Shown here one piece after another: positions 1-64,000 of a DNA stretch of 64,000 bases; within the stretch, counting starts at the first letter, position 1; every line of letters starts with the position of its first letter. This DNA comes from Synechococcus sp. KORDI-100 (GTDB taxonomy: Bacteria; Cyanobacteriota; Cyanobacteriia; PCC-6307; Cyanobiaceae). The notes beneath the pieces were generated by a model. That model was not told the origin of the DNA and made no database searches. It worked only from the letters and a program-made list of their open reading frames with translations. Both the position numbers and the translations under genes were made by a program. The DNA lies in the NCBI RefSeq assembly GCF_000737535.1, contig NZ_CP006269.1, forward strand, positions 2,418,001-2,482,000, read 5' to 3'.

Positions 1-2
1 CA

Positions 3-731
3 CAGGACATTGGTCTGGTGATCCATGCTCCAGAATTGTTTGCCGGGGACCATACCCTCGATCTTTGTACGGCTGACCAGAGCTACAGAACGCACTCCGT
101 GGCGGAGTTGCAGCGAGTCATCGACATTTCAAGGGATCTGCGGGAACGATTCCGTTGTTCAGAACCAGTCCTGCTCGTCACCAACGTGGGTGGTTTTTCC
201 GAACATCGTCATCTCGACCGAGCTGAGCGCATACCACTCCGCGAACGCCTGCTCGAAAGCCTGAAACAACTGAGCACACAGGGTGAAGTGGAAATCATCC
301 CTCAAACCATGCCACCCTTCCCATGGCATTTCGGGGGACAACGATTTCACAATCTCTTCGTTGACAGCGAGTTCATTGCCGACTTCTGCAAGGAACAGAA
401 CATGAGGGTTTGCCTCGATGCATCCCATTCCAAACTCGCTTGCAATCATCTGCACAGTCCGTTCCGCGAATTTCTTCGGGCGATCCTTCCCTACACAGCA
501 CATCTTCACCTCGCCGACGCCAAGGACGTCGACGGTGAAGGGCTGCAAATTCATGATGGCGAAATCGATTGGGTTCAGCTGTTTGAACTGGTGCAACGTC
601 ACTGTCCGAGAGCATCATTTATTCCTGAAATCTGGCAAGGTCACAAGAATGCGGGCGAAGGCGCCTGGCTGGCCCTCGAGCGCCTCGAAGAAAGCGCACG
701 CCAATCGCAAGCTGTTCCATTGGCTCATTGA
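3..731 (+). CDS. TIM-barrel sugar isomerase/epimerase-like protein, 3' part
   Basis: The reading frame is open from the first bases of the window, so the true start lies upstream; a GTG at 18 is available but sits inside what looks like a beta strand. The visible ~240 residues resemble the xylose-isomerase-like TIM barrel (AP endonuclease family 2 fold): an acidic strand end (VCLDASHSK), then HLHLADAKDVDGEG and a late FIPEIWQGH motif, the usual metal-binding His/Asp/Glu positions of this fold. The family covers sugar isomerases, epimerases and domains fused to NeuB-like sialic acid synthases. Being next to three sulfotransferases, a role in making a surface sugar is a reasonable inference, but the substrate cannot be read from the sequence. 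Confidence 0.7.
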   Translation, partial: QDIGLVIHAPELFAGDHTLDLCTADQSYRTHSVAELQRVIDISRDLRERFRCSEPVLLVTNVGGFSEHRHLDRAERIPLRERLLESLKQLSTQGEVEIIPQTMPPFPWHFGGQRFHNLFVDSEFIADFCKEQNMRVCLDASHSKLACNHLHSPFREFLRAILPYTAHLHLADAKDVDGEGLQIHDGEIDWVQLFELVQRHCPRASFIPEIWQGHKNAGEGAWLALERLEESARQSQAVPLAH

Positions 732-860
732 GGATGCCATGCGACTCTCAGCGCACCAATCAGATGCAGCGTTGAAAGACTTTTGCTTCAATCAACACTT
801 AACCCACACAAGGGTCGATACGGTATCCCTTCAAAACGCATTATCCAGAAATAAGTAGAC

Positions 861-1622
861 ATGTCCAGATCACGTCATTTCATACGCATCAAAGAACACA
901 ATCTGTTGTATGGAAGAGTCCCCAAAGTAGCCAATTCATCGATCAAAGCCGTGCTCTGCAGGCTGCTCAACCAGAAACCAATCAAATCCATTAAAACAAC
1001 ATCGGATCGTTTCTGGCGTGATTGCACTCACGAAGAGACGGAACTTCTCACACCCAATCAAGCACGAAAGCTGAGAAGCAGTCATTACAGTTTCAGCTTC
1101 GTGCGCAACCCTTTTGATCGGCTGGTCGCTGCTTACAACAACAAAGTGATCGAGATCGACGAACCACCATTGCCGATGCGACGCATGGGCGTTGTTCACA
1201 ACATGCCCTTCCAAGACTTTCTGAACATCCTGGCGGAAACCTCAACGGACAAATACGACGTTCACCTGATGCCCCAGTATCAGATTCTGCAATCCAATGA
1301 GCGACTGGTCCCGAAATTCATTGGCAGAATGGAACAAATGAATGATCACTGGAGAATTCTTCGTAAACGACTGCTTCGACGGGGCATACGCCTTGCCAAA
1401 GCCTTGCCGGAGAAGAATGTGAGACGCAGTGGTGATCGTAACTTGCATGCCTATTTCAGCCACTCAAGGTTGATCGATCAATTTCTTGAAATCTACGGCA
1501 AAGACGTGCAATTGTTCTATTCCGACGTCTCCATTGACACTCTCATTGCCAACTCATCCTTACCAACGATTCGTCCGTTGAAACCCAAAGAGGCTAATTC
1601 CGAGAATATCCTTCAGGCCTGA
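861..1622 (+). CDS. Sulfotransferase (Sulfotransfer_2 type), copy 1
   Basis: A 253-residue protein of the carbohydrate sulfotransferase group (PF03567-like). Near the N-terminus GRVPKVANSSIKA is the 5'-phosphosulfate-binding loop for PAPS, and FSFVRNPFDRLVAAYNNKV at about residues 78-96 is the 3'-phosphate-binding segment. The expected reaction is sulfate transfer from PAPS to a sugar hydroxyl. No signal peptide is visible, so it is probably cytoplasmic. The next sulfotransferase starts 2 nt after this gene, so the two are likely one operon. The gene at 2499 is a clear paralog with the same two motifs in the same places. The acceptor substrate is unknown. Confidence 0.85.
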   Translation: MSRSRHFIRIKEHNLLYGRVPKVANSSIKAVLCRLLNQKPIKSIKTTSDRFWRDCTHEETELLTPNQARKLRSSHYSFSFVRNPFDRLVAAYNNKVIEIDEPPLPMRRMGVVHNMPFQDFLNILAETSTDKYDVHLMPQYQILQSNERLVPKFIGRMEQMNDHWRILRKRLLRRGIRLAKALPEKNVRRSGDRNLHAYFSHSRLIDQFLEIYGKDVQLFYSDVSIDTLIANSSLPTIRPLKPKEANSENILQA

Positions 1623-1624
1623 GT

Positions 1625-2479
1625 ATGGAGCTATTGCAACCAATTAGCTCTCAGATGAGATCACTCGAGCTCCAAAAAAAGCTCAGAGAAAGCCTGGCAG
1701 GCAAACATGATCACCTGGCAAAAAGATACCAAAACTGCCTGCCAAATTTCATCGTGATTGGCGCGGCAAAATCAGCAACAACGAGCCTTGCGAAGGTTCT
1801 TTCAAGGCACCCAGACATCCACTTCAGCAGCGCCAAGGAACCAAAATTTTTTGGGCGAAATTATCTCAGAGGCTGGGATTGGTATGCACACTTTTTTGAA
1901 CGTGGTCGCGACCAACTGCTTCGCGGGGAAGCAAGCACAATGTATTCGTCCAGCAGCCGCGAATTTCAGTACACACCCCAACTCATCGCTCACCATCTTG
2001 GTTTAATTAAGTTGATCTATGTTGTGCGCCATCCAATGAAGAGAATTGCCTCCCATTGGCGGCATTATCGCGGAAGGTATCCTAACTGCCCTGAGTTCCA
2101 GGATATTTTGTGCAATAAATCCATGCGAAAACGAGTTGTAGAGACTTCTCTCTATCATCAACAACTCAAACGCTATCTTCATGTGTTTCCAAGCGATATC
2201 ATCCACTGCATGACATACGAAGAGCTGATCAGCCAACCCAGAAAAACACTTTCAGCAATGTTTTCCTTTCTTGGTGTGAAGGCAAAGCTCGGGAAAGTTT
2301 TACGAAAAGGCAAGATTCCAACAAAGAATATGGCAGGCACAAAGGGTCGGGTACTGGTTGATCCTCCCGTCTGGTCACCTCGACTCAAGCAGGAACTGCT
2401 CGACATCGTTCGACCTGATGCTGAATTGATGTTGCATCATATGGGTCGACCCTTGGACACCTGGGATTGGTCGCTTTAG
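1625..2479 (+). CDS. Sulfotransferase (Sulfotransfer_1 / NDST type)
   Basis: A 284-residue PAPS-dependent sulfotransferase of a different subfamily from its neighbours. FIVIGAAKSATTSLAKVL (about residues 40-57) is the 5'-phosphosulfate loop, with the TS pair typical of heparan N-sulfotransferase-like enzymes, and KEPKFFG follows as in that group. YVVRHPMKRIASHWRHY is the 3'-phosphate-binding region. It begins 2 nt after the upstream sulfotransferase stop, indicating translational linkage. Two sulfotransferase folds in one operon suggest successive sulfation of one glycan, which is inference. Confidence 0.85.
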   Translation: MELLQPISSQMRSLELQKKLRESLAGKHDHLAKRYQNCLPNFIVIGAAKSATTSLAKVLSRHPDIHFSSAKEPKFFGRNYLRGWDWYAHFFERGRDQLLRGEASTMYSSSSREFQYTPQLIAHHLGLIKLIYVVRHPMKRIASHWRHYRGRYPNCPEFQDILCNKSMRKRVVETSLYHQQLKRYLHVFPSDIIHCMTYEELISQPRKTLSAMFSFLGVKAKLGKVLRKGKIPTKNMAGTKGRVLVDPPVWSPRLKQELLDIVRPDAELMLHHMGRPLDTWDWSL

Positions 2480-2498
2480 CCATACCCATGCCAAAACC

Positions 2499-3251
2499 AT
2501 GAGCAGCCAGCACCATTTCATCCTGTTCAATCAGCTACCGCTGATTTATGGCCGTGTCCCCAAAGTTGCGAATACCTCGATTAAAGCAGCTCTTCATCGG
2601 CTTCTTCAACAAGCACCGGAGAAAGGAGCACGCTCCACCACCGACGCCTTCTGGAGCAAAAGCACCCACGGTGAAACACGTTTGATTTCACCTCGAGAAG
2701 CACGATCGCTGCGTGGCTCTCACTTCAGCTTCAGTTTCGTCCGCAATCCCTTCGACCGCTTGGTCTCTGCTTACAACAACAAGGTCCTTGAACTCGACGA
2801 TGTGACTGGCCCGATGCATGCAATGGGCTTACGGCATGACATGCCATTTGGAGAGTTTCTACATCGCGTTGTGGAAACCCCAGATGAGCAGATGGATGTT
2901 CATCTGTTGCCTCAAACCAGCATTCTTTGTGTTGATGGCAAGCTGATTCCCTCGTTTGTCGGACAGATGGAACAGATGCAAAGCCACTGGATGTCACTAC
3001 AACGACGACTTCGCCGCGAAAGACTTCCAAACCTGGGTGCAATTCCAAGCAAAAATGTAAGGCGAGGCGACAAACGGGATGACCTGCGTGAACTTTTCTC
3101 AGACCCTGGCCTTGTCCACTTGGTGATCGAGCGCTATGGCGATGATATTTCGACTTTTTATTCAAAAAGCGACGTGCAGCAATTAATTTCAGGCGAACCT
3201 TTACCGCTCTACCCGCCAATTGAACCATCTGTAGCGGGCTGCGTCTTTTAA
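2499..3251 (+). CDS. Sulfotransferase (Sulfotransfer_2 type), copy 2
   Basis: A 250-residue paralog of the gene at 861. Both share LIYGRVPKVAN(S/T)SIKA, a Thr-rich stretch before an HxET segment, FSFVRNPFDRLV(A/S)AYNNKV, and a C-terminal YG-D--FYS motif. The DNA has diverged, so the duplication is not recent. It starts 19 nt after the preceding sulfotransferase and closes the three-gene cluster. Predicted cytoplasmic PAPS-dependent carbohydrate sulfotransferase; acceptor unknown. Confidence 0.85.
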   Translation: MSSQHHFILFNQLPLIYGRVPKVANTSIKAALHRLLQQAPEKGARSTTDAFWSKSTHGETRLISPREARSLRGSHFSFSFVRNPFDRLVSAYNNKVLELDDVTGPMHAMGLRHDMPFGEFLHRVVETPDEQMDVHLLPQTSILCVDGKLIPSFVGQMEQMQSHWMSLQRRLRRERLPNLGAIPSKNVRRGDKRDDLRELFSDPGLVHLVIERYGDDISTFYSKSDVQQLISGEPLPLYPPIEPSVAGCVF

Positions 3252-3275
3252 AGTGAAAGGATTGGCGCAATAACC

Positions 3276-3482
3276 ATGGACTTCGTTTTAAAGCACCATT
3301 TTCTCGACAGTCACACCGACATCATTGCCACGTTTCATGACGTCATTCATGCTGTAAAACTTCTGGAAAAATGCGTCAAAGATGGGAAAAGCGCAAATGA
3401 CGAAGATGCGATTGAGCTGATCGCTACAAACCATGAAAACATCACGATTCGAATCCATTATCACGAATTCGAAAGCAGTTAA
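3276..3482 (+). CDS. Small hypothetical protein, 68 aa
   Basis: A 68-residue acidic, histidine-rich, mostly helical protein with no recognisable domain. It starts with ATG 24 nt after the sulfotransferase cluster on the same strand, so it may be the last gene of that operon. There is no signal peptide or membrane segment. Function unknown. Confidence 0.5.
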   Translation: MDFVLKHHFLDSHTDIIATFHDVIHAVKLLEKCVKDGKSANDEDAIELIATNHENITIRIHYHEFESS

Positions 3483-4181
3483 ACCAAATCAGAGTCAACA
3501 TACCTGAAGATTGCCAGAAACCAATTGACTGACATGCAATAGTTCCCGAGCAGGGTCCAAGATAATAACTTCTTCACTCGTGATTAATGATCACGAGTGC
3601 ATGACAATTCTAGATCCTGTTGCTCCTTGGATCCAGGGGCCGGCGACTTCCACGGGCCCAGCCTCCAGCCCGGCAATTGTTTACGAAATCGACCTGTGCT
3701 GCAGTCAAATTGAATCCGGCCAAGCTGCATCACAGGACACGGACTTTGCCACGCCGCCTCTCGGAGGCGAGCATCCGGTGAGATGACACGATGCGTTCGC
3801 CAAACAACCTCTCCTTGACAATCAGCTGACCGTTCAAATGTTTTCCATCCAGGTCGCTTCATATCAGCTGATAATGCAGAATCCGTGCCGTGCATGAACA
3901 AGGGAAGGATCTGAAGAACGACCCAAACGATATGCATTTTCGTCGTCATATCAATGCATGACAATCATAACAAGATTCAAGAAAAGGGCGTTAAACAATT
4001 GGATTAAAGGGCAAGGAAGAATAACAGGCTCAATCTTTTGTTCAGTGAAGCTTTCGAGCCTAGAAAGTCTCTGCATCACATGATGATCGCTGTTCAAGCC
4101 ATACAGGACGGTGCCTTGTGCTGGAAGTTTTTTTAACCAATGCAGCTTGATGACGACCGTTAACCTGAATGCAGACAAGAA
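3483..4181. other. No supported gene
   Basis: About 700 bases with only short overlapping frames in both directions and no domain signal. A short self-complementary stretch (TCACTCGTGATTAATGATCACGAGTG, near 3575-3600) could form a hairpin after the sulfotransferase operon but has no following T-run. Confidence 0.5.
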
Positions 4182-4499
4182 TCATTCAACGGCGGCAGCG
4201 GCCTGAACAGATGGCCATAATGCTGCGAATTCAGCATCTGAAACAACAGCATTCACTTCGAACTGAATACCGAATCCCTGAATCCAAGGACCAAGATGTG
4301 CCCAAACCTTGCCGATATCACTGGCCTTGGCAATCGCGACTCCACTGCCGCTGATGGGTTCACAGACCCGATAAACCAATTCAAAACCATCGAATTGGTC
4401 TCCGGGGCAACCGGCGTTGATGTAGTCGGCAAACCCAGGACATGATGCCCATGAGCCTTCAACCGTGGGAAAGGTCCAGACAATGAGGTAATGCTGCAT
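4182..4499 (-). CDS. DUF3303-like small protein
   Basis: About 105 residues starting MQHYLIVWTFP. I chose this ATG over an upstream in-frame ATG because the N-terminal beta strand of the family begins here. The W-rich opening, the central GFELVYRVCEP segment and the later WAHLGPWIQGFGIQFEVNAV match the small ferredoxin-like-fold proteins annotated as DUF3303 in marine cyanobacteria. Function unknown. It sits alone, followed by a hydrolase on the same strand. Confidence 0.6.
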   Translation of the reverse strand: MQHYLIVWTFPTVEGSWASCPGFADYINAGCPGDQFDGFELVYRVCEPISGSGVAIAKASDIGKVWAHLGPWIQGFGIQFEVNAVVSDAEFAALWPSVQAAAAVE

Positions 4500-4647
4500 G
4501 ACCATGCTGTTTTCCTGCTTATAGCTGCAGCAAAACCTGATCAATGGTCAGTTCAGCGAATCAAGGCATGCCACCGATTGCATGGAGCCGTTTCATTCGA
4601 TTCATGACAAACTTGCTGACGTCAGCCAGATCAGATTCGTGGTTGAT

Positions 4648-6177
4648 TCATTGAAAATCCTGCTCAACCTTTGGGGCCTCATAAGGACAAACCACATCAA
4701 AGCTGGGGACCTCTGCGCTGAGCAAGTAGTCCTCCACCACGGAGCGAACACAGCTGGACTGCACACCAATCACTGTGCCGTGTTGTGAGCCGACGGTTTG
4801 AACAGTCCGCATGGAGGGGAAGGCTCTCGCCATGGCCATCGACCAGACCCAAGGGGTTGATCCGTCCCAACTGGAACCAACCACCAAACCTGAAACACGC
4901 ACGTTTGGGAAGGGAGCCCTGGGGACGGGATCCTGGGCTGGCACGTTGTCATAGCCGCTGCACAGTGCCAGGAAGTTGGCCCCTAAAGAACCTCCAAAAA
5001 CCGGAGCCTGAGAAACGATTCGCTCGAGCTGCTGCTGCTGACGCACGATCGAAGGTCGCTGCGGGAAGTCTTGACAGATCACGGCCGCAAATCCTGCGGC
5101 AGCATTTTTGTCGATCTCCGGGGAACGCAACAACGGATGTTCAAGCTGATCAATGGCAGCTGATTGCTCCGCTGGTGTGCCGAACAACGCATGATCAACG
5201 GTTTCGATCAGCGTGCGTGCAAAGGGACCCGAAATCATGTCGGGAAGACTCACGAAGTTCTGCAGAGGATCCAGAAGATCCCAACGGGTGTAAGCAGACC
5301 CATCCTTCAAGATGATTGGGCTCAACGCCAGACGATCGAGGGCACGGGCAAGTTTTGGTGCCAGATCGGGATAGAGAGCAAGAAAAAAGCGGGCGGCATC
5401 ATCTGGAGCCACTGATGAATCACTCAAACCGAACAGATCGATCCAGGGATCGACACTTCCATCCAGCACGAGAGCCCGAATCTTGTCCGGATACAGGGCT
5501 GCATACGTCGAACCGATCACTGTTCCATAAGAGACGCCCCAGTAGTTGAGCTTGCTGTCTCCGAGTGCTCCACGGAGTGCATCCAGGTCATGGACGGTCT
5601 CGACCGTTCCCATTGCTGTCACGAGATCGCGATTGGACTCGATACAGGCACGATTGACCTCTCCAAGTTCCTTTCTCCGTTGATCCAGCACCTGCTGCCA
5701 GTCGACTGGCCCTGTCGCTGGTCGCTGCACCGGACCCGCATTGCAACCGCTGAGGGCCGGCGAGGAGGCACCAAGTCCGCGGGGATCCCAGGTCACAAAA
5801 TCAAATGCCTTCCGTAACTCTTGGGGGATCAAAAAAGCATTACTGGCACTCGCCCCCCCCGGCTGTCCTGGGCCGCCTGGGTTGAAAAACAATGACCCCA
5901 GCCTCTGATCAGCAGATCCACTGGCCGGCAGCCGGTACACCGCGAGTTCAATCTGCGGACCGTCGCCCTTGTCGTTGCGCAACGGGCGCGGCAAGCGGGA
6001 GCATTCAAAACCGAGTTTGGCGGGAGCTCCGGATTGACAGGGCTGCCACTTAAGGGGCATGGCTTTTTGGTTGCTTTCAGTGTTTGCTGAAGCAACCTGG
6101 CCAACAGTGCTCAGAAGCACGAAAAGGATGGCGCATCGATCACGATTCCTCAAAGGAGAATTGCGCAGATGATGCAT
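4648..6177 (-). CDS. Exported alpha/beta hydrolase, TAP-like (tripeptidyl aminopeptidase type)
   Basis: A 509-residue hydrolase. The N-terminus has a basic start, a hydrophobic core (CAILFVLLSTVGQVASA) and a plausible signal-peptidase site, so it is probably secreted or periplasmic. LFFNPGGPGQPGG is the oxyanion-hole region, FVTWDPRGLGASSP follows, and GVSYGTVIGSTYA is the nucleophile elbow with Ser in a GxSxG context. A late GSSWDGSTPWVWS supplies the acid, and GSQHGTV near the C-terminus the catalytic His. Length and order match the SCO7095/TAP family of exopeptidases. Likely role: release of short peptides or ester hydrolysis outside the cytoplasm. Confidence 0.85.
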   Translation of the reverse strand: MHHLRNSPLRNRDRCAILFVLLSTVGQVASANTESNQKAMPLKWQPCQSGAPAKLGFECSRLPRPLRNDKGDGPQIELAVYRLPASGSADQRLGSLFFNPGGPGQPGGASASNAFLIPQELRKAFDFVTWDPRGLGASSPALSGCNAGPVQRPATGPVDWQQVLDQRRKELGEVNRACIESNRDLVTAMGTVETVHDLDALRGALGDSKLNYWGVSYGTVIGSTYAALYPDKIRALVLDGSVDPWIDLFGLSDSSVAPDDAARFFLALYPDLAPKLARALDRLALSPIILKDGSAYTRWDLLDPLQNFVSLPDMISGPFARTLIETVDHALFGTPAEQSAAIDQLEHPLLRSPEIDKNAAAGFAAVICQDFPQRPSIVRQQQQLERIVSQAPVFGGSLGANFLALCSGYDNVPAQDPVPRAPFPNVRVSGLVVGSSWDGSTPWVWSMAMARAFPSMRTVQTVGSQHGTVIGVQSSCVRSVVEDYLLSAEVPSFDVVCPYEAPKVEQDFQ

Positions 6178-6396
6178 ACGCTTGCAGAAAATCCAACGGT
6201 TCGGACATGAACGTCAGCACTCATGAATGGGGAGGACAGAGCTGATGGACTTTGTCATGCACGAAAGCGTTGAGATTGAAAGTCCTGCACGCTGAACACC
6301 AGTGCTTCGGCTGCGCCATCCAAAAGCACAACTCACCCGTGGGGTCGCGACTCAGATCAATCGGTCGCACCCCCCTCGCCAAACAAGAACCATCCA

Positions 6397-6669
6397 TCAG
6401 GCATCGACATAGGCATGGATCACCGTGGTCTCAATCACGTGTCCAGCTCCGGCGATCATCTCCTTGTTGTCTTCAAAGAGCTTTTGAGCAACACCAACAG
6501 GAGCTGTTTGGACAGCGCAGACCTTGGCAGGATCCTCTTTACTGACGCCTCGAAACAGTGATTGCACACCAGCATCTGCGTGCATCTTGGCCACATCGTC
6601 GCTGTCATAAATCGCAGCCCACTCAGCGAAGGGAACGCTCAGGCTGAATGTCCAGACCGTGGTTTCCAT
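6397..6669 (-). CDS. DUF3764-like small protein
   Basis: A 90-residue protein starting METTVWTFSLSVPFAEWAAIYDS. The opening, the central LFRGVSKEDPAKVCAV and the aromatic/acidic pattern match a short dimeric-barrel-like family common in marine Synechococcus (DUF3764). No catalytic residues can be assigned. It stands alone, with the neighbour at 6966 divergent. Confidence 0.65.
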   Translation of the reverse strand: METTVWTFSLSVPFAEWAAIYDSDDVAKMHADAGVQSLFRGVSKEDPAKVCAVQTAPVGVAQKLFEDNKEMIAGAGHVIETTVIHAYVDA

Positions 6670-6965
6670 GGGTTCAAAAAACTGCGGCGCGAGTCAAACA
6701 TCAAAAGCCGTGGTTGTCGGGAGCCTCTGTAACAGCGGGCGCGGACGATGAGACTGACCGCATCAAAGTCATCACCAATCATGCAAGGGAGGCTCAGAGC
6801 AAACAACACCTCAGAACAAGAGCAGCTGGACCTGAGAGACCAATACCGAGAGTGATGCAACCAGGCGGCGGGGCTGCCGGCGCAGGCATCATCAAGGAAT
6901 GAATCTTTGGATACCAGAATCGTGAACACCATCAGCAAGGATCAGGGCATTGATGACATCACCTG

Positions 6966-7307
6966 ATGGCTTCCAAGTTTTTCCACGTGCAACACGAGTT
7001 CCGCGCCGGGACCTCTCAGACATGGTGGAAAACAGCTCAAGCAGCAATGGCACCAGGCGGAGGCTGGGACGAGGCGGTCGCCAAAAATCTTGAAGCAGGG
7101 TTTTACAACCATGCGTTTTGCCCGATCGGGCCGGAGGGTCCAGCCTTTTGCATTTGGGAAGTTCGAGAAGACAACAGCGTTGAGGACTTTCAGTCCTTCA
7201 TCGATGGACCAATGGGTGTCAACTTCGGACTTAACGCTATGATGAATATCTGCCGAGAAATCAACGTTGATTTAGCTGGAAACACTCCTTATCCCAGAAA
7301 GTTTTGA
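6966..7307 (+). CDS. Conserved picocyanobacterial hypothetical protein
   Basis: A 113-residue soluble protein beginning MASKFFHVQHEFRAG. The aromatic, His-containing N-terminus, the FCPIGPEGPAFCIWEVRED segment and a C-terminal helix give a pattern like the other small alpha/beta-barrel proteins in this window (DUF3303 and DUF3764 types). It is divergent from the DUF3764-like gene. No function can be assigned. Confidence 0.6.
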   Translation: MASKFFHVQHEFRAGTSQTWWKTAQAAMAPGGGWDEAVAKNLEAGFYNHAFCPIGPEGPAFCIWEVREDNSVEDFQSFIDGPMGVNFGLNAMMNICREINVDLAGNTPYPRKF

Positions 7308-7527
7308 TCGACTATGAATGCTGTGCCACAGTTTCGGACAAATAAAATTAGGACCGCTTGGAATGGAATTTGATATCAATTGGATTGAAAATATAAATAT
7401 ATTTACGTAATTAGTAAATATATGGAAAATTAAATTTTAAAAACTAAATCGACAATGTAATACATAATCTTCATGAAAATTTGATTTCTGCAGGCGAATT
7501 GACCCAGCGCACTCACCAGGACGGAAA

Positions 7528-7656
7528 TCACTGATCGGATTGAGCCTTTTTGAGAACCGGGAGATCGGTTGGCTGTGCAAGCACGTAGAGCACTGCTGCT
7601 GAGAGGGCAACGGTCACAACGGCAACGGCCGCAAGGGCTGCGGTGTAGTCCGACAT
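7528..7656 (-). CDS. Single-pass small membrane protein, 42 aa
   Basis: A short frame on the minus strand from ATG at 7656 to TGA at 7528. It starts MSDYTAALAAVAVVTVALSA, continues with a hydrophobic helix to about residue 27, then a polar tail rich in Lys and Gln. The size and layout (short lumenal or periplasmic start, one helix, charged tail) resemble small thylakoid or stress-related membrane peptides, but it does not match a photosystem subunit I can name. Confidence 0.5.
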   Translation of the reverse strand: MSDYTAALAAVAVVTVALSAAVLYVLAQPTDLPVLKKAQSDQ

Positions 7657-7984
7657 GAAAAACTAGATTCAACTTTGCATAACTTAGTGCAAATGTGAAG
7701 GACTGTAAACAAGTCTTTTTGCTCAGCTGCGCGATCAAGGCTGGCTCGCAAACCAAAGCTTGCTGTGCAAACCCACGCTTGATGGCAAGAGCGACCTCAC
7801 CGTACAAAGCAATCTCGACCACGCCGGCTTGCGAGCCGCACACGACAGAGTCACTCGCGCATCGACTCACAAGACAACGCAATCTCAGCTGTTGTTGTCA
7901 GGATCCGAGGCATGGTCTGGATGGACACCGCATGGGGCAATCCGACGGTGGATAGTGGCACCGCATCCCATCAAGCATCAGTCC

Positions 7985-8401
7985 ATGTCCGCCCATCAAC
8001 CTGAGGTCTGCAATGTTCTCGGTGACTCGATCACACTTCAGCTCACAGCTGAGCAGACCGCAGGTCAGTACAGCGTTGTCGAGTTCGCAACACCCGGTGG
8101 TGTGGGCCAACCGCCCCACACCCATGCCTGGGATGAAACCTATCTGGTGCTCGAGGGGGCCCTGGACCTGAATCTGAACGGGGAATCCACCGTGATCAGC
8201 CCAGGGAGCTGCCACCAGGTCAAAGCAGGGACCGTGCATGCCCCGACACCAAGTGGCGATTTTTGCCGTTATGTCATGGTCGGCCTGCCAGGTGGTGTCG
8301 AAGAAGTCTTCAAAGCTCTGAAGAGCAACGAAGAACAACTGGGGGACATGGCCAAGGTTGTTGAGATCGTCACCAAGGCTGGCGTCACGATCGCGGCCTG
8401 A
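7985..8401 (+). CDS. Cupin-domain protein
   Basis: About 138 residues from ATG 7985. Longer in-frame starts exist upstream, but the upstream sequence is low-complexity and not cupin-like. The first cupin box is PPHTHAWDETYLVLEGALDL (HxH...E), and the second is around GSCHQVKAGTVHAPTPSG with the metal-ligand His, so metal binding is likely. Small single-domain cupins include sugar isomerases, dioxygenases and sensors; nothing here decides between them. Confidence 0.75.
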   Translation: MSAHQPEVCNVLGDSITLQLTAEQTAGQYSVVEFATPGGVGQPPHTHAWDETYLVLEGALDLNLNGESTVISPGSCHQVKAGTVHAPTPSGDFCRYVMVGLPGGVEEVFKALKSNEEQLGDMAKVVEIVTKAGVTIAA

Positions 8402-8722
8402 TCGGACGGTGAATCGTCAGTACAGCCGCAACATCGGCTGTGCTGACGACCTCTGCTGAAAAGGTCGGTGATCCACGCATCACAGACGACACGATTATGA
8501 CAAAACACCAGGAAGGGAGGTTGAAAATACTGACTTTTAAAAAGCACATTGACGGATGAATCAGGGCTTTTTAAGAAGGAGAATTGTTCGAACATTGCAG
8601 GACGCCAAACAATAGATAGACCTGTACTGGGGAGGTTTTTAGTCTTTTCTGAATCTTCCTGGTTCAATTTGTTGCTGCCTGGAGCTAAGATAGAAACTCA
8701 AGTAGATAGTTATCAAACCCAT
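8402..8722. other. No supported gene
   Basis: About 320 bases. The frame of the next gene stays open upstream to about 8549, but that part is not hydrophobic or conserved-looking. Nothing else is visible. Confidence 0.4.
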
Positions 8723-9184
8723 ATGGTCAGTCTCATCACCAAACGATTCAATCGTGCACTGATCATCATTCTTACGGTGTTGCGATGGTTACTTTGGATG
8801 GCCATCAGCATCAACATCGCCATTGAGGGTATTGAGCTCTTCCTTGCAAAAGATGTCAGCCATATTGCCATGTCCGCCATCTTTTTCTTGCTTGCCAACG
8901 TTCAGATTGGTCTAAGCCGCTTGCTTCTTAGTATGGAGGATTCTGAGTTGGCAGAACAATTTTTATTTATCTCATTCTTCATGATTTCAGCCGCTATCAT
9001 TGAAATTGTCGATCTTGGCCTGGATCGAGCCGTCACTCAACTCAGCACTGGCTCATTCATTGCAGCTTTTACGACCGTCTCGATTGTTGAATTCATTTCC
9101 GGCGTGGTGGCAACATTACTGGCCGGATACTCATTGGATCGCATGTTCGTTTCAATGAGAAGAAAAGTCTGGCAAATCTTATGA
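8723..9184 (+). CDS. Four-helix membrane protein, hypothetical
   Basis: A 153-residue protein from ATG 8723, which immediately precedes the first membrane helix. Four hydrophobic segments are visible (about residues 10-33, 45-65, 77-97 and 110-133), with acidic residues EGIELF and IVDLGLDR between helices. The pattern resembles small cyanobacterial integral membrane proteins of unknown role. No signature residues are recognised. Confidence 0.6.
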   Translation: MVSLITKRFNRALIIILTVLRWLLWMAISINIAIEGIELFLAKDVSHIAMSAIFFLLANVQIGLSRLLLSMEDSELAEQFLFISFFMISAAIIEIVDLGLDRAVTQLSTGSFIAAFTTVSIVEFISGVVATLLAGYSLDRMFVSMRRKVWQIL

Positions 9185-9728
9185 ATACTATGGTCACATG
9201 GTCCAGATTCTCAGCAAAACCCGCCCGAATCAAGAACCATCTAAAAGTTCAGACTTTCGAGCGCACATAATTGGTCGCTATCAACATAAGACACTCGAAA
9301 AACAATCGGCAATTCGCGCGGAAAGAACAAAATAAGCAGATCATAAATATCATCACTAGTGCAAACATTGGCAAGACAATGCCAGATCAATCCCAGAGTG
9401 TTACAGCTCTGAGCAATCAAATGATCACATCAATGAACGATCACACCAATGGCGTGCAAAAGAATTTCCTTGGTAGCCAGTTGAGAATCTTGAACGGGTG
9501 TTGCCAACGTTGAATTGGATCAAACTCACTTAAACCATCAATGTCATCGCAAAGACGCGCCAGCCCGAATACAGCTTGATCACCCAGGCATCATCCGCAC
9601 ATCAAGGGAAAATCCTGCGAAAATTCGATCGTGAGGCTGGTGGTCAAAAAGCACCTGTTCCTGTCCCAAACGATGGGCTCCCACCGCGATTGAACAGGTC
9701 CGGATCGGCAGCCGTGCAAAGTGGGTGG
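9185..9728. other. No supported gene
   Basis: About 540 bases with only weak, mutually overlapping frames. Confidence 0.4.
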
Positions 9729-9953
9729 ATGAAACAGCCCACTGCCCGGAGACTTCGTTCACTAAGGCTTGAGGCGCTGGCCCGTGATGACAGGGCTGTC
9801 GCAGAACTGAACGCGCGCATCTCCAACTCGCCCGACTACCTGGTGGAAGAGCTGATGAACACCCATGGATGGCCCGCCCATGAAGCTCTCTGCGCTGTTC
9901 AGCAACTGCAGGAGAAAGCCCTGCGCAACACAACTGAGCAGGCTGCTGCCTGA
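9729..9953 (+). CDS. Small helical hypothetical protein
   Basis: About 74 residues from the internal ATG at 9729 (MKQPTARRLRSLRLEALARDD). The frame is open further upstream to 9576, but that part reads as low-complexity. The protein is basic then acidic and almost entirely helical, with no known motif. Confidence 0.4.
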   Translation: MKQPTARRLRSLRLEALARDDRAVAELNARISNSPDYLVEELMNTHGWPAHEALCAVQQLQEKALRNTTEQAAA

Positions 9954-10359
9954 CCACATAGGACACAGCGGCCCTCGAGCCAACGGCGCCAGTGCGATCT
10001 GCTGAGAGCAGCGAGCTGTTGCTTCAGCGCTTGAGCCAAACGAATGGATTGGCAGAAGCACTGGCTGATCCTCCTTCAAAGAAATTCCAGACATCCACAA
10101 ACCAAAACGGGAGCACATGTCGTCGCATTGAGAAAGCACGACAACGTGGATTTCTCTACATCCCTCGATTGGAGCCTGTTTCAGACAGCATGATCTGTCA
10201 GAGAAAATCGCTGTCGCTTTTTCGAGAACACTGAAGTGAGAGCCTGCCTTACGTTGAGAAGCACGAGGACAGTCGAGCACCCAGGCACCAGGACCAGAAG
10301 CAACAGCTCAGTGAGAGATGGCTGAATCAAGCTAGTTTTGTGCTCCGCAGTTGTTTTTA
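9954..10359. other. No supported gene
   Basis: About 400 bases without a convincing coding frame or RNA structure. Confidence 0.4.
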
Positions 10360-10512
10360 ATGTCAGTTCCATTCGGGTTCATGCTGGGACAGCTGGAGAT
10401 CAGCAATCTCACAGCGGTGTTTCTCCTCATTGTCGCTTTGATGTTCATCGGTAGTTTCGCCGTGGTGTCATTACAGACCGGTGAGCTGATGAAGCCACCC
10501 AAAAACGACTGA
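10360..10512 (+). CDS. Single-pass small membrane protein, 50 aa
   Basis: ATG at 10360 to TGA at 10512. After MSVPFGFMLGQLEISN comes a strongly hydrophobic helix (about residues 17-38) and a short basic tail ending KPPKND. It converges on the membrane-protein gene at 10525, leaving 12 nt between stops. No homolog recognised. Confidence 0.5.
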   Translation: MSVPFGFMLGQLEISNLTAVFLLIVALMFIGSFAVVSLQTGELMKPPKND

Positions 10513-10524
10513 ATCACAGCTGTT

Positions 10525-10734
10525 CTATGGGAGCCATCGTTCGTTCTGACCGACGTCCTTGCAAAAAGACCAGAAGGCCTTGACCCATCGAGGTTTGGAG
10601 CGAAGGCTGGCAACACAAAAAACAGCGACTGAGATGATCCCTGCCACAACCGCCCAGGCTGGATCAACCCAGGCCCATAACAGGACGACAAGGACACTGA
10701 CAACGGCAATCCTGAGAATCTGAATGAGCTTCAT
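10525..10734 (-). CDS. Two-helix small membrane protein, 69 aa
   Basis: Starts MKLIQILRIAVVSVLVVLLW, with two close hydrophobic helices (about residues 4-22 and 27-43) followed by a basic tail containing SKPRWVKAFWSFCKDVG. Function unknown; the basic tail would face the cytoplasm by the positive-inside rule. Confidence 0.55.
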   Translation of the reverse strand: MKLIQILRIAVVSVLVVLLWAWVDPAWAVVAGIISVAVFCVASLRSKPRWVKAFWSFCKDVGQNERWLP

Positions 10735-11161
10735 ACGACCGTCCTAAAGGTCACTGCGGTGGGAACTCCCAAAGCGAAACATCATGCTGACAGCTTTGGG
10801 ACCATCCAAGTCCCCATTCCGAGAAGCAGAGATCCGAACATCGCGATGGGATTTCTACAGGTTCTCACAAATCTGCAGCTGCAAAAAGCCCCACAACTTG
10901 CTGAATAATTCAGGAAGGGCAGTGTTGCCAGGGGGAAGGCCGGCGAAAGATGTCATCAATCAACGTCAGGTTTTAGTCACAACCTAAACAGTAAGAGGTG
11001 GTGGAACAGGAGTCTCAAATCTTCGAAGTTGTTATGGCCGAAGACGCCAAGACAGTCGCCACGTTATGAACGTCGACGAAGTTGGAGCTCTTCTATTCAA
11101 GCTTTTACTCCCGTCGTGAATGTCACAACCAACAACTGGCAACACCCTATGTTGAACAAGA
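10735..11161. other. No supported gene
   Basis: About 430 bases; only a weak plus-strand frame (10784-10987), which I do not accept. Confidence 0.4.
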
Positions 11162-11599
11162 TTATTCGGCAACCTCCACCCAGGCGCAAGTCCCCCAGGA
11201 TTTCATCCTAGCTGGTAATTCTTGCACTGCGGTGTAATTCAGAGTTTTTAGATCGATTTGGATTGTGTCTTTAAAAGCATCGCTGGGATCATCCAGCGGA
11301 AAGGAATAATAAGAACCACGAAAGATATTGTTCGAAACACTGGTGCGTGTCTCCCAATGCCAACCAGTCGACTCCTCGACAACAGGCTTTGGGATGTATT
11401 GCTGTGTTGCATCATTATATCGATATTCCTGGCCAGATTTGATATCAAAAGTATAGATAATAGGTAAATCGATGAAAGAAGTGTCTTCAACCCAATCTTC
11501 ATAGCCTTCCATCGTGCATTTCAGCGAACGAAAATTGGATTGGCTGCAGCCTGTCGAAACAACAGCCATGAGGCTCAGCACTAGCAACCGTTTCATCAT
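11162..11599 (-). CDS. Small lipoprotein, hypothetical
   Basis: Start chosen at MMKRLLVLSLMAVVSTGC because it directly gives a lipoprotein signal with lipobox VSTGC; a start 24 nt upstream would place extra polar residues before it. The mature part (~125 residues) has aromatic-rich beta-like stretches (YTFDIKSGQEYRYN, WHWETRTSVSNN) and resembles other short lipoproteins of marine Synechococcus. It follows the gene at 11605 by 5 nt on the same strand, so they are probably co-transcribed. Confidence 0.65.
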   Translation of the reverse strand: MMKRLLVLSLMAVVSTGCSQSNFRSLKCTMEGYEDWVEDTSFIDLPIIYTFDIKSGQEYRYNDATQQYIPKPVVEESTGWHWETRTSVSNNIFRGSYYSFPLDDPSDAFKDTIQIDLKTLNYTAVQELPARMKSWGTCAWVEVAE

Positions 11600-11604
11600 T
11601 CTGG

Positions 11605-11922
11605 CTACCGGTCCACAACGCAAAGCCAGCGCCTTACTTTTCCTGAATCGCCTTGCGTAACCAACAACTCCCCGGACGTTAGATCAAAGCGATGGTGCAT
11701 CCTGACTGTCGTTGCTGGAAGCAGATAAGCCCACTGAACCAGATCCGTGGTGAAGGCGGCTGTTTCTGTCCACTCCCGGCCATTTCCACTTGGCTTGAAT
11801 GTCCATTTGACCATCGCCGTTGCCTCATCCAAGGTCACAAACAACGTTTGATCAGTATCTGCGGTGCTGCATTGCCAAGACAACGGAACAGCACTGACCG
11901 GCTTGACTGCCATCCAGGCCAC
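11605..11922 (-). CDS. Exported small hypothetical protein
   Basis: About 105 residues from a GTG start at 11922. The frame is open further upstream, and the residues there (LYWFLAISVAWMAVKP) complete a hydrophobic signal segment, so the true start may be a few codons earlier at a non-standard codon. The mature part looks beta-rich (TLFVTLDEATAMVKWTF, VRMHHRFDLTSGELLV), similar in style to the lipoprotein gene that follows 5 nt downstream. The pair may act together at the cell envelope. Confidence 0.5.
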   Translation of the reverse strand: MAWMAVKPVSAVPLSWQCSTADTDQTLFVTLDEATAMVKWTFKPSGNGREWTETAAFTTDLVQWAYLLPATTVRMHHRFDLTSGELLVTQGDSGKVRRWLCVVDR

Positions 11923-12319
11923 TGAAATTGCGAGAAACCAGTATAAAATTGAATGGCACCCTGCTTCATCTCAACGATCTGAGCCTAGCTGCTGTCGTTG
12001 AAGAACCGGTTGCTGACTGCAGCACCCGTCACATGCCATTTCACCGAAGTCGTGATGTGAGCCTGATCCGATCCAACGGTGGGCACTGATCAGACAGTGC
12101 AGATCAGCGAAGCCTGCATCAGCCTGGTCACGGCAACGAGCAGGACATCAGCTGATTGCCGCAATCCAGGCAGTCCGAACCTCTTGCTCGAACCGATCAA
12201 TCCCAACCGACAACCTCAACACGCCCCTCAGAACAATCGCGAAGTTTTTGATTGACACACCCGATGCAGAACAATCCTCGAGCAGTGGCTAAAGAGAACG
12301 CAGATATGCACCAACGAGA
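11923..12319. other. No supported gene; upstream region of TPR genes
   Basis: About 400 bases between divergent units, presumably holding the promoters of both. No clear binding site can be named. Confidence 0.4.
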
Positions 12320-13006
12320 ATGTCTCGCGTCGTCACCACCCTGGCTGCTGCCTTATCGCTGTGGGCGTCAGCCATTCCCCCAATATGGGTTGGATTGACT
12401 CCTGCGATTCTGATTGGAATCAATGTTCTTTCAGTCCGAGATGCCAATGCGCAAAGCGAAAGCGCTGTGGACTGGTTCGATTCAGGCCTTGAAAAAGCAA
12501 AACGTGGAGATCTTCAAGAAGCCATTGCTGATTGGACAAAGGCAATCGAGATGTATCCTCAATATGCTTATGCTTACTACAATCGTGGCCGTGCACGACG
12601 GGAATTGGGAGATTTACAAAAAGCAATCGCTGATTACACGAAAGCAGTAGAAATCAATCCGAATTATGCCTGGGCTTTTTATAACCGGGGCAACATCAGA
12701 GACGAATTAAAAGACTACCAAGGGGCAATTTCTGATTATACGAAAGCGGTAAAAATCGATCCGCAATTTTTTGAGGCCTATGGAAATCGCGGTTATTCGA
12801 AAGACAAACTGGGGGATTCAAATGGCGCGATAGCTGACTATACCAAAGCAATAAAAATCAATCCAAAGGATGAAATTTCTTACAGCAATCGTGGCCTGAC
12901 CAGAAAGTCTCAAGGCAATATGAAAGGCGCCTGCTCCGACTGGAGAAAAGCAGCAGCTTTAGGTAACAACACCAACGCTGCAACCTGGTTCAGGGAAGAA
13001 TGCTGA
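12320..13006 (+). CDS. Exported TPR protein, copy 1
   Basis: A 228-residue protein with a long hydrophobic N-terminus ending near RDANAQS (signal peptide or anchor). It then has five tetratricopeptide repeats with the usual pattern GD-Q-AIADYTKA(V/I)EINPNYA-A(F/Y)YNRG. It closes with GACSDWRKAAALG and a terminal Cys, a cap typical of this cyanobacterial TPR group. Likely a periplasmic or surface protein-interaction scaffold. Its paralog follows 62 nt later, counted from the first possible start. Confidence 0.85.
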   Translation: MSRVVTTLAAALSLWASAIPPIWVGLTPAILIGINVLSVRDANAQSESAVDWFDSGLEKAKRGDLQEAIADWTKAIEMYPQYAYAYYNRGRARRELGDLQKAIADYTKAVEINPNYAWAFYNRGNIRDELKDYQGAISDYTKAVKIDPQFFEAYGNRGYSKDKLGDSNGAIADYTKAIKINPKDEISYSNRGLTRKSQGNMKGACSDWRKAAALGNNTNAATWFREEC

Positions 13007-13136
13007 AGACAATCTCTTTCTGCTCAGAAATCTTGGACGCACTACACCTCTAAGCATCGATGTTTTTTTGCAGATGAAACATAGACAATGCGCCTCAGGG
13101 ATGGCTAAACAGGGAGTGGCAACGCAATCCTCAAAG

Positions 13137-13814
13137 ATGTCGCGATTCAATTCTGGGTTGGCCGCTGTCTTCTCCCTGATACTGCCTTTGGCCTCCCCGC
13201 GGCTGGCGGTCCTGATCCCTGGTGTTGCGATTGCTCTGGAAGCTGTATCAGGGCAAGCAGCGTATGCTCAAAACGCCGATGATTGGTTCCAATCAGGCGA
13301 AAAGAAATATAACAATGGCGACTATCGAGAAGCGATAGACGATTTCAGCAAGGCAATAGAACTCAATCCCAAATACGAAAACGCCTACCGCCTTCGTGGA
13401 TATTCGAGAGATAACTTGGATGATTACAAGGGTGCGATCGAAGACTTTACAGTCATCATTGAGCTGAATCCTCGTGATTCCGGTGCGTATGCATGGCGTG
13501 GGAGTGCAAAAATAGATTTAGAAAACTATCAAGGTGCAATCAAAGATTTAAGTCAAGCAATAGAGCTTAACCCAAGCTATGGCTTCGCTTATTTCAGTCG
13601 TGCCTATGCAAAAAAATACTTGAACGATCTCAGAGGAGCCATTTCGGATATGAGCATGGCAATAGAGCTTGAGCCTCAAGACCAATACAACTACAGCAGT
13701 CGCGGTCTACTTAAAGAAGAGATCGGCGATCTTGAAGGTGCCTGTTCCGATTGGAGAAAAGCATCGGAACTTGGGCACGAATCGTCTGCTACATGGGTGA
13801 AAAACCAGTGCTGA
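13137..13814 (+). CDS. Exported TPR protein, copy 2
   Basis: From ATG 13137 (MSRFNSGLAAVFSLILPLAS), about 225 residues. It has a signal segment ending AAYAQNA, five TPRs (for example NNGDYREAIDDFSKAIELNP), and the same GACSDWRKASELG cap with terminal Cys as the upstream gene. The two genes are tandem paralogs with clearly diverged DNA. Upstream in-frame ATGs exist but would put polar residues before the signal. Confidence 0.8.
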   Translation: MSRFNSGLAAVFSLILPLASPRLAVLIPGVAIALEAVSGQAAYAQNADDWFQSGEKKYNNGDYREAIDDFSKAIELNPKYENAYRLRGYSRDNLDDYKGAIEDFTVIIELNPRDSGAYAWRGSAKIDLENYQGAIKDLSQAIELNPSYGFAYFSRAYAKKYLNDLRGAISDMSMAIELEPQDQYNYSSRGLLKEEIGDLEGACSDWRKASELGHESSATWVKNQC

Positions 13815-14500
13815 ATACAAACACCACCTCCATAGGCATCCAAAGATGAACATTCCATCCGCCTCATGAGATGGCATTGACGATCGGCTCAATCGCTCAT
13901 CGGGAAAGATTGAATAGGGTTACAGTCATTGCACCCCTCGCCATAGAGAACCGTTCAGCCTTTTAACACGCAAAGCGACTGGGTCAGAAAAATTGGATTC
14001 TGCAACGTCGGTTTTTGGGCAATTAGACGAGCTTTCCATCTAGAAACTATTGAAATAGAACCATCAAATAGTTTAAACATCTCGCCAAATATCGATTGTA
14101 TGATCTGTTAGCCATTGAGGGGTTTTTGTTTCCTGAAAAGAACAGACAATCGCTTCAGAAACAAGCGTTTCTAGATTCGCGCTGCATTGCTCGACAGGAG
14201 AACGATTCTCTTATGCACCCTGATGTTGGCTCAATGGCAGGGTTCAAGACTTGATTGTGCCGACGGTGAGCGAACATCCAATGCAATGGACTGACCCGAG
14301 TCTCACTGACGACTGGGAGACAAGCTGTTGGCTGGGCATTTGGGATGAGCCTCCAGTCCATTCGAATGATTGGAGAAGCTGAAAGACGCCCCAAATAGAT
14401 GAATTCAGGCGATTCTCATCAAAATCTCTGAGAGTATGAGTGTTTGTTTGGGTTTTAAAAGGCGATAGTCAGACACAAGTCTCAAATTTTTATTCCAAAG
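13815..14500. other. No supported gene
   Basis: About 690 bases of non-coding or decayed sequence after the TPR genes. Confidence 0.4.
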
Positions 14501-14671
14501 ATGATTGCCTTCCCTAATCAGTGGCATGCCTCCAAGATCAAGAAATTTCTTGTCGATATAGGTAACGCCCAGTGGGTTGATTCCGGCTTCGACAACAATC
14601 AAGATGTCTTCGAACTTTACGAACACCTCATCAATCGAACAAAAGACAATGATAGAAAACCAGATTCATAG
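14501..14671 (+). CDS. Small hypothetical protein, 56 aa
   Basis: ATG 14501 to TAG 14671. The reading MIAFPNQWHASKIKKFLVDI then WVDSGFDNNQDVFELYEHL has balanced, protein-like composition, unlike the opposite-strand frame at the same place. No domain recognised. It may be a remnant of a longer gene. Confidence 0.35.
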   Translation: MIAFPNQWHASKIKKFLVDIGNAQWVDSGFDNNQDVFELYEHLINRTKDNDRKPDS

Positions 14672-14680
14672 GTCTGTAAG

Positions 14681-14896
14681 TCACTCATCACGTGATGGGC
14701 ATTTCTTGACTATGTCCTGTGATAGAACTGAATCAACTGCAGCCTTTTTTGCCGCGCCTTTGTCAGGATTATGACTGGCCTGCATATCGTCGTTCTTTAC
14801 TGATTTAGTGATGAGTGAAAGGCTTAAACAGATCATCTTGGCCAATGTGATGATCAACGTCCTAGCTGTAAACACGATGAAGACGATCCCAATCAT
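14681..14896 (-). CDS. Small membrane protein, hypothetical
   Basis: A 71-residue frame with one hydrophobic N-terminal helix (MIGIVFIVFTARTLIITLAK) and a polar, lysine-rich tail. AGAAG stands just before the ATG as a possible ribosome site. No family recognised. Confidence 0.35.
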   Translation of the reverse strand: MIGIVFIVFTARTLIITLAKMICLSLSLITKSVKNDDMQASHNPDKGAAKKAAVDSVLSQDIVKKCPSRDE

Positions 14897-15361
14897 CTTC
14901 TGAAGAAATCTTTATGCATGTTGAGAGTTTGAAGACTCTCAAGAATCTTTTGTATCTGAACATCCACTTTTTATATGGGATGCTTTCAGAAGCCCATCAG
15001 CTCGCGTGCAGCCCTACAACCGCATCAGCCTTTCTCCATGCATGCGTCATAACACCCATAAGGTCGATATGTGGGATTGGTTGTGAAGCTGGTTCTGGCG
15101 AGTCGCCAACACGCTGGATCGGTATCACCAGCAATCATCGCGGATAAGAGGTTTCAACGACCACCGTTGATCAGAGCACAGCTTGGGCTGGTAATCAATT
15201 GATGGGCACAGCTGCGGGTGTCGTCCATCGGATTCAGCACTGCGCTGAGCCGCATGTCATTTTGCATTGCTTCAAGGACCAGCAGGCTGCCGTAGAAGAC
15301 GACCTGGAATGTCCAAGGATCGAAGCCGGAAAGTGTGAAGGTCATGAGTCGAAGCTCCCTT
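14897..15361. other. No supported gene
   Basis: About 460 bases; nothing convincing. Confidence 0.4.
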
Positions 15362-15505
15362 GAATATCCACACCATCTCCCGAATCTCTGGACCACTCGA
15401 TGACCGGCGTCAGACCTGCCTGTGATTTTACTAACTGAGTGTAGAAACGCTGCAGTGACTGCTGTTGAGAGGTTCAGGCCCAGGTGCCAACCAGCAAGCC
15501 GATGG
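15362..15505 (-). pseudogene. Gene-tail remnant, copy A of a dispersed decayed family
   Basis: On the minus strand this segment is homologous to 18137-18260. It reads AGWHLGLNL where copy B has ARHLGVSL, and further on GLTPVIEWSRDSGDGV where copy B has GLTQVIKWTCDSGDGV. Only the end of the gene and its downstream flank remain; no intact frame joins them. Confidence 0.4.
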
Positions 15506-16391
15506 AATTCGATGCAGTCAGGACAGAAATCAATGGGCCCATCAACGGATTGCGCTTGTCCTACGGGTTGCGAAGCCCAGCAACCAAGCAATGGCTAGTG
15601 GGCACCGAAATCAAGACGTGCTGGGGATGCTCTGAATCTCCCATGCGTAAGCCCTCTCACAGCGCCCCGGGGAGCCAGTCCTATCCCAGCATGAGCTTCT
15701 TGAAACCTGATCAAGCAAGTCAGCACCTTCTTTGCGGTCAGCGACTCGCGAGAAGGGAGCTACAGGAATCGCGAGAAGAACAATGTTCGTCCCGAGCGAT
15801 GCGATTACTGCATAACTACGTTCGCTGCCTTGCGGAAATCTTTGGCAAACCCACCAGATTTCTACTGATTGTTTGTCGCAAAATAATGTTTCCCGCGATC
15901 GCTCACGCAGTAGACAGGAATTCTGCCAACCGTCGGGTCGCTCTCCCGAAGCCGTCGCGTGTGGAAGAACTCCCCATATCCGCGTAAGACAAATATGGGT
16001 CGAAGCAAAGCGATCCGCAACGGATCATTTGGTCATTTGATGAATCCCGAAAATCTCTCGTAACGACTTATGACTTTGGTAGAAAGCACACTGGCAGCAT
16101 GGACGCTGGCCACCAGATCGCAGTTCACAACTAACTTCTGGGGCGCTCAAAACAAAGGCGACATCTCACCGGGCCGAACTACACCAGCAGCGAACACAGG
16201 TCCCCTTACTCAGTCTTTCTTGCTTTTCCCAGAGGACGCTGGTCGTTGCAATGGACAAGCCAAAGCGTGAAACGGCTTGTGCTTTCCGTCAAAAATGAGA
16301 CAACCGATTGGTTGAGCGTTTGCGGTGTGAATCCGCATGAGATGACCACCAATTGATCTGGTCTAACCAGGCTGGTTTGCTCGTTGGCGTG
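15506..16391. other. No supported gene
   Basis: Nearly 900 bases with competing weak frames. A plus-strand frame (15484-15987) is the longest but has no recognisable content. Confidence 0.4.
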
Positions 16392-16622
16392 TCAATTGCA
16401 GCCAATTCGTGAACCGGCCAGCCGAATCCGTGCTCTGTCGACACAGGCGCCGCTGATGTGATCTTGGTCAAAGGGTTCATGACCCAGTGCAGCCGCACCG
16501 GCAGCAGGAGACCCTTGATCAGCCAAGCCGATGAGAAGCACTGTCCCGAGGGTTGCTAGCGACGTCATCACCAGTCGTCGCGCCAGATGCATGGCAGTGG
16601 GTGGTCTTGCGCGCGAATACAT
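16392..16622 (-). CDS. Possible small exported or membrane protein
   Basis: About 76 residues from MYSRARPPTAMHLARR. A GAGGAG stretch lies just before the ATG, and one hydrophobic segment (LVMTSLATLGTVLLIGLA) could be a signal or anchor. The frame overlaps other weak frames on the opposite strand. Low confidence. Confidence 0.3.
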   Translation of the reverse strand: MYSRARPPTAMHLARRLVMTSLATLGTVLLIGLADQGSPAAGAAALGHEPFDQDHISGACVDRARIRLAGSRIGCN

Positions 16623-17147
16623 CCACTCCTCGTCGTCTCGCCTGTGTGTCATGGCTGTGCCTCAGTTGGTGCGGGTGAACGTGGAAGCCGGCGGCTCGTC
16701 CGCATTTTCGACAAACATCTCCCATTGCATGGTGCGTGAGGTGTCCTTCACAGCGGGGACTAGGGAAGACGAAATCGTCCGCATCACCGCGGCCAAGCTC
16801 ATGAAATAGGTCGAGCGTTGCTGCCGATACGCGGACAGTGCGTCGCCTCGATCCTTTGCCGAAGCGGTGAATCTGGCCTCTGTCATCAAGAGCCTCGATG
16901 TCTTTCTACTCAATGCTTTTCAACGGACAACGGCAATCTCAGAGACTCTGCAACCCAAGAGATATGCGCCGCCGATCAGGACAATGAAAACCCCGCCATC
17001 GCAAACGGGGTTATTGGTTTGACTTGGTCTGCAGGAGGTTACATCAGGAACCACAGATCCTGCCCTGCCTTTCCCAACGATGGGTCTTGTATGGCTTTCA
17101 ATTGAGAGGAGATCTTTTTCTCAATGATCAGGCTCCCCGGTAGTTGG
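16623..17147. other. No supported gene; contains a terminator-like hairpin
   Basis: Frames on both strands cover 16531-16913, and I cannot decide between them. A hairpin lies at 16988-17012. Confidence 0.35.
16985..17014 (-). terminator. Rho-independent-type terminator for the 17148 gene
   Basis: Read on the minus strand: CCCCGTTTGCGATGGCGGGG followed by TTTTC. It stands about 130 nt beyond the stop of the minus-strand gene at 17148. The loop sequence resembles the other CCCGCCATTGC terminators in this window. Confidence 0.55.
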
Positions 17148-18101
17148 TTAGATATTTTCAGAGTCTCCAGTGCTCGTACCACCATGGCTGGAAAAAATTT
17201 TGTCGATAAACTGCCCAGTGGCAATTATTGCACCACTATCTTCAATGAATTTTCCAGTACTTCGCCCAAAGTATGATCCTGAAAGAAATGCTGTAGGATC
17301 TTCAACAAAAACAATTCCGTAGTTATTGTCATCATCCTCGCTTGGGTTGATGCGCGGATTAAGGCCTTGAAGAATCTTTCTCTTCAGAAGATGGTCACCA
17401 CTCAAAAGCAAATCGTCACGGCCTCCGCCGCCTGTAATGTCATCGGGGTTTTCATGATATAAACCGGTTGTATCACCAAACCAGTCAACGATATCAGTCA
17501 GCCAATTATCTTCACCTTTGATGGCCCCGCCAATTGCTTCGATGATTGGATCGATGAACCAAGGGGTGGCTGCCTGCACCATATCTACAGTGAGATCCAC
17601 CATAGCGTCAGTATCACCGTTCAAAGCTTTTTGTGCATTTTCATAGGTTTCTCTGACCGTATTAACGCCGTTAAAAGTGCTGAAGATTTCTTCGGCCGCG
17701 TTCGATCTAGAGCCAGATTGACCTTGACGAGCTTTTTCTTCTAATCCATTATCGACATTCACTTCAAACATAGATTCCAGTGTTTTCTGAGATCTGCTTC
17801 CCCCAGTTTTTGGCATAAGATTATTCATTCGCCGGCTGTCGCGTGTTAAGCCAAAAGAGCCTGCAAGTTCTCTCGCGGAATCAAGCATGTCTTTGCCTTC
17901 ACTGATTCCCTGTAGCAAGCTCTTATCAAGTAGAGCGATGTGTTCAACCTCAGTTGTGTCAACATTCCGTAGTAGATCTACATTCATATCCATTTGTTTG
18001 TCTTCAGAGTCAACGGCATCGGCAGTTTGAAGAATTTGAGTTTCTTTCTTGGACAGAGAATTAATGCGATTAGTCCAATCGCGTGTTGTACGGGTTTTCA
18101 T
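17148..18101 (-). CDS. Large hypothetical protein, ~317 aa
   Basis: Start taken at MKTRTTRDWTNRINSLSKKE. The protein is acidic, with a helical N-terminal half, an internal amphipathic or hydrophobic stretch (AMVDLTVDMVQAATPWFIDPI about residues 180-200), and a Gly/Asp-rich region (DDITGGGGRDDLLLSGDH) that recalls a single RTX-like turn. There is no signal peptide. The Gly/Asp turn suggests kinship with secreted Ca-binding proteins, but one turn is not enough to assign it. It stands alone in a decayed region; function unknown. Confidence 0.55.
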   Translation of the reverse strand: MKTRTTRDWTNRINSLSKKETQILQTADAVDSEDKQMDMNVDLLRNVDTTEVEHIALLDKSLLQGISEGKDMLDSARELAGSFGLTRDSRRMNNLMPKTGGSRSQKTLESMFEVNVDNGLEEKARQGQSGSRSNAAEEIFSTFNGVNTVRETYENAQKALNGDTDAMVDLTVDMVQAATPWFIDPIIEAIGGAIKGEDNWLTDIVDWFGDTTGLYHENPDDITGGGGRDDLLLSGDHLLKRKILQGLNPRINPSEDDDNNYGIVFVEDPTAFLSGSYFGRSTGKFIEDSGAIIATGQFIDKIFSSHGGTSTGDSENI

Positions 18102-18240
18102 TTTTGATGTGGATGAAGGCGAGGGTATCCCCCTCCGATGCACACACCATCTCCGGAATCACAGGTCCACTTGATGACCTGCGTCAGCCCTGGCTGTGAG
18201 GTTGGTCACAACAGATAAGAAGCACTGCAAAGTCAAGGGT

Positions 18241-18459
18241 TCAGAGGCTCACCCCCAGGTGCCGAGCAATCAGCCTCTCCTTCTCGTCTTCAGTCAGAAA
18301 TGGGGCACGCCAGTTAACAAGCCATTCTTCCACTGCTGGCTTTCCAAGGTCCTGCACCCCGCCACATAGCCATCGCTTGAGGCTGTCAGGGTCATTGACT
18401 ATGAGTGCTGAGACGAGTTAATTCAGCAGGAACAGCGCGATCCGGGTTTCGAGGGGCAT
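18241..18459 (-). pseudogene. Decayed small gene with in-frame stop, copy B
   Basis: From ATG 18459 the frame reads MPLETRIALFLLN, then TAA (18418-18420), then continues open: NDPDSLKRWLCGGVQDLGKP, then EDEKERLIARHLGVSL and TGA at 18241. The protein-like character on both sides of the TAA points to a 73-codon gene broken by one nonsense change. Related fragments lie at 15362-15505 (its 3' part and flank) and 19811-19857 (its 5' part). Confidence 0.5.
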
Positions 18460-18556
18460 GGTTCAGACGCGACTGCCATGAGTATTACCCATTCTTGTGG
18501 TTGACGTAATTTTCCTTCTGTCCAAATAATGCCCTGTTCGTTGTACTGAATGAGCA

Positions 18557-18874
18557 ATGAGAGCATTCCTCCTTTCACTACTCCTTTCACCCTTGACGCC
18601 TGCGAATGCAGAGCAACCAGAGATCAAGTGCCCGGGAAACAACACCATAGAGATGCGATGGTGCGCCTCGGAGAGTTTGCAAGAGTCCAAGGCAGCGCTA
18701 GAGAAGAAACTCTCACCAGAGATGCTTGAGAGGTGGGAAGCAGCAACGAAAGAAGTCTGTGCTGCGGCTTATATCCCGTACCAACAAGGAACCATCTATC
18801 CCCAACTGGTCGTTGGGTGTGGTGACCGACTCAATCGAGTGCTGCTGGAGGAACTAAGAGGGTTGGGCTCCTGA
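18557..18874 (+). CDS. Exported LprI/DUF1311-like protein
   Basis: A 105-residue protein with a clear signal peptide (MRAFLLSLLLSPLTPANA). The mature part carries IKCPGNNTIEMRWCASESL, then a helix with KAALEKKL, and later cysteines near VCAAAY and VVGCGD. This fits the lysozyme-inhibitor LprI N-terminal domain pattern (Cys...Thr..Met..Cys-Ala). Members are periplasmic; some bind lysozyme, but most are of unknown role. Confidence 0.65.
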   Translation: MRAFLLSLLLSPLTPANAEQPEIKCPGNNTIEMRWCASESLQESKAALEKKLSPEMLERWEAATKEVCAAAYIPYQQGTIYPQLVVGCGDRLNRVLLEELRGLGS

Positions 18875-18913
18875 GAGGAGGAGTGAAAGACGGCCAAATG
18901 AGATATGGACGTT

Positions 18914-19314
18914 TCACACTAAATCGAAATTGGTCAACCTTACCCAATCAATCTGGATAGTCTCGTTTTCATCGCGCTGCGCAAGATGAACAATTTTCTT
19001 TTCATATTCTTTGGTGAGCTTTGGTGCTTCCCATTTGTCTTTCGGTTTGTTATGCCTGTACAGATCTTCAGCTCCTTCAAATATTCCTTCTGTCGTCAAC
19101 CAGCCTTGAGATTATGCTTTGCAGTATTGCTCAAATTCGAACCGAATCCCCAACTTAATGAATTCATACCGATAATTCGCATGGCACAGTTTCTGTTCGA
19201 CCAACAATATTCATGATGTTCCTCCTCATTCACCAGTACTTCTACAGGTTCTGCTGAAACCATGACCTGAGCTACTGAAAGGATTAGTGCACCGAGTACG
19301 AAGGGGAGTTTCAT
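18914..19314 (-). pseudogene. Exported protein broken by frameshift and nonsense
   Basis: Starts MKLPFVLGALILSVAQVMVS with a good signal peptide. After NEEEHHEYCW the coding signal moves to another frame: LLVEQKLCHANYRYEFIKL, then RFEFEQYCKA, an in-frame TAA, then SQGWLTTEGIFEGAEDLYRH to the end at 18914. The original frame runs on only to 19096. A frameshift near 19220 plus a stop near 19114 explain this better than two overlapping genes. An error in the sequence is a less likely alternative, since two events are needed. Confidence 0.45.
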
Positions 19315-20054
19315 AGGAGATCAAGTCTTTTTGAATTGGTCTTTAACTGTTTTCAAACTCTAAAGGACCGTTCAATTTGCTTTGTACATGTGTGCTTTTT
19401 AGTCGATTACCGAGGACTAGAGGCTCCCGCATCCCATGGAAAATAAAAATGTATGAAGGGATACGCCTTTGAAGGAGGGTCCAGTTTGAGTAGTGTTTAT
19501 GTGAACAACACCTCTGTGGTTTACTGTGAAGGCTTGCTGAGGCCGTCCAGTTTCGTTATAAGTCGCTTATAAGCTTTCAATCAATAATGACCGGACATTC
19601 AGGCTCTATTCCGCGAGTGACTTCTGACACTGGTTGGGTTGACACTCCGCATCAAGCGGCAATCGTGACCCGAGCCAATTCATTCAACACCGATACTCGC
19701 AAATACCAACCGGTCACTCAGCACCAAACAAATACCAACTCTTTAGCTGTCAACAGATCCCAAATGACGACGGGCCTCTTGCCGCTTGAGAAACTGCTCG
19801 AATATTCCTCAGGAACAGCGTGATTCGCAATTCAAGGGTCATGCTTCAGATGCGACTATCTGAACTGTTCCTCGCTCTGCTTAGGTACTAAAAAACCCCT
19901 CTATCCGCTCGGAATCCGCCTTGTTCATCTGGCAGCCGAAAGTGGTGATCCAGGAACTGCCCGGTTGGAGGAAGCTGCTGGGGCTCCCCAGGCAGTGGTT
20001 TCGTTAACGGTGAAACTGTCATGGGGTTAGTCCTGGACATTGGCCCGCCCAAGC
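19315..20054. other. No supported gene; holds repeat copy C
   Basis: About 740 bases. The only recognisable item is the 47-bp fragment at 19811-19857. The plus-strand frame at 19587 is not convincing. Confidence 0.4.
19811..19857 (-). pseudogene. 5' fragment of the dispersed decayed family, copy C
   Basis: On the minus strand it reads MTLELRITLFLRN, matching MPLETRIALFLLN of copy B at 18459. The DNA match to 18428-18474 extends through the start codon into the upstream flank (GGTTCAGACGCGACT versus GCTTCAGATGCGACT). Confidence 0.4.
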
Positions 20055-20285
20055 TCATCGCTGCTTTAGAAGGCTGAGCTGTTGATTGGCGCGATCCACC
20101 TTGCGTGCCAGGTCGCGGTGGAGGGCCAAGATGATGTCGATCGCAACGTCCGGCTCCTCGTGCTGAAGCTGCTTGAAGGTGACGCGTTGCTGCACAAGGC
20201 AGGTGCTGACCTCATCCGCTAGGAGGTCGGCGATGCGGGGCAGGTTGTTGAGGAAGGCAATTTCACCGATTCCTCTATACCGTGC
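20055..20285 (-). pseudogene. Start-less gene fragment
   Basis: Ending at TGA 20055, the minus-strand frame reads like a helical protein: FLNNLPRIADLLADEVS, LQHEEPDVAIDIILALHRDL, RANQQLSLLKQR. Upstream the frame meets a TGA with no ATG, GTG or TTG in between, so the 5' part has been lost or frameshifted. Family unknown. Confidence 0.4.
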
Positions 20286-20515
20286 CGATCACGACGATCA
20301 ACCTGTGAGTACCGGGTGTGAGGGTTGGCTGGTGAATGCCGATCAGCACAAGATGGTTCAATTCAAGCCCGACGTCCCAACGACTCATGCGGAGTGGGTG
20401 GTCCTGCGGACGTTTCACTGGCGACCACAGGTCTACCAAATCCCGCAGACGAGGCGGCGAATGCTTCGCCACAACCCCATCGATACCTCTGAGACGATGG
20501 CGGTTCAACCCTGCC

Positions 20516-20893
20516 TTATTTGCAAACGAAAAATTGTGCGTAAGGGGTTCGCTCGGTTTCTAATTCATGCCCACTTTGCGTATAAGTTTTTCTAGCCGTG
20601 TTAAATACATAAAAGTTCATCGTATTTGTCGAATCTTTGTACGCATAGATAAATTCTTTCTGCTTGCCTATTATTATTAATTTTTTATTGACATTGAAAG
20701 TTCTCCCGTTGGCGGGAATGTACGATGAAACGTGATACACAGATACTTTAGGCTGTGACTTTACTCGCCAAACAGTCGTGAAGTTGTTATTTGATTCATT
20801 AACGCAGGTCCATTCCTGACTCCAAGCAGGCGAGGCAGAAGTAACGATTGACACAATACTCGCTAATGCAACTAAAAGTGGCCTTATTTTCAT
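20516..20893 (-). CDS. Exported small protein, hypothetical
   Basis: A 125-residue protein with a signal peptide (MKIRPLLVALASIVSIVTSA, cleavage near PAWSQ). The mature part is beta-rich with two Cys (EWTCVNES near its start, FFVCK at its end) that could form one disulfide. Style and size match other small secreted proteins of picocyanobacterial islands. Function unknown. Confidence 0.6.
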   Translation of the reverse strand: MKIRPLLVALASIVSIVTSASPAWSQEWTCVNESNNNFTTVWRVKSQPKVSVYHVSSYIPANGRTFNVNKKLIIIGKQKEFIYAYKDSTNTMNFYVFNTARKTYTQSGHELETERTPYAQFFVCK

Positions 20894-20902
20894 TAGACAA
20901 CA

Positions 20903-21085
20903 TGTCGATCGTTACACATTAGCGGCATTGTCACCAGCGTCCAGCCACTGTTCAGCAATCGGTCGCTCCAGGTCATCGAGGACATCTGTCGCCAAATCCG
21001 GAACCGCGAAATCCCGATGCCATCTGCTGACAAGGACGGTTACATCGATGAGGTGAAAGATCGACGTCTAGCTCTTTTTAATTAA
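20903..21085 (+). pseudogene. Gene fragment without start
   Basis: The plus-strand frame ending at TAA 21083-21085 reads SVQPLFSNRSLQVIEDIC then PMPSADKDGYIDEVKDRRL, which is protein-like, but there is no start codon and it overlaps the end of the minus-strand gene at 21078. Probably the 3' end of a lost gene. Confidence 0.3.
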
Positions 21086-21440
21086 CTTCTTCAACTTTGC
21101 ATTTTCCAGTCACATTGTTCAACCTTCTCCTTTTGTTTGGGTCGTTCCAAAGAGGCAGAGAGTCATTCCATTCAAAATAACCATCGGCCAGGCGGATGTA
21201 CAGATCGAAGTCCCTCGTCACACCATGATCTTCCTCGAAGTCCACTCTTACGTCTCCATTCCCAATAACAGCTTCATACGCATTCCCATCAATAAACACC
21301 GAGTCTGTGATCTTCTCAACAGTGATGCGCTTATTAGCTATTTCACTTGCAGTAGTTTCTCTCTTGCCGTGATTGTAGACATCTGTCTGCGTTCCAAATC
21401 CTGAACAACTAAAAACAATAAGTGCGGCTATGAGCTCCAT
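21078..21440 (-). CDS. Small putative lipoprotein
   Basis: Start chosen at MELIAALIVFSCSG, giving a short lipoprotein-type signal with Cys after IVFS; an upstream ATG at 21470 is possible. The ~115-residue mature part is polar, with beta-like strands (SVFIDGNAYEAVIGNGDVRV) and one further Cys near the end. No family recognised. Confidence 0.5.
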   Translation of the reverse strand: MELIAALIVFSCSGFGTQTDVYNHGKRETTASEIANKRITVEKITDSVFIDGNAYEAVIGNGDVRVDFEEDHGVTRDFDLYIRLADGYFEWNDSLPLWNDPNKRRRLNNVTGKCKVEEVN

Positions 21441-21931
21441 GACTAAGAAAAATTTGATTGAAATTATCATGCTCGCACTGACGGTGGAGGCTTGCCACCT
21501 GTACCGCCAATCTGCTGATGGCAGCAGACCGACGACGAAATCAATGCCGTGACAAGGTGGAGGATCAACTGCTTACCAATGCCCGCTGGCGTGGTCATGA
21601 CATCAACGGATCCAACCTCACTGCCGGTGGTGGGGGCACTGCCGGTCTTTCTCATTCCAAGCGGTGATGCAGCTTTGATTGCCCGAAGCTTGCTGACTCC
21701 GCTGCAATAAGAAACCCCGCCATTGCTAACGGGGTGACAGTGATGTGCGCTGCGTATCAGGCACTCAATAGATTAATAGCTGTCAATACGTGGCAAGGTG
21801 ACAACCCTCTGATAATTTGCCGTTTATTGGACTCTTTGTAATCTGTTCGCAATTTCTATGGCCGGGAATCAGTGTTTTTATATTTCTAACATGCAATATT
21901 TATAGTATGCGTTTCGACAGCCAATATTTGA
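21441..21931. other. No supported gene; terminator region of the antiporter
   Basis: Weak frames occur on both strands at 21467-21660, and a minus-strand terminator hairpin at 21708-21733. A plus-strand frame ending NGSNLTAGGGGTAGLSHSKR may be an old gene tail. Confidence 0.35.
21708..21733 (-). terminator. Terminator downstream of the Na+/H+ antiporter
   Basis: On the minus strand CCCCGTTAGCAATGGCGGGG then TTTCTTATTG. It shares its loop and flank with terminators at 16985, 32192 and 60652. Confidence 0.55.
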
Positions 21932-23215
21932 TTACGGATAATAGTATTTGATGACGTTTTCTATTGTTAATCCCTGAACTGTGATCGAGAATAGCACAAC
22001 CAAATAGGTGATAAATAGGAGCACTGCGCTCTCTGGACTATTCGGAAGTGATAGGGCAAGAGCAACCGACACTCCTCCCCTGATTCCAGCCCAGGTGAGA
22101 ATTGGTACTGTCCCCGGATTCACCTCCGACATGAGTGACCTGATCTTCACAGGCAATGCAATGGCCAGATATCGAGCAATGATTGAAAGCAGAGTAATGG
22201 CAATAAACAAACTGATCAACACTGGATAGCTGATTTCATAGGAGGAATGCTGCACTAAGAAAATTATTTTTAGGCCAATCAGCAGAAACAGTATGGAGTT
22301 GAGGATTTCGTCGATCAACTCCCAGAAGGTTTCGACATGCAAGCGTGTTGACTCTGACATGGCCAGGGATGTCCCTTGATTGCCGATCAGCAGACCTGCG
22401 ATCACCATGGCAATGGGTCCTGAAAGATGCAGGTGCAATGCAATCGAGTAAGCACCCGTTACGAGAGCAAGTGTGATCAAAACTTCAAGAACATAATCAT
22501 CAATCTGTCGGAGCAACCAGAAAGCGGATAAGCCTGAGATCAAGCCAAGCACAATCCCACCCGCGGCTTCTTTGGTTAGTAGCCATATTGCCGAGGTGAG
22601 CTGAAAGCCAGCTTCAGTGCCTTCCCCGCCGGTATTCCCAAAGGCCAATGACGCCAGAACCGAAAAAAGGACCACTGCGACCCCATCATTAAAGAGACTT
22701 TCGCCGGCGATTTTTGCTTTCAAAGGCGCTGGAACCTTCAACGTCTTTAAGACGCCCAGCACGGCCACTGGATCTGTTGGGGAGACCATGACTCCCAGCA
22801 GCAAACAGATCAAAAACGGCAAAGACAAACCTATTACTTCTGACAACAGCCAGAAACCACCTCCAATCACGACTGAAGATAGAACGACGCCAATGCTGGC
22901 AAACGCCAAGATGGTCCATTTGTTCTTGCGCAATTGGTCTAAATCAACGTGAAGTGAACCCGCAAACAGAAGAAACGACAACATGCCCTGCATCAGTGTT
23001 ACATTGAAATCAATATTTTCCAGAAATTCATACACTAATGTGCTCATCCCCAGCGATGGAAAGATCAGATCAAGTGCAACGACAGACAGGCTGGCGACTA
23101 GTGCAACAAGCATCAACCCAATGGTATGCGGAAGCTTTACAAACCAATAATTAAGCGTTCCAAATAAGGTTGCTAGGACAAGCAGGATGGCTGGGATATC
23201 GAGTGGTGTTGTCAT
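21932..23215 (-). CDS. CPA1-family Na+/H+ antiporter (NhaP-like)
   Basis: A full-length 427-residue membrane protein with about 12 hydrophobic segments. SPTDPVAVLGVLKTLKVP and AGESLFNDGVAVVLFSV are the paired cation-binding and FNDG motifs of the cation:proton antiporter-1 family, and GIRGGVSVALALSLP near the C-terminus is also typical. It exchanges Na+ (or K+) for protons across the membrane, aiding salt and pH balance. A direct repeat of GAAACCATACT (about 23230 and 23279) lies upstream of the start and could be an operator. It is the one ordinary physiological gene within a region of decayed small genes. Confidence 0.93.
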   Translation of the reverse strand: MTTPLDIPAILLVLATLFGTLNYWFVKLPHTIGLMLVALVASLSVVALDLIFPSLGMSTLVYEFLENIDFNVTLMQGMLSFLLFAGSLHVDLDQLRKNKWTILAFASIGVVLSSVVIGGGFWLLSEVIGLSLPFLICLLLGVMVSPTDPVAVLGVLKTLKVPAPLKAKIAGESLFNDGVAVVLFSVLASLAFGNTGGEGTEAGFQLTSAIWLLTKEAAGGIVLGLISGLSAFWLLRQIDDYVLEVLITLALVTGAYSIALHLHLSGPIAMVIAGLLIGNQGTSLAMSESTRLHVETFWELIDEILNSILFLLIGLKIIFLVQHSSYEISYPVLISLFIAITLLSIIARYLAIALPVKIRSLMSEVNPGTVPILTWAGIRGGVSVALALSLPNSPESAVLLFITYLVVLFSITVQGLTIENVIKYYYP

Positions 23216-23609
23216 ATTGAATTGCTAATCGGAAACCATACTTTTAAGGGCATTGACCAAACTTTTTGTTTAATTTGAAACCATACTGAAGGCATCTCTT
23301 TCCTTAACGGCGCTGGAGTTAATGTCTCCATTTGGACTTCGCCTGTTTTGGGGGATGTGGTGATGCAATGCATCCTTCGAAGTGCACGGCGACAGCCTTT
23401 CTATAGCAGCTTTGCACCGCTTATTCTGTATTGGCTGCTTGTTTTATTGCGTTGACCAGTCAATCCTTCGCCATTACTGACGGGGATTGTGTGTGAGGTT
23501 TTGTCGGGGGATCGATCAGCACAATCAAACTGCCCTGTCTTTCACTTGCGGGTTTTGTATAACTTTTAGCCGCTCTGCTATGACATCAGGCTTCCCGACG
23601 TTGATTGTA
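23216..23609. other. No gene; antiporter upstream region and a dispersed repeat
   Basis: Holds the GAAACCATACT direct repeat upstream of the antiporter and a copy (about 23463-23567) of a terminator-bearing repeat also found at 59440 and 60038. Confidence 0.5.
23463..23567 (-). repeat. Dispersed terminator-bearing repeat, copy 1
   Basis: Shares with 60038-60170 and 59440-59545 the segments CGCCATTACTGACGGGG, GTGTGTGAGGTTTTGTCG and, with the former, TTGCGGGTTTTGTAT. It follows the RTX-like pseudogene on the minus strand. Confidence 0.6.
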
Positions 23610-24660
23610 TTAAGCAAGCAATCCAACGCTGTCCTGAGTGATCTCTGGTGCACCTTCAATGATTGCAAACAGATCACCTTTCTTGCCAAAGCCCTTACCA
23701 CCTTCGTTCTGGTTGTAATACAGCTGACCCTTGGGTTCAAAGTAGACGAGTTCCATGTCTTCACGCTGCAGCATCCTTAGATCTTTTTTGCTGAAAGCTG
23801 ATGCGAATATAGGATTTTTATCCAATCCCCGCAGTGCTCGCTTGCCAATCAGTAGACGATCCTCAATGGGATCAAAGTCAATGATCCTATCTGCCCCTTT
23901 CTTGCCAAAGCGATCTGGCTCGTTAAATACAAACTTGTCCTCTCCTGTATCACCCCTTAGATGATCCACACCAGCTCCAAAACCAATGATGTCATCTTTT
24001 CAAGAGCCAATTAAGGTGTCGGAATTCTTCGATACTCCTGAAATGATGTCATCAATATCGGCAAGGTATTTATTCATCGAAAAGGTTTGAATGCGTTGGT
24101 GCTTAAGTCAACGACATTGTTGGTTTGAACTGACTTGTCTATTGTACTGATGTTGTTGCCTTCTACGATTGACGTTGAGTTGATGCTGTTGTCGTTTGTT
24201 ATAGCAACTGTAGAGCTTGTACCAATAAAGTTCTGACTGTTGTCGGTGGATGAAGAGTTGTTGATCGTAGTTATATTTGTTGTTTGGTTATTGACTGTTT
24301 CATTGACAGCAGTATCTAGCGCAGGTTGCTCGACTACTGAGTTAGTGGACTGTTGAACTGAAGGTTGAGTTTCAGGTACAACAGGATTTACTTGCATAGG
24401 AGTATGTGTTGCCTGAGAATCTGATCCTTGATCAGCAGTATGCGTTTCATTCTAGTTGGGTACATTTTCGTCTTCAGATAATTGACTTGGTGCCCATTCA
24501 CGCCTGGCTCCCCTTGTGCCTAAGGAGCTGACAAACGAGTAGTATTTTCAATTCCTAGATTTTGTTCAATTAGCCAAGTTCTAAATTCCTCTTCGCCAGG
24601 ATCTTTTTTTGTACCGGCTTCAGTAGCAGCTCTAGTGTCACATCCCTGGCGTAATGAATA
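23610..24660 (-). pseudogene. Decayed RTX-like secreted protein gene
   Basis: Several minus-strand frames in succession read as one protein. First GCDTRAATEAGTKKDPGEEE and WLIEQNLGIENTTRLSAP; then, after a frame change near 24530, RREWAPSQLSEDENVPN with TAG near 24455. Next comes a Thr/Asn/Ser-rich stretch (24074-24450), another frame change near 24075, KYLADIDDIISGVSKNSDTL with TGA near 24002, and DDIIGFGAGVDHLRGDTGED with DRIIDFDPIEDRLLIG to 23610. The last part is a haemolysin-type Ca-binding (RTX) C-terminus. At least two frameshifts and two stops show that the gene is dead. Confidence 0.65.
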
Positions 24661-24779
24661 TAGAAATTATGAGAGTCGTCCTCTCGGTACATTCACCATC
24701 GCCGTTATCGCCTCAGCTTCCATCACCCGTTCAGGTAGATCTTCCTGTCGCCCTATCCCCAACAGGAACTAAAGGCTTA

Positions 24780-25106
24780 TCAGCGAGCGAGTGACAGACC
24801 ACAGAGCTTGTCGAATTGGGCAACAGCACCGACACCCGCACCAGGGTTGTTCTGCGCCAAGCCAAGACGCGCACTCTCCATCAGTAGATGGATTGGCTAA
24901 GCAACAAGGTCACTGCGTTGGACGTTCGCCTTGTCGATGTCCTCCCTGATCAGGGCATAAGCCTCTTGAACAGTTCGTTGTGCTGTTCTGCGGCTCACCC
25001 CCTTGGTCTCCTCCAGGTACGCCACGACGGCAGTACAGCTGAAGCCCTCCAAGAGCTTGGAGTGCGCGACTTGAACTCGATCAAGGACCTCGACCCTCTT
25101 CGGCAT
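24780..25106 (-). pseudogene. Phage small-terminase-like protein with in-frame TAG
   Basis: From ATG 25106 the 109-codon frame reads an HTH-like region (YLEETKGVSRRTAQRTVQEA), then TAG at 24897-24899, and stays open as LMESARLGLAQNNPGAG and AVAQFDKLCGL to TGA 24780. The C-terminal KLCGL-type ending is characteristic of small-terminase and phage-packaging-like proteins. Its start overlaps the stop of the 25106-25381 gene by one base (TGATG), so the two were an operon. One nonsense change has truncated it to 69 residues. Confidence 0.5.
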
Positions 25107-25381
25107 CAGAGAAGCCCCCGCTGAAAAAGGACACGCTTGAGAGCTTTGAAGCTACGTGAATCCAGGTCCATCGCATCAAGGGCTGACCTCAATCGAGTAC
25201 GGAAATCCTTTTGATCCAGTCGCTGAATCGCGTAATCCAAAACACTGATCTCAGACCGTTCCGCCGCGGCCAAAGTACCCATGAACTTGTCCTGAAATTT
25301 GTCCTGATTTGCAGGAAGCTCAATTTCAGGTTTGCGAGATCGCCCGTCCCGGAATGGTTGAGGGGGCCTTCCAGCCCCCAT
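25106..25381 (-). CDS. Hypothetical protein whose start codon lies in the left att repeat
   Basis: A 91-residue basic protein: a disordered start (MGAGRPPQPFRDGRSRKPEI) then a helical region (ISVLDYAIQRLDQKDFRTRL). The ATG and first seven codons fall inside the ssrA-derived 38-bp repeat. It is coupled (TGATG) to the small-terminase-like pseudogene. It probably belongs to an older element that used the same attachment site. Confidence 0.45.
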   Translation of the reverse strand: MGAGRPPQPFRDGRSRKPEIELPANQDKFQDKFMGTLAAAERSEISVLDYAIQRLDQKDFRTRLRSALDAMDLDSRSFKALKRVLFQRGLL

Positions 25382-25398
25382 GAGTCATTTGGGTGATA
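25361..25398. repeat. attL-type direct repeat (distal copy of the ssrA 3' end)
   Basis: Matches 37371-37408 at 35 of 38 positions, with a perfect 23-bp run (25376-25398) beginning CCCCATGAGTCATTTGGGTG. The mismatches keep a hairpin (GGGGGC-TGGAA-GGCCCCC on the minus strand), but the T-run of the functional ssrA terminator is absent here. Confidence 0.8.
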
Positions 25399-25503
25399 GA
25401 AGTGACCAATAAGCCTCGCCCGGCGAGATCTCAAGCACAACCCAGTCATAGCAGTGAGTCAGGGTTAGCCCTGTTGAAACTCGACGAATCCGGGTGATGA
25501 TAT

Positions 25504-25522
25504 TTGCGTGCAGATTTGCGTG
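25504..25522 (+). promoter_or_regulatory. Putative recombinase arm site, left
   Basis: TTGCGTGCAGATTTGCGTG: two TTGCGTG half-sites 12 bp apart. It matches 18 of 19 bases of the site at 37296-37314 near the other end of the element. It lies 4 nt before the integrase start codon, where a bound protein would also block translation or transcription of the integrase. Confidence 0.55.
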
Positions 25523-25526
25523 AAAA

Positions 25527-26765
25527 ATGCCCAGACGTCGCCTTGGAGACATGCCTCTCTGGGAGCAACGGATCAAGAATGCGGCGAGTAACGGGCGACA
25601 AGGCTGGAGCGCACGGGGCAACCGCGGAAGGGTGCTGATTGAGCTGCGCCGGCCTGGCGAACTGAAGCAATCAGTGATGCTGCCGAAGGAACTGAGCTGG
25701 TGCGAAGGCGACGAACGAGAGATCACGAAGTGGCTTGATGCTCTCTACGTCAAATCAGAGGGAGAGAAGCTTTCTCTGAAGGCTGTACTGGAGAGGGTCA
25801 AGCCCACCAGTAACCGCGTGGGTCACGAGCACGCAGTCAGCTGGCAAGAGATCAAGGAGGCGTATCGGATCCGGCTGATGCAGAGCGGCAACAAGATCAG
25901 GCTCAAGACATGGGCCGACAACTACGAGCGCTTTATTGATGCAGCACTGGAAATCCTCAGCAAACAGCGGCCAAGCGATGGAGCAGCCCTGTTGCGCAAA
26001 ACGGCCCAGCAGTGGGCAGATCACTACTCAAGCCGTGCCATGTGCGTCTCAACCCTCAAGGGATTCATGGAGTTCGCGGTCCGAGACAACCGATTCCGCG
26101 CTCCGCAGTCATGGCTGATCGATGAATACGACGCCAAGCCGATCAGAGGCGAGAAGCCTCAAAAACAAGAAACGGCAGCTCTGGCAGACGAGGAAATTCT
26201 CAAGCTTCTCGTCGCCACCGAAAAGCGGTGGGATGAAGGCTGGCGGAATGTCATCAGCACGCTGGTGTCCTTCGGTCTCAGACCCTTTGAATTGCAGATG
26301 ATCGAAGTCCGCACCAACGGAGATGGACGGCCCCAGATGTACTCGACGTACAGGAAATCGGGCGGTGCATCAAAAACAAGACCACGATGGCTTGAGGAGA
26401 TTCCACTGACGGCAAGCGATGGTTCCAGAGTCGATCTGAATATCACCGAAAAGTGGAAGACGATGGCCTGGCCGCAGACCCGCGATGGAGGGCGCCGCAT
26501 CGTGACTGCCCACTACATCGAGCAGTACCTCAAGAAAGTGCCTTACTGGAATGAGCTACGTCGTGACTATGCAGAAGAAATGGATCTGAAGGTGGTTCCC
26601 TACTCCTTCCGCAACAGCTGGAACACGCGTGCAAAAGCTCTAGGCATCCCCGATGGCGTGGTCTCAAGGGCATTCGGCAACACAGAAGCCACCAACCTGC
26701 GCAGCTACAGACAGTCCACTGATCAGCTCACCCGAAATGCCTTCCGCGACGCTCTGGGGCGATAA
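25527..26765 (+). CDS. Tyrosine recombinase (integrase) of the ssrA element
   Basis: A 412-residue site-specific recombinase. An N-terminal arm-binding and core-binding region is followed by the catalytic domain: SFGLRPFELQMIEV (Arg I, about residue 252), a Lys in KTRPRWLEEIPL, YSFRNSWNTRA (box II, with Tyr where His is usual), FGNTEATNLRSYR with the candidate nucleophile Tyr near residue 394. The Asn in the usual box III His position is a deviation. It is oriented inward from the left att site, as expected for an element integrated at an RNA gene, and presumably catalyses attP x attB recombination in the 3' end of ssrA. Confidence 0.9.
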   Translation: MPRRRLGDMPLWEQRIKNAASNGRQGWSARGNRGRVLIELRRPGELKQSVMLPKELSWCEGDEREITKWLDALYVKSEGEKLSLKAVLERVKPTSNRVGHEHAVSWQEIKEAYRIRLMQSGNKIRLKTWADNYERFIDAALEILSKQRPSDGAALLRKTAQQWADHYSSRAMCVSTLKGFMEFAVRDNRFRAPQSWLIDEYDAKPIRGEKPQKQETAALADEEILKLLVATEKRWDEGWRNVISTLVSFGLRPFELQMIEVRTNGDGRPQMYSTYRKSGGASKTRPRWLEEIPLTASDGSRVDLNITEKWKTMAWPQTRDGGRRIVTAHYIEQYLKKVPYWNELRRDYAEEMDLKVVPYSFRNSWNTRAKALGIPDGVVSRAFGNTEATNLRSYRQSTDQLTRNAFRDALGR

Positions 26766-26972
26766 GGAGCAAACAAACAAGCCCAGGTAGATTGAAGAAC
26801 CCACAAGATTTGCCCTGTGGTCGGTAACGCTCAGGCGCTCGTCTACGACCTGACTGCCATAACAGAGTGACGCTTGACTGCTGGCAAATCAGCAAGGTCA
26901 AGTGTTTAGCGAGGAAGAAAAAGCCTCGTATTAAATCAAGAAAGAACTGACGGGTTCTATACGCCCGTAGCA

Positions 26973-27242
26973 ATGATCAACAAAGAAAGTCGTTCCCCAT
27001 GGATCGGAACGATTCCATTCAGTGAATGGTTGGGTATTCACCCACAAACTGTTCGTGCACTGCGCAAGCTGAAGAACAGTCCCTGGCATCAAGGGATTCA
27101 CTATCGACAGACCGGAGTCACCGGACGCGGTCCAATGCAGTGGAACCGCGAGTTAGCTGAGAAGGCCTTCACCGAGTTCCATCGAACCCCTGCGGTGAAG
27201 GTTGAGACCTTCTCGCGGGCAGCACATCCCACCCTGCGCTGA
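26973..27242 (+). CDS. Excisionase-like DNA-binding protein
   Basis: An 89-residue protein with a winged-helix/MerR-like core: FSEWLGIHPQTVRALRKLKN is the HTH, followed by an aromatic WHQGIHYRQTG and MQWN. It lies between the integrase and the replication gene, 4 nt before the latter, a typical place for a recombination directionality factor or element repressor. The exact role is inferred. Confidence 0.6.
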   Translation: MINKESRSPWIGTIPFSEWLGIHPQTVRALRKLKNSPWHQGIHYRQTGVTGRGPMQWNRELAEKAFTEFHRTPAVKVETFSRAAHPTLR

Positions 27243-27245
27243 GAG

Positions 27246-30215
27246 ATGGAAATCATGAGGGATGCGCTTGAGACCGTTCCGTACTTCCTCCAGCAAGCCG
27301 CTGGTTTGCAAGAGGGTTGCTCAGTGGTGGTGACCTTCTATGGAGGTGATGGCAGCAGGCACCTGAGATGGCGTCCAGACGCTGATGGCGGCGGCGCCCT
27401 ACCGGTGATATGGGATGAGGCGCTCTCTCAGGAGGTGGAGGAGAGGTTGCTCATTGAGCTGGAGAAAGGGCGCCAACTGGGGTTTATCGCCGGGTTAGGC
27501 GGCTCGACGAAGTCGCAGATCACCCACGTCTACGGCTTACGTGCCGAGATCGACCTGCCGGATAGCCACGCGCTGCAGCGGCAGGTCTATGCGGCGGTGG
27601 AAGAGCGCTACGGCATCCAGTTCACGCTTCTGGATACCGGCGGGAAGTCTCTGCACGCCTGGATCGCTTCAGCGACAGCGATCCCGGTTGACCAATACAG
27701 CGAGACCTCGAAGCGCTGGCACGCGCGGATCAAGGAGGCAGCACAAGAGGCCGGGCTTGATCTGCCAGAAGGAGCACTCGATGTGGCCTGCCATCGACCG
27801 ACCCAGGTGATGCGGCTGCCAGGAGCGGTGCACCGCAAGAGCGGAAAGGTGGCGAAAGTGATCCAGTGGGGCACGGGCCCGGTGGCGTTGGAGACACTTG
27901 GTCTGACCTGGCCGGAAGTCGAGGAATGGGCAAAGCGAACAGCTGTGCCGCGAAGCGTGACCCAACAGGCGCTCGTCCGCAGTTGCGAGGGCAGGCAGTT
28001 CCTGGGCCTCAGCGGTGATGCGCGCATTGGTGCTCTGGTGGACCTCGCCGGTGTGGTGCCGGTTCGAGTACCTGGAGCCGGGACCTATCGAATAGTGCTG
28101 ACATTGGTGAGTGCCTTCAGCAGGGCGTTGGGAGCGGAGACCGCAGCGGAGGTCCTGCACCGAGCCGGTCATCTGGACAAGGAGGGGCGGTCGTCACTGG
28201 ATGGCCTGCGGCAGTGGTGCGGAACGTTCGAGCCGGATCCTGAGGGGGCTGCGGATCACCTGGCGTGGCTGGCGGCTTGGGCAGAGCGGGAGTTCGGTTG
28301 GAAGCGGCCAACACTGCAGCTTCAGGGTGTTCTGGAGCCAACCGAGCTGGTGGAGCCGACCCCTGCGGCAATCAGCGAAGCCCTCTGGACGATGGGTGGA
28401 GCAATGGTGGTCTGCCGGACGGGCACGGGCAAAACCCAAGGGGCCTGCGCGTATGTGGATCGTCTGGCGGAGGCCTGGGTGGGTGCCAGATGCAAGTTCT
28501 CGGTGGTGGCGATCTCGCCGAGGCGAATGATCAACAGTCAATTGGCCCCACAACTGGGAGCCGTCAACGTCTCGGGGCATAAAACAGGCGGAGGCGATCC
28601 CTTCTCCCATCCGGGAACCCAGCCCAATCGCTATGTCTGTTGTCTGAAGTCGCTGGGAAACCCGTCCAAGCGCAATGGCGGGCCTGATGTGTGGGGAGAG
28701 TTCTGGTCCTACGGCGACACCGGCCGGCCGCCGGTACTCACCGGACAAGGAGTGATGACCATCGTGCTGATCCTGGATGAGGTGCGGCAGATGATCACCG
28801 ACTTGCTGCTCCCAGCGAGTGGTCCGGGGACGATTTGGGAGACCCCAGCGGAGCGTTGGCGGGCTGGGGTTGCCCTGGTGCGCTCCATGAATCACGCCGC
28901 TGTGGTGCTGGCCATGGACGCACAGGCTGGTGCGCCGGAGCAGGAGTTGTTGCGCGGTGTTGGCCGAGGGGACGCTGAGCGGGTGCTGGGGTGCCCACCT
29001 ACAGCGCCAACGCGCTTGATGCGCTGGACCTCAAAGCAGAACCGATGGCGGGATTGCCTGCTGGGCCAGGCCAAGGCCCGCTCCGAAAAAGACAAACCCC
29101 TGCTTGTTGTTACAGGGGCCAAAGGCAAGGACGGTCAAGGTTTGCGCGGGCTTTCAGCCAGGGGGCTGCGTGATGCGCTGCTGGAAGCGGTGCCGGCCAT
29201 ACGCGTGCTTGTCATCGATGCCGACAGCAAAGACAGCGAAGCAGCTCGCCGTGTACTGCGGGGTGAGGTGGAGAACTGGGACGTGGTGATCTGCACGCCG
29301 GTGGCGCAGTCCGGGGTGAGCTGGATTGGGGCATTTGCCGAGACGGTGTTTGTTGCGGGCGGGCGAACACTGCCGCCGAACATCTGTGGCGGCCAGGCGG
29401 GTCGGCGCGAGAGGACCGCGACCACCTGCGTGGCTTACGTGCCCAAAACGGCATGGGACCGGTCGTTGCCGCTGTTGGGGCGGGAGGTCGAGGCGATCCG
29501 CCAGGAACTGCGCCAAGCGCGTGAGCAAGCGGCTGATCTAGCCGTTGCAGATGGCTGGGAGATCGAGCTGCTGGAACGGGTCTACGTGTTGGCAGCCCAG
29601 CGCCAGATCGAAGAGCTGGCCCTGTTCCGGGACTACGCGCTGCACTACGCAGCTGTGGATGGCTGGGCCACAGAAGAGCTGGCAGCTATTGAGCCGCTAC
29701 CTCGGCTGAAGGGTGCTGGGGGTCAGCGCGAGAAACGCACCGAGGCGTTGAGTTACCGGGAGCTGGATCCGTGGCGTGAGCTGTTGGTGCGCAGCTTGCG
29801 GCTGCAGGCCGCTGGAGCCAAGCGCGAGGTGGCGCAGGTTCTGGCGGAAGCCCTGGCGGTTTGTAACCAGACGAAAGTCGGAAGTGCCGGAGCTGACCTG
29901 GTGTCCGCAAACCTGAGCGAGGTGCAGGAGCTGCTGCTCAGTGCTGGGCTGGGGCGGTTGTGTGATGGAGAGCATCGTGCGGGAGACGACGCGCTGGTCA
30001 AGTCTGTTGCGGAGGCCCTGCAAACTTCTGAGGCGGCCCGGATGCTGCGTAATGCGACCTGGCTACAGGTCGACCTAAAAGGCACAGGTGCCAAACCGGC
30101 GCGGACGATCGGGACTGTGGTGCGCAGCCTGGGTGGTGTGAGCGATGCAAAGAGAGTGGGGCCCAGGGGAGCGCAGCAGCAGCTTTACCGATGGGTGTTA
30201 CCAGGGGATCGGTAG
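27246..30215 (+). CDS. Primase-helicase replication protein of the element
   Basis: A 989-residue protein. The N-terminal ~230 residues resemble an archaeo-eukaryotic primase: AEIDLPDS (acidic motif I near residue 101), TGGKSLHAWI (motif II near 131), and RPTQVMRLPGAVH. The second half is an SF2-type helicase: VVCRTGTGKTQG (Walker A near 390), VLILDEVRQMI (Walker B near 508), and GGQAGRRERTATT (motif VI near 715, the arginine finger region). A long helical C-terminus follows. Such primase-helicase fusions drive autonomous replication of satellites and plasmids. It starts 4 nt after the excisionase-like gene, so the two are probably co-translated. Confidence 0.75.
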   Translation: MEIMRDALETVPYFLQQAAGLQEGCSVVVTFYGGDGSRHLRWRPDADGGGALPVIWDEALSQEVEERLLIELEKGRQLGFIAGLGGSTKSQITHVYGLRAEIDLPDSHALQRQVYAAVEERYGIQFTLLDTGGKSLHAWIASATAIPVDQYSETSKRWHARIKEAAQEAGLDLPEGALDVACHRPTQVMRLPGAVHRKSGKVAKVIQWGTGPVALETLGLTWPEVEEWAKRTAVPRSVTQQALVRSCEGRQFLGLSGDARIGALVDLAGVVPVRVPGAGTYRIVLTLVSAFSRALGAETAAEVLHRAGHLDKEGRSSLDGLRQWCGTFEPDPEGAADHLAWLAAWAEREFGWKRPTLQLQGVLEPTELVEPTPAAISEALWTMGGAMVVCRTGTGKTQGACAYVDRLAEAWVGARCKFSVVAISPRRMINSQLAPQLGAVNVSGHKTGGGDPFSHPGTQPNRYVCCLKSLGNPSKRNGGPDVWGEFWSYGDTGRPPVLTGQGVMTIVLILDEVRQMITDLLLPASGPGTIWETPAERWRAGVALVRSMNHAAVVLAMDAQAGAPEQELLRGVGRGDAERVLGCPPTAPTRLMRWTSKQNRWRDCLLGQAKARSEKDKPLLVVTGAKGKDGQGLRGLSARGLRDALLEAVPAIRVLVIDADSKDSEAARRVLRGEVENWDVVICTPVAQSGVSWIGAFAETVFVAGGRTLPPNICGGQAGRRERTATTCVAYVPKTAWDRSLPLLGREVEAIRQELRQAREQAADLAVADGWEIELLERVYVLAAQRQIEELALFRDYALHYAAVDGWATEELAAIEPLPRLKGAGGQREKRTEALSYRELDPWRELLVRSLRLQAAGAKREVAQVLAEALAVCNQTKVGSAGADLVSANLSEVQELLLSAGLGRLCDGEHRAGDDALVKSVAEALQTSEAARMLRNATWLQVDLKGTGAKPARTIGTVVRSLGGVSDAKRVGPRGAQQQLYRWVLPGDR

Positions 30216-30365
30216 CGAATAACTCCGGCTTTTCCTACTGGAACTCTGGAGTTATTGGCTACGGACAAGGCTCGGAAGCACTTTCGCTGTGTTTGCGCTT
30301 CTGGCCTGCAACACATTGGGGCTTGTTGAAGCCCGTTGGAAGCCTGTTGGAAAGCGCACAAGTCG

Positions 30366-30851
30366 ATGAATTCCTTCCCACAACTCCCTGGTGAGCCTGC
30401 AGATGCCTTCGAGCAGCTCCTGCTCCATCGCGACTTTGGTCCCAGTCGCCAGTTCAGTCAGACAGCAGATGTTGTCGGATGTTCCGAATCGACCCTTCGC
30501 CGACGAGCAGAACAGTGGAACTGGGTCGAGCGGCTGGCTGACTACGACTCGGGGATCCTCCAGCAGGCATCAGAAGCTCGAACGAAGGAGGACCTTGAGC
30601 GCTACCAACATCAGCTTGAGACCTTCCGACAAGAGCAGCTCGTACGAGCTCGCACCGTTGGAGATCGTGCTGAAGAGCTACTAGCGATGGTCGAGCGCAG
30701 CGTGAGGCATCACATGGAAGCCAGAACTGTCCTTCAAGGGCGTGAGCTTCCTGCAGTTATGGCCACCGCCTGTAAAGCCTTGGAGGGTGCCATGAATATC
30801 GAGGCGACGGCTCTTGGCGTGGCTCAGCTCTTGGATGAGTTTCGGGGCTGA
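30366..30851 (+). CDS. Small-terminase-like DNA-binding protein
   Basis: About 161 residues from ATG 30366. The N-terminal part has an HTH (SQTADVVGCSESTLRRRAEQ) followed by a W-rich WNWVERLADYD, as in phage small-terminase (TerS) and related packaging proteins. A long helical region and a C-terminal helix follow. Elements of the PICI type carry their own TerS to divert helper packaging, which makes this attractive here. No large terminase or capsid gene is present, so packaging would need a helper phage. Alternative: an element-specific transcription regulator. Confidence 0.55.
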   Translation: MNSFPQLPGEPADAFEQLLLHRDFGPSRQFSQTADVVGCSESTLRRRAEQWNWVERLADYDSGILQQASEARTKEDLERYQHQLETFRQEQLVRARTVGDRAEELLAMVERSVRHHMEARTVLQGRELPAVMATACKALEGAMNIEATALGVAQLLDEFRG

Positions 30852-31064
30852 TTCAGAAATTGCGTCATGCCCCAAGTGATGCAGCGAGGGGAACACTCAG
30901 GCAGTCACGCCTGACCAATAACTCGCGACACACACACGCATCTACCACGGTGGTGGGCTGCAACCTCAGGCAGAAGCAAGTGGGTTGGACGCTTGAAGAT
31001 GCGAACCAACCCTGCCTGACGACCCACACATCGACGGCAACATCTGAGGAATGATGGTTGTTAA

Positions 31065-32018
31065 ATGCATCGCTCCATCAGCTTGAGGTTCTCCCTGGGT
31101 AGTGCCGCTGCACTGGCATTCTCCACCACTCCCGTCTGGCCTGCTGCTGCTCAAGACGCAGACACCGCAGAAGACCTTGGTGGCGTGATGAGCATCAGCC
31201 TTAAAGACGTCGTCAAACCCACCATCGGCTTTCAAGGGGCTCTGCAAGGCGCAGGCACCCCCAACCAAGCCGGTATCGGTGGGTTCCTGCCGCTATCCGT
31301 TGGCGATAACAGCGTTTGGTTCCTTGATGCGCTCGTCAACGTCAACTTTGCTGATCGTGAGGGTTACAGCAGCATCATCAACACCGATGTAGATGGTGGC
31401 TTCTCCAGCTCCACACGCCTGGGGTACCGCTGGCTCAATGACGACCGCAGCTGGTTGTACGGACTGAATGCTGGCTACGACAGCCGCACCATTGCATCGG
31501 GCAACGCCGATACCAACATCCCAGTTTTTGATAAACAAACGATCTTTTTCAACCAGATCGCCGTTAACGCTGAAGCGGTCTCCAACAGCTGGACCTTCAA
31601 TGGCTACGGGCTGATCCCCTTCGGTGATGTGGAGCAGAAACTCAACAGCTTTTATGACGCTGGTGCGCTGAACACCTATGGCCTCGATGTTGGCTATTTC
31701 ATTACCCCCCAACTTCATGCCTCCGCTGGTTACTACTACCAGCACCGTGATCAAGAAGACGTCGATGGTTCAGGTGTGCGCGGACGACTCGCTTATGACA
31801 TCAGCCAAGGGTTAACAACTGGCATCAACATCTCCTACGACGAGGCCTATGAAACCCGCGTTTCTGCTGATCTCAGCGTTCGTTTTGGCGGCCCAAGCAC
31901 AACAGCAGTCAAGAAGAAAAAGTGGGAAAACCCAACAATTAATGCCCTCACTGCATCACCCAAGAACAGGGATGTGCGGGTGCACGACGCCACGATGTTT
32001 GGTGCTCCTTTATGGTGA
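31065..32018 (+). CDS. Outer-membrane beta-barrel, inverse-autotransporter-like, copy 1
   Basis: A 317-residue protein with a signal peptide ending near WPAAAQ. After a linker, it has repeated amphipathic beta strands with alternating aromatics (SSTRLGYRWLNDDRSWLYGL, GYGLIPFGDVEQ, TYGLDVGYFITPQLHASAGY), as in the inverse-autotransporter/intimin beta domain (PF11924-like). The C-terminal tail is basic then short, ending TMFGAPLW. There is no passenger domain, so it is a barrel only. It is the first of two nearly identical genes and is followed by a double terminator at 32097-32216. Confidence 0.8.
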   Translation: MHRSISLRFSLGSAAALAFSTTPVWPAAAQDADTAEDLGGVMSISLKDVVKPTIGFQGALQGAGTPNQAGIGGFLPLSVGDNSVWFLDALVNVNFADREGYSSIINTDVDGGFSSSTRLGYRWLNDDRSWLYGLNAGYDSRTIASGNADTNIPVFDKQTIFFNQIAVNAEAVSNSWTFNGYGLIPFGDVEQKLNSFYDAGALNTYGLDVGYFITPQLHASAGYYYQHRDQEDVDGSGVRGRLAYDISQGLTTGINISYDEAYETRVSADLSVRFGGPSTTAVKKKKWENPTINALTASPKNRDVRVHDATMFGAPLW

Positions 32019-32096
32019 TGGGTTCGTAAATGCACTAAATAATTTAATGGGTCTAGGCGCTAACTGTTTTGCTCCTCGCTCGAGGCTAACTCTGCA

Positions 32097-32216
32097 AAGC
32101 CCCTGCATTGACAGGGGCTTTTTATTGCTTCAATCGTCTGACTAATCCCACAAATCAGCCTTCAATACCTGGCACTATTTTTCATTTAACTCCGTCAGCA
32201 ATGGCGGGTTTTTTTA
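32097..32216 (+). terminator. Double-terminator cassette
   Basis: Two hairpins with T-runs: AAGCCCCTGCATTGACAGGG then GCTTTTTATT, and CCGTCAGCAATGGCGGG then TTTTTTT. The whole block, including the spacer with AGCCTTCAATACCTGGCAC, recurs in inverted orientation at 60652-60773, and a degraded copy follows the second barrel gene at about 33347-33426. Confidence 0.75.
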
Positions 32217-32309
32217 TTGCCTACTGAATAACAGCAAAGCTGAAACTGCCTACCGCAGCTCTCCTTAGCCATCAAAGTGTGGCATTTTGCGCTCGATAGA
32301 TCCTTCTCA

Positions 32310-33317
32310 ATGCAGCGCTCCATCAGCTTGTCCCTCTCCCTCGGTGGTGCTGCTGCACTTGCGCTCGCCAACACTCCTCTCTTACCTGTTGCTGCTCAAG
32401 ACGCAGACACCGCAGAAGATCTTGGTGGCGTGATGAGCATCAGCCTTAAAGACGTCGTCAAACCCACCATCGGCTTTCAAGGGGCTCTGCAAGGCGCAGG
32501 CACCCCCAACCAAGCCGGTATCGGTGGGTTCCTGCCGCTATCCGTTGGCGATAACAGCGTTTGGTTCCTTGATGCGCTCGTCAACGTCAACTTTGCTGAT
32601 CGTGAGGGTTACAGCAGCATCTTCAACACCGATGTAGATGGTGGCTTCTCCAGCTCCACACGCCTGGGGTACCGCTGGCTCAATGACGACCGCAGCTGGT
32701 TGTACGGACTGAATGCTGGCTACGACAGCCGCACCATTGCATCGGGCAACGCCGATACCAACATCCCAGTTTTTGATAAACAAACGATCTTTTTCAACCA
32801 GATCGCCGTTAACGCTGAAGCGGTCTCCAACAGCTGGACCTTCAATGGCTACGGGCTGATCCCCTTCGGGGATGTGGAGCAGAAACTCAACAGCTTTTAT
32901 GACGCTGGTGCGCTGAACACCTATGGCCTCGATGTTGGCTATTTCATTACCCCCCAACTTCATGCCTCCGCTGGTTACTACTACCAGCACCGTGATCAAG
33001 AAGACGTCGATGGTTCAGGTGTGCGCGGACGACTCGCTTATGACATCAGCCAAGGGTTAACAACTGGCATCAACATCTCCTACGACGAGGCCTATGAAAC
33101 CCGCGTTTCTGCTGATCTCAGCGTTCGTTTTGGCGGCCCAAGCACAACAGCAGTCAAGAAGAAAAAGTGGGAAAACCCAACAATTAATGCCCTCACTGCA
33201 TCACCCAAGAACAGGGATGTGCGGGTGCACGATAAATTGCGTAATCCATTCGATGGCACCTACTGTTGGCAGCTACAAATGTGTCCGTGGTCCCTCGCTA
33301 TGTCCGTTGGTGAGTAG
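32310..33317 (+). CDS. Outer-membrane beta-barrel, inverse-autotransporter-like, copy 2
   Basis: About 335 residues from ATG 32310. From position 32391 to 33232 it is identical to copy 1 (offset 1,245 bp) except for three substitutions, of which only one changes an amino acid (Ile to Phe in SSI(I/F)NTD). Outside that block the signal peptide and C-terminus differ: this copy begins MQRSISLSLSLGGAAALALA and ends with an unrelated tail (CWQLQMCPWSLAMSVGE). Recent duplication or gene conversion of the barrel segment only. Confidence 0.75.
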   Translation: MQRSISLSLSLGGAAALALANTPLLPVAAQDADTAEDLGGVMSISLKDVVKPTIGFQGALQGAGTPNQAGIGGFLPLSVGDNSVWFLDALVNVNFADREGYSSIFNTDVDGGFSSSTRLGYRWLNDDRSWLYGLNAGYDSRTIASGNADTNIPVFDKQTIFFNQIAVNAEAVSNSWTFNGYGLIPFGDVEQKLNSFYDAGALNTYGLDVGYFITPQLHASAGYYYQHRDQEDVDGSGVRGRLAYDISQGLTTGINISYDEAYETRVSADLSVRFGGPSTTAVKKKKWENPTINALTASPKNRDVRVHDKLRNPFDGTYCWQLQMCPWSLAMSVGE

Positions 33318-33346
33318 TGTCATCGCAACTGAAGAAGCCTAACCCC

Positions 33347-33426
33347 TCAAGCCCATCCAATTGCAGGAGATTTTTATTTCTTTATTCGCTCTAATAGCAG
33401 CCCATATCGCCCTTCAATACCTGGCA
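33347..33426 (+). repeat. Degraded copy of the double-terminator cassette
   Basis: Shares AGCCC..CA.TTGCAG with the first hairpin and CCCTTCAATACCTGGCACGA with the spacer of the cassette at 32097, but the first stem is broken. Confidence 0.5.
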
Positions 33427-33552
33427 CGATCAAAGTTCTAAAGGAGCTTTCATAGTGAGTTCAGTATTCAATAATTCATATAAAAAATCAGGCAATACAA
33501 GCTCACTGTCTTTATTTACTGCTTCTAAGGATACGTTCATATTTTCTTTGAA

Positions 33553-34338
33553 TCACCACAGCAATTGACGTGAATCACCATCACGGATGCCATTCGCTCG
33601 TCTAAATCTCACCGCAACTTGATGCCACTCCTCTGGGATTTGATTGAGCCGAACATCAAATGCAAAAGGTAATTTCTGCTGACCTGGTGATATTCGATTT
33701 CTCTTATTTCTGCTGCTACTACTGCTCTGAACCAATCGCTTCAGCATCCTTGAGCCCCAATGGCACTTAGCTCCTCGCTTGGCGTAATGGCAATACTTCT
33801 GGCAAAACCGCTCATATCGCCTGGAGCATCCCTTCAAGTTTGATGCCAATTTCAGAAAGCTTGGGTGCCACTCACTGATGCCATCACATTCCAACCTTCC
33901 GTAATGCCCGGAATTGGAATAGGGGTCATAAAACCCTTTCCTGATTCCTGCTGCCTTTGGATTGGCGTGGATGTAGCGCAACGTATTCAGCACGCGCCTG
34001 TGGTCTTTAGGCGAAATCGCAGTGGCGAAATACCGAGCCTCCCAGAAGTGCCCGCAACGACCAGAAAGGCGATTCAAAGCCATCGCTGAATACCAGCCAA
34101 TCCAATGCATCAGCTTTGGCAATTCACCTGCATCATCAGGACGTAGAAGCAAATGCAGGTGATTTGCCATCAAGCACACGGCATATAACCTATGGGGCAC
34201 CTTGGCTTGTGCCTTGGCGAGCACTGCTAGCAGCACATCCCGCCTCAATCCTTTGGCAATCAAAAACTGACGGCTATTGCACCTGAGCGTGATGTGAAAG
34301 GAGTGGCCTGCTGGCAGATAGCGCGGTTGACGTGCCAT
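33553..34338 (-). CDS. REP-associated tyrosine transposase (RAYT, Y1 type)
   Basis: A 261-residue protein of the IS200/IS605-like Y1 transposase superfamily, RAYT branch. It begins MARQPRYLPAGHSFHITLRC; VCLMANHLHLLLRP carries the HUH pair (His-hydrophobic-His), and YIHANPKAAG is the usual segment following the catalytic Tyr region. Single-copy RAYT genes are host-domesticated in many bacteria and act on REP palindromes. No flanking IS ends are visible, so it may be cargo rather than a free IS. Confidence 0.85.
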   Translation of the reverse strand: MARQPRYLPAGHSFHITLRCNSRQFLIAKGLRRDVLLAVLAKAQAKVPHRLYAVCLMANHLHLLLRPDDAGELPKLMHWIGWYSAMALNRLSGRCGHFWEARYFATAISPKDHRRVLNTLRYIHANPKAAGIRKGFYDPYSNSGHYGRLECDGISEWHPSFLKLASNLKGCSRRYERFCQKYCHYAKRGAKCHWGSRMLKRLVQSSSSSRNKRNRISPGQQKLPFAFDVRLNQIPEEWHQVAVRFRRANGIRDGDSRQLLW

Positions 34339-34398
34339 GTCCTCAGCATTGATCTATGCCATGATTGATTAGATCCCATGATGCGTTTAAACATCTAG

Positions 34399-34680
34399 AT
34401 GTTAAATAGAGCCAGTCGCTTCAAGCAGCACCATCAAGCTGTCTGCACAGAACTCGATGGCGAAGTGGCTTTGTTTCAAAGCGACACCTGCGACTATCTT
34501 GTTCTCAACGAGACAGGCTCAGCCATTTGGAATACACTCAAAACTCAGCCATCACTAGCTGAAATCTGCTCTCATCTACAAGAGGAATACGATGTTGATC
34601 CAGGCGCTTGCCAGTCCTCTGTGGAAGCTTGGCTGGAAGCTGCCGTAGAGAAGAAAGTAGTTTCTACAATCAACAACTAG
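34399..34680 (+). CDS. PqqD-like RiPP recognition element protein
   Basis: A 93-residue protein of the PqqD family (RRE fold): CTELDGEVALFQSDTCDYLV, LNETGSAIWNTL, and a C-terminal helical arm. PqqD-like proteins bind leader peptides and present them to modifying enzymes. It converges on the GNAT-like gene with 4 nt between stops. Its position beside an HPr-kinase-like gene and a sulfotransferase recalls lasso-peptide-type tailoring cassettes, although no precursor peptide or synthetase is seen. Confidence 0.75.
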   Translation: MLNRASRFKQHHQAVCTELDGEVALFQSDTCDYLVLNETGSAIWNTLKTQPSLAEICSHLQEEYDVDPGACQSSVEAWLEAAVEKKVVSTINN

Positions 34681-34684
34681 ATCA

Positions 34685-35251
34685 TTAAAAACAAAAGCGC
34701 GTTTCGAGTTTTTTGCACCACACCTCACCGCCCAGCTGGTTACCTCCGAGCATCTGAAAGCCAAGACGAGAAAAATAACGCCGCATCGATGCTTTTTGCA
34801 GGCCAGGATTAATGTTTTCAGCCAATAATACTTTTGCTCGATGATCACGCTGCTCTGCTGCACGATCAAACCCTTGAAGAAATGCTCTAAAAAGCTGATT
34901 TGCCAGACGTGGATTCCTGGATTCTGGGATTATGTACATGCGTTGAAAGTAGGTATGGGTTCCGAGATTTAGCGACACTTCTAGCTCGCGTAACACGACA
35001 AATACAATGCCATTAATCGCGCCTGATTGATCACGTGAAATAGCGGCTGGCTGACGCGATATGAGCTTTTTTGGTGCATCGACATGCTCTAGTGCATGGG
35101 AATGACTTGATGCATTCCTGAACAATCTCAATTCGTCTTGGAAGGACTTCCCTTGCTCGATCCAGAAAGAATTCAATTCACTTCCGAGCTGTTCATTCAC
35201 CTGTCCAAACACGAATTCGATGCGCGGTTCAGTCAAGTTCTGGTCCCTCAT
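34685..35251 (-). CDS. GNAT-like acyltransferase
   Basis: A 188-residue protein with a weak GNAT signature: FVVLRELEVSLN (beta strand), FQRMYIIPESRNPRLANQLF (strand beta4 and the acyl-CoA-binding turn region), and RRYFSRLGFQMLG at the C-terminus. The start overlaps the end of the sulfotransferase gene by 23 nt, so it is the third gene of a translationally coupled operon. Substrate unknown. Confidence 0.55.
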   Translation of the reverse strand: MRDQNLTEPRIEFVFGQVNEQLGSELNSFWIEQGKSFQDELRLFRNASSHSHALEHVDAPKKLISRQPAAISRDQSGAINGIVFVVLRELEVSLNLGTHTYFQRMYIIPESRNPRLANQLFRAFLQGFDRAAEQRDHRAKVLLAENINPGLQKASMRRYFSRLGFQMLGGNQLGGEVWCKKLETRFCF

Positions 35252-36110
35252 ACTGAAAGCGTTTCATCACTCCATACAATCCGTTAGCGAGTCGTTGTCG
35301 CTGCTCAATCGTCAGCTTTTCTGAACCCTCACCTGTGCGCCCTGAGCGAAAGAACCGCTCACAACCGGCAGGTTTTTCAGCAAATCCATCCACATCCTCT
35401 TCCAGCTTTTTCAGTCGATCGATGGAGGTGTTGTCTAAAGCCTGTTGAATGAGTTTTGAGTCAGTAGGAAGCCCCAAGAAGCTTGCCGCTTTTGTAAATG
35501 TTTCCAATCCGTTTGCCAACATATCTTCATAGCGCATGATCAAGACTGGTAGCTGAGTTTGATTAGCCCAGGAGCGCACATGCTGATCCCAGCGCCCCAT
35601 GTGTTGCCGCACCTGATGGCCGCCAAAGCGCTCCCCTGGCACCAACGCTGCGTTGGGATCGAGCAGGTGATCCACACAACGCTCCAACGGCCATGAGAAG
35701 AAGTGACTGAGGGATACCGCCACATCTTCTGGGTGGCGGAGGAGATAAACAACACCGCAGCAACCGGCAGTGCTCACTACCGGGCGGCCACGGGAATCAG
35801 GTGATTGGAAAGCATCATGCACTTTATGGAAGCGCTCTCCTTCTGCAAAAAGCCATGCACTGGCACCAGCACGGCCGCGCAAAGGGTCAAGCTCACTAAA
35901 ACTCAGATCACAACTATTAATCCCCAATTGGTCATCCAACCATAATCTGGATGAGGCAATTGCCCCCGTTTCAATGTCTTGATTGAGGTTGAGGTCTTCT
36001 CCAGGATCATCTCCGGCCAGTCGCAATAACTCAGTGATAAATACCCGGCACCAGGTGTTGCCTGATTTAGGATAAGATGCCAGATACCAGTAGCTGTGGT
36101 CATCAGTCAT
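35229..36110 (-). CDS. Sulfotransferase (cargo of the ssrA element)
   Basis: A 293-residue PAPS-dependent sulfotransferase. YLASYPKSGNTWCRVFI is the 5'-phosphosulfate loop near the N-terminus, VYLLRHPEDVAVSLSHFF the 3'-phosphate region, and FFRSGRTGEGSEKLT the C-terminal PAPS-contacting motif (RKGxxGDWK-like). It overlaps the HPr-kinase-like gene by 8 nt. In lasso-type RiPP cassettes sulfotransferases can act as tailoring enzymes; here the acceptor could be a peptide or a glycan. Confidence 0.85.
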   Translation of the reverse strand: MTDDHSYWYLASYPKSGNTWCRVFITELLRLAGDDPGEDLNLNQDIETGAIASSRLWLDDQLGINSCDLSFSELDPLRGRAGASAWLFAEGERFHKVHDAFQSPDSRGRPVVSTAGCCGVVYLLRHPEDVAVSLSHFFSWPLERCVDHLLDPNAALVPGERFGGHQVRQHMGRWDQHVRSWANQTQLPVLIMRYEDMLANGLETFTKAASFLGLPTDSKLIQQALDNTSIDRLKKLEEDVDGFAEKPAGCERFFRSGRTGEGSEKLTIEQRQRLANGLYGVMKRFQYEGPELD

Positions 36111-37128
36111 TGCTCGCGGCCTCTTCTTTATTCTCTATGCGTTGTTGCATCGATTCGGGTTGCATGAGGTCCACCTTCTTCAGGCTTTCCGCCATTGCTT
36201 TGACTCCATCGGGAACGATCAAGGCATGCACCGGCACCGTTCGAGCTAATGCCGCTGCTTGCATAAACAGCTTTGCTTCTGCATCCATGCCTCGATACAC
36301 CCTGGCCTGAAAGGCGTTATTGCGCAGGCGCATTAAGGAAGTGGTTTGCGAGAAATTGTGTGAAGCCTTGAGAGACATTTTCTCCTTTGCATCTTCTACT
36401 TCAGCGCCATCCTCCTGACCCGAATCCTCTTTGACGCGGTTTAACCCATAAATCAGCCGCAATGGTGTTGCTTGTGGCACGCAAGTTAAATCCTCAGCTA
36501 GCAATGCATAGCGCTTTAGACCCTTCCTTACAGGTGGTAGCTGCGCCCAATTCAGCTCCAAAGCCACAGCGGCGTCATGCCAGAGCTTGAGTTGATGCAT
36601 TCCTGGCAGAACCAGCCCATCAGGGCTCACGACAACCAACTCACTGCTGAGTAAACGCCAACCGTCTTGCAGCAAACACCAGGCCAGGGTGGACTTTCCA
36701 GCCGCTGGATGGCCCAACAAAAGGATGGCCTCACCATCGCGCTCCAGCGCTGTTCCATGCAAAACCAATGCACCGCGCTGGATGGCTAAGGCTCCAAGCC
36801 CACTGGTGACAACAAACGTGCGGATATCGCGATCGCTGACGCTGTCGTCCCAACGTTCCCATTCCAACCGCTCAGCACCAGTGGCACGAAACCAGCCAAT
36901 GCCTTCAAGTTCCAGACGCCATTCCTGCGGCGCTAATTGCAGCGTTGGCGTGCTGTGAGGGCTGGCCTCAAGAGTTGGCCACTGCTGGTGATCAGCCTCA
37001 ACGATCTCTACCAACGGTTCACTGCCTGTGATGGCAACTGAATCAACGGACATCAACTCCGGCAAGACCAACGTGGACTCCAGATACAAGCCCAGGGCTT
37101 GATAGATCCCAGGCGAGGCTGCTGGCAT
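36103..37128 (-). CDS. HPr-kinase-like serine kinase
   Basis: A 341-residue protein with a C-terminal HprK-like kinase domain: LVLHGTALERDGEAILLLGH leads into PAAGKSTLAWCLLQDGW (Walker A) and LLSSELVVVSPDG. The N-terminal half is a variable domain. Such orphan HprK-like proteins occur with PqqD and sulfotransferase or acyltransferase genes in RiPP cassettes, where they phosphorylate peptide side chains. It is the first gene of a coupled three-gene operon on the minus strand, whose promoter lies in the 37129-37300 region beside the right arm site. Confidence 0.75.
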   Translation of the reverse strand: MPAASPGIYQALGLYLESTLVLPELMSVDSVAITGSEPLVEIVEADHQQWPTLEASPHSTPTLQLAPQEWRLELEGIGWFRATGAERLEWERWDDSVSDRDIRTFVVTSGLGALAIQRGALVLHGTALERDGEAILLLGHPAAGKSTLAWCLLQDGWRLLSSELVVVSPDGLVLPGMHQLKLWHDAAVALELNWAQLPPVRKGLKRYALLAEDLTCVPQATPLRLIYGLNRVKEDSGQEDGAEVEDAKEKMSLKASHNFSQTTSLMRLRNNAFQARVYRGMDAEAKLFMQAAALARTVPVHALIVPDGVKAMAESLKKVDLMQPESMQQRIENKEEAASND

Positions 37129-37295
37129 CAGTGGGCGAGCTGGCGTTGAAACATCAATGCTGCCAACCCCACAGCATCCCAGCCTGCAATTGATGCCAAC
37201 AACAACAACACCCTGGCTTTCTGGGGATTGAGGCTGCCTTCGGGCAGCAGACCAGTCCCAGGCTTACCGAATGCCCCTCACCATCCACAAGTCAC

Positions 37296-37314
37296 TTGCG
37301 TGCAAATTTGCGTG
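37296..37314 (+). promoter_or_regulatory. Putative recombinase arm site, right
   Basis: TTGCGTGCAAATTTGCGTG, the partner of 25504-25522 (18 of 19 bases). It lies 72 bp inside the right att core; the left one lies 106 bp inside the left core. Same orientation at both ends. Confidence 0.55.
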
Positions 37315-37370
37315 CAATCAACTTCAAGCCGCTGCGCCAGGGCCCGAAAAGCAAGTCTCTGACAACTAAA

Positions 37371-37408
37371 AAGGGCCCTTCCAGGCCCCATGAGTCATTT
37401 GGGTGATA
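37371..37408. repeat. attR-type direct repeat (functional ssrA 3' end)
   Basis: Partner of 25361-25398. On the minus strand it contains the end of the tmRNA gene and its terminator, GGGGCC-TGGAA-GGGCCC followed by TTTTT. Confidence 0.8.
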
Positions 37409-37650
37409 AGGCTGACTTCACCCCATCTCCCTTAATGGGTCAGGCAGCAACAGGGGCTGCTTGACGGGAGAAACGAACGATGTTGTTCGCAGTTACGGGT
37501 TTGCTCTTACCGAGCAGGCTTCAGTCACCCTCCTCATGCCCCGTCGAAACCATTGCAGCCCCGAAGTGGGGGAAATGGAGCTGAGCGGAATCGAACCGCT
37601 GTCCGAAACACTGGTGTGGATCACCTAGTCCGGGGTACCGAACCTTGCCA
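37385..37650 (-). ncRNA. ssrA: tmRNA, circularly permuted two-piece form
   Basis: On the minus strand the acceptor piece comes first: GGACAGCGGTTCGATTCCGC (T arm) then CAGCTCCA. After a short intervening segment (37563-37575) comes the mature 5' piece, GGGGCTGCAATGGTTTCGAC. GGGGCTG pairs with CAGCTCC, including the alanine-identity G3-U pair. The tag reads (A)NNIVRFSRQAAPVAA and ends in TGA near 37443. The 3' end with a terminator hairpin is the att site of the 12-kb element. tmRNA rescues stalled ribosomes by adding this degradation tag. The 5' limit of the acceptor piece is approximate. Confidence 0.92.
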
Positions 37651-37664
37651 TTCTGGCAGCAGTC

Positions 37665-38828
37665 GTGATCCGGAGCACTGCCCCATTGGGTCGTGAGAAC
37701 CGATTTCCTGCCATCGCCGTGCTCCCCCAGGGATTGGAACAGGAGGGCTGCCAGGAGTTGACAGCCCTTGGAGCTCACGATGTCCAACCACGCCAACGAG
37801 CAGCGGCTTTTCGAGCTGATCGGTCCTGCTTCTACAGACTGCACCTGCAAGCACGTTTGCCCTTTCGATTGCTGCGGCAGATGGCTCGCTTCGATTGCCG
37901 CAGCCGAGATGAGCTGTACGACGGAATCCAGAACGCACTGGACTGGGAGCAATGGCTGCACCCTTCTCAAACGTTCCGCGTTGATGTGACCGGCTCAGCT
38001 CCCGGGCTGAACCACAGCCATTTCTCTGCTCTGCAGGTGAAGAATGCCCTGGTGGACCAGCAGCGTGATCGATGGGGAAAGCGATCCTCCATCGATCTGG
38101 AGGATCCCGATCTGGCGCTGCACCTGCATCTGAGTCGAGGGGAGGCGCTGCTCAGCTTTGATGGCAGCGGCAGCAGCCTGCATCGCCGGGGATACCGAGC
38201 CGCGATGGGACGTGCACCCATGAAGGAAAACCTGGCGGCTGGTCTGATCCGGCTCACGGGCTGGGATGGATCGGTTCCGTTGGTCGATCCTTGCTGCGGT
38301 TCCGCCACACTGTTGATCGAAGCAGCCGCGATCGCCCTTCAACAGGCACCGGGACTCAACCGCAGCTTTGCCTTGGAAGGCTGGGTCGATTTCGAGCCCA
38401 AGCTCTGGCAGCAGGAGCAAGCCCGCGCCAGGCAACGACGGCGGCGCGATGTGAACCTCCCGCCCCTGATCGGTTTTGAACAGGATCCCGCCATCGCGGA
38501 TCAGGCACGGACCAACGTCGCCGCCGCAGGCCTCAAAGGGGTGATCAGCATCGTCACCGGCCACTTCAACCAACAAGAACTTCCATCAGGCCAGGGCGTC
38601 CTGGTCTGCAACCCTCCCTATGGAGAGCGGATTGGCTCCGACGACGACCTCGACAACCTCTACGCCTGCCTCGGTGACTTCGCCAAACAACAGGCCTCAG
38701 GCTGGCAACTCTGGCTGCTCAGCGGCAATGCCAGCCTCACACGGGCATTACGCCTCAAAGCAGAGCGGCGAATTCCAATCAACAACGGCGGGATCGACTG
38801 CCGTTGGCTGCATTACTCGATCCACTGA
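37665..38828 (+). CDS. THUMP-domain RNA methyltransferase (RlmL N-terminal / YcbY type)
   Basis: A SAM-dependent methyltransferase of about 370-387 residues. The N-terminus AIAVLPQGLEQEGCQEL starts the THUMP/ferredoxin-like domain. The catalytic half has VDPCCGSATLLIEAAAIA (SAM loop), then FEQDPAIADQAR, and GVLVCNPPYGERI (NPPY, typical of N2-guanine or N6-adenine methylation). The likely target is a guanine in 23S rRNA (position 2445 in E. coli). The GTG at 37665 is the longest start; it lies just upstream of, and divergent from, ssrA, so a start a few codons later is possible. Confidence 0.88.
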   Translation: MIRSTAPLGRENRFPAIAVLPQGLEQEGCQELTALGAHDVQPRQRAAAFRADRSCFYRLHLQARLPFRLLRQMARFDCRSRDELYDGIQNALDWEQWLHPSQTFRVDVTGSAPGLNHSHFSALQVKNALVDQQRDRWGKRSSIDLEDPDLALHLHLSRGEALLSFDGSGSSLHRRGYRAAMGRAPMKENLAAGLIRLTGWDGSVPLVDPCCGSATLLIEAAAIALQQAPGLNRSFALEGWVDFEPKLWQQEQARARQRRRRDVNLPPLIGFEQDPAIADQARTNVAAAGLKGVISIVTGHFNQQELPSGQGVLVCNPPYGERIGSDDDLDNLYACLGDFAKQQASGWQLWLLSGNASLTRALRLKAERRIPINNGGIDCRWLHYSIH

Positions 38829-39004
38829 TCAACAGGACAACAAGACTCTTTCAGATCGGCTCACCCCTTTCAAGACAAGCGGCAATGAGGGATTGGTTGC
38901 GCTGCACAACATCGCTGTGCTCAGCTGGAGGATGGTCGCAAGCCATGCTTTCGGACAGGTTCATCTCCCTGTCCATGCTTTGACCAGTCAACAAGAGAGG
39001 CGCC

Positions 39005-39301
39005 ATGTCCACAGAGAAGGAAGTTTTAAAGGAAGCTGCCCTTGAGCTTTGGAACACCACCAAGAAGCTGCGCCCCGGTTTGCCCAAAAGCGCACGAGCC
39101 CAACTGGTCCTCAAGGCATTGATCACGATTGGAGATCTTCACGATCAGATTGAAGCCGCCATGGTCCTGGGCTTGATCGATGCCAACGAGCCCGACGATG
39201 AGCCGGTGAAAGACGAACCGAATCCAGAGGCCAAGGCGACTGAAGACGACGCAGACCGCAAGACTCCGCGGGTTGTCAGGCGGCGTTCCGGAGGTTCGTG
39301 A
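39005..39301 (+). CDS. Conserved picocyanobacterial protein, 98 aa
   Basis: A helical N-terminus (MSTEKEVLKEAALELWNTTK) followed by an acidic, disordered tail with Pro/Glu and a basic end (RVVRRRSGG). AAGAGAGGCGCC precedes the ATG as a probable ribosome site. No domain recognised; the composition suggests a nucleic-acid- or protein-binding accessory. Confidence 0.6.
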   Translation: MSTEKEVLKEAALELWNTTKKLRPGLPKSARAQLVLKALITIGDLHDQIEAAMVLGLIDANEPDDEPVKDEPNPEAKATEDDADRKTPRVVRRRSGGS

Positions 39302-39509
39302 AGCCAGATCTGGTCAAGTATTCCAAATCTTTTGGCAGGTTTCACAGAGGAAGTTTTCCAGGCCAATGATGGCTTGATCAGATCAATCATCTGTCGTTGT
39401 GTTCATACAGCCCAGATCGATTAACACTGAACGGTTCACTCAGTGATCCGGCAGAGAGCAAGACAACAGCCCCCAGACGTCATTTGAGAGCACGAGATCA
39501 ACGGGCCGT

Positions 39510-39893
39510 TCACCGACCCATCACCGCCCGTAACGTCCTGTTGATGCCCTCAAGAGTCTGAGGCAGGAACGGACCTTTCAGGACCTGACCGCCCAGTCGC
39601 AGGCTGATGCCAGCCAGAACCAAATTGACGGCAGCGAGCACCAGCAACGCCAACTGAAGCGTCAGGTTCCAGGTCACCTGAATCCAAAGCACCAAGGCCA
39701 CTTCCGCCATCAACAAAGCCAGCAGCATCGATGTGCCACCGATCGCAAGAAACAAGCCGCCACTGATCAGGCGTCGCTTTTCACGATCAACCTCCTGAAG
39801 TGCAATCCGGACGTGGAGATCCATCACGGAGGCCGCCAGAGCCGAGATCCGTGCCGCTGCCCCGAGGCCGCGTGGTTGTTCCGAGCTGCTCAT
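39510..39893 (-). CDS. Phage-holin-family-like membrane protein (PF07332 type)
   Basis: A 127-residue protein: a helical N-terminus (LGAAARISALAASVMDLHVR), an amphipathic segment with EKRRLISGGLF, and two long hydrophobic helices (about residues 45-70 and 78-100). This layout is that of the putative actinobacterial holin-X/PF07332 family, widespread in cyanobacterial chromosomes and not necessarily phage-derived. Its start coincides with the stop of the upstream DUF883-like gene, so the two form an operon probably concerned with the envelope. Confidence 0.7.
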   Translation of the reverse strand: MSSSEQPRGLGAAARISALAASVMDLHVRIALQEVDREKRRLISGGLFLAIGGTSMLLALLMAEVALVLWIQVTWNLTLQLALLVLAAVNLVLAGISLRLGGQVLKGPFLPQTLEGINRTLRAVMGR

Positions 39894-40315
39894 CAGGACC
39901 GTCGACCACCACTCAGCACCATGCCAAGCAGGACACCAACACCAAGGGCCACGCCAACGGACAACAGCGGCCGCTGCCGCACCGGCTTCTCGATCCTGGG
40001 CCGCAGGGTGCTGTTGAGCTCATCAAGCAGTTGCTCCAATTGCTCCTCCAACGGCTCCAGGCTGTCAGCAAGGTGCTGACCGCGAGCGCCAGCGCTCTGC
40101 ATCAACTCCTCCAGCTGTTCGCGGACCCCCTGACTGGTCAGACCTGTTTTGTCCTCGATCAAGCGAACGACCTCATCCATGCTTCCCCGTGTTGCTTCGA
40201 GGGTGTGGCGTGCCAATTCCGGCCAGCGCTTCTGGATGGTGGGCAGCAGAGATTCGAACCGTTCGCGGAAGACGTGATCGGAACTTCCGTTGGACTGAGG
40301 TGAAGACGAGGCCAT
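39893..40315 (-). CDS. DUF883/YqjD-like membrane-anchored helical protein
   Basis: A 140-residue protein: a long helical, partly coiled-coil region (LIEDKTGLTSQGVREQLEEL, LEPLEEQLEQLLDEL), then a single C-terminal membrane helix (LLSVGVALGVGVLLGMVLSG) and a short basic end. This is the layout of the ribosome-associated YqjD/ElaB/DUF883 proteins. It is coupled with the next gene by a one-base stop/start overlap. Confidence 0.7.
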   Translation of the reverse strand: MASSSPQSNGSSDHVFRERFESLLPTIQKRWPELARHTLEATRGSMDEVVRLIEDKTGLTSQGVREQLEELMQSAGARGQHLADSLEPLEEQLEQLLDELNSTLRPRIEKPVRQRPLLSVGVALGVGVLLGMVLSGGRRS

Positions 40316-40690
40316 GAACAGCCTGATGAAATCAAGTCACTTTCAAACCTTAATCAGACAATTGACACATGCCATCTGGCCTAACCTTTAAAAAAGAAAT
40401 CCTTCTTGCGATGGCCATAAAAATCAAGGACATCTTCAGGTAATTATCCAATCCGAAGGGACTGACGGCACAGATTCAATACAGCAATTAAAAACATCTT
40501 TGACGAAACGATCAAAACATTCAAGAACAACAAATTTCAATTCCCCCTGGACAGAGACAAATTTTTAATGACAAAAAATCGGAAAACTCACCATCACCCT
40601 TGCCGACAAAAACGGTGAATCAGCAGCCTGTGCCCTTTCTGCGGCAAGGCTTGCGAGAATCGGTCAAGCCAGATGAGGGGTTGGGGGGCG
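40316..40690. other. AT-rich upstream region, no gene
   Basis: About 375 bases between divergent genes, noticeably more AT-rich than the coding parts around it. Probable promoters only. Confidence 0.5.
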
Positions 40691-41674
40691 ATGACCCGGG
40701 TTGTGTTGCACATCGGCATGCACAAAACAGGCTCAACAGCCATCCAGAACCGGCTGGAGGCCAACGGCCGGATGTTGCATCAGCACCGGATCAGCTTCGA
40801 CATCGACAGCGACAATCAACTCAAACCAGCCGTTAAAAAAAGGGATTTCAGGCCCTGGCAGACGAAGCTTGATCGGGCTCGCGATAACAACAACACCTTG
40901 CTTGTGTCGAGTGAGGTGCTCTCCCACCTGCTGACACGCCAACCATCCGATTCCGATGGCTGCCTCGGCGACTGGTTGATCGACGCTTTTAACAAGCAAG
41001 GCTGCAGGGTGACCTTGATCGCTTTCCTGCGCGATCAACCCAGCTACCTCAATTCCCAATACACCCAGCACGTCAAGAAATTTGGACTGGACTGCCGTTT
41101 TGACACCTACGCCCGTCGAATCATGGGGCACACCCAGGAACGTGGTGAATGCGATCCCCAGAGGTTGTTCGGCTGGATCCGTCGCAACGGGACGACATCA
41201 GCACACTTCATCCCTTACGGCGGCTCCAGAGCGCTTGATCCCTTTGAGCAGTTGTTGGCCGTAATCGGTGCTGGCCCAGCAACGGACTGGATTGATCTGC
41301 CCAGGATCAATGAACAGCCAGGACGCCTGGCCATCGAGACAGCTCTGGCCGTGCAACGCCGTCTCGCGACCAAAGGGCAGGCCGTGAACGAACCATTGCA
41401 CCGCAGACAGGCCTTCCGGCTGCTCAAGGCAACGGCGAACCTTTACGGATGGCCGAAACAACGCTTCAGCGGACTCACACCTGAGCTCTATCGCGAGATC
41501 CGCGCCCATTACCGAGCCAGCAATGACGCATTTGCCCAGGAGGTTTGGGGAGCTGCGGATTGGGCAACCGTGTTCCCCGAAGAATCGCCGGAACCTCAAA
41601 GGGAGCTGCGTCGTCACCAACGCTGGCTGGTGGCCTGGGAGAGCCGCAGGATCAGCTGGATGCTGAGGCGCTGA
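40691..41674 (+). CDS. Sulfotransferase-like protein
   Basis: About 327 residues from ATG 40691 (MTRVVLHIGMHKTGSTAIQN). HIGMHKTGSTAIQ is the 5'-phosphosulfate loop; a later IAFLRDQPSYLNSQYTQHV matches the 3'-phosphate-binding region. This is the HxGxHKTGST class found in marine cyanobacteria and some surface-polysaccharide loci. Its stop is 2 nt before the next gene. Acceptor unknown. Confidence 0.75.
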   Translation: MTRVVLHIGMHKTGSTAIQNRLEANGRMLHQHRISFDIDSDNQLKPAVKKRDFRPWQTKLDRARDNNNTLLVSSEVLSHLLTRQPSDSDGCLGDWLIDAFNKQGCRVTLIAFLRDQPSYLNSQYTQHVKKFGLDCRFDTYARRIMGHTQERGECDPQRLFGWIRRNGTTSAHFIPYGGSRALDPFEQLLAVIGAGPATDWIDLPRINEQPGRLAIETALAVQRRLATKGQAVNEPLHRRQAFRLLKATANLYGWPKQRFSGLTPELYREIRAHYRASNDAFAQEVWGAADWATVFPEESPEPQRELRRHQRWLVAWESRRISWMLRR

Positions 41675-41676
41675 CC

Positions 41677-42036
41677 ATGCCCCGCTACAGCCTGCTGCGG
41701 CACACCGGTGCACCCAACGATCCCAGCGGCTGTCACTACGACCTGCTGCTCGAAGACGGAGAGAGCTGCCGCACCTGGCGCCTTGGAGAGATCCCAAAAG
41801 ATGATGGCAGCAGCCAGAACGCGAATGCCCTGCCTGCCCATCGCCTGGCGTGGCTGGAACCGCGCAGCGCTGCGGTGTCCGGCAATCGCGGCTGGGCGGA
41901 ACGGGTGATGGCGGGCTGTTACGAAGGGAAACTTCCGGAGGATTCGTCCCACCCAGTGGAGATTCACCTGGTTGAAGGGGATCTGCAGGGACGTCTCCTG
42001 ATCAGCAACGGGAACTGCTGTTTGTTGCGGACTTGA
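41677..42036 (+). CDS. LigD 3'-phosphoesterase-like small protein
   Basis: A 119-residue protein from ATG 41677. MPRYSLLRHTGAPNDPSGCH-YDLLLED and the later HRLAWLEP... and MAGCYEGKLPE parallel the HFDLRLE..., RLA and FEG-IP motifs of the LigD phosphoesterase domain (PF13298). The catalytic details are only partly preserved (Tyr for Phe), so the activity is uncertain. The start is 2 nt after the sulfotransferase stop. Confidence 0.5.
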   Translation: MPRYSLLRHTGAPNDPSGCHYDLLLEDGESCRTWRLGEIPKDDGSSQNANALPAHRLAWLEPRSAAVSGNRGWAERVMAGCYEGKLPEDSSHPVEIHLVEGDLQGRLLISNGNCCLLRT

Positions 42037-42086
42037 GCTTTTGAACAGCTCCGCTACTTTCGGTCCGCCTTCAGCGTCCGTTCCTG

Positions 42087-45000
42087 TTGGTTCACATCAA
42101 TCAGGTCGGGCTGACGCACTTCAAGTCCTTTGGCGGGGCGATGACGATCCCTCTTGAGGAGGGATTCACGGTGGTGACTGGGCCCAATGGCTCAGGCAAG
42201 AGCAACATTCTCGATGGTGTGCTGTTCTGCCTGGGGCTGGCGACCAGCCGCGGAATGCGGGCAGACCGTCTGCCGGATCTGGTGAACAGCGGTGTTCTCA
42301 AAGCCGGCAAGTCGGCAGAGACCACCGTGAGTGTGCGGTTTGATCTCAACGACTGGACGCCTGATGCCGCCGATGAGGGGCTCGAAGCCCCAGAAGATGG
42401 TCCCTGGATTCGCGCAGATCAGCGGGAATGGACGGTGAGCCGCCGGCTTCGCGTGATGCCGGGAGGGTCCTACAGCTCCAGTTACAGCGCCGATGGGATC
42501 CCATGCAATCTGCAGCAACTGCAGACCCAGCTGCGGCGGCTGAGGATTGACCCTGAGGGCAGCAACGTCGTGATGCAGGGCGATGTCACCCGCATCGTCT
42601 CGATGAGCAACCGCGATCGCCGCGGCCTAATTGATGAACTCGCCGGCGTCGCGCTGTTCGACACCCGTATCGAACAGACCCGTCGCAAGCTCGACGACGT
42701 GCAGGAGCGGCAGGATCGCTGTCGGCTGATCGAGCAGGAATTGCTGAGCAGCCGTCAACGGCTGGAGCGGGACTGCGCCAAGGCCAGGCAGTACCAGGAT
42801 CTGAGAGAGCAACTGCAGCTTGGTAAGCGCCAGGAGATGGTGCTGGCGTTTGAAGCCGCTCAGCAGGCTCTCAAGGATCTTGGCCAGCGCCAGCAGACGA
42901 TCGAAGCCCAGGAGCAACGGGACACCGCGGCCATCGCTGAAGCCAAGCTGAGCCTCAGCAAAGCCGACACCCACTTTCAGGCCCTGCAGGAGCAGGTGAA
43001 GGCGTTGGGTGAGGACCAGCTGCTGGCTGTGCAGGCGGAACTGGCCGGACTCGACACCCGCGGCAGGGAACTGGAGCGGCAGGCCGGGCTTCACCAGGAG
43101 GAAGGCCAACGTCTGCAGGGCCTCCGCCACGACCTCGGCAGGCGCCGGCAGCAGTGGCAACAGCACAGCCGCGAACTTGAACAGGATCCGAATGAGGCCG
43201 CTCTGGCCAGCGCTGAGACCGATTGCCGGGGAGCTGAATCAGCTGTTGAGGTTTCGAGGCGGCGGCTGGCGGATGTTGCTGGCAGATCGGGGGCCTGGTT
43301 GGACGAACAGAAGCGACGCAGCGAACGGCGGCAGGACCTTCAGGCCAGCGTCGACCCCCTTCAGCAGGAACAGCAGCAACTGCAGGAACGCCTGCGGCAG
43401 GATGCAGAGCGACTCGACGAACTCAGCCGCGAACAGCTCCAGGACGGCAGCGAAGAAGAGGCGGTCAAGCAGCGACTCGACGCCCTCGACAGCGAGTGGC
43501 AAACCGTTCTGCAAAGCCTCAGCGAAGGCAAACAGTCCCTGCAGCAAACAGCTGAGTCGCTGGCGGTTCAGCAGCGCACGAGGGCCCGGTTGGAACAGGA
43601 ACAGACCCGCCTGGAGCGCGAGATCGCCCGCCTGGACAGTCGCCGCGACGCTCTCCAGGAAAGCCGCGGGACCGGTGCCCTGCGCCTGCTGCTGGAAGCG
43701 GGCCTCGACGGCATTCATGGTCCTGTGGCGCAGCTTGGCGAGGTGGAGGAACGCCACCGCCTGGCCCTCGAGGTCGCAGCCGGTGCGCGCCTCGGACAGG
43801 TGGTCGTCGACGATGACCGCATCGCCGCACGGGCGATTGAACTGCTCAAAAGCCGCCGTGCCGGGCGTCTCACGTTCCTGCCCCTCAACAAGATCCGGGC
43901 ATCAGGGGGCGGACATGCAGCCATGGCCCGTGGCACCAGCCCGAACGCCGACCATGGTCAGGGGCTGATCGGTCGCGCCGTGGAGCTGGTGCGCTACGAA
44001 CCGATCTACGACGTGGTGTTCGCCTACGTCTTCGGAGACACGCTGGTGTTCCAGGACCTCTCAGCGGCCCGTCAGCGCCTCGGCCGCTCCCGCGCCGTCA
44101 CCCTTGATGGTGAGCTGCTGGAGAAGAGCGGTGCCATGACCGGGGGCAGCTTCTCCAATCGCAGCAGCGGCCTAAGCTTCGGCAGCAGCGGCGACAGCGA
44201 TGAAGCAGAACCGTTGCGGCGCCGGCTGCTGGAACTGGGCGAAACGATGGTGGCCTGCCGCCGTGAGGAAGCGAAGCTGAGCCAGGCCATCGAGCAGCAG
44301 AAGCCCTCGGTGCGGACGTTGGAACAACGCCAGGCCGCGCTGGTCGCCGAACGCAACGCCGCCCAGCGCAATCACGGCCCCATCGTCGAACGTCATCGGC
44401 AGCGTTCGGAACGGCTCAATCGCCTGCAGGCGGATCAGACAGAACAGCAACGACGCCTCCAGACCATCGCCACGCAACTGGAGCCGCTGCTCGAGGAACT
44501 CGCGCGGCTGAACCAGGCAGAGCTCAATGGCACCGGAAACGACGACGCCGGGGTCTGGCAACAGTTGCAGCAGGACCTTGAAGCCGCCGACGCCAACCTT
44601 GAGCGGGCACGACAGCGTCGTGATGATCTGCTCAATGCCCGGCGCGAACGACAACTGGCGCTGGAACGGCTGCACGATCAGCAGCAGGCGCTTGCCGCTG
44701 AAGAACAGCGACTTCAGGACGCCGTGCAGGCCCTCTCGACAGCGCATGGAGCCTGGCGCCAGCAACAACAGGAGCTGCAGGACCAGCGCAGCCGACTCGA
44801 AACCGATCAGAAACAGTTGCAGGAACGATTCGGCGAACAGCGCCGCGCCAGGGATGCAGCAGAAGCCGAGGTGTCCCGTCAGCGCCAGGCCTTGCAGCAA
44901 GCCGAATGGAACCTCGAGCGTCTCAAGGAGGAACGGGAGGGCCTGATCGAACAGCAGCGCAGTGGCAGCTTGCGCCTGCAGGAGATGGAGCAGGCCCTCC

Positions 45001-45689
45001 CTGATCCGCGCCCCGAGATTCCCGAAGCGATGCGGCTGGCGGGGCTCGAGGTCCTCCAGGCTGATCTCCAGGCGATCCAGCAGCGGATGGAAGCCCTCGA
45101 ACCGGTGAACATGCTGGCCCTCGAGGAACTTGAGGCGCTCGAGCAACGCCTCGCGGAACTCAACGAACGACTGGGCGTGCTCAACAAGGAGCGGGAGGAA
45201 CTGCTGCTGCGCATTGAAACCGTCGCCACCCTTCGACAGGAGGCCTTCATGGAGGCCTTCACGGCTGTGGATGGCCATTTCCGCGAGATCTTCGCCTCCC
45301 TCTCCGATGGGGACGGACACCTTCAACTCGAAAATCCGGAGGATCCCCTCGAAGGCGGGCTGACTCTGGTGGCCCATCCCAAAGGCAAGGCGGTGCGCCG
45401 GCTGGCGGCCATGTCCGGTGGGGAAAAATCCCTCACAGCCCTCAGCTTCCTGTTTGCTCTTCAGCGCTTCCGCCCATCCCCCTTCTACGCCCTCGATGAA
45501 GTGGACAGCTTTCTGGACGGGGTGAATGTGGAACGACTGGCAGCACTGATCGCTCGCCAGGCCGACCAGGCCCAATTCATGGTGGTCAGCCATCGACGAC
45601 CCATGATCGCCGCCTCGCAGCGCACCATCGGCGTCACCCAGGCCCGCGGCGCTCACACCCAGGTGGTCGGTCTTCCGGATGCCGCCTGA
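42087..45689 (+). CDS. smc: Chromosome segregation ATPase SMC
   Basis: A full-length 1,200-residue SMC protein starting at TTG 42087. FTVVTGPNGSGKSNILDGVL is Walker A in the N-terminal head. Then come a coiled coil rich in Gln/Glu/Arg heptads (~170-500), a hinge domain (about 500-680, with LTFLPLNKI and VFGDTLVFQDL), and a returning coiled coil. The C-terminal head has MSGGEKSLTALSFLFAL (signature) and FYALDEVDSFLDGVNVERLA (Walker B/D-loop). It organises and segregates chromosomes with kleisin partners. The long coiled coils explain the high-GC, charge-rich frames on the opposite strand, which are shadows. Confidence 0.97.
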   Translation: MVHINQVGLTHFKSFGGAMTIPLEEGFTVVTGPNGSGKSNILDGVLFCLGLATSRGMRADRLPDLVNSGVLKAGKSAETTVSVRFDLNDWTPDAADEGLEAPEDGPWIRADQREWTVSRRLRVMPGGSYSSSYSADGIPCNLQQLQTQLRRLRIDPEGSNVVMQGDVTRIVSMSNRDRRGLIDELAGVALFDTRIEQTRRKLDDVQERQDRCRLIEQELLSSRQRLERDCAKARQYQDLREQLQLGKRQEMVLAFEAAQQALKDLGQRQQTIEAQEQRDTAAIAEAKLSLSKADTHFQALQEQVKALGEDQLLAVQAELAGLDTRGRELERQAGLHQEEGQRLQGLRHDLGRRRQQWQQHSRELEQDPNEAALASAETDCRGAESAVEVSRRRLADVAGRSGAWLDEQKRRSERRQDLQASVDPLQQEQQQLQERLRQDAERLDELSREQLQDGSEEEAVKQRLDALDSEWQTVLQSLSEGKQSLQQTAESLAVQQRTRARLEQEQTRLEREIARLDSRRDALQESRGTGALRLLLEAGLDGIHGPVAQLGEVEERHRLALEVAAGARLGQVVVDDDRIAARAIELLKSRRAGRLTFLPLNKIRASGGGHAAMARGTSPNADHGQGLIGRAVELVRYEPIYDVVFAYVFGDTLVFQDLSAARQRLGRSRAVTLDGELLEKSGAMTGGSFSNRSSGLSFGSSGDSDEAEPLRRRLLELGETMVACRREEAKLSQAIEQQKPSVRTLEQRQAALVAERNAAQRNHGPIVERHRQRSERLNRLQADQTEQQRRLQTIATQLEPLLEELARLNQAELNGTGNDDAGVWQQLQQDLEAADANLERARQRRDDLLNARRERQLALERLHDQQQALAAEEQRLQDAVQALSTAHGAWRQQQQELQDQRSRLETDQKQLQERFGEQRRARDAAEAEVSRQRQALQQAEWNLERLKEEREGLIEQQRSGSLRLQEMEQALPDPRPEIPEAMRLAGLEVLQADLQAIQQRMEALEPVNMLALEELEALEQRLAELNERLGVLNKEREELLLRIETVATLRQEAFMEAFTAVDGHFREIFASLSDGDGHLQLENPEDPLEGGLTLVAHPKGKAVRRLAAMSGGEKSLTALSFLFALQRFRPSPFYALDEVDSFLDGVNVERLAALIARQADQAQFMVVSHRRPMIAASQRTIGVTQARGAHTQVVGLPDAA

Positions 45690-45725
45690 GCTGGCGACTG
45701 AGAAGGCTTGCGCCAAAATGGCCAG

Positions 45726-46829
45726 ATGAGTCAGACCCCTTCTGCGAACGACGCCCTGGTCGGCGTACCAAGCGACCGCCTGTGGTTGCGCTCTGAGTTG
45801 ATGGGTACCCAGGTGATCACCCGTGATTCAGGACGTCGCCTCGGCGTGGTGGGGGAAGTGATCGTGGACATCGACCGCCGCGAGGTGGTGGCCGTCGGGT
45901 TGCGGGACAACCCTCTGACCCGTTTCTTGCCCGGTCTGCCCCGCTGGATGCCGCTGGATCGCATCCGCCAGGTCGGCGATGTGATTCTTGTGGATTCCGC
46001 CGATTCCCTCAGCGAAGGATTCAATCCGGATCGCTACAGCCGGGTGATCAACAGCCAGGTGATCACCGAGTCCGGTCGTCAGCTGGGCAGGGTGCTGGGC
46101 TTCGCCTTCGATATCGAAACGGGCGAACTCACCACTCTGGTGATGGGAGCACTGGGGGTTCCGCTGCTAGGTGAAGGCGTTCTCAGCACCTGGGAGATGC
46201 CCGTTGAGGAAATTGTCAGCAGCGGGCCGGATCGGATCATTGTTTATGAGGGCGCTGAGGACAAGCTCAAGCAACTCAGCAGCGGCGTGCTGGAAAAACT
46301 GGGTGTCGGCGGCCCCAGCTGGGAGGAACAGGAGCGGGAGCGCTACCGCGTCAACCTGGTGCCGGTGGAGAACCAGCTCGGCGCCGGTCAGCCCGTTGAG
46401 CAGGATCAACGGCGGCTGAAAGCATCCGAAAGCGAACGCTTCGAAGCGGATGAAGAGCTGGAGTACGTCGAACTTGAGGATCGCCGTCAGGAGATGGCCT
46501 CACGCAGGCTGTATCTCGACGAACCGGAGGATCGCTACCGCCCCCGCGAAGAACCCGCCGATCGCTACCGCCCTCGCAACGAGCCCGTTGATCGCTTCGG
46601 GTCCCGCGACGAGGAGCGCTACGAGCCTGAGCCACCACCAGGACGCGTTGTGCCTGCTTCCCGTCGTCCGGCCCAGCAACCCGGCGAGCCCCTTGATGTT
46701 GAGCCAATGCAACGCCAGCGGGATGAACCGCGTCGCGAGGTCCGGAAGAACAGCAGCGACAGCCTGAACGACGGCCTCAACAACAGTCGTGACAACAGCC
46801 TCGATGACAGCCTCGACGATCCCTGGTGA
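45726..46829 (+). CDS. PRC-barrel domain protein with charged tail
   Basis: From ATG 45726 (MSQTPSANDALVGVPSDRLW). It has two PRC-barrel domains in tandem (LRSELMGTQVITRDSGRRLG... and VINSQVITESGRQLGRVLGF...), then a long, low-complexity acidic/basic tail with repeated EPEDRYRPR, EEPADRYRPR and NEPVDRFGSR units. PRC barrels bind photosynthetic membranes or RNA-processing factors; this one is conserved after smc in marine Synechococcus. Probably a soluble or membrane-associated scaffold. Confidence 0.8.
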   Translation: MSQTPSANDALVGVPSDRLWLRSELMGTQVITRDSGRRLGVVGEVIVDIDRREVVAVGLRDNPLTRFLPGLPRWMPLDRIRQVGDVILVDSADSLSEGFNPDRYSRVINSQVITESGRQLGRVLGFAFDIETGELTTLVMGALGVPLLGEGVLSTWEMPVEEIVSSGPDRIIVYEGAEDKLKQLSSGVLEKLGVGGPSWEEQERERYRVNLVPVENQLGAGQPVEQDQRRLKASESERFEADEELEYVELEDRRQEMASRRLYLDEPEDRYRPREEPADRYRPRNEPVDRFGSRDEERYEPEPPPGRVVPASRRPAQQPGEPLDVEPMQRQRDEPRREVRKNSSDSLNDGLNNSRDNSLDDSLDDPW

Positions 46830-46964
46830 TGCGGTTCAATGCGAACGTCTTGAGTGCGGAACCCCTTTGGCACAGCGCCTGTCCGCCGACCTCGCGCTGT
46901 ACCGAGCCAACACACCAGCACGCGCATCACACCCGTCGTTGTTTATCGAGGACTGGTGCTAGTG

Positions 46965-47159
46965 ATGCTCGGATTGTTTGCCCATGCCGTGGCGAAACCA
47001 ACCGCTCTCGACCGCTGCATTCGCAGCCGCTATCAGCAGGTCCTCGACAGCCATCAGCTCAGTGACAATCAGATCACCACACAGATCCGTCAGAGCGAAT
47101 TCAACAAAGCGACCAACTTCTGCAACGGCGGCACGGGGAGGCTGAACTGGAGCAACTGA
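46965..47159 (+). CDS. Short exported hypothetical protein
   Basis: About 64 residues from ATG 46965: a short hydrophobic N-terminus (MLGLFAHAVAKPTALDRCIR), then a helical region and two Cys (CIRSR, FCNGG). An upstream in-frame extension is possible. Downstream, msrB converges with 3 nt between. Function unknown. Confidence 0.45.
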   Translation: MLGLFAHAVAKPTALDRCIRSRYQQVLDSHQLSDNQITTQIRQSEFNKATNFCNGGTGRLNWSN

Positions 47160-47162
47160 CCC

Positions 47163-47570
47163 TCAACGTTGTTCAAACGCCAGCGATGCACTGTTGACGC
47201 AGTACCGCTGGCCTGTTGGTGCCGGGCCATCCGGGAAGACATGACCGAGATGGGCATCACACCGGGCGCAATTGATTTCAGTGCGCACCATGCCATGGGC
47301 GAGGTCCTGTTTCGTGGTGATCGCCTCCGGGGAGACACCGTCCCAGAAACTCGGCCAGCCCGTGCCTGAGTCGAACTTGGTCTCCGAGCTGAACAGCGGA
47401 GATCCGCAGCAGACGCAGTGGTAAATCCCGGTGGCCTTGTTGTTCCAGAAGGCGCCCGTGAATGCCCGTTCGGTTCCACCACAGCGCGTCACCTGAAACT
47501 GCTCAGGAGTCAGGGACGCCTTCCATTCCTCACTGCTGCGCTCGAGACGCTCAGGGCTGGTGGTCATCAC
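47163..47570 (-). CDS. msrB: Peptide methionine-R-sulfoxide reductase
   Basis: A 135-residue Msr[21 protein letters not shown] and [16 protein letters not shown] give the two CxxC zinc pairs, [10 protein letters not shown] is the substrate-binding segment, and [12 protein letters not shown] near the C-terminus carries the catalytic Cys. It reduces methionine-R-sulfoxide in proteins using thioredoxin, an oxidative-stress repair enzyme useful in a photosynthetic cell. Full length. Confidence 0.96.
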
Positions 47571-47594
47571 GCGGCAAGATCTGCGTGGTGCACC

Positions 47595-48866
47595 CTAAGC
47601 AGATTCGATCGCCTTGGGCAGCAGGGCCCGAACCTCCTCAGCAAGGGCGTTCACGGCACCTGAGCGGCCACGCAACGCTCGAAGATCCTGACGTTGCCCC
47701 TCCAGCCGCCCGGGTGCCGCAAGCCAGGAGGCGGCCTCCTCAGCGATCTGCTGAGGCGTGATCGCCCCCACCCGCTCAGGCACCACCACCCGCCCGGCAT
47801 GGATGTTGGGCCATGCCATCAAACCGTTGTGACGCAGTCGCCAGAGGGTGAGCAGGACACCGATCAGTCGCCTGAACCCCGGCAGACGGGCCAGCAAACC
47901 CAAACCCCCATCCCAGGCCTGCATGACCTCCAGATGCTGGGTTGGAACGAGCACGATCATCGGCACCGCCAAAGCCCCCAGCTCAGCTGTGTTCGCCCCC
48001 ACCGTGGTGAGGGCCAGATCGCACTGGCTGAGCGCCGCATGGGCCGGATGTCGGTCAAGCAGCTCGATCCGCGTACCAGCTGCCGTCACAAGCCACCCCT
48101 CACCCACCTCAGCCACGGTGACCCGATAGTCCGCAGCGATCGGGTTTTCCCGGCCTGCAAACCACAACAATTCCGCCACGCTGGTGGTCGGCGCAACCGG
48201 CAGAAGGAAACGACACCCGGGCCGGCCCTGGGCCAGGCGGTCGGCCGTGTCCAGCAGAAACGGCACACCAATCGAGAGCTTGGCGCGCTTGGAACCCGGC
48301 AACAGCGCCACCCATTCGCCGCGGGGAAGTGGGTCATCCCCGCGGGCAAAGGACGACAGGTCCGCCATCAGATCACCCACAACCCGGCAGCGGTGGCGCT
48401 GGGCGGGGGGCAGCTGATCGCGAACAGCGTCGGACATGGCCGCCACACGATCGTTCCAGCGCGGCCAGCGGGCCACCCATTCGGCATAGGTGATGTGGCG
48501 GTAGCCCAACCGCGCCGAGAGGAGGACGGTCCAGAACTGATCACCGCCGAGGAACACCACCACCCCCCGCCGCGGCCAGGGGCCGAAACGACGGGGGCGC
48601 AACAGCAGGCTCCAGAAATGACGGGCGGGAAGAATGCGCTCGAACTGATGCCAGGGTCGCGCCGCCTCCACCTCATGACCGGTGGCATTCGGGCAGGGCA
48701 CCAGCACCAGTTGCAGCGACATCACCGCATCAGGCGTGCGCGGGCGCAGCGGCAAGGTGGCATGCAGACGCTCAGCAAGAGGACGCACCCAGGTGGAGAG
48801 CTCGCCTGGACCGTTACTGACGAGAACGACGGCGAGTCCTGAATCGGCCTGCGCTGGACTAGCCAA
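47595..48866 (-). CDS. LpxB-like glycosyltransferase (lipid-A-disaccharide synthase family)
   Basis: A 423-residue protein. VVLVSNGPGELSTWVRPLAE opens like the GT19/LpxB fold. A central FLGGDQFWTVLLSARLGYRH, WVALLPGSKRAKLSIGVPFL (the GSR-type region), and LALTTVGANTAELGALAVPM (donor-site Thr/Asn) follow. Cyanobacterial members of this group are shorter or divergent from LpxB proper and are not proven to make lipid A, so only the family is certain. It starts directly upstream of a tRNA-Leu gene on the same strand. Confidence 0.75.
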   Translation of the reverse strand: MASPAQADSGLAVVLVSNGPGELSTWVRPLAERLHATLPLRPRTPDAVMSLQLVLVPCPNATGHEVEAARPWHQFERILPARHFWSLLLRPRRFGPWPRRGVVVFLGGDQFWTVLLSARLGYRHITYAEWVARWPRWNDRVAAMSDAVRDQLPPAQRHRCRVVGDLMADLSSFARGDDPLPRGEWVALLPGSKRAKLSIGVPFLLDTADRLAQGRPGCRFLLPVAPTTSVAELLWFAGRENPIAADYRVTVAEVGEGWLVTAAGTRIELLDRHPAHAALSQCDLALTTVGANTAELGALAVPMIVLVPTQHLEVMQAWDGGLGLLARLPGFRRLIGVLLTLWRLRHNGLMAWPNIHAGRVVVPERVGAITPQQIAEEAASWLAAPGRLEGQRQDLRALRGRSGAVNALAEEVRALLPKAIESA

Positions 48867-48877
48867 GGAAAAGGAAG

Positions 48878-48959
48878 TGCGGATGGCGAGACTTGAACTC
48901 GCAAGGCCGAAGCCACACGCCCCTCAAACGTGCGTGTCTACCAATTCCACCACATCCGC
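48878..48959 (-). tRNA. tRNA-Leu (anticodon GAG)
   Basis: An 82-nt cloverleaf with a long variable arm. Acceptor GCGGATG pairs with CATCCGC; the D region contains GGTAGAC; the anticodon stem CACGT/GCGTG holds the loop TTGAGGG (anticodon GAG). The T arm GCGAGTTCAAGTCTCGC is intact. Decodes CUC/CUU. Confidence 0.93.
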
Positions 48960-49076
48960 GTGGTCGATTCGGCCACGCGGACCGGATCGAAAAAGGATCA
49001 TACCGGCCAGTGGAGCGGCCTCTGGCCGGGCTGATCGTCGCTGATACGATCCGGCCTCTGGCTTATCTGCTGCGGG

Positions 49077-50423
49077 ATGCCCATCGGCAAAGTCCTGATC
49101 GCCAACCGCGGCGAAATCGCTCTCAGGATTCTTCGCAGCTGTCGGGAATTGGGGATCGCCACTGTCGCGGTGTACAGCACGGTGGATCGCGATGCGCTGC
49201 ACGTTCAGCTGGCCGATGAGGCCGTGTGCGTCGGCGAAGCCCTGAGCAGCAAGAGCTACCTGAACGTTCCCAACATCCTGGCGGCAGCGACATCCCGCGG
49301 GGTCGACGCCATTCACCCCGGTTACGGCTTCCTGGCTGAAAACGATCGATTCGCGGAGATCTGCCGGGACCACGGCATTACCTTCATCGGCCCATCCCCC
49401 CACGCGATCCGGTCCATGGGGGACAAATCAACGGCGAAAGCGACGATGCAGACCGTTGGCGTGCCAACGGTTCCCGGCAATGAAGGGTTGCTGGCCAGTC
49501 CCCAGGAAGCCGCCGAGCTCGCGGCCCAGATGGGCTATCCCGTGATGATCAAGGCCACAGCAGGGGGGGGTGGTCGCGGCATGCGCCTCGTGCCTGGACC
49601 CGATCAGCTGGAGAATCTGTTCAAGGCCGCGCAGGGAGAGGCGGAGGCCGCCTTCGGCAATCCAGGGCTTTACATGGAGAAGTTCATCGACCGGCCCAGG
49701 CACGTCGAGGTGCAGGTGCTCGCCGACCGCCATGGAAACGTCGTCCACCTCGGAGAGCGGGACTGCTCGATTCAGCGACGCCATCAGAAGCTCCTGGAGG
49801 AAGCCCCGAGCCCCGCTCTGGACCCTGAGCTGCGTCGCCGGATGGGGGAAGCCGCTGTCGCCGCGGCCCGGAGCATCGACTACGAGGGTGCCGGAACGGT
49901 GGAGTTCCTGCTGGATCGCAGTGGCGGCTTCTATTTCATGGAGATGAACACCCGTATCCAGGTGGAGCATCCCGTCACTGAAATGGTGACGGGAATCGAT
50001 CTGATCGCGGAACAGCTGCGAATCGCTGGTGGTGAGCCGATCAGCGTGCGCCAGGACGAGATCCGGATGAACGGCCACGCCATCGAGTGCCGGATCAACG
50101 CCGAGGATGCCAGCCACAACTTCCGACCGGCACCCGGCAGGATCACGGGCTGGCTTCCGCCGGGAGGTCCTGGTGTGCGCGTCGACAGCCACGTTTACAC
50201 CGGTTACGACATCCCGCCCTTCTACGACTCACTGATCGGCAAACTGATCGTCTGGGGTCGTGACCGCACCAGTGCGATGACCAGGATGAAACGCGCCCTG
50301 AATGAATGTGCGGTCACCGGGATCCCCACCACCGTGGAATTCCACCTGGACCTGCTGGAACGTCGGGAGTTCATCGAGGGCGATGTTCACACCAAATTCG
50401 TTGAACAGGACATGCTCAACTGA
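49077..50423 (+). CDS. accC: Biotin carboxylase (acetyl-CoA carboxylase subunit)
   Basis: A 448-residue full-length Acc[21 protein letters not shown] at the N-terminus, the glycine-rich ATP loop [13 protein letters not shown] (around residue 160), [19 protein letters not shown], and [20 protein letters not shown] with catalytic Glu and Arg. It carboxylates biotin on BCCP at the expense of ATP, the first step of fatty-acid synthesis. Well isolated from its neighbours. Confidence 0.97.
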
Positions 50424-50470
50424 CCGACGTCTGCGTTGATTTGATTGGCTCGGCTCAAGTCGGCTCGGCG

Positions 50471-50803
50471 TCAGCCGACCGACAGCTGAGAGCGAAGCAG
50501 GATCTGGGAGAGCAGACCTTGCTGGCCCACGAGCAGTTCCCGGATCAGGCTGACCAAACCGACCCAGATGACGGGAGTGACATCAACACCGCCGATCGGG
50601 GCCACCAGTCGCCTGCTGAAGGACAACACAGCTTCGGTTGGCCAGGCGATCAAGGGCCAGGCTCCCCGACTGAGATCAACCTGGGGATACCAGGTGAGCA
50701 CGATCCGCAGAAGAAAGGCCACGGTCCAAAACGCCAGCAACAACCCGAGTCCCAGGTGGATCGCTGGAAGAAGCTGCAGGAGCAGTGGCGTCACAAAGAT
50801 CAA
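50471..50803 (-). CDS. YggT-family membrane protein
   Basis: A 110-residue protein: two hydrophobic helices flanking a conserved loop (FLLRIVLTWYPQVDLSRGAW, then PIGGVDVTPVIWVGLVSLI). This is the YggT/CcmB-like family, linked in cyanobacteria and plastids to thylakoid cytochrome or nucleoid organisation. Transcribed opposite to its neighbours accC and psbX. Confidence 0.85.
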   Translation of the reverse strand: MIFVTPLLLQLLPAIHLGLGLLLAFWTVAFLLRIVLTWYPQVDLSRGAWPLIAWPTEAVLSFSRRLVAPIGGVDVTPVIWVGLVSLIRELLVGQQGLLSQILLRSQLSVG

Positions 50804-50882
50804 CGCAATGCACGTCGCATCGTAGAAAGCGGGTCCTGCTCCTTAAGATCGTCGCGGTTCAACCGCAGTCAACTTCAGCGCC

Positions 50883-51005
50883 ATGACCCCCTCCCTGTCC
50901 AATTTTCTGAACAGCCTGCTCTGGGGAGGCGTGATTGTGGTGGTGCCCGTCACGATCGCCCTGATCCTCGTCAGCCAGACAGACCGACTCGACCGCAAGC
51001 TCTGA
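50883..51005 (+). CDS. psbX: Photosystem II protein PsbX
   Basis: A 40-residue single-helix protein starting [20 protein letters not shown] and ending TDRLDRKL. The sequence and size are those of PsbX, a small PSII subunit at the QB/cytochrome b559 side. It is followed 48 nt later by the ycf66-like gene. Confidence 0.93.
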
Positions 51006-51053
51006 TCTTCACTGGCGCCCCTCGTAAACTGAGGACCACGAGGAGGCGGATCT

Positions 51054-51959
51054 TTGGTTAACGCCAGTCTTAACTGGGCCAGCATCGTCGGAATCGTGCT
51101 GGCCGTCGGTGGAGCTTTGCTCTACTTCATGAGGTCGTTCAAGCCAGCGCTCGCAAGGGATTACGACGTTTTCTTTGCGGCGATCGGCCTTCTCTGCGGA
51201 GGGATTCTGTTCTTCCAGGGGTGGAGACTCGACCCGATCCTCCAGTTCGGGCAGTTCCTGCTTGCGGGAACAACGGTGTTCTTCGCCTACGAAAGTGTGC
51301 GCCTCCGTGGCGTCGCCACGGAACAGGCCAGGCGTTCGGCGTACTTCGATGATGAGCCAGCGCCACCACGCAGCCCTGCCGGGGGGTTGCGCGGTGGATG
51401 GGACGAGCCCTACGAACGCTTTGATGAACCGCAACCGCTCCGCCGGCGCTTCAGCGGTAGCGATGAGGATCCCGAAGAACGAACTGAAGAAGACTTCTAC
51501 CGACCGAGGCGCAGCAGCCGAGCAGCGATTCCCGAGCAGGCCGCCAGCCGCAGACCACGTGGCCGGGATGACGCACAGGGCGACTGGGATCGGGATGACG
51601 AGCGCAGCCGCCGGCTCGCACGGTTCCGTGCAGGCGAAGAAACCAGCGATCGACGCCCCGACTTTGGGGACCGTCGCAACCAACGTGATGGTCAGAAGCG
51701 CGGCAGCAGGCCAGGCGGTCGAGCCAGCAGCCTCGATCGAGAGCCTCGCGACTCACCTCGCGACACCCCACGTGGTGCCCCGGTGAAGCCGGCAGCCGAG
51801 GATGCCGCCTTCAGTCCAAGGAAGAACGCAAGGCCGCTCCAGGGCCCCAAGGATGAAGGTTCATCCGTGGGTTCCGCTGCTGGCAGCCGGCCAACACCGC
51901 GTAGCTCCCGACCACGGCAAAGCGGTCCGCGGGACAACAGTTCCCGCTTCGACGACTGA
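51054..51959 (+). CDS. Ycf66-family protein
   Basis: A 301-residue protein from TTG 51054 (VNASLNWASIVGIVLAVGGA). Three hydrophobic helices (about residues 9-24, 40-57 and 64-82) are typical of Ycf66, followed by a long disordered, Arg/Pro/Asp-rich tail. Conserved after psbX in marine Synechococcus. Function of Ycf66 unknown. Confidence 0.8.
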   Translation: MVNASLNWASIVGIVLAVGGALLYFMRSFKPALARDYDVFFAAIGLLCGGILFFQGWRLDPILQFGQFLLAGTTVFFAYESVRLRGVATEQARRSAYFDDEPAPPRSPAGGLRGGWDEPYERFDEPQPLRRRFSGSDEDPEERTEEDFYRPRRSSRAAIPEQAASRRPRGRDDAQGDWDRDDERSRRLARFRAGEETSDRRPDFGDRRNQRDGQKRGSRPGGRASSLDREPRDSPRDTPRGAPVKPAAEDAAFSPRKNARPLQGPKDEGSSVGSAAGSRPTPRSSRPRQSGPRDNSSRFDD

Positions 51960-51988
51960 AACGCCCTGACGGTCCGCTGCTGCAGCTG

Positions 51989-52510
51989 TTGATCATCCCT
52001 TCGATGATCCTGCTGGCGACCAGCGGCTGCTCAGGACGCAGCGAACGGTCCGCCGGCACCCTGCTCGATCGCAGCCAGCAGGACCCTGCCATCAGTGGAG
52101 ACGGTCGATTCCTCGCCGTGATCAGTGAACGGCGCGGCCGACCAAGTGTTCAACTCAGGGATCTGAGGGATGGCAGCATCCTTCCCCTGTCTCAACTCAA
52201 TCGACACCAGCCCCACAGTTCACCATCCCTGAGCTGGAATGGGCGCTATCTGGCCCTGATCACACAACGGGGCCAGCGTCGACTCGCCGTCGTGGCCGAC
52301 CGCCTCACCGGCCGACTCCACCCGCTCCCGCTTCCGGGTGGCAGGGACCCGGTGAAGCTGAGCCTGGCTCCGGATGGTCGCCAGCTGGCCCTGCAAGTGG
52401 CGGATCAAGGGCAATGGCGGGTGGAACTGCTTGATCTCAGTTCCATGCTGGAAGCGGATCGACCGGGGGGTGCCAGGACGACGACACCCGCCACCAATCT
52501 GTCGCCATGA
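51989..52510 (+). CDS. TolB-like beta-propeller lipoprotein, first of pair
   Basis: About 173 residues with a lipoprotein signal (MIIPSMILLATSGCSG, lipobox ATSGC). Then come WD40-like/TolB repeats (QDPAISGDGRFLAVISERRG, SSPSLSWNGRYLALI, PVKLSLAPDGRQLALQV). The last bases overlap the start of the next gene by 4 nt (ATGA). Likely a periplasmic or outer-membrane-facing scaffold. An upstream in-frame start cannot be excluded. Confidence 0.75.
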   Translation: MIIPSMILLATSGCSGRSERSAGTLLDRSQQDPAISGDGRFLAVISERRGRPSVQLRDLRDGSILPLSQLNRHQPHSSPSLSWNGRYLALITQRGQRRLAVVADRLTGRLHPLPLPGGRDPVKLSLAPDGRQLALQVADQGQWRVELLDLSSMLEADRPGGARTTTPATNLSP

Positions 52511-52980
52511 AGGGGACGGGGGCTGCGCTTCTCCTGCTGCTCTTGATCGGTTGCAGCGATCCGCGGCCGCTGCCACGCAGCGATCTCAATGGTTTTCTGC
52601 GCCAGGCCGGCAGCCGAAGAGATCCAGCCCTGGGTGAGCGCTGGCTGGCCAGCCTCACCCAGCGGGGCGGACGGGAGCGCATTGAACTGATCGATTTACG
52701 CAACCGCCAACCTGTCCCACTGCCAGGGTTGAACAGGGCTGATGGCCAACCGATCGACGTTTCCGTCAGTGCCGATGGTGAACGCCTCGCGATTGTCGAG
52801 CAACGGCAGGGCCGCACGGAGCTGTTGCTGTATCGGCGGAGTCAGGCAGCCGTCCAGAGAGTGCCGATCGAGCCTGCCGGTGTGCCTCGGGCCGTCAGTC
52901 TTGATGCTCAGGGGAAGCGCTTGGCGGTTCAGGTCAGCCGAGACGGCCGCTGGCAGGTGGACCTGATCCGACTGCCCTGA
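52507..52980 (+). CDS. TolB-like beta-propeller lipoprotein, second of pair
   Basis: A 157-residue lipoprotein (MKGTGAALLLLLLIGCSDPR) with the same repeat pattern as the upstream gene (DVSVSADGERLAIVEQRQG, AVSLDAQGKRLAVQVSRDG). The 4-nt ATGA overlap means the two are translationally coupled, suggesting they work as partners or as one split propeller. Confidence 0.78.
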   Translation: MKGTGAALLLLLLIGCSDPRPLPRSDLNGFLRQAGSRRDPALGERWLASLTQRGGRERIELIDLRNRQPVPLPGLNRADGQPIDVSVSADGERLAIVEQRQGRTELLLYRRSQAAVQRVPIEPAGVPRAVSLDAQGKRLAVQVSRDGRWQVDLIRLP

Positions 52981-52981
52981 A

Positions 52982-53221
52982 TCAGCGAACCAGACCGGCC
53001 CAGTGGAGAAAACTGTCACCACTGAGGATTTCGATCAGGAGCACCGCCGCGAATCCCAGCATGGCGAAACGCCCATTGACCCGCTCGGCGTAGGCGCTCC
53101 AGCCAAAGGCGGGAACATCCGACGTGGTGGCTGACGTCGCGGATGCCGACGTATCGGATGCTGATGTCGTCGGTTCTGACGTCGTGGGATCGCCCGGGGG
53201 CTCAGAAGGGCTGTTGGTCAT
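52982..53221 (-). CDS. High-light-inducible (Hli/Scp) protein
   Basis: A 79-residue protein: a Ser/Thr-rich disordered N-terminus, then the single-helix CAB-like motif FGWSAYAERVNGRFAMLGFA, with ExxNGRxAM binding chlorophyll, and the rest of the helix. It protects photosystem assembly intermediates against excess light. It converges with the TolB-like pair. Confidence 0.92.
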   Translation of the reverse strand: MTNSPSEPPGDPTTSEPTTSASDTSASATSATTSDVPAFGWSAYAERVNGRFAMLGFAAVLLIEILSGDSFLHWAGLVR

Positions 53222-53230
53222 CCGAGGGAT

Positions 53231-55207
53231 TCAGGGACGCCCGAAGTCATAGCTGGCAGCGGGGATCAGCCGCCATTCATCAGTGCCGGACAGTTCCAGC
53301 ACGGTGTCGTGGAACGCCTTCAACGTGGGCCTGTGGCCGACGCTGATGAACGACACCTCACGATCACGCAGAAGCGCATACAGGCGCGATTCCGTTTCCA
53401 CATCCAAAGCACTCGTGGCTTCATCGAGCACCACAACCTTGGGTGAATTCAGCAGCAACCTTGCGAAGGCGAGCCGTTGCTGCTCTCCCAGAGACAGCAG
53501 CCGCGGCCAATCCTGCTTGATGTCGAGATCGGGGTAGCGCTGCATCAATTTGCTCAGCATCACCTGGTCGAGAACGGCACGCAGCTGGTCATCACTGAAG
53601 CGGGCCTGATCCAGGGGATAACAGAGCTGTTCCCGGAGCGAGCCGAGAGCCATGTAGGGCTTCTGGGGAATGAACAGCAAATCCCCCTGTCCAGGGGACT
53701 CGACCGTTCCGGTCGGTGATCCCCAGAGACCACTCACCACACGGAGCAGAGAGGTCTTGCCGCATCCGGAGGGTCCGACAACGAGAAGTCCCTCGGCGAC
53801 GTCCAGCGAAAAACTCAGATCGCGGACCAGCACGTTGTCCGTCCGAGGAGTTTTGACCGTGACACCTCTCAACGCCAATCGATCGGAAGAAACGATCTTG
53901 GGAACAAAATCACTCCATTCCTCGGGATCAAGATTGGACACATTTGATTGGAAACCCTCCAACCTGTTCACAGAAGCGGAGAAGCGAGCCAGTGCCTCAA
54001 TGTTGTAGACAATGAAAAACAGCGAATTTTCAACAAGGTTGTAGGCGACATTGGCTTGGGCGAAGCCGCCATAGTCCATTTTACCTGCCAGAATTGGTGC
54101 GGCCAGTATCAGATAAGGGATGAAATTGCTGGCGTAAATACTGGATCGTTGCAGCACCCGCAGCAGCACCTCCCAGACAATCAGCAGATTGAAGTTTTCA
54201 ACCACCGTGGCGAGGCGCCGTGTGACCTCCTTCGACTCCTGCTGTTCTCCCGAATAGAAAGCGATGGATTCGGCATTGTCACGGATCCGCACCAGTCCGT
54301 AACGAAAATCGGCCTCGTAGCGCAGCTGAAAATTGTTCAGTCGCACCAGCTTCCTGCCGGCCACGATCATCAGGATTGAGACGGCAGATGCATAGATCAA
54401 CAGAGCAAACGTCAAACTCTCACTGACGGAATAAAGAATCAGGATATTGAGAGAAAAAGTGAGAATTGAATCAAAAATGTTGATCGCAAACTCCAATGCC
54501 TGAGCCGTGAAATCCTTGACGTCCTCTGAAATCCGTTGATCAGGATTGTCAACATTTGTGGCCTGCTCATCATTCGGATTGAGCACATAATACGCACGAT
54601 CCTGCAGATAATCATCCACCAGGCTCAGCGACAACCATTCCCGCCAGAACAGACCAAGTTTCCGGGTGAAATAAAACTGGAGACTGCGAATCGGAAGCGC
54701 GACTGCAAAACAAGCCCCGTAAACCCAGAGATTGCGATACGACGCTTCTCCATCCCTGGCGATCAGGGCATTGGTGAGATCACGGGCAATGAAGGTGATC
54801 CCAGCGTTGACGCCGTTCACACACAGCAGCATCAGAATGATCACCCCTAGAAACAGCCAGGGAAGCCATCGGCGGTAACGCAATTGCCCCCGCTCAGAGG
54901 CGAACGCCACAACTCCCACCAGAAACAGGGCGCTGATTCCCGCACCCCAGCCGCGGGACCAGATCATCGCCAGGGATGACTGGACGCCTCCGAAGTACTG
55001 ACCGGTCAACTCCGGCATTAACCAGGTGAGGCCATTCATCAGGCCGGTGACCAGGAACAGAACGATCCCGGCGACGCAGAAGAGCAGGCAAACCAGCAGT
55101 CCGAAGAACTGCCAGCCGTTGTCCTCTGTGTATGGGAAAAAGTAGGGCTGAGACAGTCGACGCAACTTGGCGGACTGATCGCGAAGGTTCTGAAGCTGGT
55201 GGATCAT
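53231..55207 (-). CDS. ABC transporter, fused membrane and ATPase domains (SbmA/BacA/YddA-like)
   Basis: A 658-residue protein. The N-terminal half has about six membrane helices (from LLVCLLFCVAGIVLFLVTGL onward) and the PF06472/SbmA-BacA-like segment EWLSLSLVDDYLQDRAYYVL. The C-terminal half is an ABC ATPase: LLVVGPSGCGKTSLLRVVSG (Walker A), SLGEQQRLAFARLLLNSP (signature), KVVVLDEATSALDVETES (Walker B), and SVGHRP (H-loop). Members import or export peptides or long-chain acyl compounds. It is last in its strand group, before hli, and the HIT gene is just upstream on the same strand. Confidence 0.88.
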   Translation of the reverse strand: MIHQLQNLRDQSAKLRRLSQPYFFPYTEDNGWQFFGLLVCLLFCVAGIVLFLVTGLMNGLTWLMPELTGQYFGGVQSSLAMIWSRGWGAGISALFLVGVVAFASERGQLRYRRWLPWLFLGVIILMLLCVNGVNAGITFIARDLTNALIARDGEASYRNLWVYGACFAVALPIRSLQFYFTRKLGLFWREWLSLSLVDDYLQDRAYYVLNPNDEQATNVDNPDQRISEDVKDFTAQALEFAINIFDSILTFSLNILILYSVSESLTFALLIYASAVSILMIVAGRKLVRLNNFQLRYEADFRYGLVRIRDNAESIAFYSGEQQESKEVTRRLATVVENFNLLIVWEVLLRVLQRSSIYASNFIPYLILAAPILAGKMDYGGFAQANVAYNLVENSLFFIVYNIEALARFSASVNRLEGFQSNVSNLDPEEWSDFVPKIVSSDRLALRGVTVKTPRTDNVLVRDLSFSLDVAEGLLVVGPSGCGKTSLLRVVSGLWGSPTGTVESPGQGDLLFIPQKPYMALGSLREQLCYPLDQARFSDDQLRAVLDQVMLSKLMQRYPDLDIKQDWPRLLSLGEQQRLAFARLLLNSPKVVVLDEATSALDVETESRLYALLRDREVSFISVGHRPTLKAFHDTVLELSGTDEWRLIPAASYDFGRP

Positions 55208-55261
55208 GCCACTGCTGAACTGCCGTCAGTCTGGCTGGGACTGCCTCTCTTCGCTGCCACC

Positions 55262-55603
55262 TCAGCCGGGGGGCCAGGCCAGGGGACGACCGCCGATCAC
55301 ATGCACATGCAGGTGGAAAACGGTCTGACCGGCAGCGGCGCCACTGTTGATCACCGCGCGCCAGTCCTCAAGTCCCTCCTGTTTGGCCACCTTGGCAGCC
55401 ACCAACAGCAGATGGCCCAGAAGCGCCTGATGCTCCGCAGCAGCGGCACGAAGGCTTTCGATCGGCTGGCGCGGGATCACCAAAACATGAACAGGCGCCT
55501 GGGGAGCGATATCACGAAAGGCGAGACAGAGATCGTCGCTGTAGACCTCATCACAGGGAATCTCGCTGCGGAGGATCTTCCCGAAAATCGTGTCATCCGC
55601 CAT
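55262..55603 (-). CDS. HIT-family nucleotide hydrolase
   Basis: A 113-residue protein of the histidine-triad family: LAFRDIAPQAPVHVLVIPRQ and QTVFHLHVHVIGGRPLAW, the second holding the HxHxH-hydrophobic motif that binds and hydrolyses nucleotide phosphoramidates or AMP conjugates. Divergent from comM. Confidence 0.92.
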   Translation of the reverse strand: MADDTIFGKILRSEIPCDEVYSDDLCLAFRDIAPQAPVHVLVIPRQPIESLRAAAAEHQALLGHLLLVAAKVAKQEGLEDWRAVINSGAAAGQTVFHLHVHVIGGRPLAWPPG

Positions 55604-55679
55604 GGGTCGGGGGAGTAGGAACTGCCGAAAGGTGGGACAGGCAGGGCATGGATCTCATACCTCGTCCAATTCCCTGCCG

Positions 55680-56594
55680 ATGCTGGCACGTTGTCTGAGT
55701 GCATCCATTCAGGGCCTTGATGCCCGCCCCGTCACGGTCGAGGTTGACCTGGCGCCGGGTCTCCCCGGAGTCCAGCTCGTGGGACTGCCGGACGAGGCGA
55801 TCCAGGAATCGAGGGAACGGGTGCGTTCCGCTCTTCGCAACAGCGGGTTTCGAGGTCCTCTGGTCAGGGTGGTCATCAACCTGGCCCCGGCGGATGAACG
55901 CAAGGAGGGACCCTCCTTCGATCTCCCGATCGCCCTGGCCCTGCTGGTGGCGAGCGGCCAGCTGGATGCACCGCTGCTGGATGGACTCTGGTGTGCCGGA
56001 GAACTGGGTCTTGATGGCGGTCTGCGTCCATGCCGAGGTGTGATCGCCATTGCCGAACTGGCGGCTCGGGCTGGAGCCAGAGCACTGCTCGTCCCGCCGG
56101 ACAACGCCAACGAAGCCGCCTTGATCCCGGCCCTCACTGTGGGGACCGCCCAGAATCTGCGGGAGCTGGTGGAACAGTTGAAGCAGCGGCGCCCGGGACG
56201 GTCGCTGCCGAGGATGAGCCTACGAGCTCACGCCATACCAAGGGATCGAGCTGATCTGCCCGATAGCGAGATGGGAGCGCAAGCCCTGGCGCTCGCGGCC
56301 GCTGGCGGCCATCACCTGCTGCTGGTGGGGCCACCGGGCTGCGGCAAAACCCGACTGGCCCAGTCTCTGCTTCAACTGCTTCCACCACCGGAGGACAAGG
56401 AAGCATTGACCGTGACCAAAATTCACTCGGTGGCAGGGATGTTGAGCCAACCAGCGGATCTGCAACGCCAGCGGCCCTTCCGTGCTCCCCACCATCGCTG
56501 CACCGCAGCCGCCCTGCTTGGAGGCGGTCTCCATCCCAGCCCCGGTGAACTGAGCCTGGCCCATGCGGGAGTCCTGTTTTTCGATGAACTATGA
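55680..56594 (+). CDS. comM: Mg-chelatase-like ATPase ComM/YifB, truncated by an island
   Basis: From ATG 55680 the first ~304 residues are normal: MLARCLSASIQGLDARPVTV, the N-terminal alpha/beta domain, and LLLVGPPGCGKTRLAQSLLQ (Walker A). The frame then stops right after GVLFFDEL, where Walker B should continue. A normal ComM has about 500 residues and a further sensor and C-terminal region. The composition changes sharply at this point. ComM is a branch-migration helicase used in natural transformation, so transformation may be impaired here. The missing 3' part is expected at the right end of the island, outside the window. Confidence 0.9.
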   Translation: MLARCLSASIQGLDARPVTVEVDLAPGLPGVQLVGLPDEAIQESRERVRSALRNSGFRGPLVRVVINLAPADERKEGPSFDLPIALALLVASGQLDAPLLDGLWCAGELGLDGGLRPCRGVIAIAELAARAGARALLVPPDNANEAALIPALTVGTAQNLRELVEQLKQRRPGRSLPRMSLRAHAIPRDRADLPDSEMGAQALALAAAGGHHLLLVGPPGCGKTRLAQSLLQLLPPPEDKEALTVTKIHSVAGMLSQPADLQRQRPFRAPHHRCTAAALLGGGLHPSPGELSLAHAGVLFFDEL

Positions 56595-57471
56595 GACACT
56601 TTGCAATGTGGCCTAGATCCTAGTCATAGCTTGAATCAGCTGCAGCGACAGCGAGTTGGTATTTGGTTGGTATCTGTTGAGTGGTTGGTATTGGCATGGA
56701 TTGGCGTGGCTGATACCGAGCCTGTAAGACCCCTGAAAGGCTCCACAGCAGGCCGTAGATCTATTGTTGATACAAACTACCTTGATGAGGTTTTGATAGC
56801 ATTACAGGCCAATATAAGTGGAGTTAGTGTGGTCAAAGAAGGTAAGATATAGCCGCTACAGATCACAACAAAAAACACGTTATATGTGGATTTGCTAACA
56901 CAACATACACCATAGAAAGTGTTACTTGCTGTGCACATGTTGCATGAGTTATAGATAGATAGTTAAATGGTTATGTATCCCGCTTGCCACTTGCACTCAC
57001 GTGCGTGGCTGCGCTCCATTACGCATGGATGGCTGAGAGCAGCAGAGCTTATTGAGAATCAAAAGTTGCTAGCACTGCTATGCATGGCCAGGTATTCAGT
57101 CAGTAACCAGCACCAGCCTTGTCATACCAATGGATCTTGGCAGGCATACCAACTTAATCAGTCAGGTCATACCAACCTTCGACTAGATACGGTATCTATC
57201 TCGCGCCGATTTACAAAACAAAAGAGAGGGGGGGGGGTGGCCTATTCAGACATCAATTCCCAGCGCCAAAACTGCAGCAATTACAGAAAATAAATCAAAC
57301 CAGTCAGGATTAGATTTACAGGGTCAAGTCAAAGTGTCATCCGCTGGTGTAATTCATAAATACATACATGCACATGCCTCCTTCCTTCTAGCCCTTCCAA
57401 AAAAATAAAAAGAGGAGGGGGTATAGGGGGAATTTGCGCACTTCCTATACTATATATCCCTTCACAAAATT
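56595..57471. other. Island left end: AT-rich, no gene, TTGGTAT repeats
   Basis: About 880 bases. Contains two groups of TTGGTAT-type repeats in opposite orientation (see the separate entry) and a G-run near 57227. No coding frame is convincing. Confidence 0.5.
56656..57175. repeat. TTGGTAT repeats near the island end
   Basis: Direct copies of TTGGTAT at 56656-56662, 56667-56673 and 56685-56691, with a near copy TTGGCAT at 56691, and three inverse copies ATACCAA at 57124-57130, 57146-57152 and 57169-57175 spaced 22-23 bp apart (about two helical turns). This is the layout expected of recombinase or excisionase arm sites, or of a replication or regulator site. Confidence 0.5.
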
Positions 57472-57822
57472 ATGTCATTTTCCATGAGGTCATTACTTAG
57501 AACTGTTCCACTCATCGGCTCACTCCTCATCTCGGCTGCTCCAGTTCAGGCCATTGAAACATTTGAGGAGTTAATGGAAGCTTGTAATGCTTCAGAAGAA
57601 ATAGATAATATTTGTACAAAAGCTGGTGTATTTAGTGGTACTGTTTTTACTGTGAGTTTGCTTTGTGAATTAGAAGAAAAAGGCAGTCTTACAAGAGAGG
57701 AGTTAGTTTTGAATTGGGATGAATTTGTTGAGGAGAATGGTATGACAACACCACTGTCGCAGGAAGCAGTAGAGTTTACACTAAAAAATTTCCCAGACTG
57801 TTCACTTAAACCTAAGTTATAG
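57472..57822 (+). CDS. Four-Cys secreted protein, tandem copy 1
   Basis: About 116 residues (MSFSMRSLLRTVPLIGSLLI; a start at the second ATG, MRSLL, is equally likely). The signal peptide ends near PVQAIE. The mature part has ELMEACNAS, NICTKAG, SLLCELEEKGS and FPDCSLKP: four Cys, likely two disulfides. First of four tandem paralogs that share the N-terminus (PLIG(S/A)LLIS(A)APVQA) and the final CS(L/I)KP. Function unknown; the array suggests dosage or diversity, as in toxin or adhesin families. Confidence 0.7.
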   Translation: MSFSMRSLLRTVPLIGSLLISAAPVQAIETFEELMEACNASEEIDNICTKAGVFSGTVFTVSLLCELEEKGSLTREELVLNWDEFVEENGMTTPLSQEAVEFTLKNFPDCSLKPKL

Positions 57823-57856
57823 GTTCCAGCATCGTCAATTCTGTCAGGCTAGTCCT

Positions 57857-58204
57857 ATGAAACTCCTTCCACTCATCGGTGCACTACTCATTTCAGCAGC
57901 AACAGTTCAGGCTTTTGAAACACTTGAGGGGTTAGATAAAGCAACACTTGAGGAGTTAGATGAAGCATGTCTTGAAACAAATGAAAATTTTCTGTTGTGT
58001 CAAGGAAAAGCTCTGGCGACTTCTGCACGAAACAGAGTTGACGTGCTTTGTGAGTTAGTGAGGCAAGACTTAATTACAACACAAAATGCAGTTAAGATGT
58101 GGAACAAATATAATGAAACTTATGGCCATCCTTTATGGACTCAAGCAGCAAATAGTGTGTTGGAAGAATATCATCCGAATTGCCCAATTAAAACGGTTCC
58201 TTGA
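57857..58204 (+). CDS. Four-Cys secreted protein, tandem copy 2
   Basis: A 115-residue protein from MKLLPLIGALLISAATVQAF. The second and third Cys are in LLCQGKA and VLCELVRQ, and the last in YHPNCPIK. The TCAGGCTAGTCC-ATG leader is shared with copy 4. More diverged than copies 1 and 4. Confidence 0.68.
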   Translation: MKLLPLIGALLISAATVQAFETLEGLDKATLEELDEACLETNENFLLCQGKALATSARNRVDVLCELVRQDLITTQNAVKMWNKYNETYGHPLWTQAANSVLEEYHPNCPIKTVP

Positions 58205-58311
58205 ATAAGCCTAAGGATTTGAAGAAATCTCTAGAGATTCCAGAGGATGCTCAATGGAAGCTGTTCCCGGTGGATTGAGATGCGATTATTAGACCTTGCA
58301 GGTTGTCTCTT

Positions 58312-58635
58312 ATGAATTTCCTTCCACTCATCGGTGCACTGCTTCTTTCAACAGCACCAGTTCAGGCTTTTGAAACATACGATGAATATGTCAACGCTTG
58401 CATTTCTTCAGAAGAAAACACAAAGCTATGTGATAGATCTGCTGAATGGCATTCTGCTGTGTTTGTCACAAACACACTTTGTAAATTAGAGTGGAGAGGT
58501 TTCCTTACAGCAGAAGAAGTAACTAGATATTGGGAAGAGGTTGAACTCAGTCCTCAACCCGATAATCTGCGCAAAGAAGGAGTGAATTTCATGCTAAGAA
58601 CTCATCCGACATGTTCAATTAAACCTATTCCTTAG
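58312..58635 (+). CDS. Four-Cys secreted protein, tandem copy 3
   Basis: About 107 residues from ATG 58312 (MNFLPLIGALLLSTAPVQAF). Four Cys: NACISSEEN, TKLCDRSAE, TLCKLEWRG, HPTCSIKP. Same signal region and terminal motif as the others; the middle part has diverged. Confidence 0.68.
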   Translation: MNFLPLIGALLLSTAPVQAFETYDEYVNACISSEENTKLCDRSAEWHSAVFVTNTLCKLEWRGFLTAEEVTRYWEEVELSPQPDNLRKEGVNFMLRTHPTCSIKPIP

Positions 58636-58676
58636 TTGATAACTTCATGCATCATCAGTTCTTTCAGGCTAGTCCC

Positions 58677-58994
58677 ATGAAACTCCTTCCACTCATCGGC
58701 TCACTCCTCATCTCAGCTGCTCCAGTTCAGGCTATTGAAACATTTGAGGAGCTAGATAAAGCTTGTAATGCTTCAGAAGAAATATATACTACTTGCACAA
58801 AAGCTGGTATATTTGTTGGTACTTTTTCATGGGTGAGTTTGCTTTGTGAATTAGAAGCAAAAGGCAGTCTTACAAGAAAGGAGACAGTTTTGACTTGGAC
58901 TGAATTTGTTCAGAAGAATGGTATGACACCACTGTCGGACAATGCATTAGAGATGTCATTAGAAAAGTTCCCAGAATGTTCAATTAAACCTTAG
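58677..58994 (+). CDS. Four-Cys secreted protein, tandem copy 4
   Basis: About 105 residues from ATG 58677 (MKLLPLIGSLLISAAPVQAI). Closest to copy 1: ELDKACNASEEI, TTCTKAGI, SLLCELEAKGS, FPECSIKP. The upstream leader TTTCAGGCTAGTCCCATGAA matches copy 2. Duplication of copy 1/4-type units with their leaders is recent relative to copies 2 and 3. Confidence 0.7.
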   Translation: MKLLPLIGSLLISAAPVQAIETFEELDKACNASEEIYTTCTKAGIFVGTFSWVSLLCELEAKGSLTRKETVLTWTEFVQKNGMTPLSDNALEMSLEKFPECSIKP

Positions 58995-59067
58995 TTGTAG
59001 CTTCCAGCAAAAAGGCTCTACAACAAGCGACGAAGATTTACCATTTAAATTGGATTAATTGAAGCAA

Positions 59068-59095
59068 TAAAAAAACCCTCTAAATGCAGAGGCTT
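59068..59095 (-). terminator. Terminator of the lanthipeptide precursor gene
   Basis: Minus strand: GCCTCTGCATTTAGAGGG then TTTTTTTATTGCTTCAAT. The hairpin and the ATTGCTTCAAT flank resemble the first half of the cassettes at 32097 and 60652. Confidence 0.65.
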
Positions 59096-59132
59096 GAGTG
59101 TGTGGAATTTATATCTATCTTCCTACAAAAAT

Positions 59133-59390
59133 CTAACACCCCCCAGTAACAAATACGCACACAGAATTCCCCGTCCAGCCGCCACCCCCAGCTGCGCCTT
59201 CCAGTTCCTCGTCTGACAATTCTACCGTTGTCGATTGCATTGATTGAATATCTTCTGAGGTAATTGAAAATCCAGCTTCTTTGGCGATTTGAAGAGCAGC
59301 ATCTGCATCTGCAGCTCCATTGAGCTTTTCCTGAAGGCTGGTGTCGCCTTTGACTTTCTCTAGAAAGGCTTTGAGTTGCTCTTCTGACAT
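59133..59390 (-). CDS. Nif11-type lanthipeptide (prochlorosin-like) precursor
   Basis: An 85-residue peptide. The N-terminal ~69 residues are a Nif11-type leader (MSEEQLKAFLEKVKGD, then LQIAKEAGFSITSEDIQSMQ) ending VELSDEELEGAAGG, the double-glycine cleavage motif of ProcA peptides. The remaining core of about 16 residues (GGWTGNSVCVFVTGGC) has two Cys and three Ser/Thr, enough for up to two lanthionine rings. ProcM-like synthetase and a C39-type exporter are not in the window; in picocyanobacteria precursors are often far from lanM. The terminator follows at 59068. Confidence 0.85.
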   Translation of the reverse strand: MSEEQLKAFLEKVKGDTSLQEKLNGAADADAALQIAKEAGFSITSEDIQSMQSTTVELSDEELEGAAGGGGWTGNSVCVFVTGGC

Positions 59391-59439
59391 TGGTGATAGA
59401 GGAAGCCTGCACTGTTGTTAGCAATATCAGTGGTCAGGT

Positions 59440-59545
59440 GATGTTCCGTAAGGCACAGAGTGCCTAGCAATAAAAATCCCCGCCATTACTGACAGGGTGG
59501 TGTGTGTGAGGCTTGTCGGGAGATGGGCAGCACAATCAACTTCAC
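59440..59545 (-). repeat. Dispersed terminator-bearing repeat, copy 2
   Basis: Contains GGCACAGAGTGCC (a short palindrome), GCAATAAAAATCCCCGCCAT, ACTGACAGGG, GTGTGTGAGGCTTGTCGGG and AGCACAATCAA. The same order of parts is seen at 60038 and, more degraded, at 23463. It overlaps the stop of the secreted-protein gene at 59542. Confidence 0.6.
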
Positions 59546-59916
59546 TTCGCCCATGATTTTTCTGAGCAGGGACCACCTGTGAACCGCCCACCACAGATAT
59601 CGAACTTGTAGGGAGACCCGTCTGGATCACCTTGGTACAGAACCTTGTTGTGGGGTGTGAATCTCACGACCATCTGAGTCGCATATCCACCGATATATTC
59701 CGAGTAGCCATATTGCCAACCAAGCTCAGATTCGAAGTGGTTGCCCGCCACTACACTTGAGCATTGCCTTGCAAGCTTCTGTACCTCACATCTGCCCTTA
59801 TAGCAGATTTGCATGAGTCCTTCTGCGGGACCACAACCCGCTTGAACAGGAGGCAAAAGAGAAATGGCCACTCCAGCCAAAGCCGGAGCAGGAAGAAGCC
59901 ATTGAAGTACCTTCAT
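59542..59916 (-). CDS. Small exported protein, Cys-rich
   Basis: About 124 residues from MKVLQWLLPAPALAGVAISL (the upstream ATG at 59925 is less natural). Signal peptide ends near PPVQAG. The mature part has six Cys (GCGPAEG, QICYKGRCEV, ARQCSSV, DICGGRF, GPCSEK). No family recognised. Confidence 0.55.
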   Translation of the reverse strand: MKVLQWLLPAPALAGVAISLLPPVQAGCGPAEGLMQICYKGRCEVQKLARQCSSVVAGNHFESELGWQYGYSEYIGGYATQMVVRFTPHNKVLYQGDPDGSPYKFDICGGRFTGGPCSEKSWAK

Positions 59917-60016
59917 AAAGCACAAGACTGCACTACAAATACAGTATCAATCGTTGTGCAAAAGCTGTCATCCCTCACCTAGACAGGGAGAAACATCCAT
60001 CAGGGATATTAGCCAG

Positions 60017-60043
60017 CCATACAGAAGAAGAGCACCATTCAGG
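60017..60043 (-). repeat. 27-bp inverted repeat, left member
   Basis: The minus strand reads CCTGAATGGTGCTCTTCTTC then TGTATGG, identical over 27 bp to 61423-61449 on the plus strand. The pair encloses about 1.4 kb. Confidence 0.7.
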
Positions 60044-60170
60044 TAGGCACAGAGCACCTCGCAATAAAAATCTCCGCCATTGCTGACGGGGTGAAGTGTG
60101 TGAGATTTTGTCGAAAGAAGGATAGCGACAACAACGCCCCCTGCTTTTCCCTTGTGGGTCTTGTATTGCA
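60038..60170 (-). repeat. Dispersed terminator-bearing repeat, copy 3
   Basis: Aligns with 59440-59545 and 23463-23567: AGGCACAGAGCACCT, GCAATAAAAATCTCCGCCAT, TGCTGACGGGG, GTGTGTGAGATTTTGTCG, then CCTTGTGGGTCTTGTATTGC. It follows the minus-strand gene at 60171. Confidence 0.6.
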
Positions 60171-60542
60171 TCAATTCTTTAGGAGGGGATATAAAAACTG
60201 CCTGTAGATCCAAAAAGCAAATATCATCGAAGGCAAATCAACCACAATCCAGTTAGCAATCCTGGTCTGCTCGTATGTTTTGCAAAAAGGTATTTTAATT
60301 CTCCAGCCACGAGCCCTTTGAATCCAATAGTTGTGCTCTCTTTGTTTGTAACAAATCTCTCTGAAGAAGATGAAGTATTTCGTTTCGCGAACCCTTATCC
60401 CCAGCCTACTCTCATTCTCTGCGTCGCTCCATTCATAGCTTTCATCTTCGACAAATTTACCTTTTTCCCATCGATTCCATGCCCAATGACTGGTGCTGAT
60501 GCTGCCGCTTTGGTTGTACTGCACCCACATCACTGTTCCCAT
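60171..60542 (-). CDS. Hypothetical protein with C-terminal membrane anchor
   Basis: A 123-residue protein: a Trp- and Tyr-rich soluble part (GSISTSHWAWNRWEKGKFVE) followed by a C-terminal hydrophobic helix (VVDLPSMIFAFWIYRQFLYP). Lies between the members of the 27-bp inverted repeat. Not recognised. Confidence 0.45.
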   Translation of the reverse strand: MGTVMWVQYNQSGSISTSHWAWNRWEKGKFVEDESYEWSDAENESRLGIRVRETKYFIFFREICYKQREHNYWIQRARGWRIKIPFCKTYEQTRIANWIVVDLPSMIFAFWIYRQFLYPLLKN

Positions 60543-60651
60543 AGGGAATCGACTTCCTCGTCTGAAGGATTTTCCTAAGTAATCTTATCCATAATCTGGA
60601 AGGGGGCAAGCCAGTACAAGATCACTTGTGACCTTGCTCACATGGACGACA

Positions 60652-60773
60652 AGGCAATAAAAAACCCCGCCATTGCTGACGGGGTGAAGTGTGAATTGTG
60701 CCAGGTATTGAAGGCTGATTGATGGGGTTAGTCAGACGATTGAAGCAATAAAAAGCTCTGTCAATGCAGGGGC
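60652..60773 (-). terminator. Double-terminator cassette, inverted copy
   Basis: On the minus strand: AGCCCCTGCATTGACAGAGC then TTTTTATTGCTTCAATCG, the spacer with CAGCCTTCAATACCTGGCAC, then CCCCGTCAGCAATGGCGGGG and TTTTTTATTGCC. Same parts, order and spacing as 32097-32216, 28 kb away. It follows the truncated precursor at 60811. Confidence 0.75.
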
Positions 60774-60810
60774 TGTGACGGCGTAGGATCCCAATCTATA
60801 CCCCTATATC

Positions 60811-61020
60811 TCAACACTTTATCGTACACGCAGCAGTTACCCCTATATCTCCAGTCACAAGACATCGTCCACCGCGAGCTGCACCTTCTTCCAGCTCATC
60901 ATCTGACAATTCTATTGTTGCCGATTGCATTGATTGAATATCTTCTACGGTAATTGCAAACCCAGCTTCTTTCGCAATCTCCACTACAGCGTCTGAATCT
61001 GCATCTGTGACATTTACAGA
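60811..61020 (-). pseudogene. Leader-truncated Nif11/prochlorosin-like precursor
   Basis: The minus-strand frame ends AARGG-RCLVTGDIGVTAACTIKC-stop, preceded by VEIAKEAGFAITVEDIQSMQ and SATIELSDDELEEGAARGG. This is the second half of a Nif11 leader plus a core with three Cys and three Thr. The usual N-terminal MSEEQLKAFLEKV part is missing, and no ATG, GTG or TTG lies in frame upstream before a TAG. The gene at 61014 ends exactly where the leader remnant begins, suggesting a deletion or recombination fused unrelated sequence to it. Confidence 0.6.
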
Positions 61021-61223
61021 CCTCGAGACTTGGCACGAACTGCTTGCCTAACTGAGTCAATGACAGTATCTGCCTGACCAGATCTCGAGCCATTCATATC
61101 AACAGGCGCAGAGGGTTTCTGAGGTTGCTGTAAAGGCTGTATTTGCTGACCAAGATTCTTCTTAAGGATCTGACTTCTGATTACATCAGCCGGATCAGTG
61201 CATTGTTGTTGTGATGAGTTCAT
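61014..61223 (-). CDS. Small hypothetical protein, 69 aa
   Basis: A polar, Gln/Ser-rich protein (MNSSQQQCTDPADVIRSQIL ... AVRAKSRGL) ending in TAA at 61014, exactly at the edge of the precursor remnant. Possibly a hybrid or unrelated small gene. Confidence 0.35.
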   Translation of the reverse strand: MNSSQQQCTDPADVIRSQILKKNLGQQIQPLQQPQKPSAPVDMNGSRSGQADTVIDSVRQAVRAKSRGL

Positions 61224-61550
61224 AATAAATTTCGCTTCATAGTTGCCTTGATAGCAAGTAAATGTTCTTTGATTGACCTATTAAATATGTGATCCAATAC
61301 GCCTCTTTGTGTCGTCGTATTGATAAAGTTTTCACAAGTAGCACCAGGACTCACCCTCCAATTACTGTCGGTTCCTAGTGCATATGTTGATGGTGATTAG
61401 ATGCCAGTGAGCTATGCATCCGCCTGAATGGTGCTCTTCTTCTGTATGGGGTGTCATTGCCTACTCGGCGTGTTTCTCCCCTGTATAACGTAGCGATTAC
61501 CAACTAAACCCTGTTGCCGCACCTAATGTTTGGGGATTAGTGATAGACGA
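61224..61550. other. No gene; contains one inverted-repeat member
   Basis: About 330 bases. Holds the right member of the 27-bp inverted repeat (61423-61449) and nothing else recognised. Confidence 0.5.
61423..61449 (+). repeat. 27-bp inverted repeat, right member
   Basis: Identical (27/27) to the minus strand of 60017-60043. GTTTCTCCC appears again near 61471, outside the repeat, echoing the sequence outside the left member. Confidence 0.7.
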
Positions 61551-62114
61551 TTAGGTACACACCCTAAGGTGCTTTGTCTTATACTTAGCCGCTATCTCTT
61601 TCATCCGTTCTGCATGGTCCCTGTTGCGTTGCTTTCCGGCTTCACTGAGAAACTTGTAGCAACGAATCAGCCTGTCAAGGATCCTTGCCTTCGACTGACC
61701 AATCGTGTCTGCGTGCACCTCAAGCTTCTTCCAAGCCGTTGAACCTATCCAAAGATTGATCTGATGCTTACCTGTTGAACCATTCCGGCTTCGTGTCAGT
61801 GGCTCGTTGGGTTCGTTCCAGAAGTAGCGGTTGATTGTGTTGACCTCTGAGGCATGGGACACGTAACAAGGCAACCCGTTAATCAGCATCCGTTCAATCA
61901 GTGCCGACTGTGTGATTCCTTCATGTGCAGCCCTAGCTTTAAAATTCTCGTAAGCCTCTGATCCAATCTTGGCTGATAGCTTCTTTTGAGTTGCATGGAC
62001 TGACGGCTTACCGTCTACCGTCTTGGCTTTCTTGAAGTCTTGACGTGACTCTTTTAGTTTTTTCTTGTGTACCTTTGATCTTTTGTCAGTGTCATTTAGT
62101 CGATCGTTAGTTCT
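61551..62114 (-). CDS. Double ribbon-helix-helix-like DNA-binding protein; start unclear
   Basis: The frame ends at 61551 and is open back to a TAA at 62115-62117, 188 codons. The first ATG is at 61889 (MLINGLPCYV), but the sequence before it reads as real protein: LSAKIGSEAYENFKARAAHE, then GITQSALIERML, an RHH-like segment. The part after the ATG has a second, INLWIGSTAWKKLEVHADTI then SKARILDRLIRCY. So two RHH/CopG-like units in tandem. No ATG, GTG or TTG starts the longer reading, so it may use a rare codon or have lost its start. Possible element regulator. Confidence 0.45.
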   Translation of the reverse strand, partial: RTNDRLNDTDKRSKVHKKKLKESRQDFKKAKTVDGKPSVHATQKKLSAKIGSEAYENFKARAAHEGITQSALIERMLINGLPCYVSHASEVNTINRYFWNEPNEPLTRSRNGSTGKHQINLWIGSTAWKKLEVHADTIGQSKARILDRLIRCYKFLSEAGKQRNRDHAERMKEIAAKYKTKHLRVCT

Positions 62115-63091
62115 TTATTTTTCAAGTCAGGTTTTCTACCCCTATACCACGTATTTTAGCACGATATTTAGTGATATGTCAATACTTAATGAATACATAG
62201 CATTAGCATGTGCAGCCCTATTGAGAACTAGATATGGTGTTTGAGACGGTAAATGAGACAAGCTATTCGCAAGCCAACACTCCTTCATAAACGATACCTA
62301 CCTTACACACCTGCGCTTTGGCTGACGCCAGCTACGGTGGTTTGATAACGGTATCTATTCAGGAGATGTTGTTTGCTCACTGGGTTTAGGTGGTTTTTAT
62401 TGTGATGTTATTAATGGCATAGATCATCATGTTATCAAGATGTCCAGATGGTAGTGATAGTAAGGGTTACAGCTCGTTTAACAACAGTAGTAACAGCTTC
62501 GATTAGCTTCGCTTAGCTCAGCTAATCTCAGCTAGTTTCACCTTAACCTTTGCTGGTGTGTCTTTTGGGCTGTTTTGCCCCACCCTTCCTTTAATGGTTT
62601 CCCTCCCCATTCCTTGTATAGGCAGCTGTAAGAGATTTCACACAACAGTTCATCTGTTGATTGTGAACAACGGGGTGACAAATAGAAGCATGCATTCCAT
62701 CTAAGATGCCTAGAAGGCTCTACAACATGCCTTAATGTACGGTCAGGTGGTATGACATAGACAGCCTATTTGAACGGCCTCTGAAGCGATCCTGAGAGGA
62801 GTTCCACGCTTAGATAGTAATCTAGACGAAACTACTTAGCGTTGCAAGCATGTGCACCTGCATATAATATAGATGTAGTGGTTGATAACCAAAGACACCA
62901 TATGTAGAGATTGAGACATGAATGATACGCAGATAAGACTACTTATTGAGAATTAGCATATGCCACTGTACTCAACACGGCTGCACTCTTGGATCTCCAT
63001 AGCTTGCTTTAGCTCCGTTGCTCTATGACACCAGTACACGGCGTCTCGTCTACCTTGTGCATTGTTCATCTTTTCTAAACAGCTCTCGTAT
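62115..63091. other. Long AT-rich non-coding region
   Basis: Nearly 980 bases without a credible gene. A stretch near 62495-62530 repeats TTAGCT/CAGCTAA-type words (GCTTCGCTTAGCTCAGCTAA). It could hold an origin or recombinase sites of the island, but nothing specific can be shown. Confidence 0.45.
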
Positions 63092-63241
63092 TCATTGCTG
63101 AGTTAATTGCACTTCTTGTTCATACTTTCTAATTCGTCTCCGTAAGGTTTTTTGGTCTATCTTGAAATAGGCAGCTATCACTGACCACGTGATACCACTA
63201 TCGTACATTTGTATGGCTTGTGTTAGTTGCTTGTTATTCAT
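63092..63241 (-). CDS. Tiny HTH protein overlapping the integrase
   Basis: A 49-residue protein, MNNKQLTQAIQMYDSGITWS then VIAAYFKIDQKTLRRRIRKY. The second part is a resolvase/Psq-like helix-turn-helix. Its ATG overlaps the end of the integrase gene by 8 nt (ATGAATAA), so translation is coupled. Size and position fit an excisionase (directionality factor), which is an inference. Confidence 0.6.
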   Translation of the reverse strand: MNNKQLTQAIQMYDSGITWSVIAAYFKIDQKTLRRRIRKYEQEVQLTQQ

Positions 63242-64000
63242 TGTTAAATAGATCTATTTTCTTAGCTTGTAGTAATTTCTTACCTAGTTCAGGTAACGTT
63301 AACTCTGCACCTTTCCTACGTAAGTTAAGTCTTGCATAAGTCTTCTGTGTCTCCACAATACTGTGCCCTGCCATCTGCGCTACTTCCATAACAGGAATGC
63401 CCTTCATCAATTGATCTTCAATAAAGGAGCTGCGCATGCTGTACAAGGTGTAAGGGTGAGGGCTGAAACGATGACCACTCAACTTATCCTTAAGTTCATT
63501 ACGTATGTCACGCCATACCTCACCGTAATGCTTGTAAGAGAATGGCTTCCAATATCTACGTGGATCACCAAAGACATAGCTATCCTTAGTAATAACAAGG
63601 TCTTTAGCTTGGTTATCTTTGATCCACTGCTCTAACCATGCTTTCCACCTTTGAAGCTCTCTTGCTTGGTTAGCTGGTATCTCCCTAGCTTGTTGTGTCT
63701 TTGCTCTGATTGTCCTTACATATGCTACTTCCCACTTAACACGTTCAGCCTTGCTATTAACTCTACCTTCATCGATGATCTCAATTTGCTTCCACTTTAA
63801 CTTCAATACTTCTTCAGGTGACATTCCAGTGTTCTTAGCAAATAGCAAGTAATGCCAGAAGATATTTCTAAAGATCCAACCTGATTGATTCTCTTGATGT
63901 AGTGGTCGTTTCCTCCACTCATCCCTCACGAAATCAATAATCGTCTTCCAGTCTTCTGGTGTTATGGCAGGGTTCTTCATCAGGTCAGTATCACGAATGA
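63234..64000 (-). CDS. Tyrosine recombinase of the second island, N-terminus outside window
   Basis: The visible ~255 residues are the C-terminal part of an integrase: the frame is open to the window edge (IRDTDLMKNPAITPEDWKTI), so the N-terminus lies beyond. Catalytic signatures: YTLYSMRSSFIEDQLMKG (box II Arg, with Tyr for His), AGHSIVETQKTYARLNLRR (box III His and candidate Tyr). Where Arg I is normally found the sequence reads NTGMSPEEVLKLKW, with Ser at the Arg place. It may be a variant or defective enzyme. It is expected to act at the ends of the island that interrupts comM. Confidence 0.8.
   Translation of the reverse strand, partial: IRDTDLMKNPAITPEDWKTIIDFVRDEWRKRPLHQENQSGWIFRNIFWHYLLFAKNTGMSPEEVLKLKWKQIEIIDEGRVNSKAERVKWEVAYVRTIRAKTQQAREIPANQARELQRWKAWLEQWIKDNQAKDLVITKDSYVFGDPRRYWKPFSYKHYGEVWRDIRNELKDKLSGHRFSPHPYTLYSMRSSFIEDQLMKGIPVMEVAQMAGHSIVETQKTYARLNLRRKGAELTLPELGKKLLQAKKIDLFNNE

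Follow-up and report, generated by a model that had tools for sequence, protein, structure and literature searches.

A probable synechococsin precursor carried as an orphan on a comM-inserted element of Synechococcus sp. KORDI-100

In the marine cyanobacterium Synechococcus sp. KORDI-100, a small gene that resembles the precursors of prochlorosins and synechococsins is found apart from any enzyme that would modify its product, which raises the question of how the peptide would mature and why the gene stands alone. The gene is located in a stretch of 64,000 nucleotides, the window, which covers positions 2418001-2482000 of a genome of 2.789 Mb contained in a single contig (G000 in our numbering). 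The case bears on a standing question of prochlorosin biology, namely how the many scattered substrates of one LanM are maintained, spread and diversified. We regard it as probable that the gene encodes a synechococsin precursor, which is modified in trans by a single ProcM-type LanM and which has become an orphan through a comM element and a duplicated cassette.

The precursor gene and its shared 5′ block

The features of the precursor and its immediate surroundings are:

59133-59390, minus strand: SyncA/ProcA-type precursor coding sequence of 85 amino acids with an ATG start (leader 59184-59390, core 59136-59183, stop 59133-59135)
59391-59454, minus strand: conserved 5′ block, -64 to -1, holding GGAACATCACCTGACCACTGAT (59426-59447) and a -10-like TGCTAA (59418-59423)
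59077-59092, minus strand: terminator-like hairpin with a T tract, located 41-56 bases past the precursor stop
59542-59925, minus strand: open reading frame of 127 amino acids with a signal-peptide-like start and no family match in Pfam or PHROG
about 60811-61002, minus strand: relic Nif11 precursor that has lost the N-terminus of its leader, with a readable core RCLVTGDIGVTAACTIKC (TIGR03798, 33.7 bits, profile positions 27-66)

An earlier note on this DNA had described an intact Nif11 leader ending in EGAAGG and a 16-residue core with two Cys and three Ser/Thr, and both descriptions are borne out. The leader of the 85-residue frame matches Pfam Nif11 at 1e-17 and the NCBIfam model TIGR03798 (leader_Nif11) at 3.4e-25 (residues 1-69, scoring 88 bits where 32 suffice), and its end, DEELEGAAGG, fits the motif (D/E)ELExxxGG given for ProcA and SyncA leaders (PMC10783134). 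The core following the double Gly, GGWTGNSVCVFVTGGC, contains Thr4, Ser7 and Thr13 in addition to Cys9 and Cys16, with a cut position that is ambiguous by two residues because of four consecutive Gly. When its first 50 leader codons are compared with nine paralogues from the same genome, dN/dS ranges from 0.18 to 0.39 for six of them (one of which is a pseudogene) and silent sites are saturated for the remaining three. A chance open reading frame as the origin of 59133-59390 is ruled out by the E-values of both leader models and by dN/dS. We also consider it highly improbable that the protein, small and leader-like, serves a different role and is no peptide precursor: Nif11 matches do occur in other kinds of proteins, such as the MALDQL-type L016, but the double-Gly end of the leader, the Cys/Ser/Thr-containing core and the presence of a ProcM-type LanM in the genome all speak for a precursor.

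The cores of this family contain Cys and Ser/Thr and vary from paralogue to paralogue. The proposal that the core in the window is a candidate new one stands in so far as its letters found no match in the open full-text literature and the inspected cores of relatives differ from it. It is qualified by the likeness of a pseudogene core from this genome, and its absence elsewhere applies to the candidates scored, at most 13 in each copy-rich genome. KORDI-100 has already been mined for SyncA precursors (PMC10783134), and the core may be catalogued among these. The nearest core seen, VWGDTGSCFLCTSFC, belongs to the said pseudogene and keeps W, TG, S/C and C-x3-T-x2-C in an unchanged succession. 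As a separate observation, the core CQVNSA(K/Q)LSFPPYC(E/D)FP of L007 in KORDI-100 and of L042 in the genome G017 is kept across two species of the genus, unlike most cores inspected. None of the 42 pattern matches to the precursor among viral contigs was confirmed, and a search of phage records with 59000-61300 gave no match.

The precursor shares its 5′ region with its paralogues. Among 11 such genes, itself included (55 pairs), the mean identity of the block is 0.71, compared to 0.57 at fourfold leader sites and 0.35 at positions -264 to -200. The block exceeds the fourfold sites in 40 pairs and does not in 15, and it falls below them in three (L005, L011, L018) of the ten pairs that include the gene in the window. 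A mere recent duplication was considered as the origin of this likeness and rejected, since in the 24 divergent pairs, whose leaders are less than 60% identical, the block holds 0.68 while the fourfold sites drop to 0.39. Allowing up to three mismatches, the 22-mer GGAACATCACCTGACCACTGAT of the block occurs at ten genomic places (none for a reversed control), all of which, by comparison of coordinates, are located just 5′ of Nif11 matches and none in front of LanM. Across several genera, 58 of 83 precursors contain TGCTA between -42 and -28, compared to a mean of 1.17 and a maximum of 6 in shuffles, which leave common descent in, part of which is removed by the fourfold comparison. A search of ten precursor loci with Rfam found no known RNA family, with a single asX2 hit below threshold (25 bits against 70, E 0.63), and a scan for the sigma-70 consensus did not call the block. 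Judged by its conservation and position, we infer that the block is a family promoter, so that the orphan copy would be expressible on its own; its transcription would be driven by this block and would end at its own terminator.

These features also bear on whether the gene could be a recently stranded and non-expressed copy, mobile cargo that is turning into a pseudogene and yields no product. Decay is common enough in this genome, where at least four precursors are clearly broken (by an internal TGA in L011, a frameshift in L018/L019, the loss of the start codon in L014 and truncation in L020), with a decayed copy found on the same element less than 2 kb away, and two relatives, G106 and G227, carry precursors without a LanM match. 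The intact frame, the family 5′ block, the terminator-like hairpin and a leader dN/dS below 0.4 argue against such a fate of the copy in the window, which we consider unlikely.

Modification and export in trans

The claim that neither a LanM nor an exporter is encoded nearby holds, as the sole LanM match and the sole C39 match of the genome are both found outside of the window. The genome search for lanM, suggested as a check with the absence of the enzyme as refuting outcome, retrieved one LanM in the whole genome (1796166-1799519, 1117 amino acids, PF05147 8.2e-35, TIGR03897 727 bits), at a distance of about 678 kb from the precursor. In an alignment with LicM2, its residues C965 and C1011/C1012 show the CCG zinc-site arrangement of ProcM-type enzymes, and the three zinc-ligand Cys are kept in three LanM relatives from marine Synechococcus and Prochlorococcus with 49-52% identity. 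The presence of a single ProcM-type enzyme at such distance supports the view of a prochlorosin-like precursor whose synthetase acts in trans. ProcM and SyncM are both reported to serve many dispersed substrates (PMC10783134, PMC9872173).

The Nif11 leader model finds 25 matches in the genome at E <= 1, of which 18 are above cut-off. Nine precursors combine an intact leader with a double Gly and a core, four of them adjoining LanM and five, including the gene in the window, located elsewhere, whereas the Nif11 copies L015 and L017 do not contain a double Gly. The C39 peptidase ABC transporter is found at about 1.39 Mb with ABC2-like and HlyD-like neighbours. Its best NCBIfam match is TIGR03796 (NHLM_micro_ABC1), which it hits with 678 bits where the cut-off is 853, and NHLM export families are the best matches of the proteins in this locus, all under the curated NCBIfam cut-offs. 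Within the window, positions 53231-55207 encode a PF06472/SbmA-BacA-type ABC transporter, located outside of the element described below.

In the proposed pathway, the Nif11 leader would be recognised in trans by the distant ProcM-type LanM, which would dehydrate Ser and Thr residues of the core prior to the addition of Cys. The likely rings would connect Thr13 with Cys16 and Cys9 with either Thr4 or Ser7, an assignment to which the likeness of VWGDTGSCFLCTSFC lends weak support in a single comparison. Since SyncM is reported to form rings in either direction, other patterns are possible; its rings reach 14 residues in natural products and 15 in an engineered one (PMC9872173). The C39-type ABC exporter encoded elsewhere in the genome would finally cut after the double Gly and export the product.

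The LanM cluster also encodes a SagB-family dehydrogenase together with a complete YcaO/SagD protein, a pair that could act on some precursors, and a secondary azole modification of SyncA peptides of KORDI-100 has been proposed (PMC10783134). It is thus conceivable that this azole machinery, alone or in addition, modifies the precursor in the window rather than LanM. The type of the leader suggests otherwise, with classes being assigned by eye from the sequences: the leader in the window is of the FLEKVK type, whereas a different type, FWxAIQ, accompanies short cores. Latter is found in KORDI-100 in L010, L012, L013 and the start-less L014, with cores including FHACACI, GGFVSSVLSV and AECWTI, and in the genome G169 in L118 and L134, with short cores in two of three that were read; overall, short cores comprise 6-11 residues. 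Among the matches listed, FWxAIQ leaders at 77% identity or more are confined to these two genomes, both of which contain YcaO above cut-off. FWxAIQ leaders may thus define a class of YcaO substrates, against which count the looser FWEAVQ leaders (65-67%) of G061, where the core is long and YcaO about 3 kb distant, and of G270, a genome without YcaO. In light of its leader type, we find an azole-modified product of the gene in the window quite improbable and retain LanM as the modifying enzyme.

The comM element and the duplicated cassette

The isolated position of the gene is probably accounted for by its surroundings, whose features are:

55590-56589, plus strand: 5′ half of comM (yifB) with ChlI and Mg_chelatase domains (PF13541 1.2e-40; PF01078 positions 4-115 of 207)
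56580-56588, no strand: left junction with the att-like sequence TTCGATGAA; its right counterpart TTTCTCGATGAA is at L003:961-972 (window-equivalent about 64961)
56656-56691, plus strand: three copies of an arm-type TTGGTAT repeat near the left end, with two further copies near the right end
57472-57822, 57857-58204, 58303-58635 and 58647-58994, plus strand: four tandem genes of small secreted Cys proteins, convergent with the precursor
63092-63241, minus strand: HTH protein of 49 amino acids, adjoining the integrase (PF13518 2e-6)
63234-64000 and on to window-equivalent 64646 (L154:7235-8647), minus strand: tyrosine integrase of 470 amino acids (Phage_integrase 2.2e-10, PHROG integrase 5.7e-18)

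Together they describe an element of about 8.4 kb, extending from 56580 to window-equivalent 64961 (L154:581-8962), which interrupts comM within the codons of the Walker B motif; the 3′ part of comM restarts at genome position 2482958. Its GC content of 0.44 contrasts with 0.62 in both flanks, and it carries the precursor, the relic, the secreted Cys genes, the HTH gene and the 470-residue integrase; the remaining open reading frames listed within it do not exceed 127 amino acids. The precursor is probably an orphan because it is carried on this element, which may be mobile, and in a duplicated cassette, an arrangement in which precursor substrates would spread while the enzyme stays in place.

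Insertions at the same place recur within the genus. A Mg_chelatase match is present in 27 of 34 genomes and missing in seven, and in three of the 34 (G000, G006 and G023) comM is split with a gap at profile positions 109-117. The insert of G006 is 16.8 kb long and encodes an integrase that is 65% identical to the one in the window, and the insert of G023 is a remnant of 0.48 kb, while G002, G019 and G027 show other comM defects or partial matches. TCGAYGAR is found at both junctions of all three insertions. In KORDI-100 and G006, TTGGTAT repeats are located close to both ends of the insert; in the G023 remnant they are close to the left end, where a block of 22 nucleotides containing the repeat is identical. 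No tRNA was found in the comM stretches of the three genomes or beside the junctions of the element in KORDI-100; the only tRNA of the window is at 48877-48959, and a tmRNA is located at 37349-37665. In the genome G013, an integrase with 64% identity has no comM match in its flanks of 1.5 kb and comM is one unbroken match, which argues that this integrase family is not always bound to comM. An alignment of two integrases, searched against viral contigs, gave 65 pattern matches, of which one was confirmed, with an identity of only 23%. The comM element of G006 also encodes a phage-type single-subunit RNA polymerase (L155:7783-10440, PF00940 8e-24, PHROG 2e-109), a possible sign that the element lives like a phage satellite. 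Titles and abstracts returned no related report on comM-inserted integrase islands in Synechococcus.

The second factor, the cassette, is apparent from the secreted Cys proteins. At E <= 1e-5, matches to these proteins number 13 in KORDI-100, 22 in G005 and 11 in G018, several of them containing stops, and none was found in the other 31 genomes of the genus. Pfam has no match for the four proteins and PHROG none for the one scanned; a predicted structure consists of helices only (mean pLDDT 86.5) and matches no PDB entry at E <= 0.001. Secreted genes are convergent with a precursor or a pseudogene at three places, the window, 2352546/2352911 and 829580/829997, and since the intergenic DNA at these places is similar, the block has been duplicated. 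A tract of 695 bp (60045-60724, L193:2294-2986) is 84% identical to the locus at 2.35 Mb and part of the duplicated cassette; an open reading frame of 123 amino acids within this tract may be non-coding, as its copy shows a stop and drift. The link between both gene types is not obligate, as a search at 1e-5 finds no precursor in G005, a genome with secreted genes; within KORDI-100, the secreted genes at about 1.475 and 1.733 Mb have no Nif11 match near.

It is tempting, if still tentative, to think of prochlorosin substrates as cargo of comM elements and of duplicated cassettes, which travel and use any promiscuous LanM of their host, perhaps with the secreted Cys proteins as partners. If true, this would constitute a mobile substrate library that is separate from the enzyme, with a cassette composed of the 5′ block, leader, new core, terminator and secreted partner genes. 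With a precursor residing in a defined site-specific element and a 5′ block common to dispersed paralogues, both spread and co-regulation become directly testable.

Distribution among relatives and comparison with known systems

The search within the family covered 400 genomes, an even sample of a larger group. Precursors at E <= 1e-20 are found in 18 of them and LanM matches in 27, with both occurring together in 15 of the 18 precursor genomes (Fisher 2e-17) and LanM lacking such a precursor in 12 genomes; in copy-rich genomes, at most 13 candidates each were scored for the precursor and copy counts are thus lower bounds. No LanM match accompanies the precursor in G106 and G227 (99% complete) and in G017 (53% complete), and such precursors can thus persist in the absence of the enzyme. 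Any precursor match at 1e-5 is limited to five of the 34 genomes of the genus. Some matches in relatives, as in G306, G102 and G276, reach the last residue, and the cores inspected there differ.

Among known elements, tycheposons are small elements of Prochlorococcus that encode a tyrosine recombinase and integrate at a tRNA gene. The element in the window equally is a small tyrosine-recombinase element in a picocyanobacterium, but its attachment site is the protein gene comM instead of a tRNA. As for the site, Tsy and Tn6022 insert at the Walker B motif of comM (PMC10293859), and the element resembles both in this location, in a protein of the tyrosine-recombinase family and in a small HTH gene beside the recombinase. 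It differs from Tsy, which consists of YRec plus TnsF, in containing one tyrosine recombinase, which Pfam and PHROG classify as an integrase, and from both in the location of this integrase at the comM 3′ end of the element instead of the 5′ end and in its marine cyanobacterial host.

With respect to the peptides, precursor genes that are scattered, served by a promiscuous enzyme and located near recombination genes have been described (PMC10783134), and lanthipeptide genes of Prochlorococcus LLIV are found in genomic islands (PMC7522525). The arrangement in trans and the island setting are thus already known in general for prochlorosins and synechococsins, and what is added here is a likely explanation for the orphan position of this precursor. 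The cluster of KORDI-100 described in PMC10783134, comprising the core FHACACI and LanM with YcaO and SagB, is found in the present genome with both parts. The accessible text of that paper contains no mention of the gene in the window, the comM element or the shared 5′ block, and the words promoter and upstream do not appear in its main text. The likeness to the ProcA/SyncA and ProcM/SyncM systems includes the same Nif11 leader with double Gly, the hypervariable core with Cys and Ser/Thr, the single CCG LanM and the dispersed precursors. The chemistry that would follow is no different from that of prochlorosins and synechococsins; what sets the gene apart is a core that differs from those compared and its place as cargo of a comM element.
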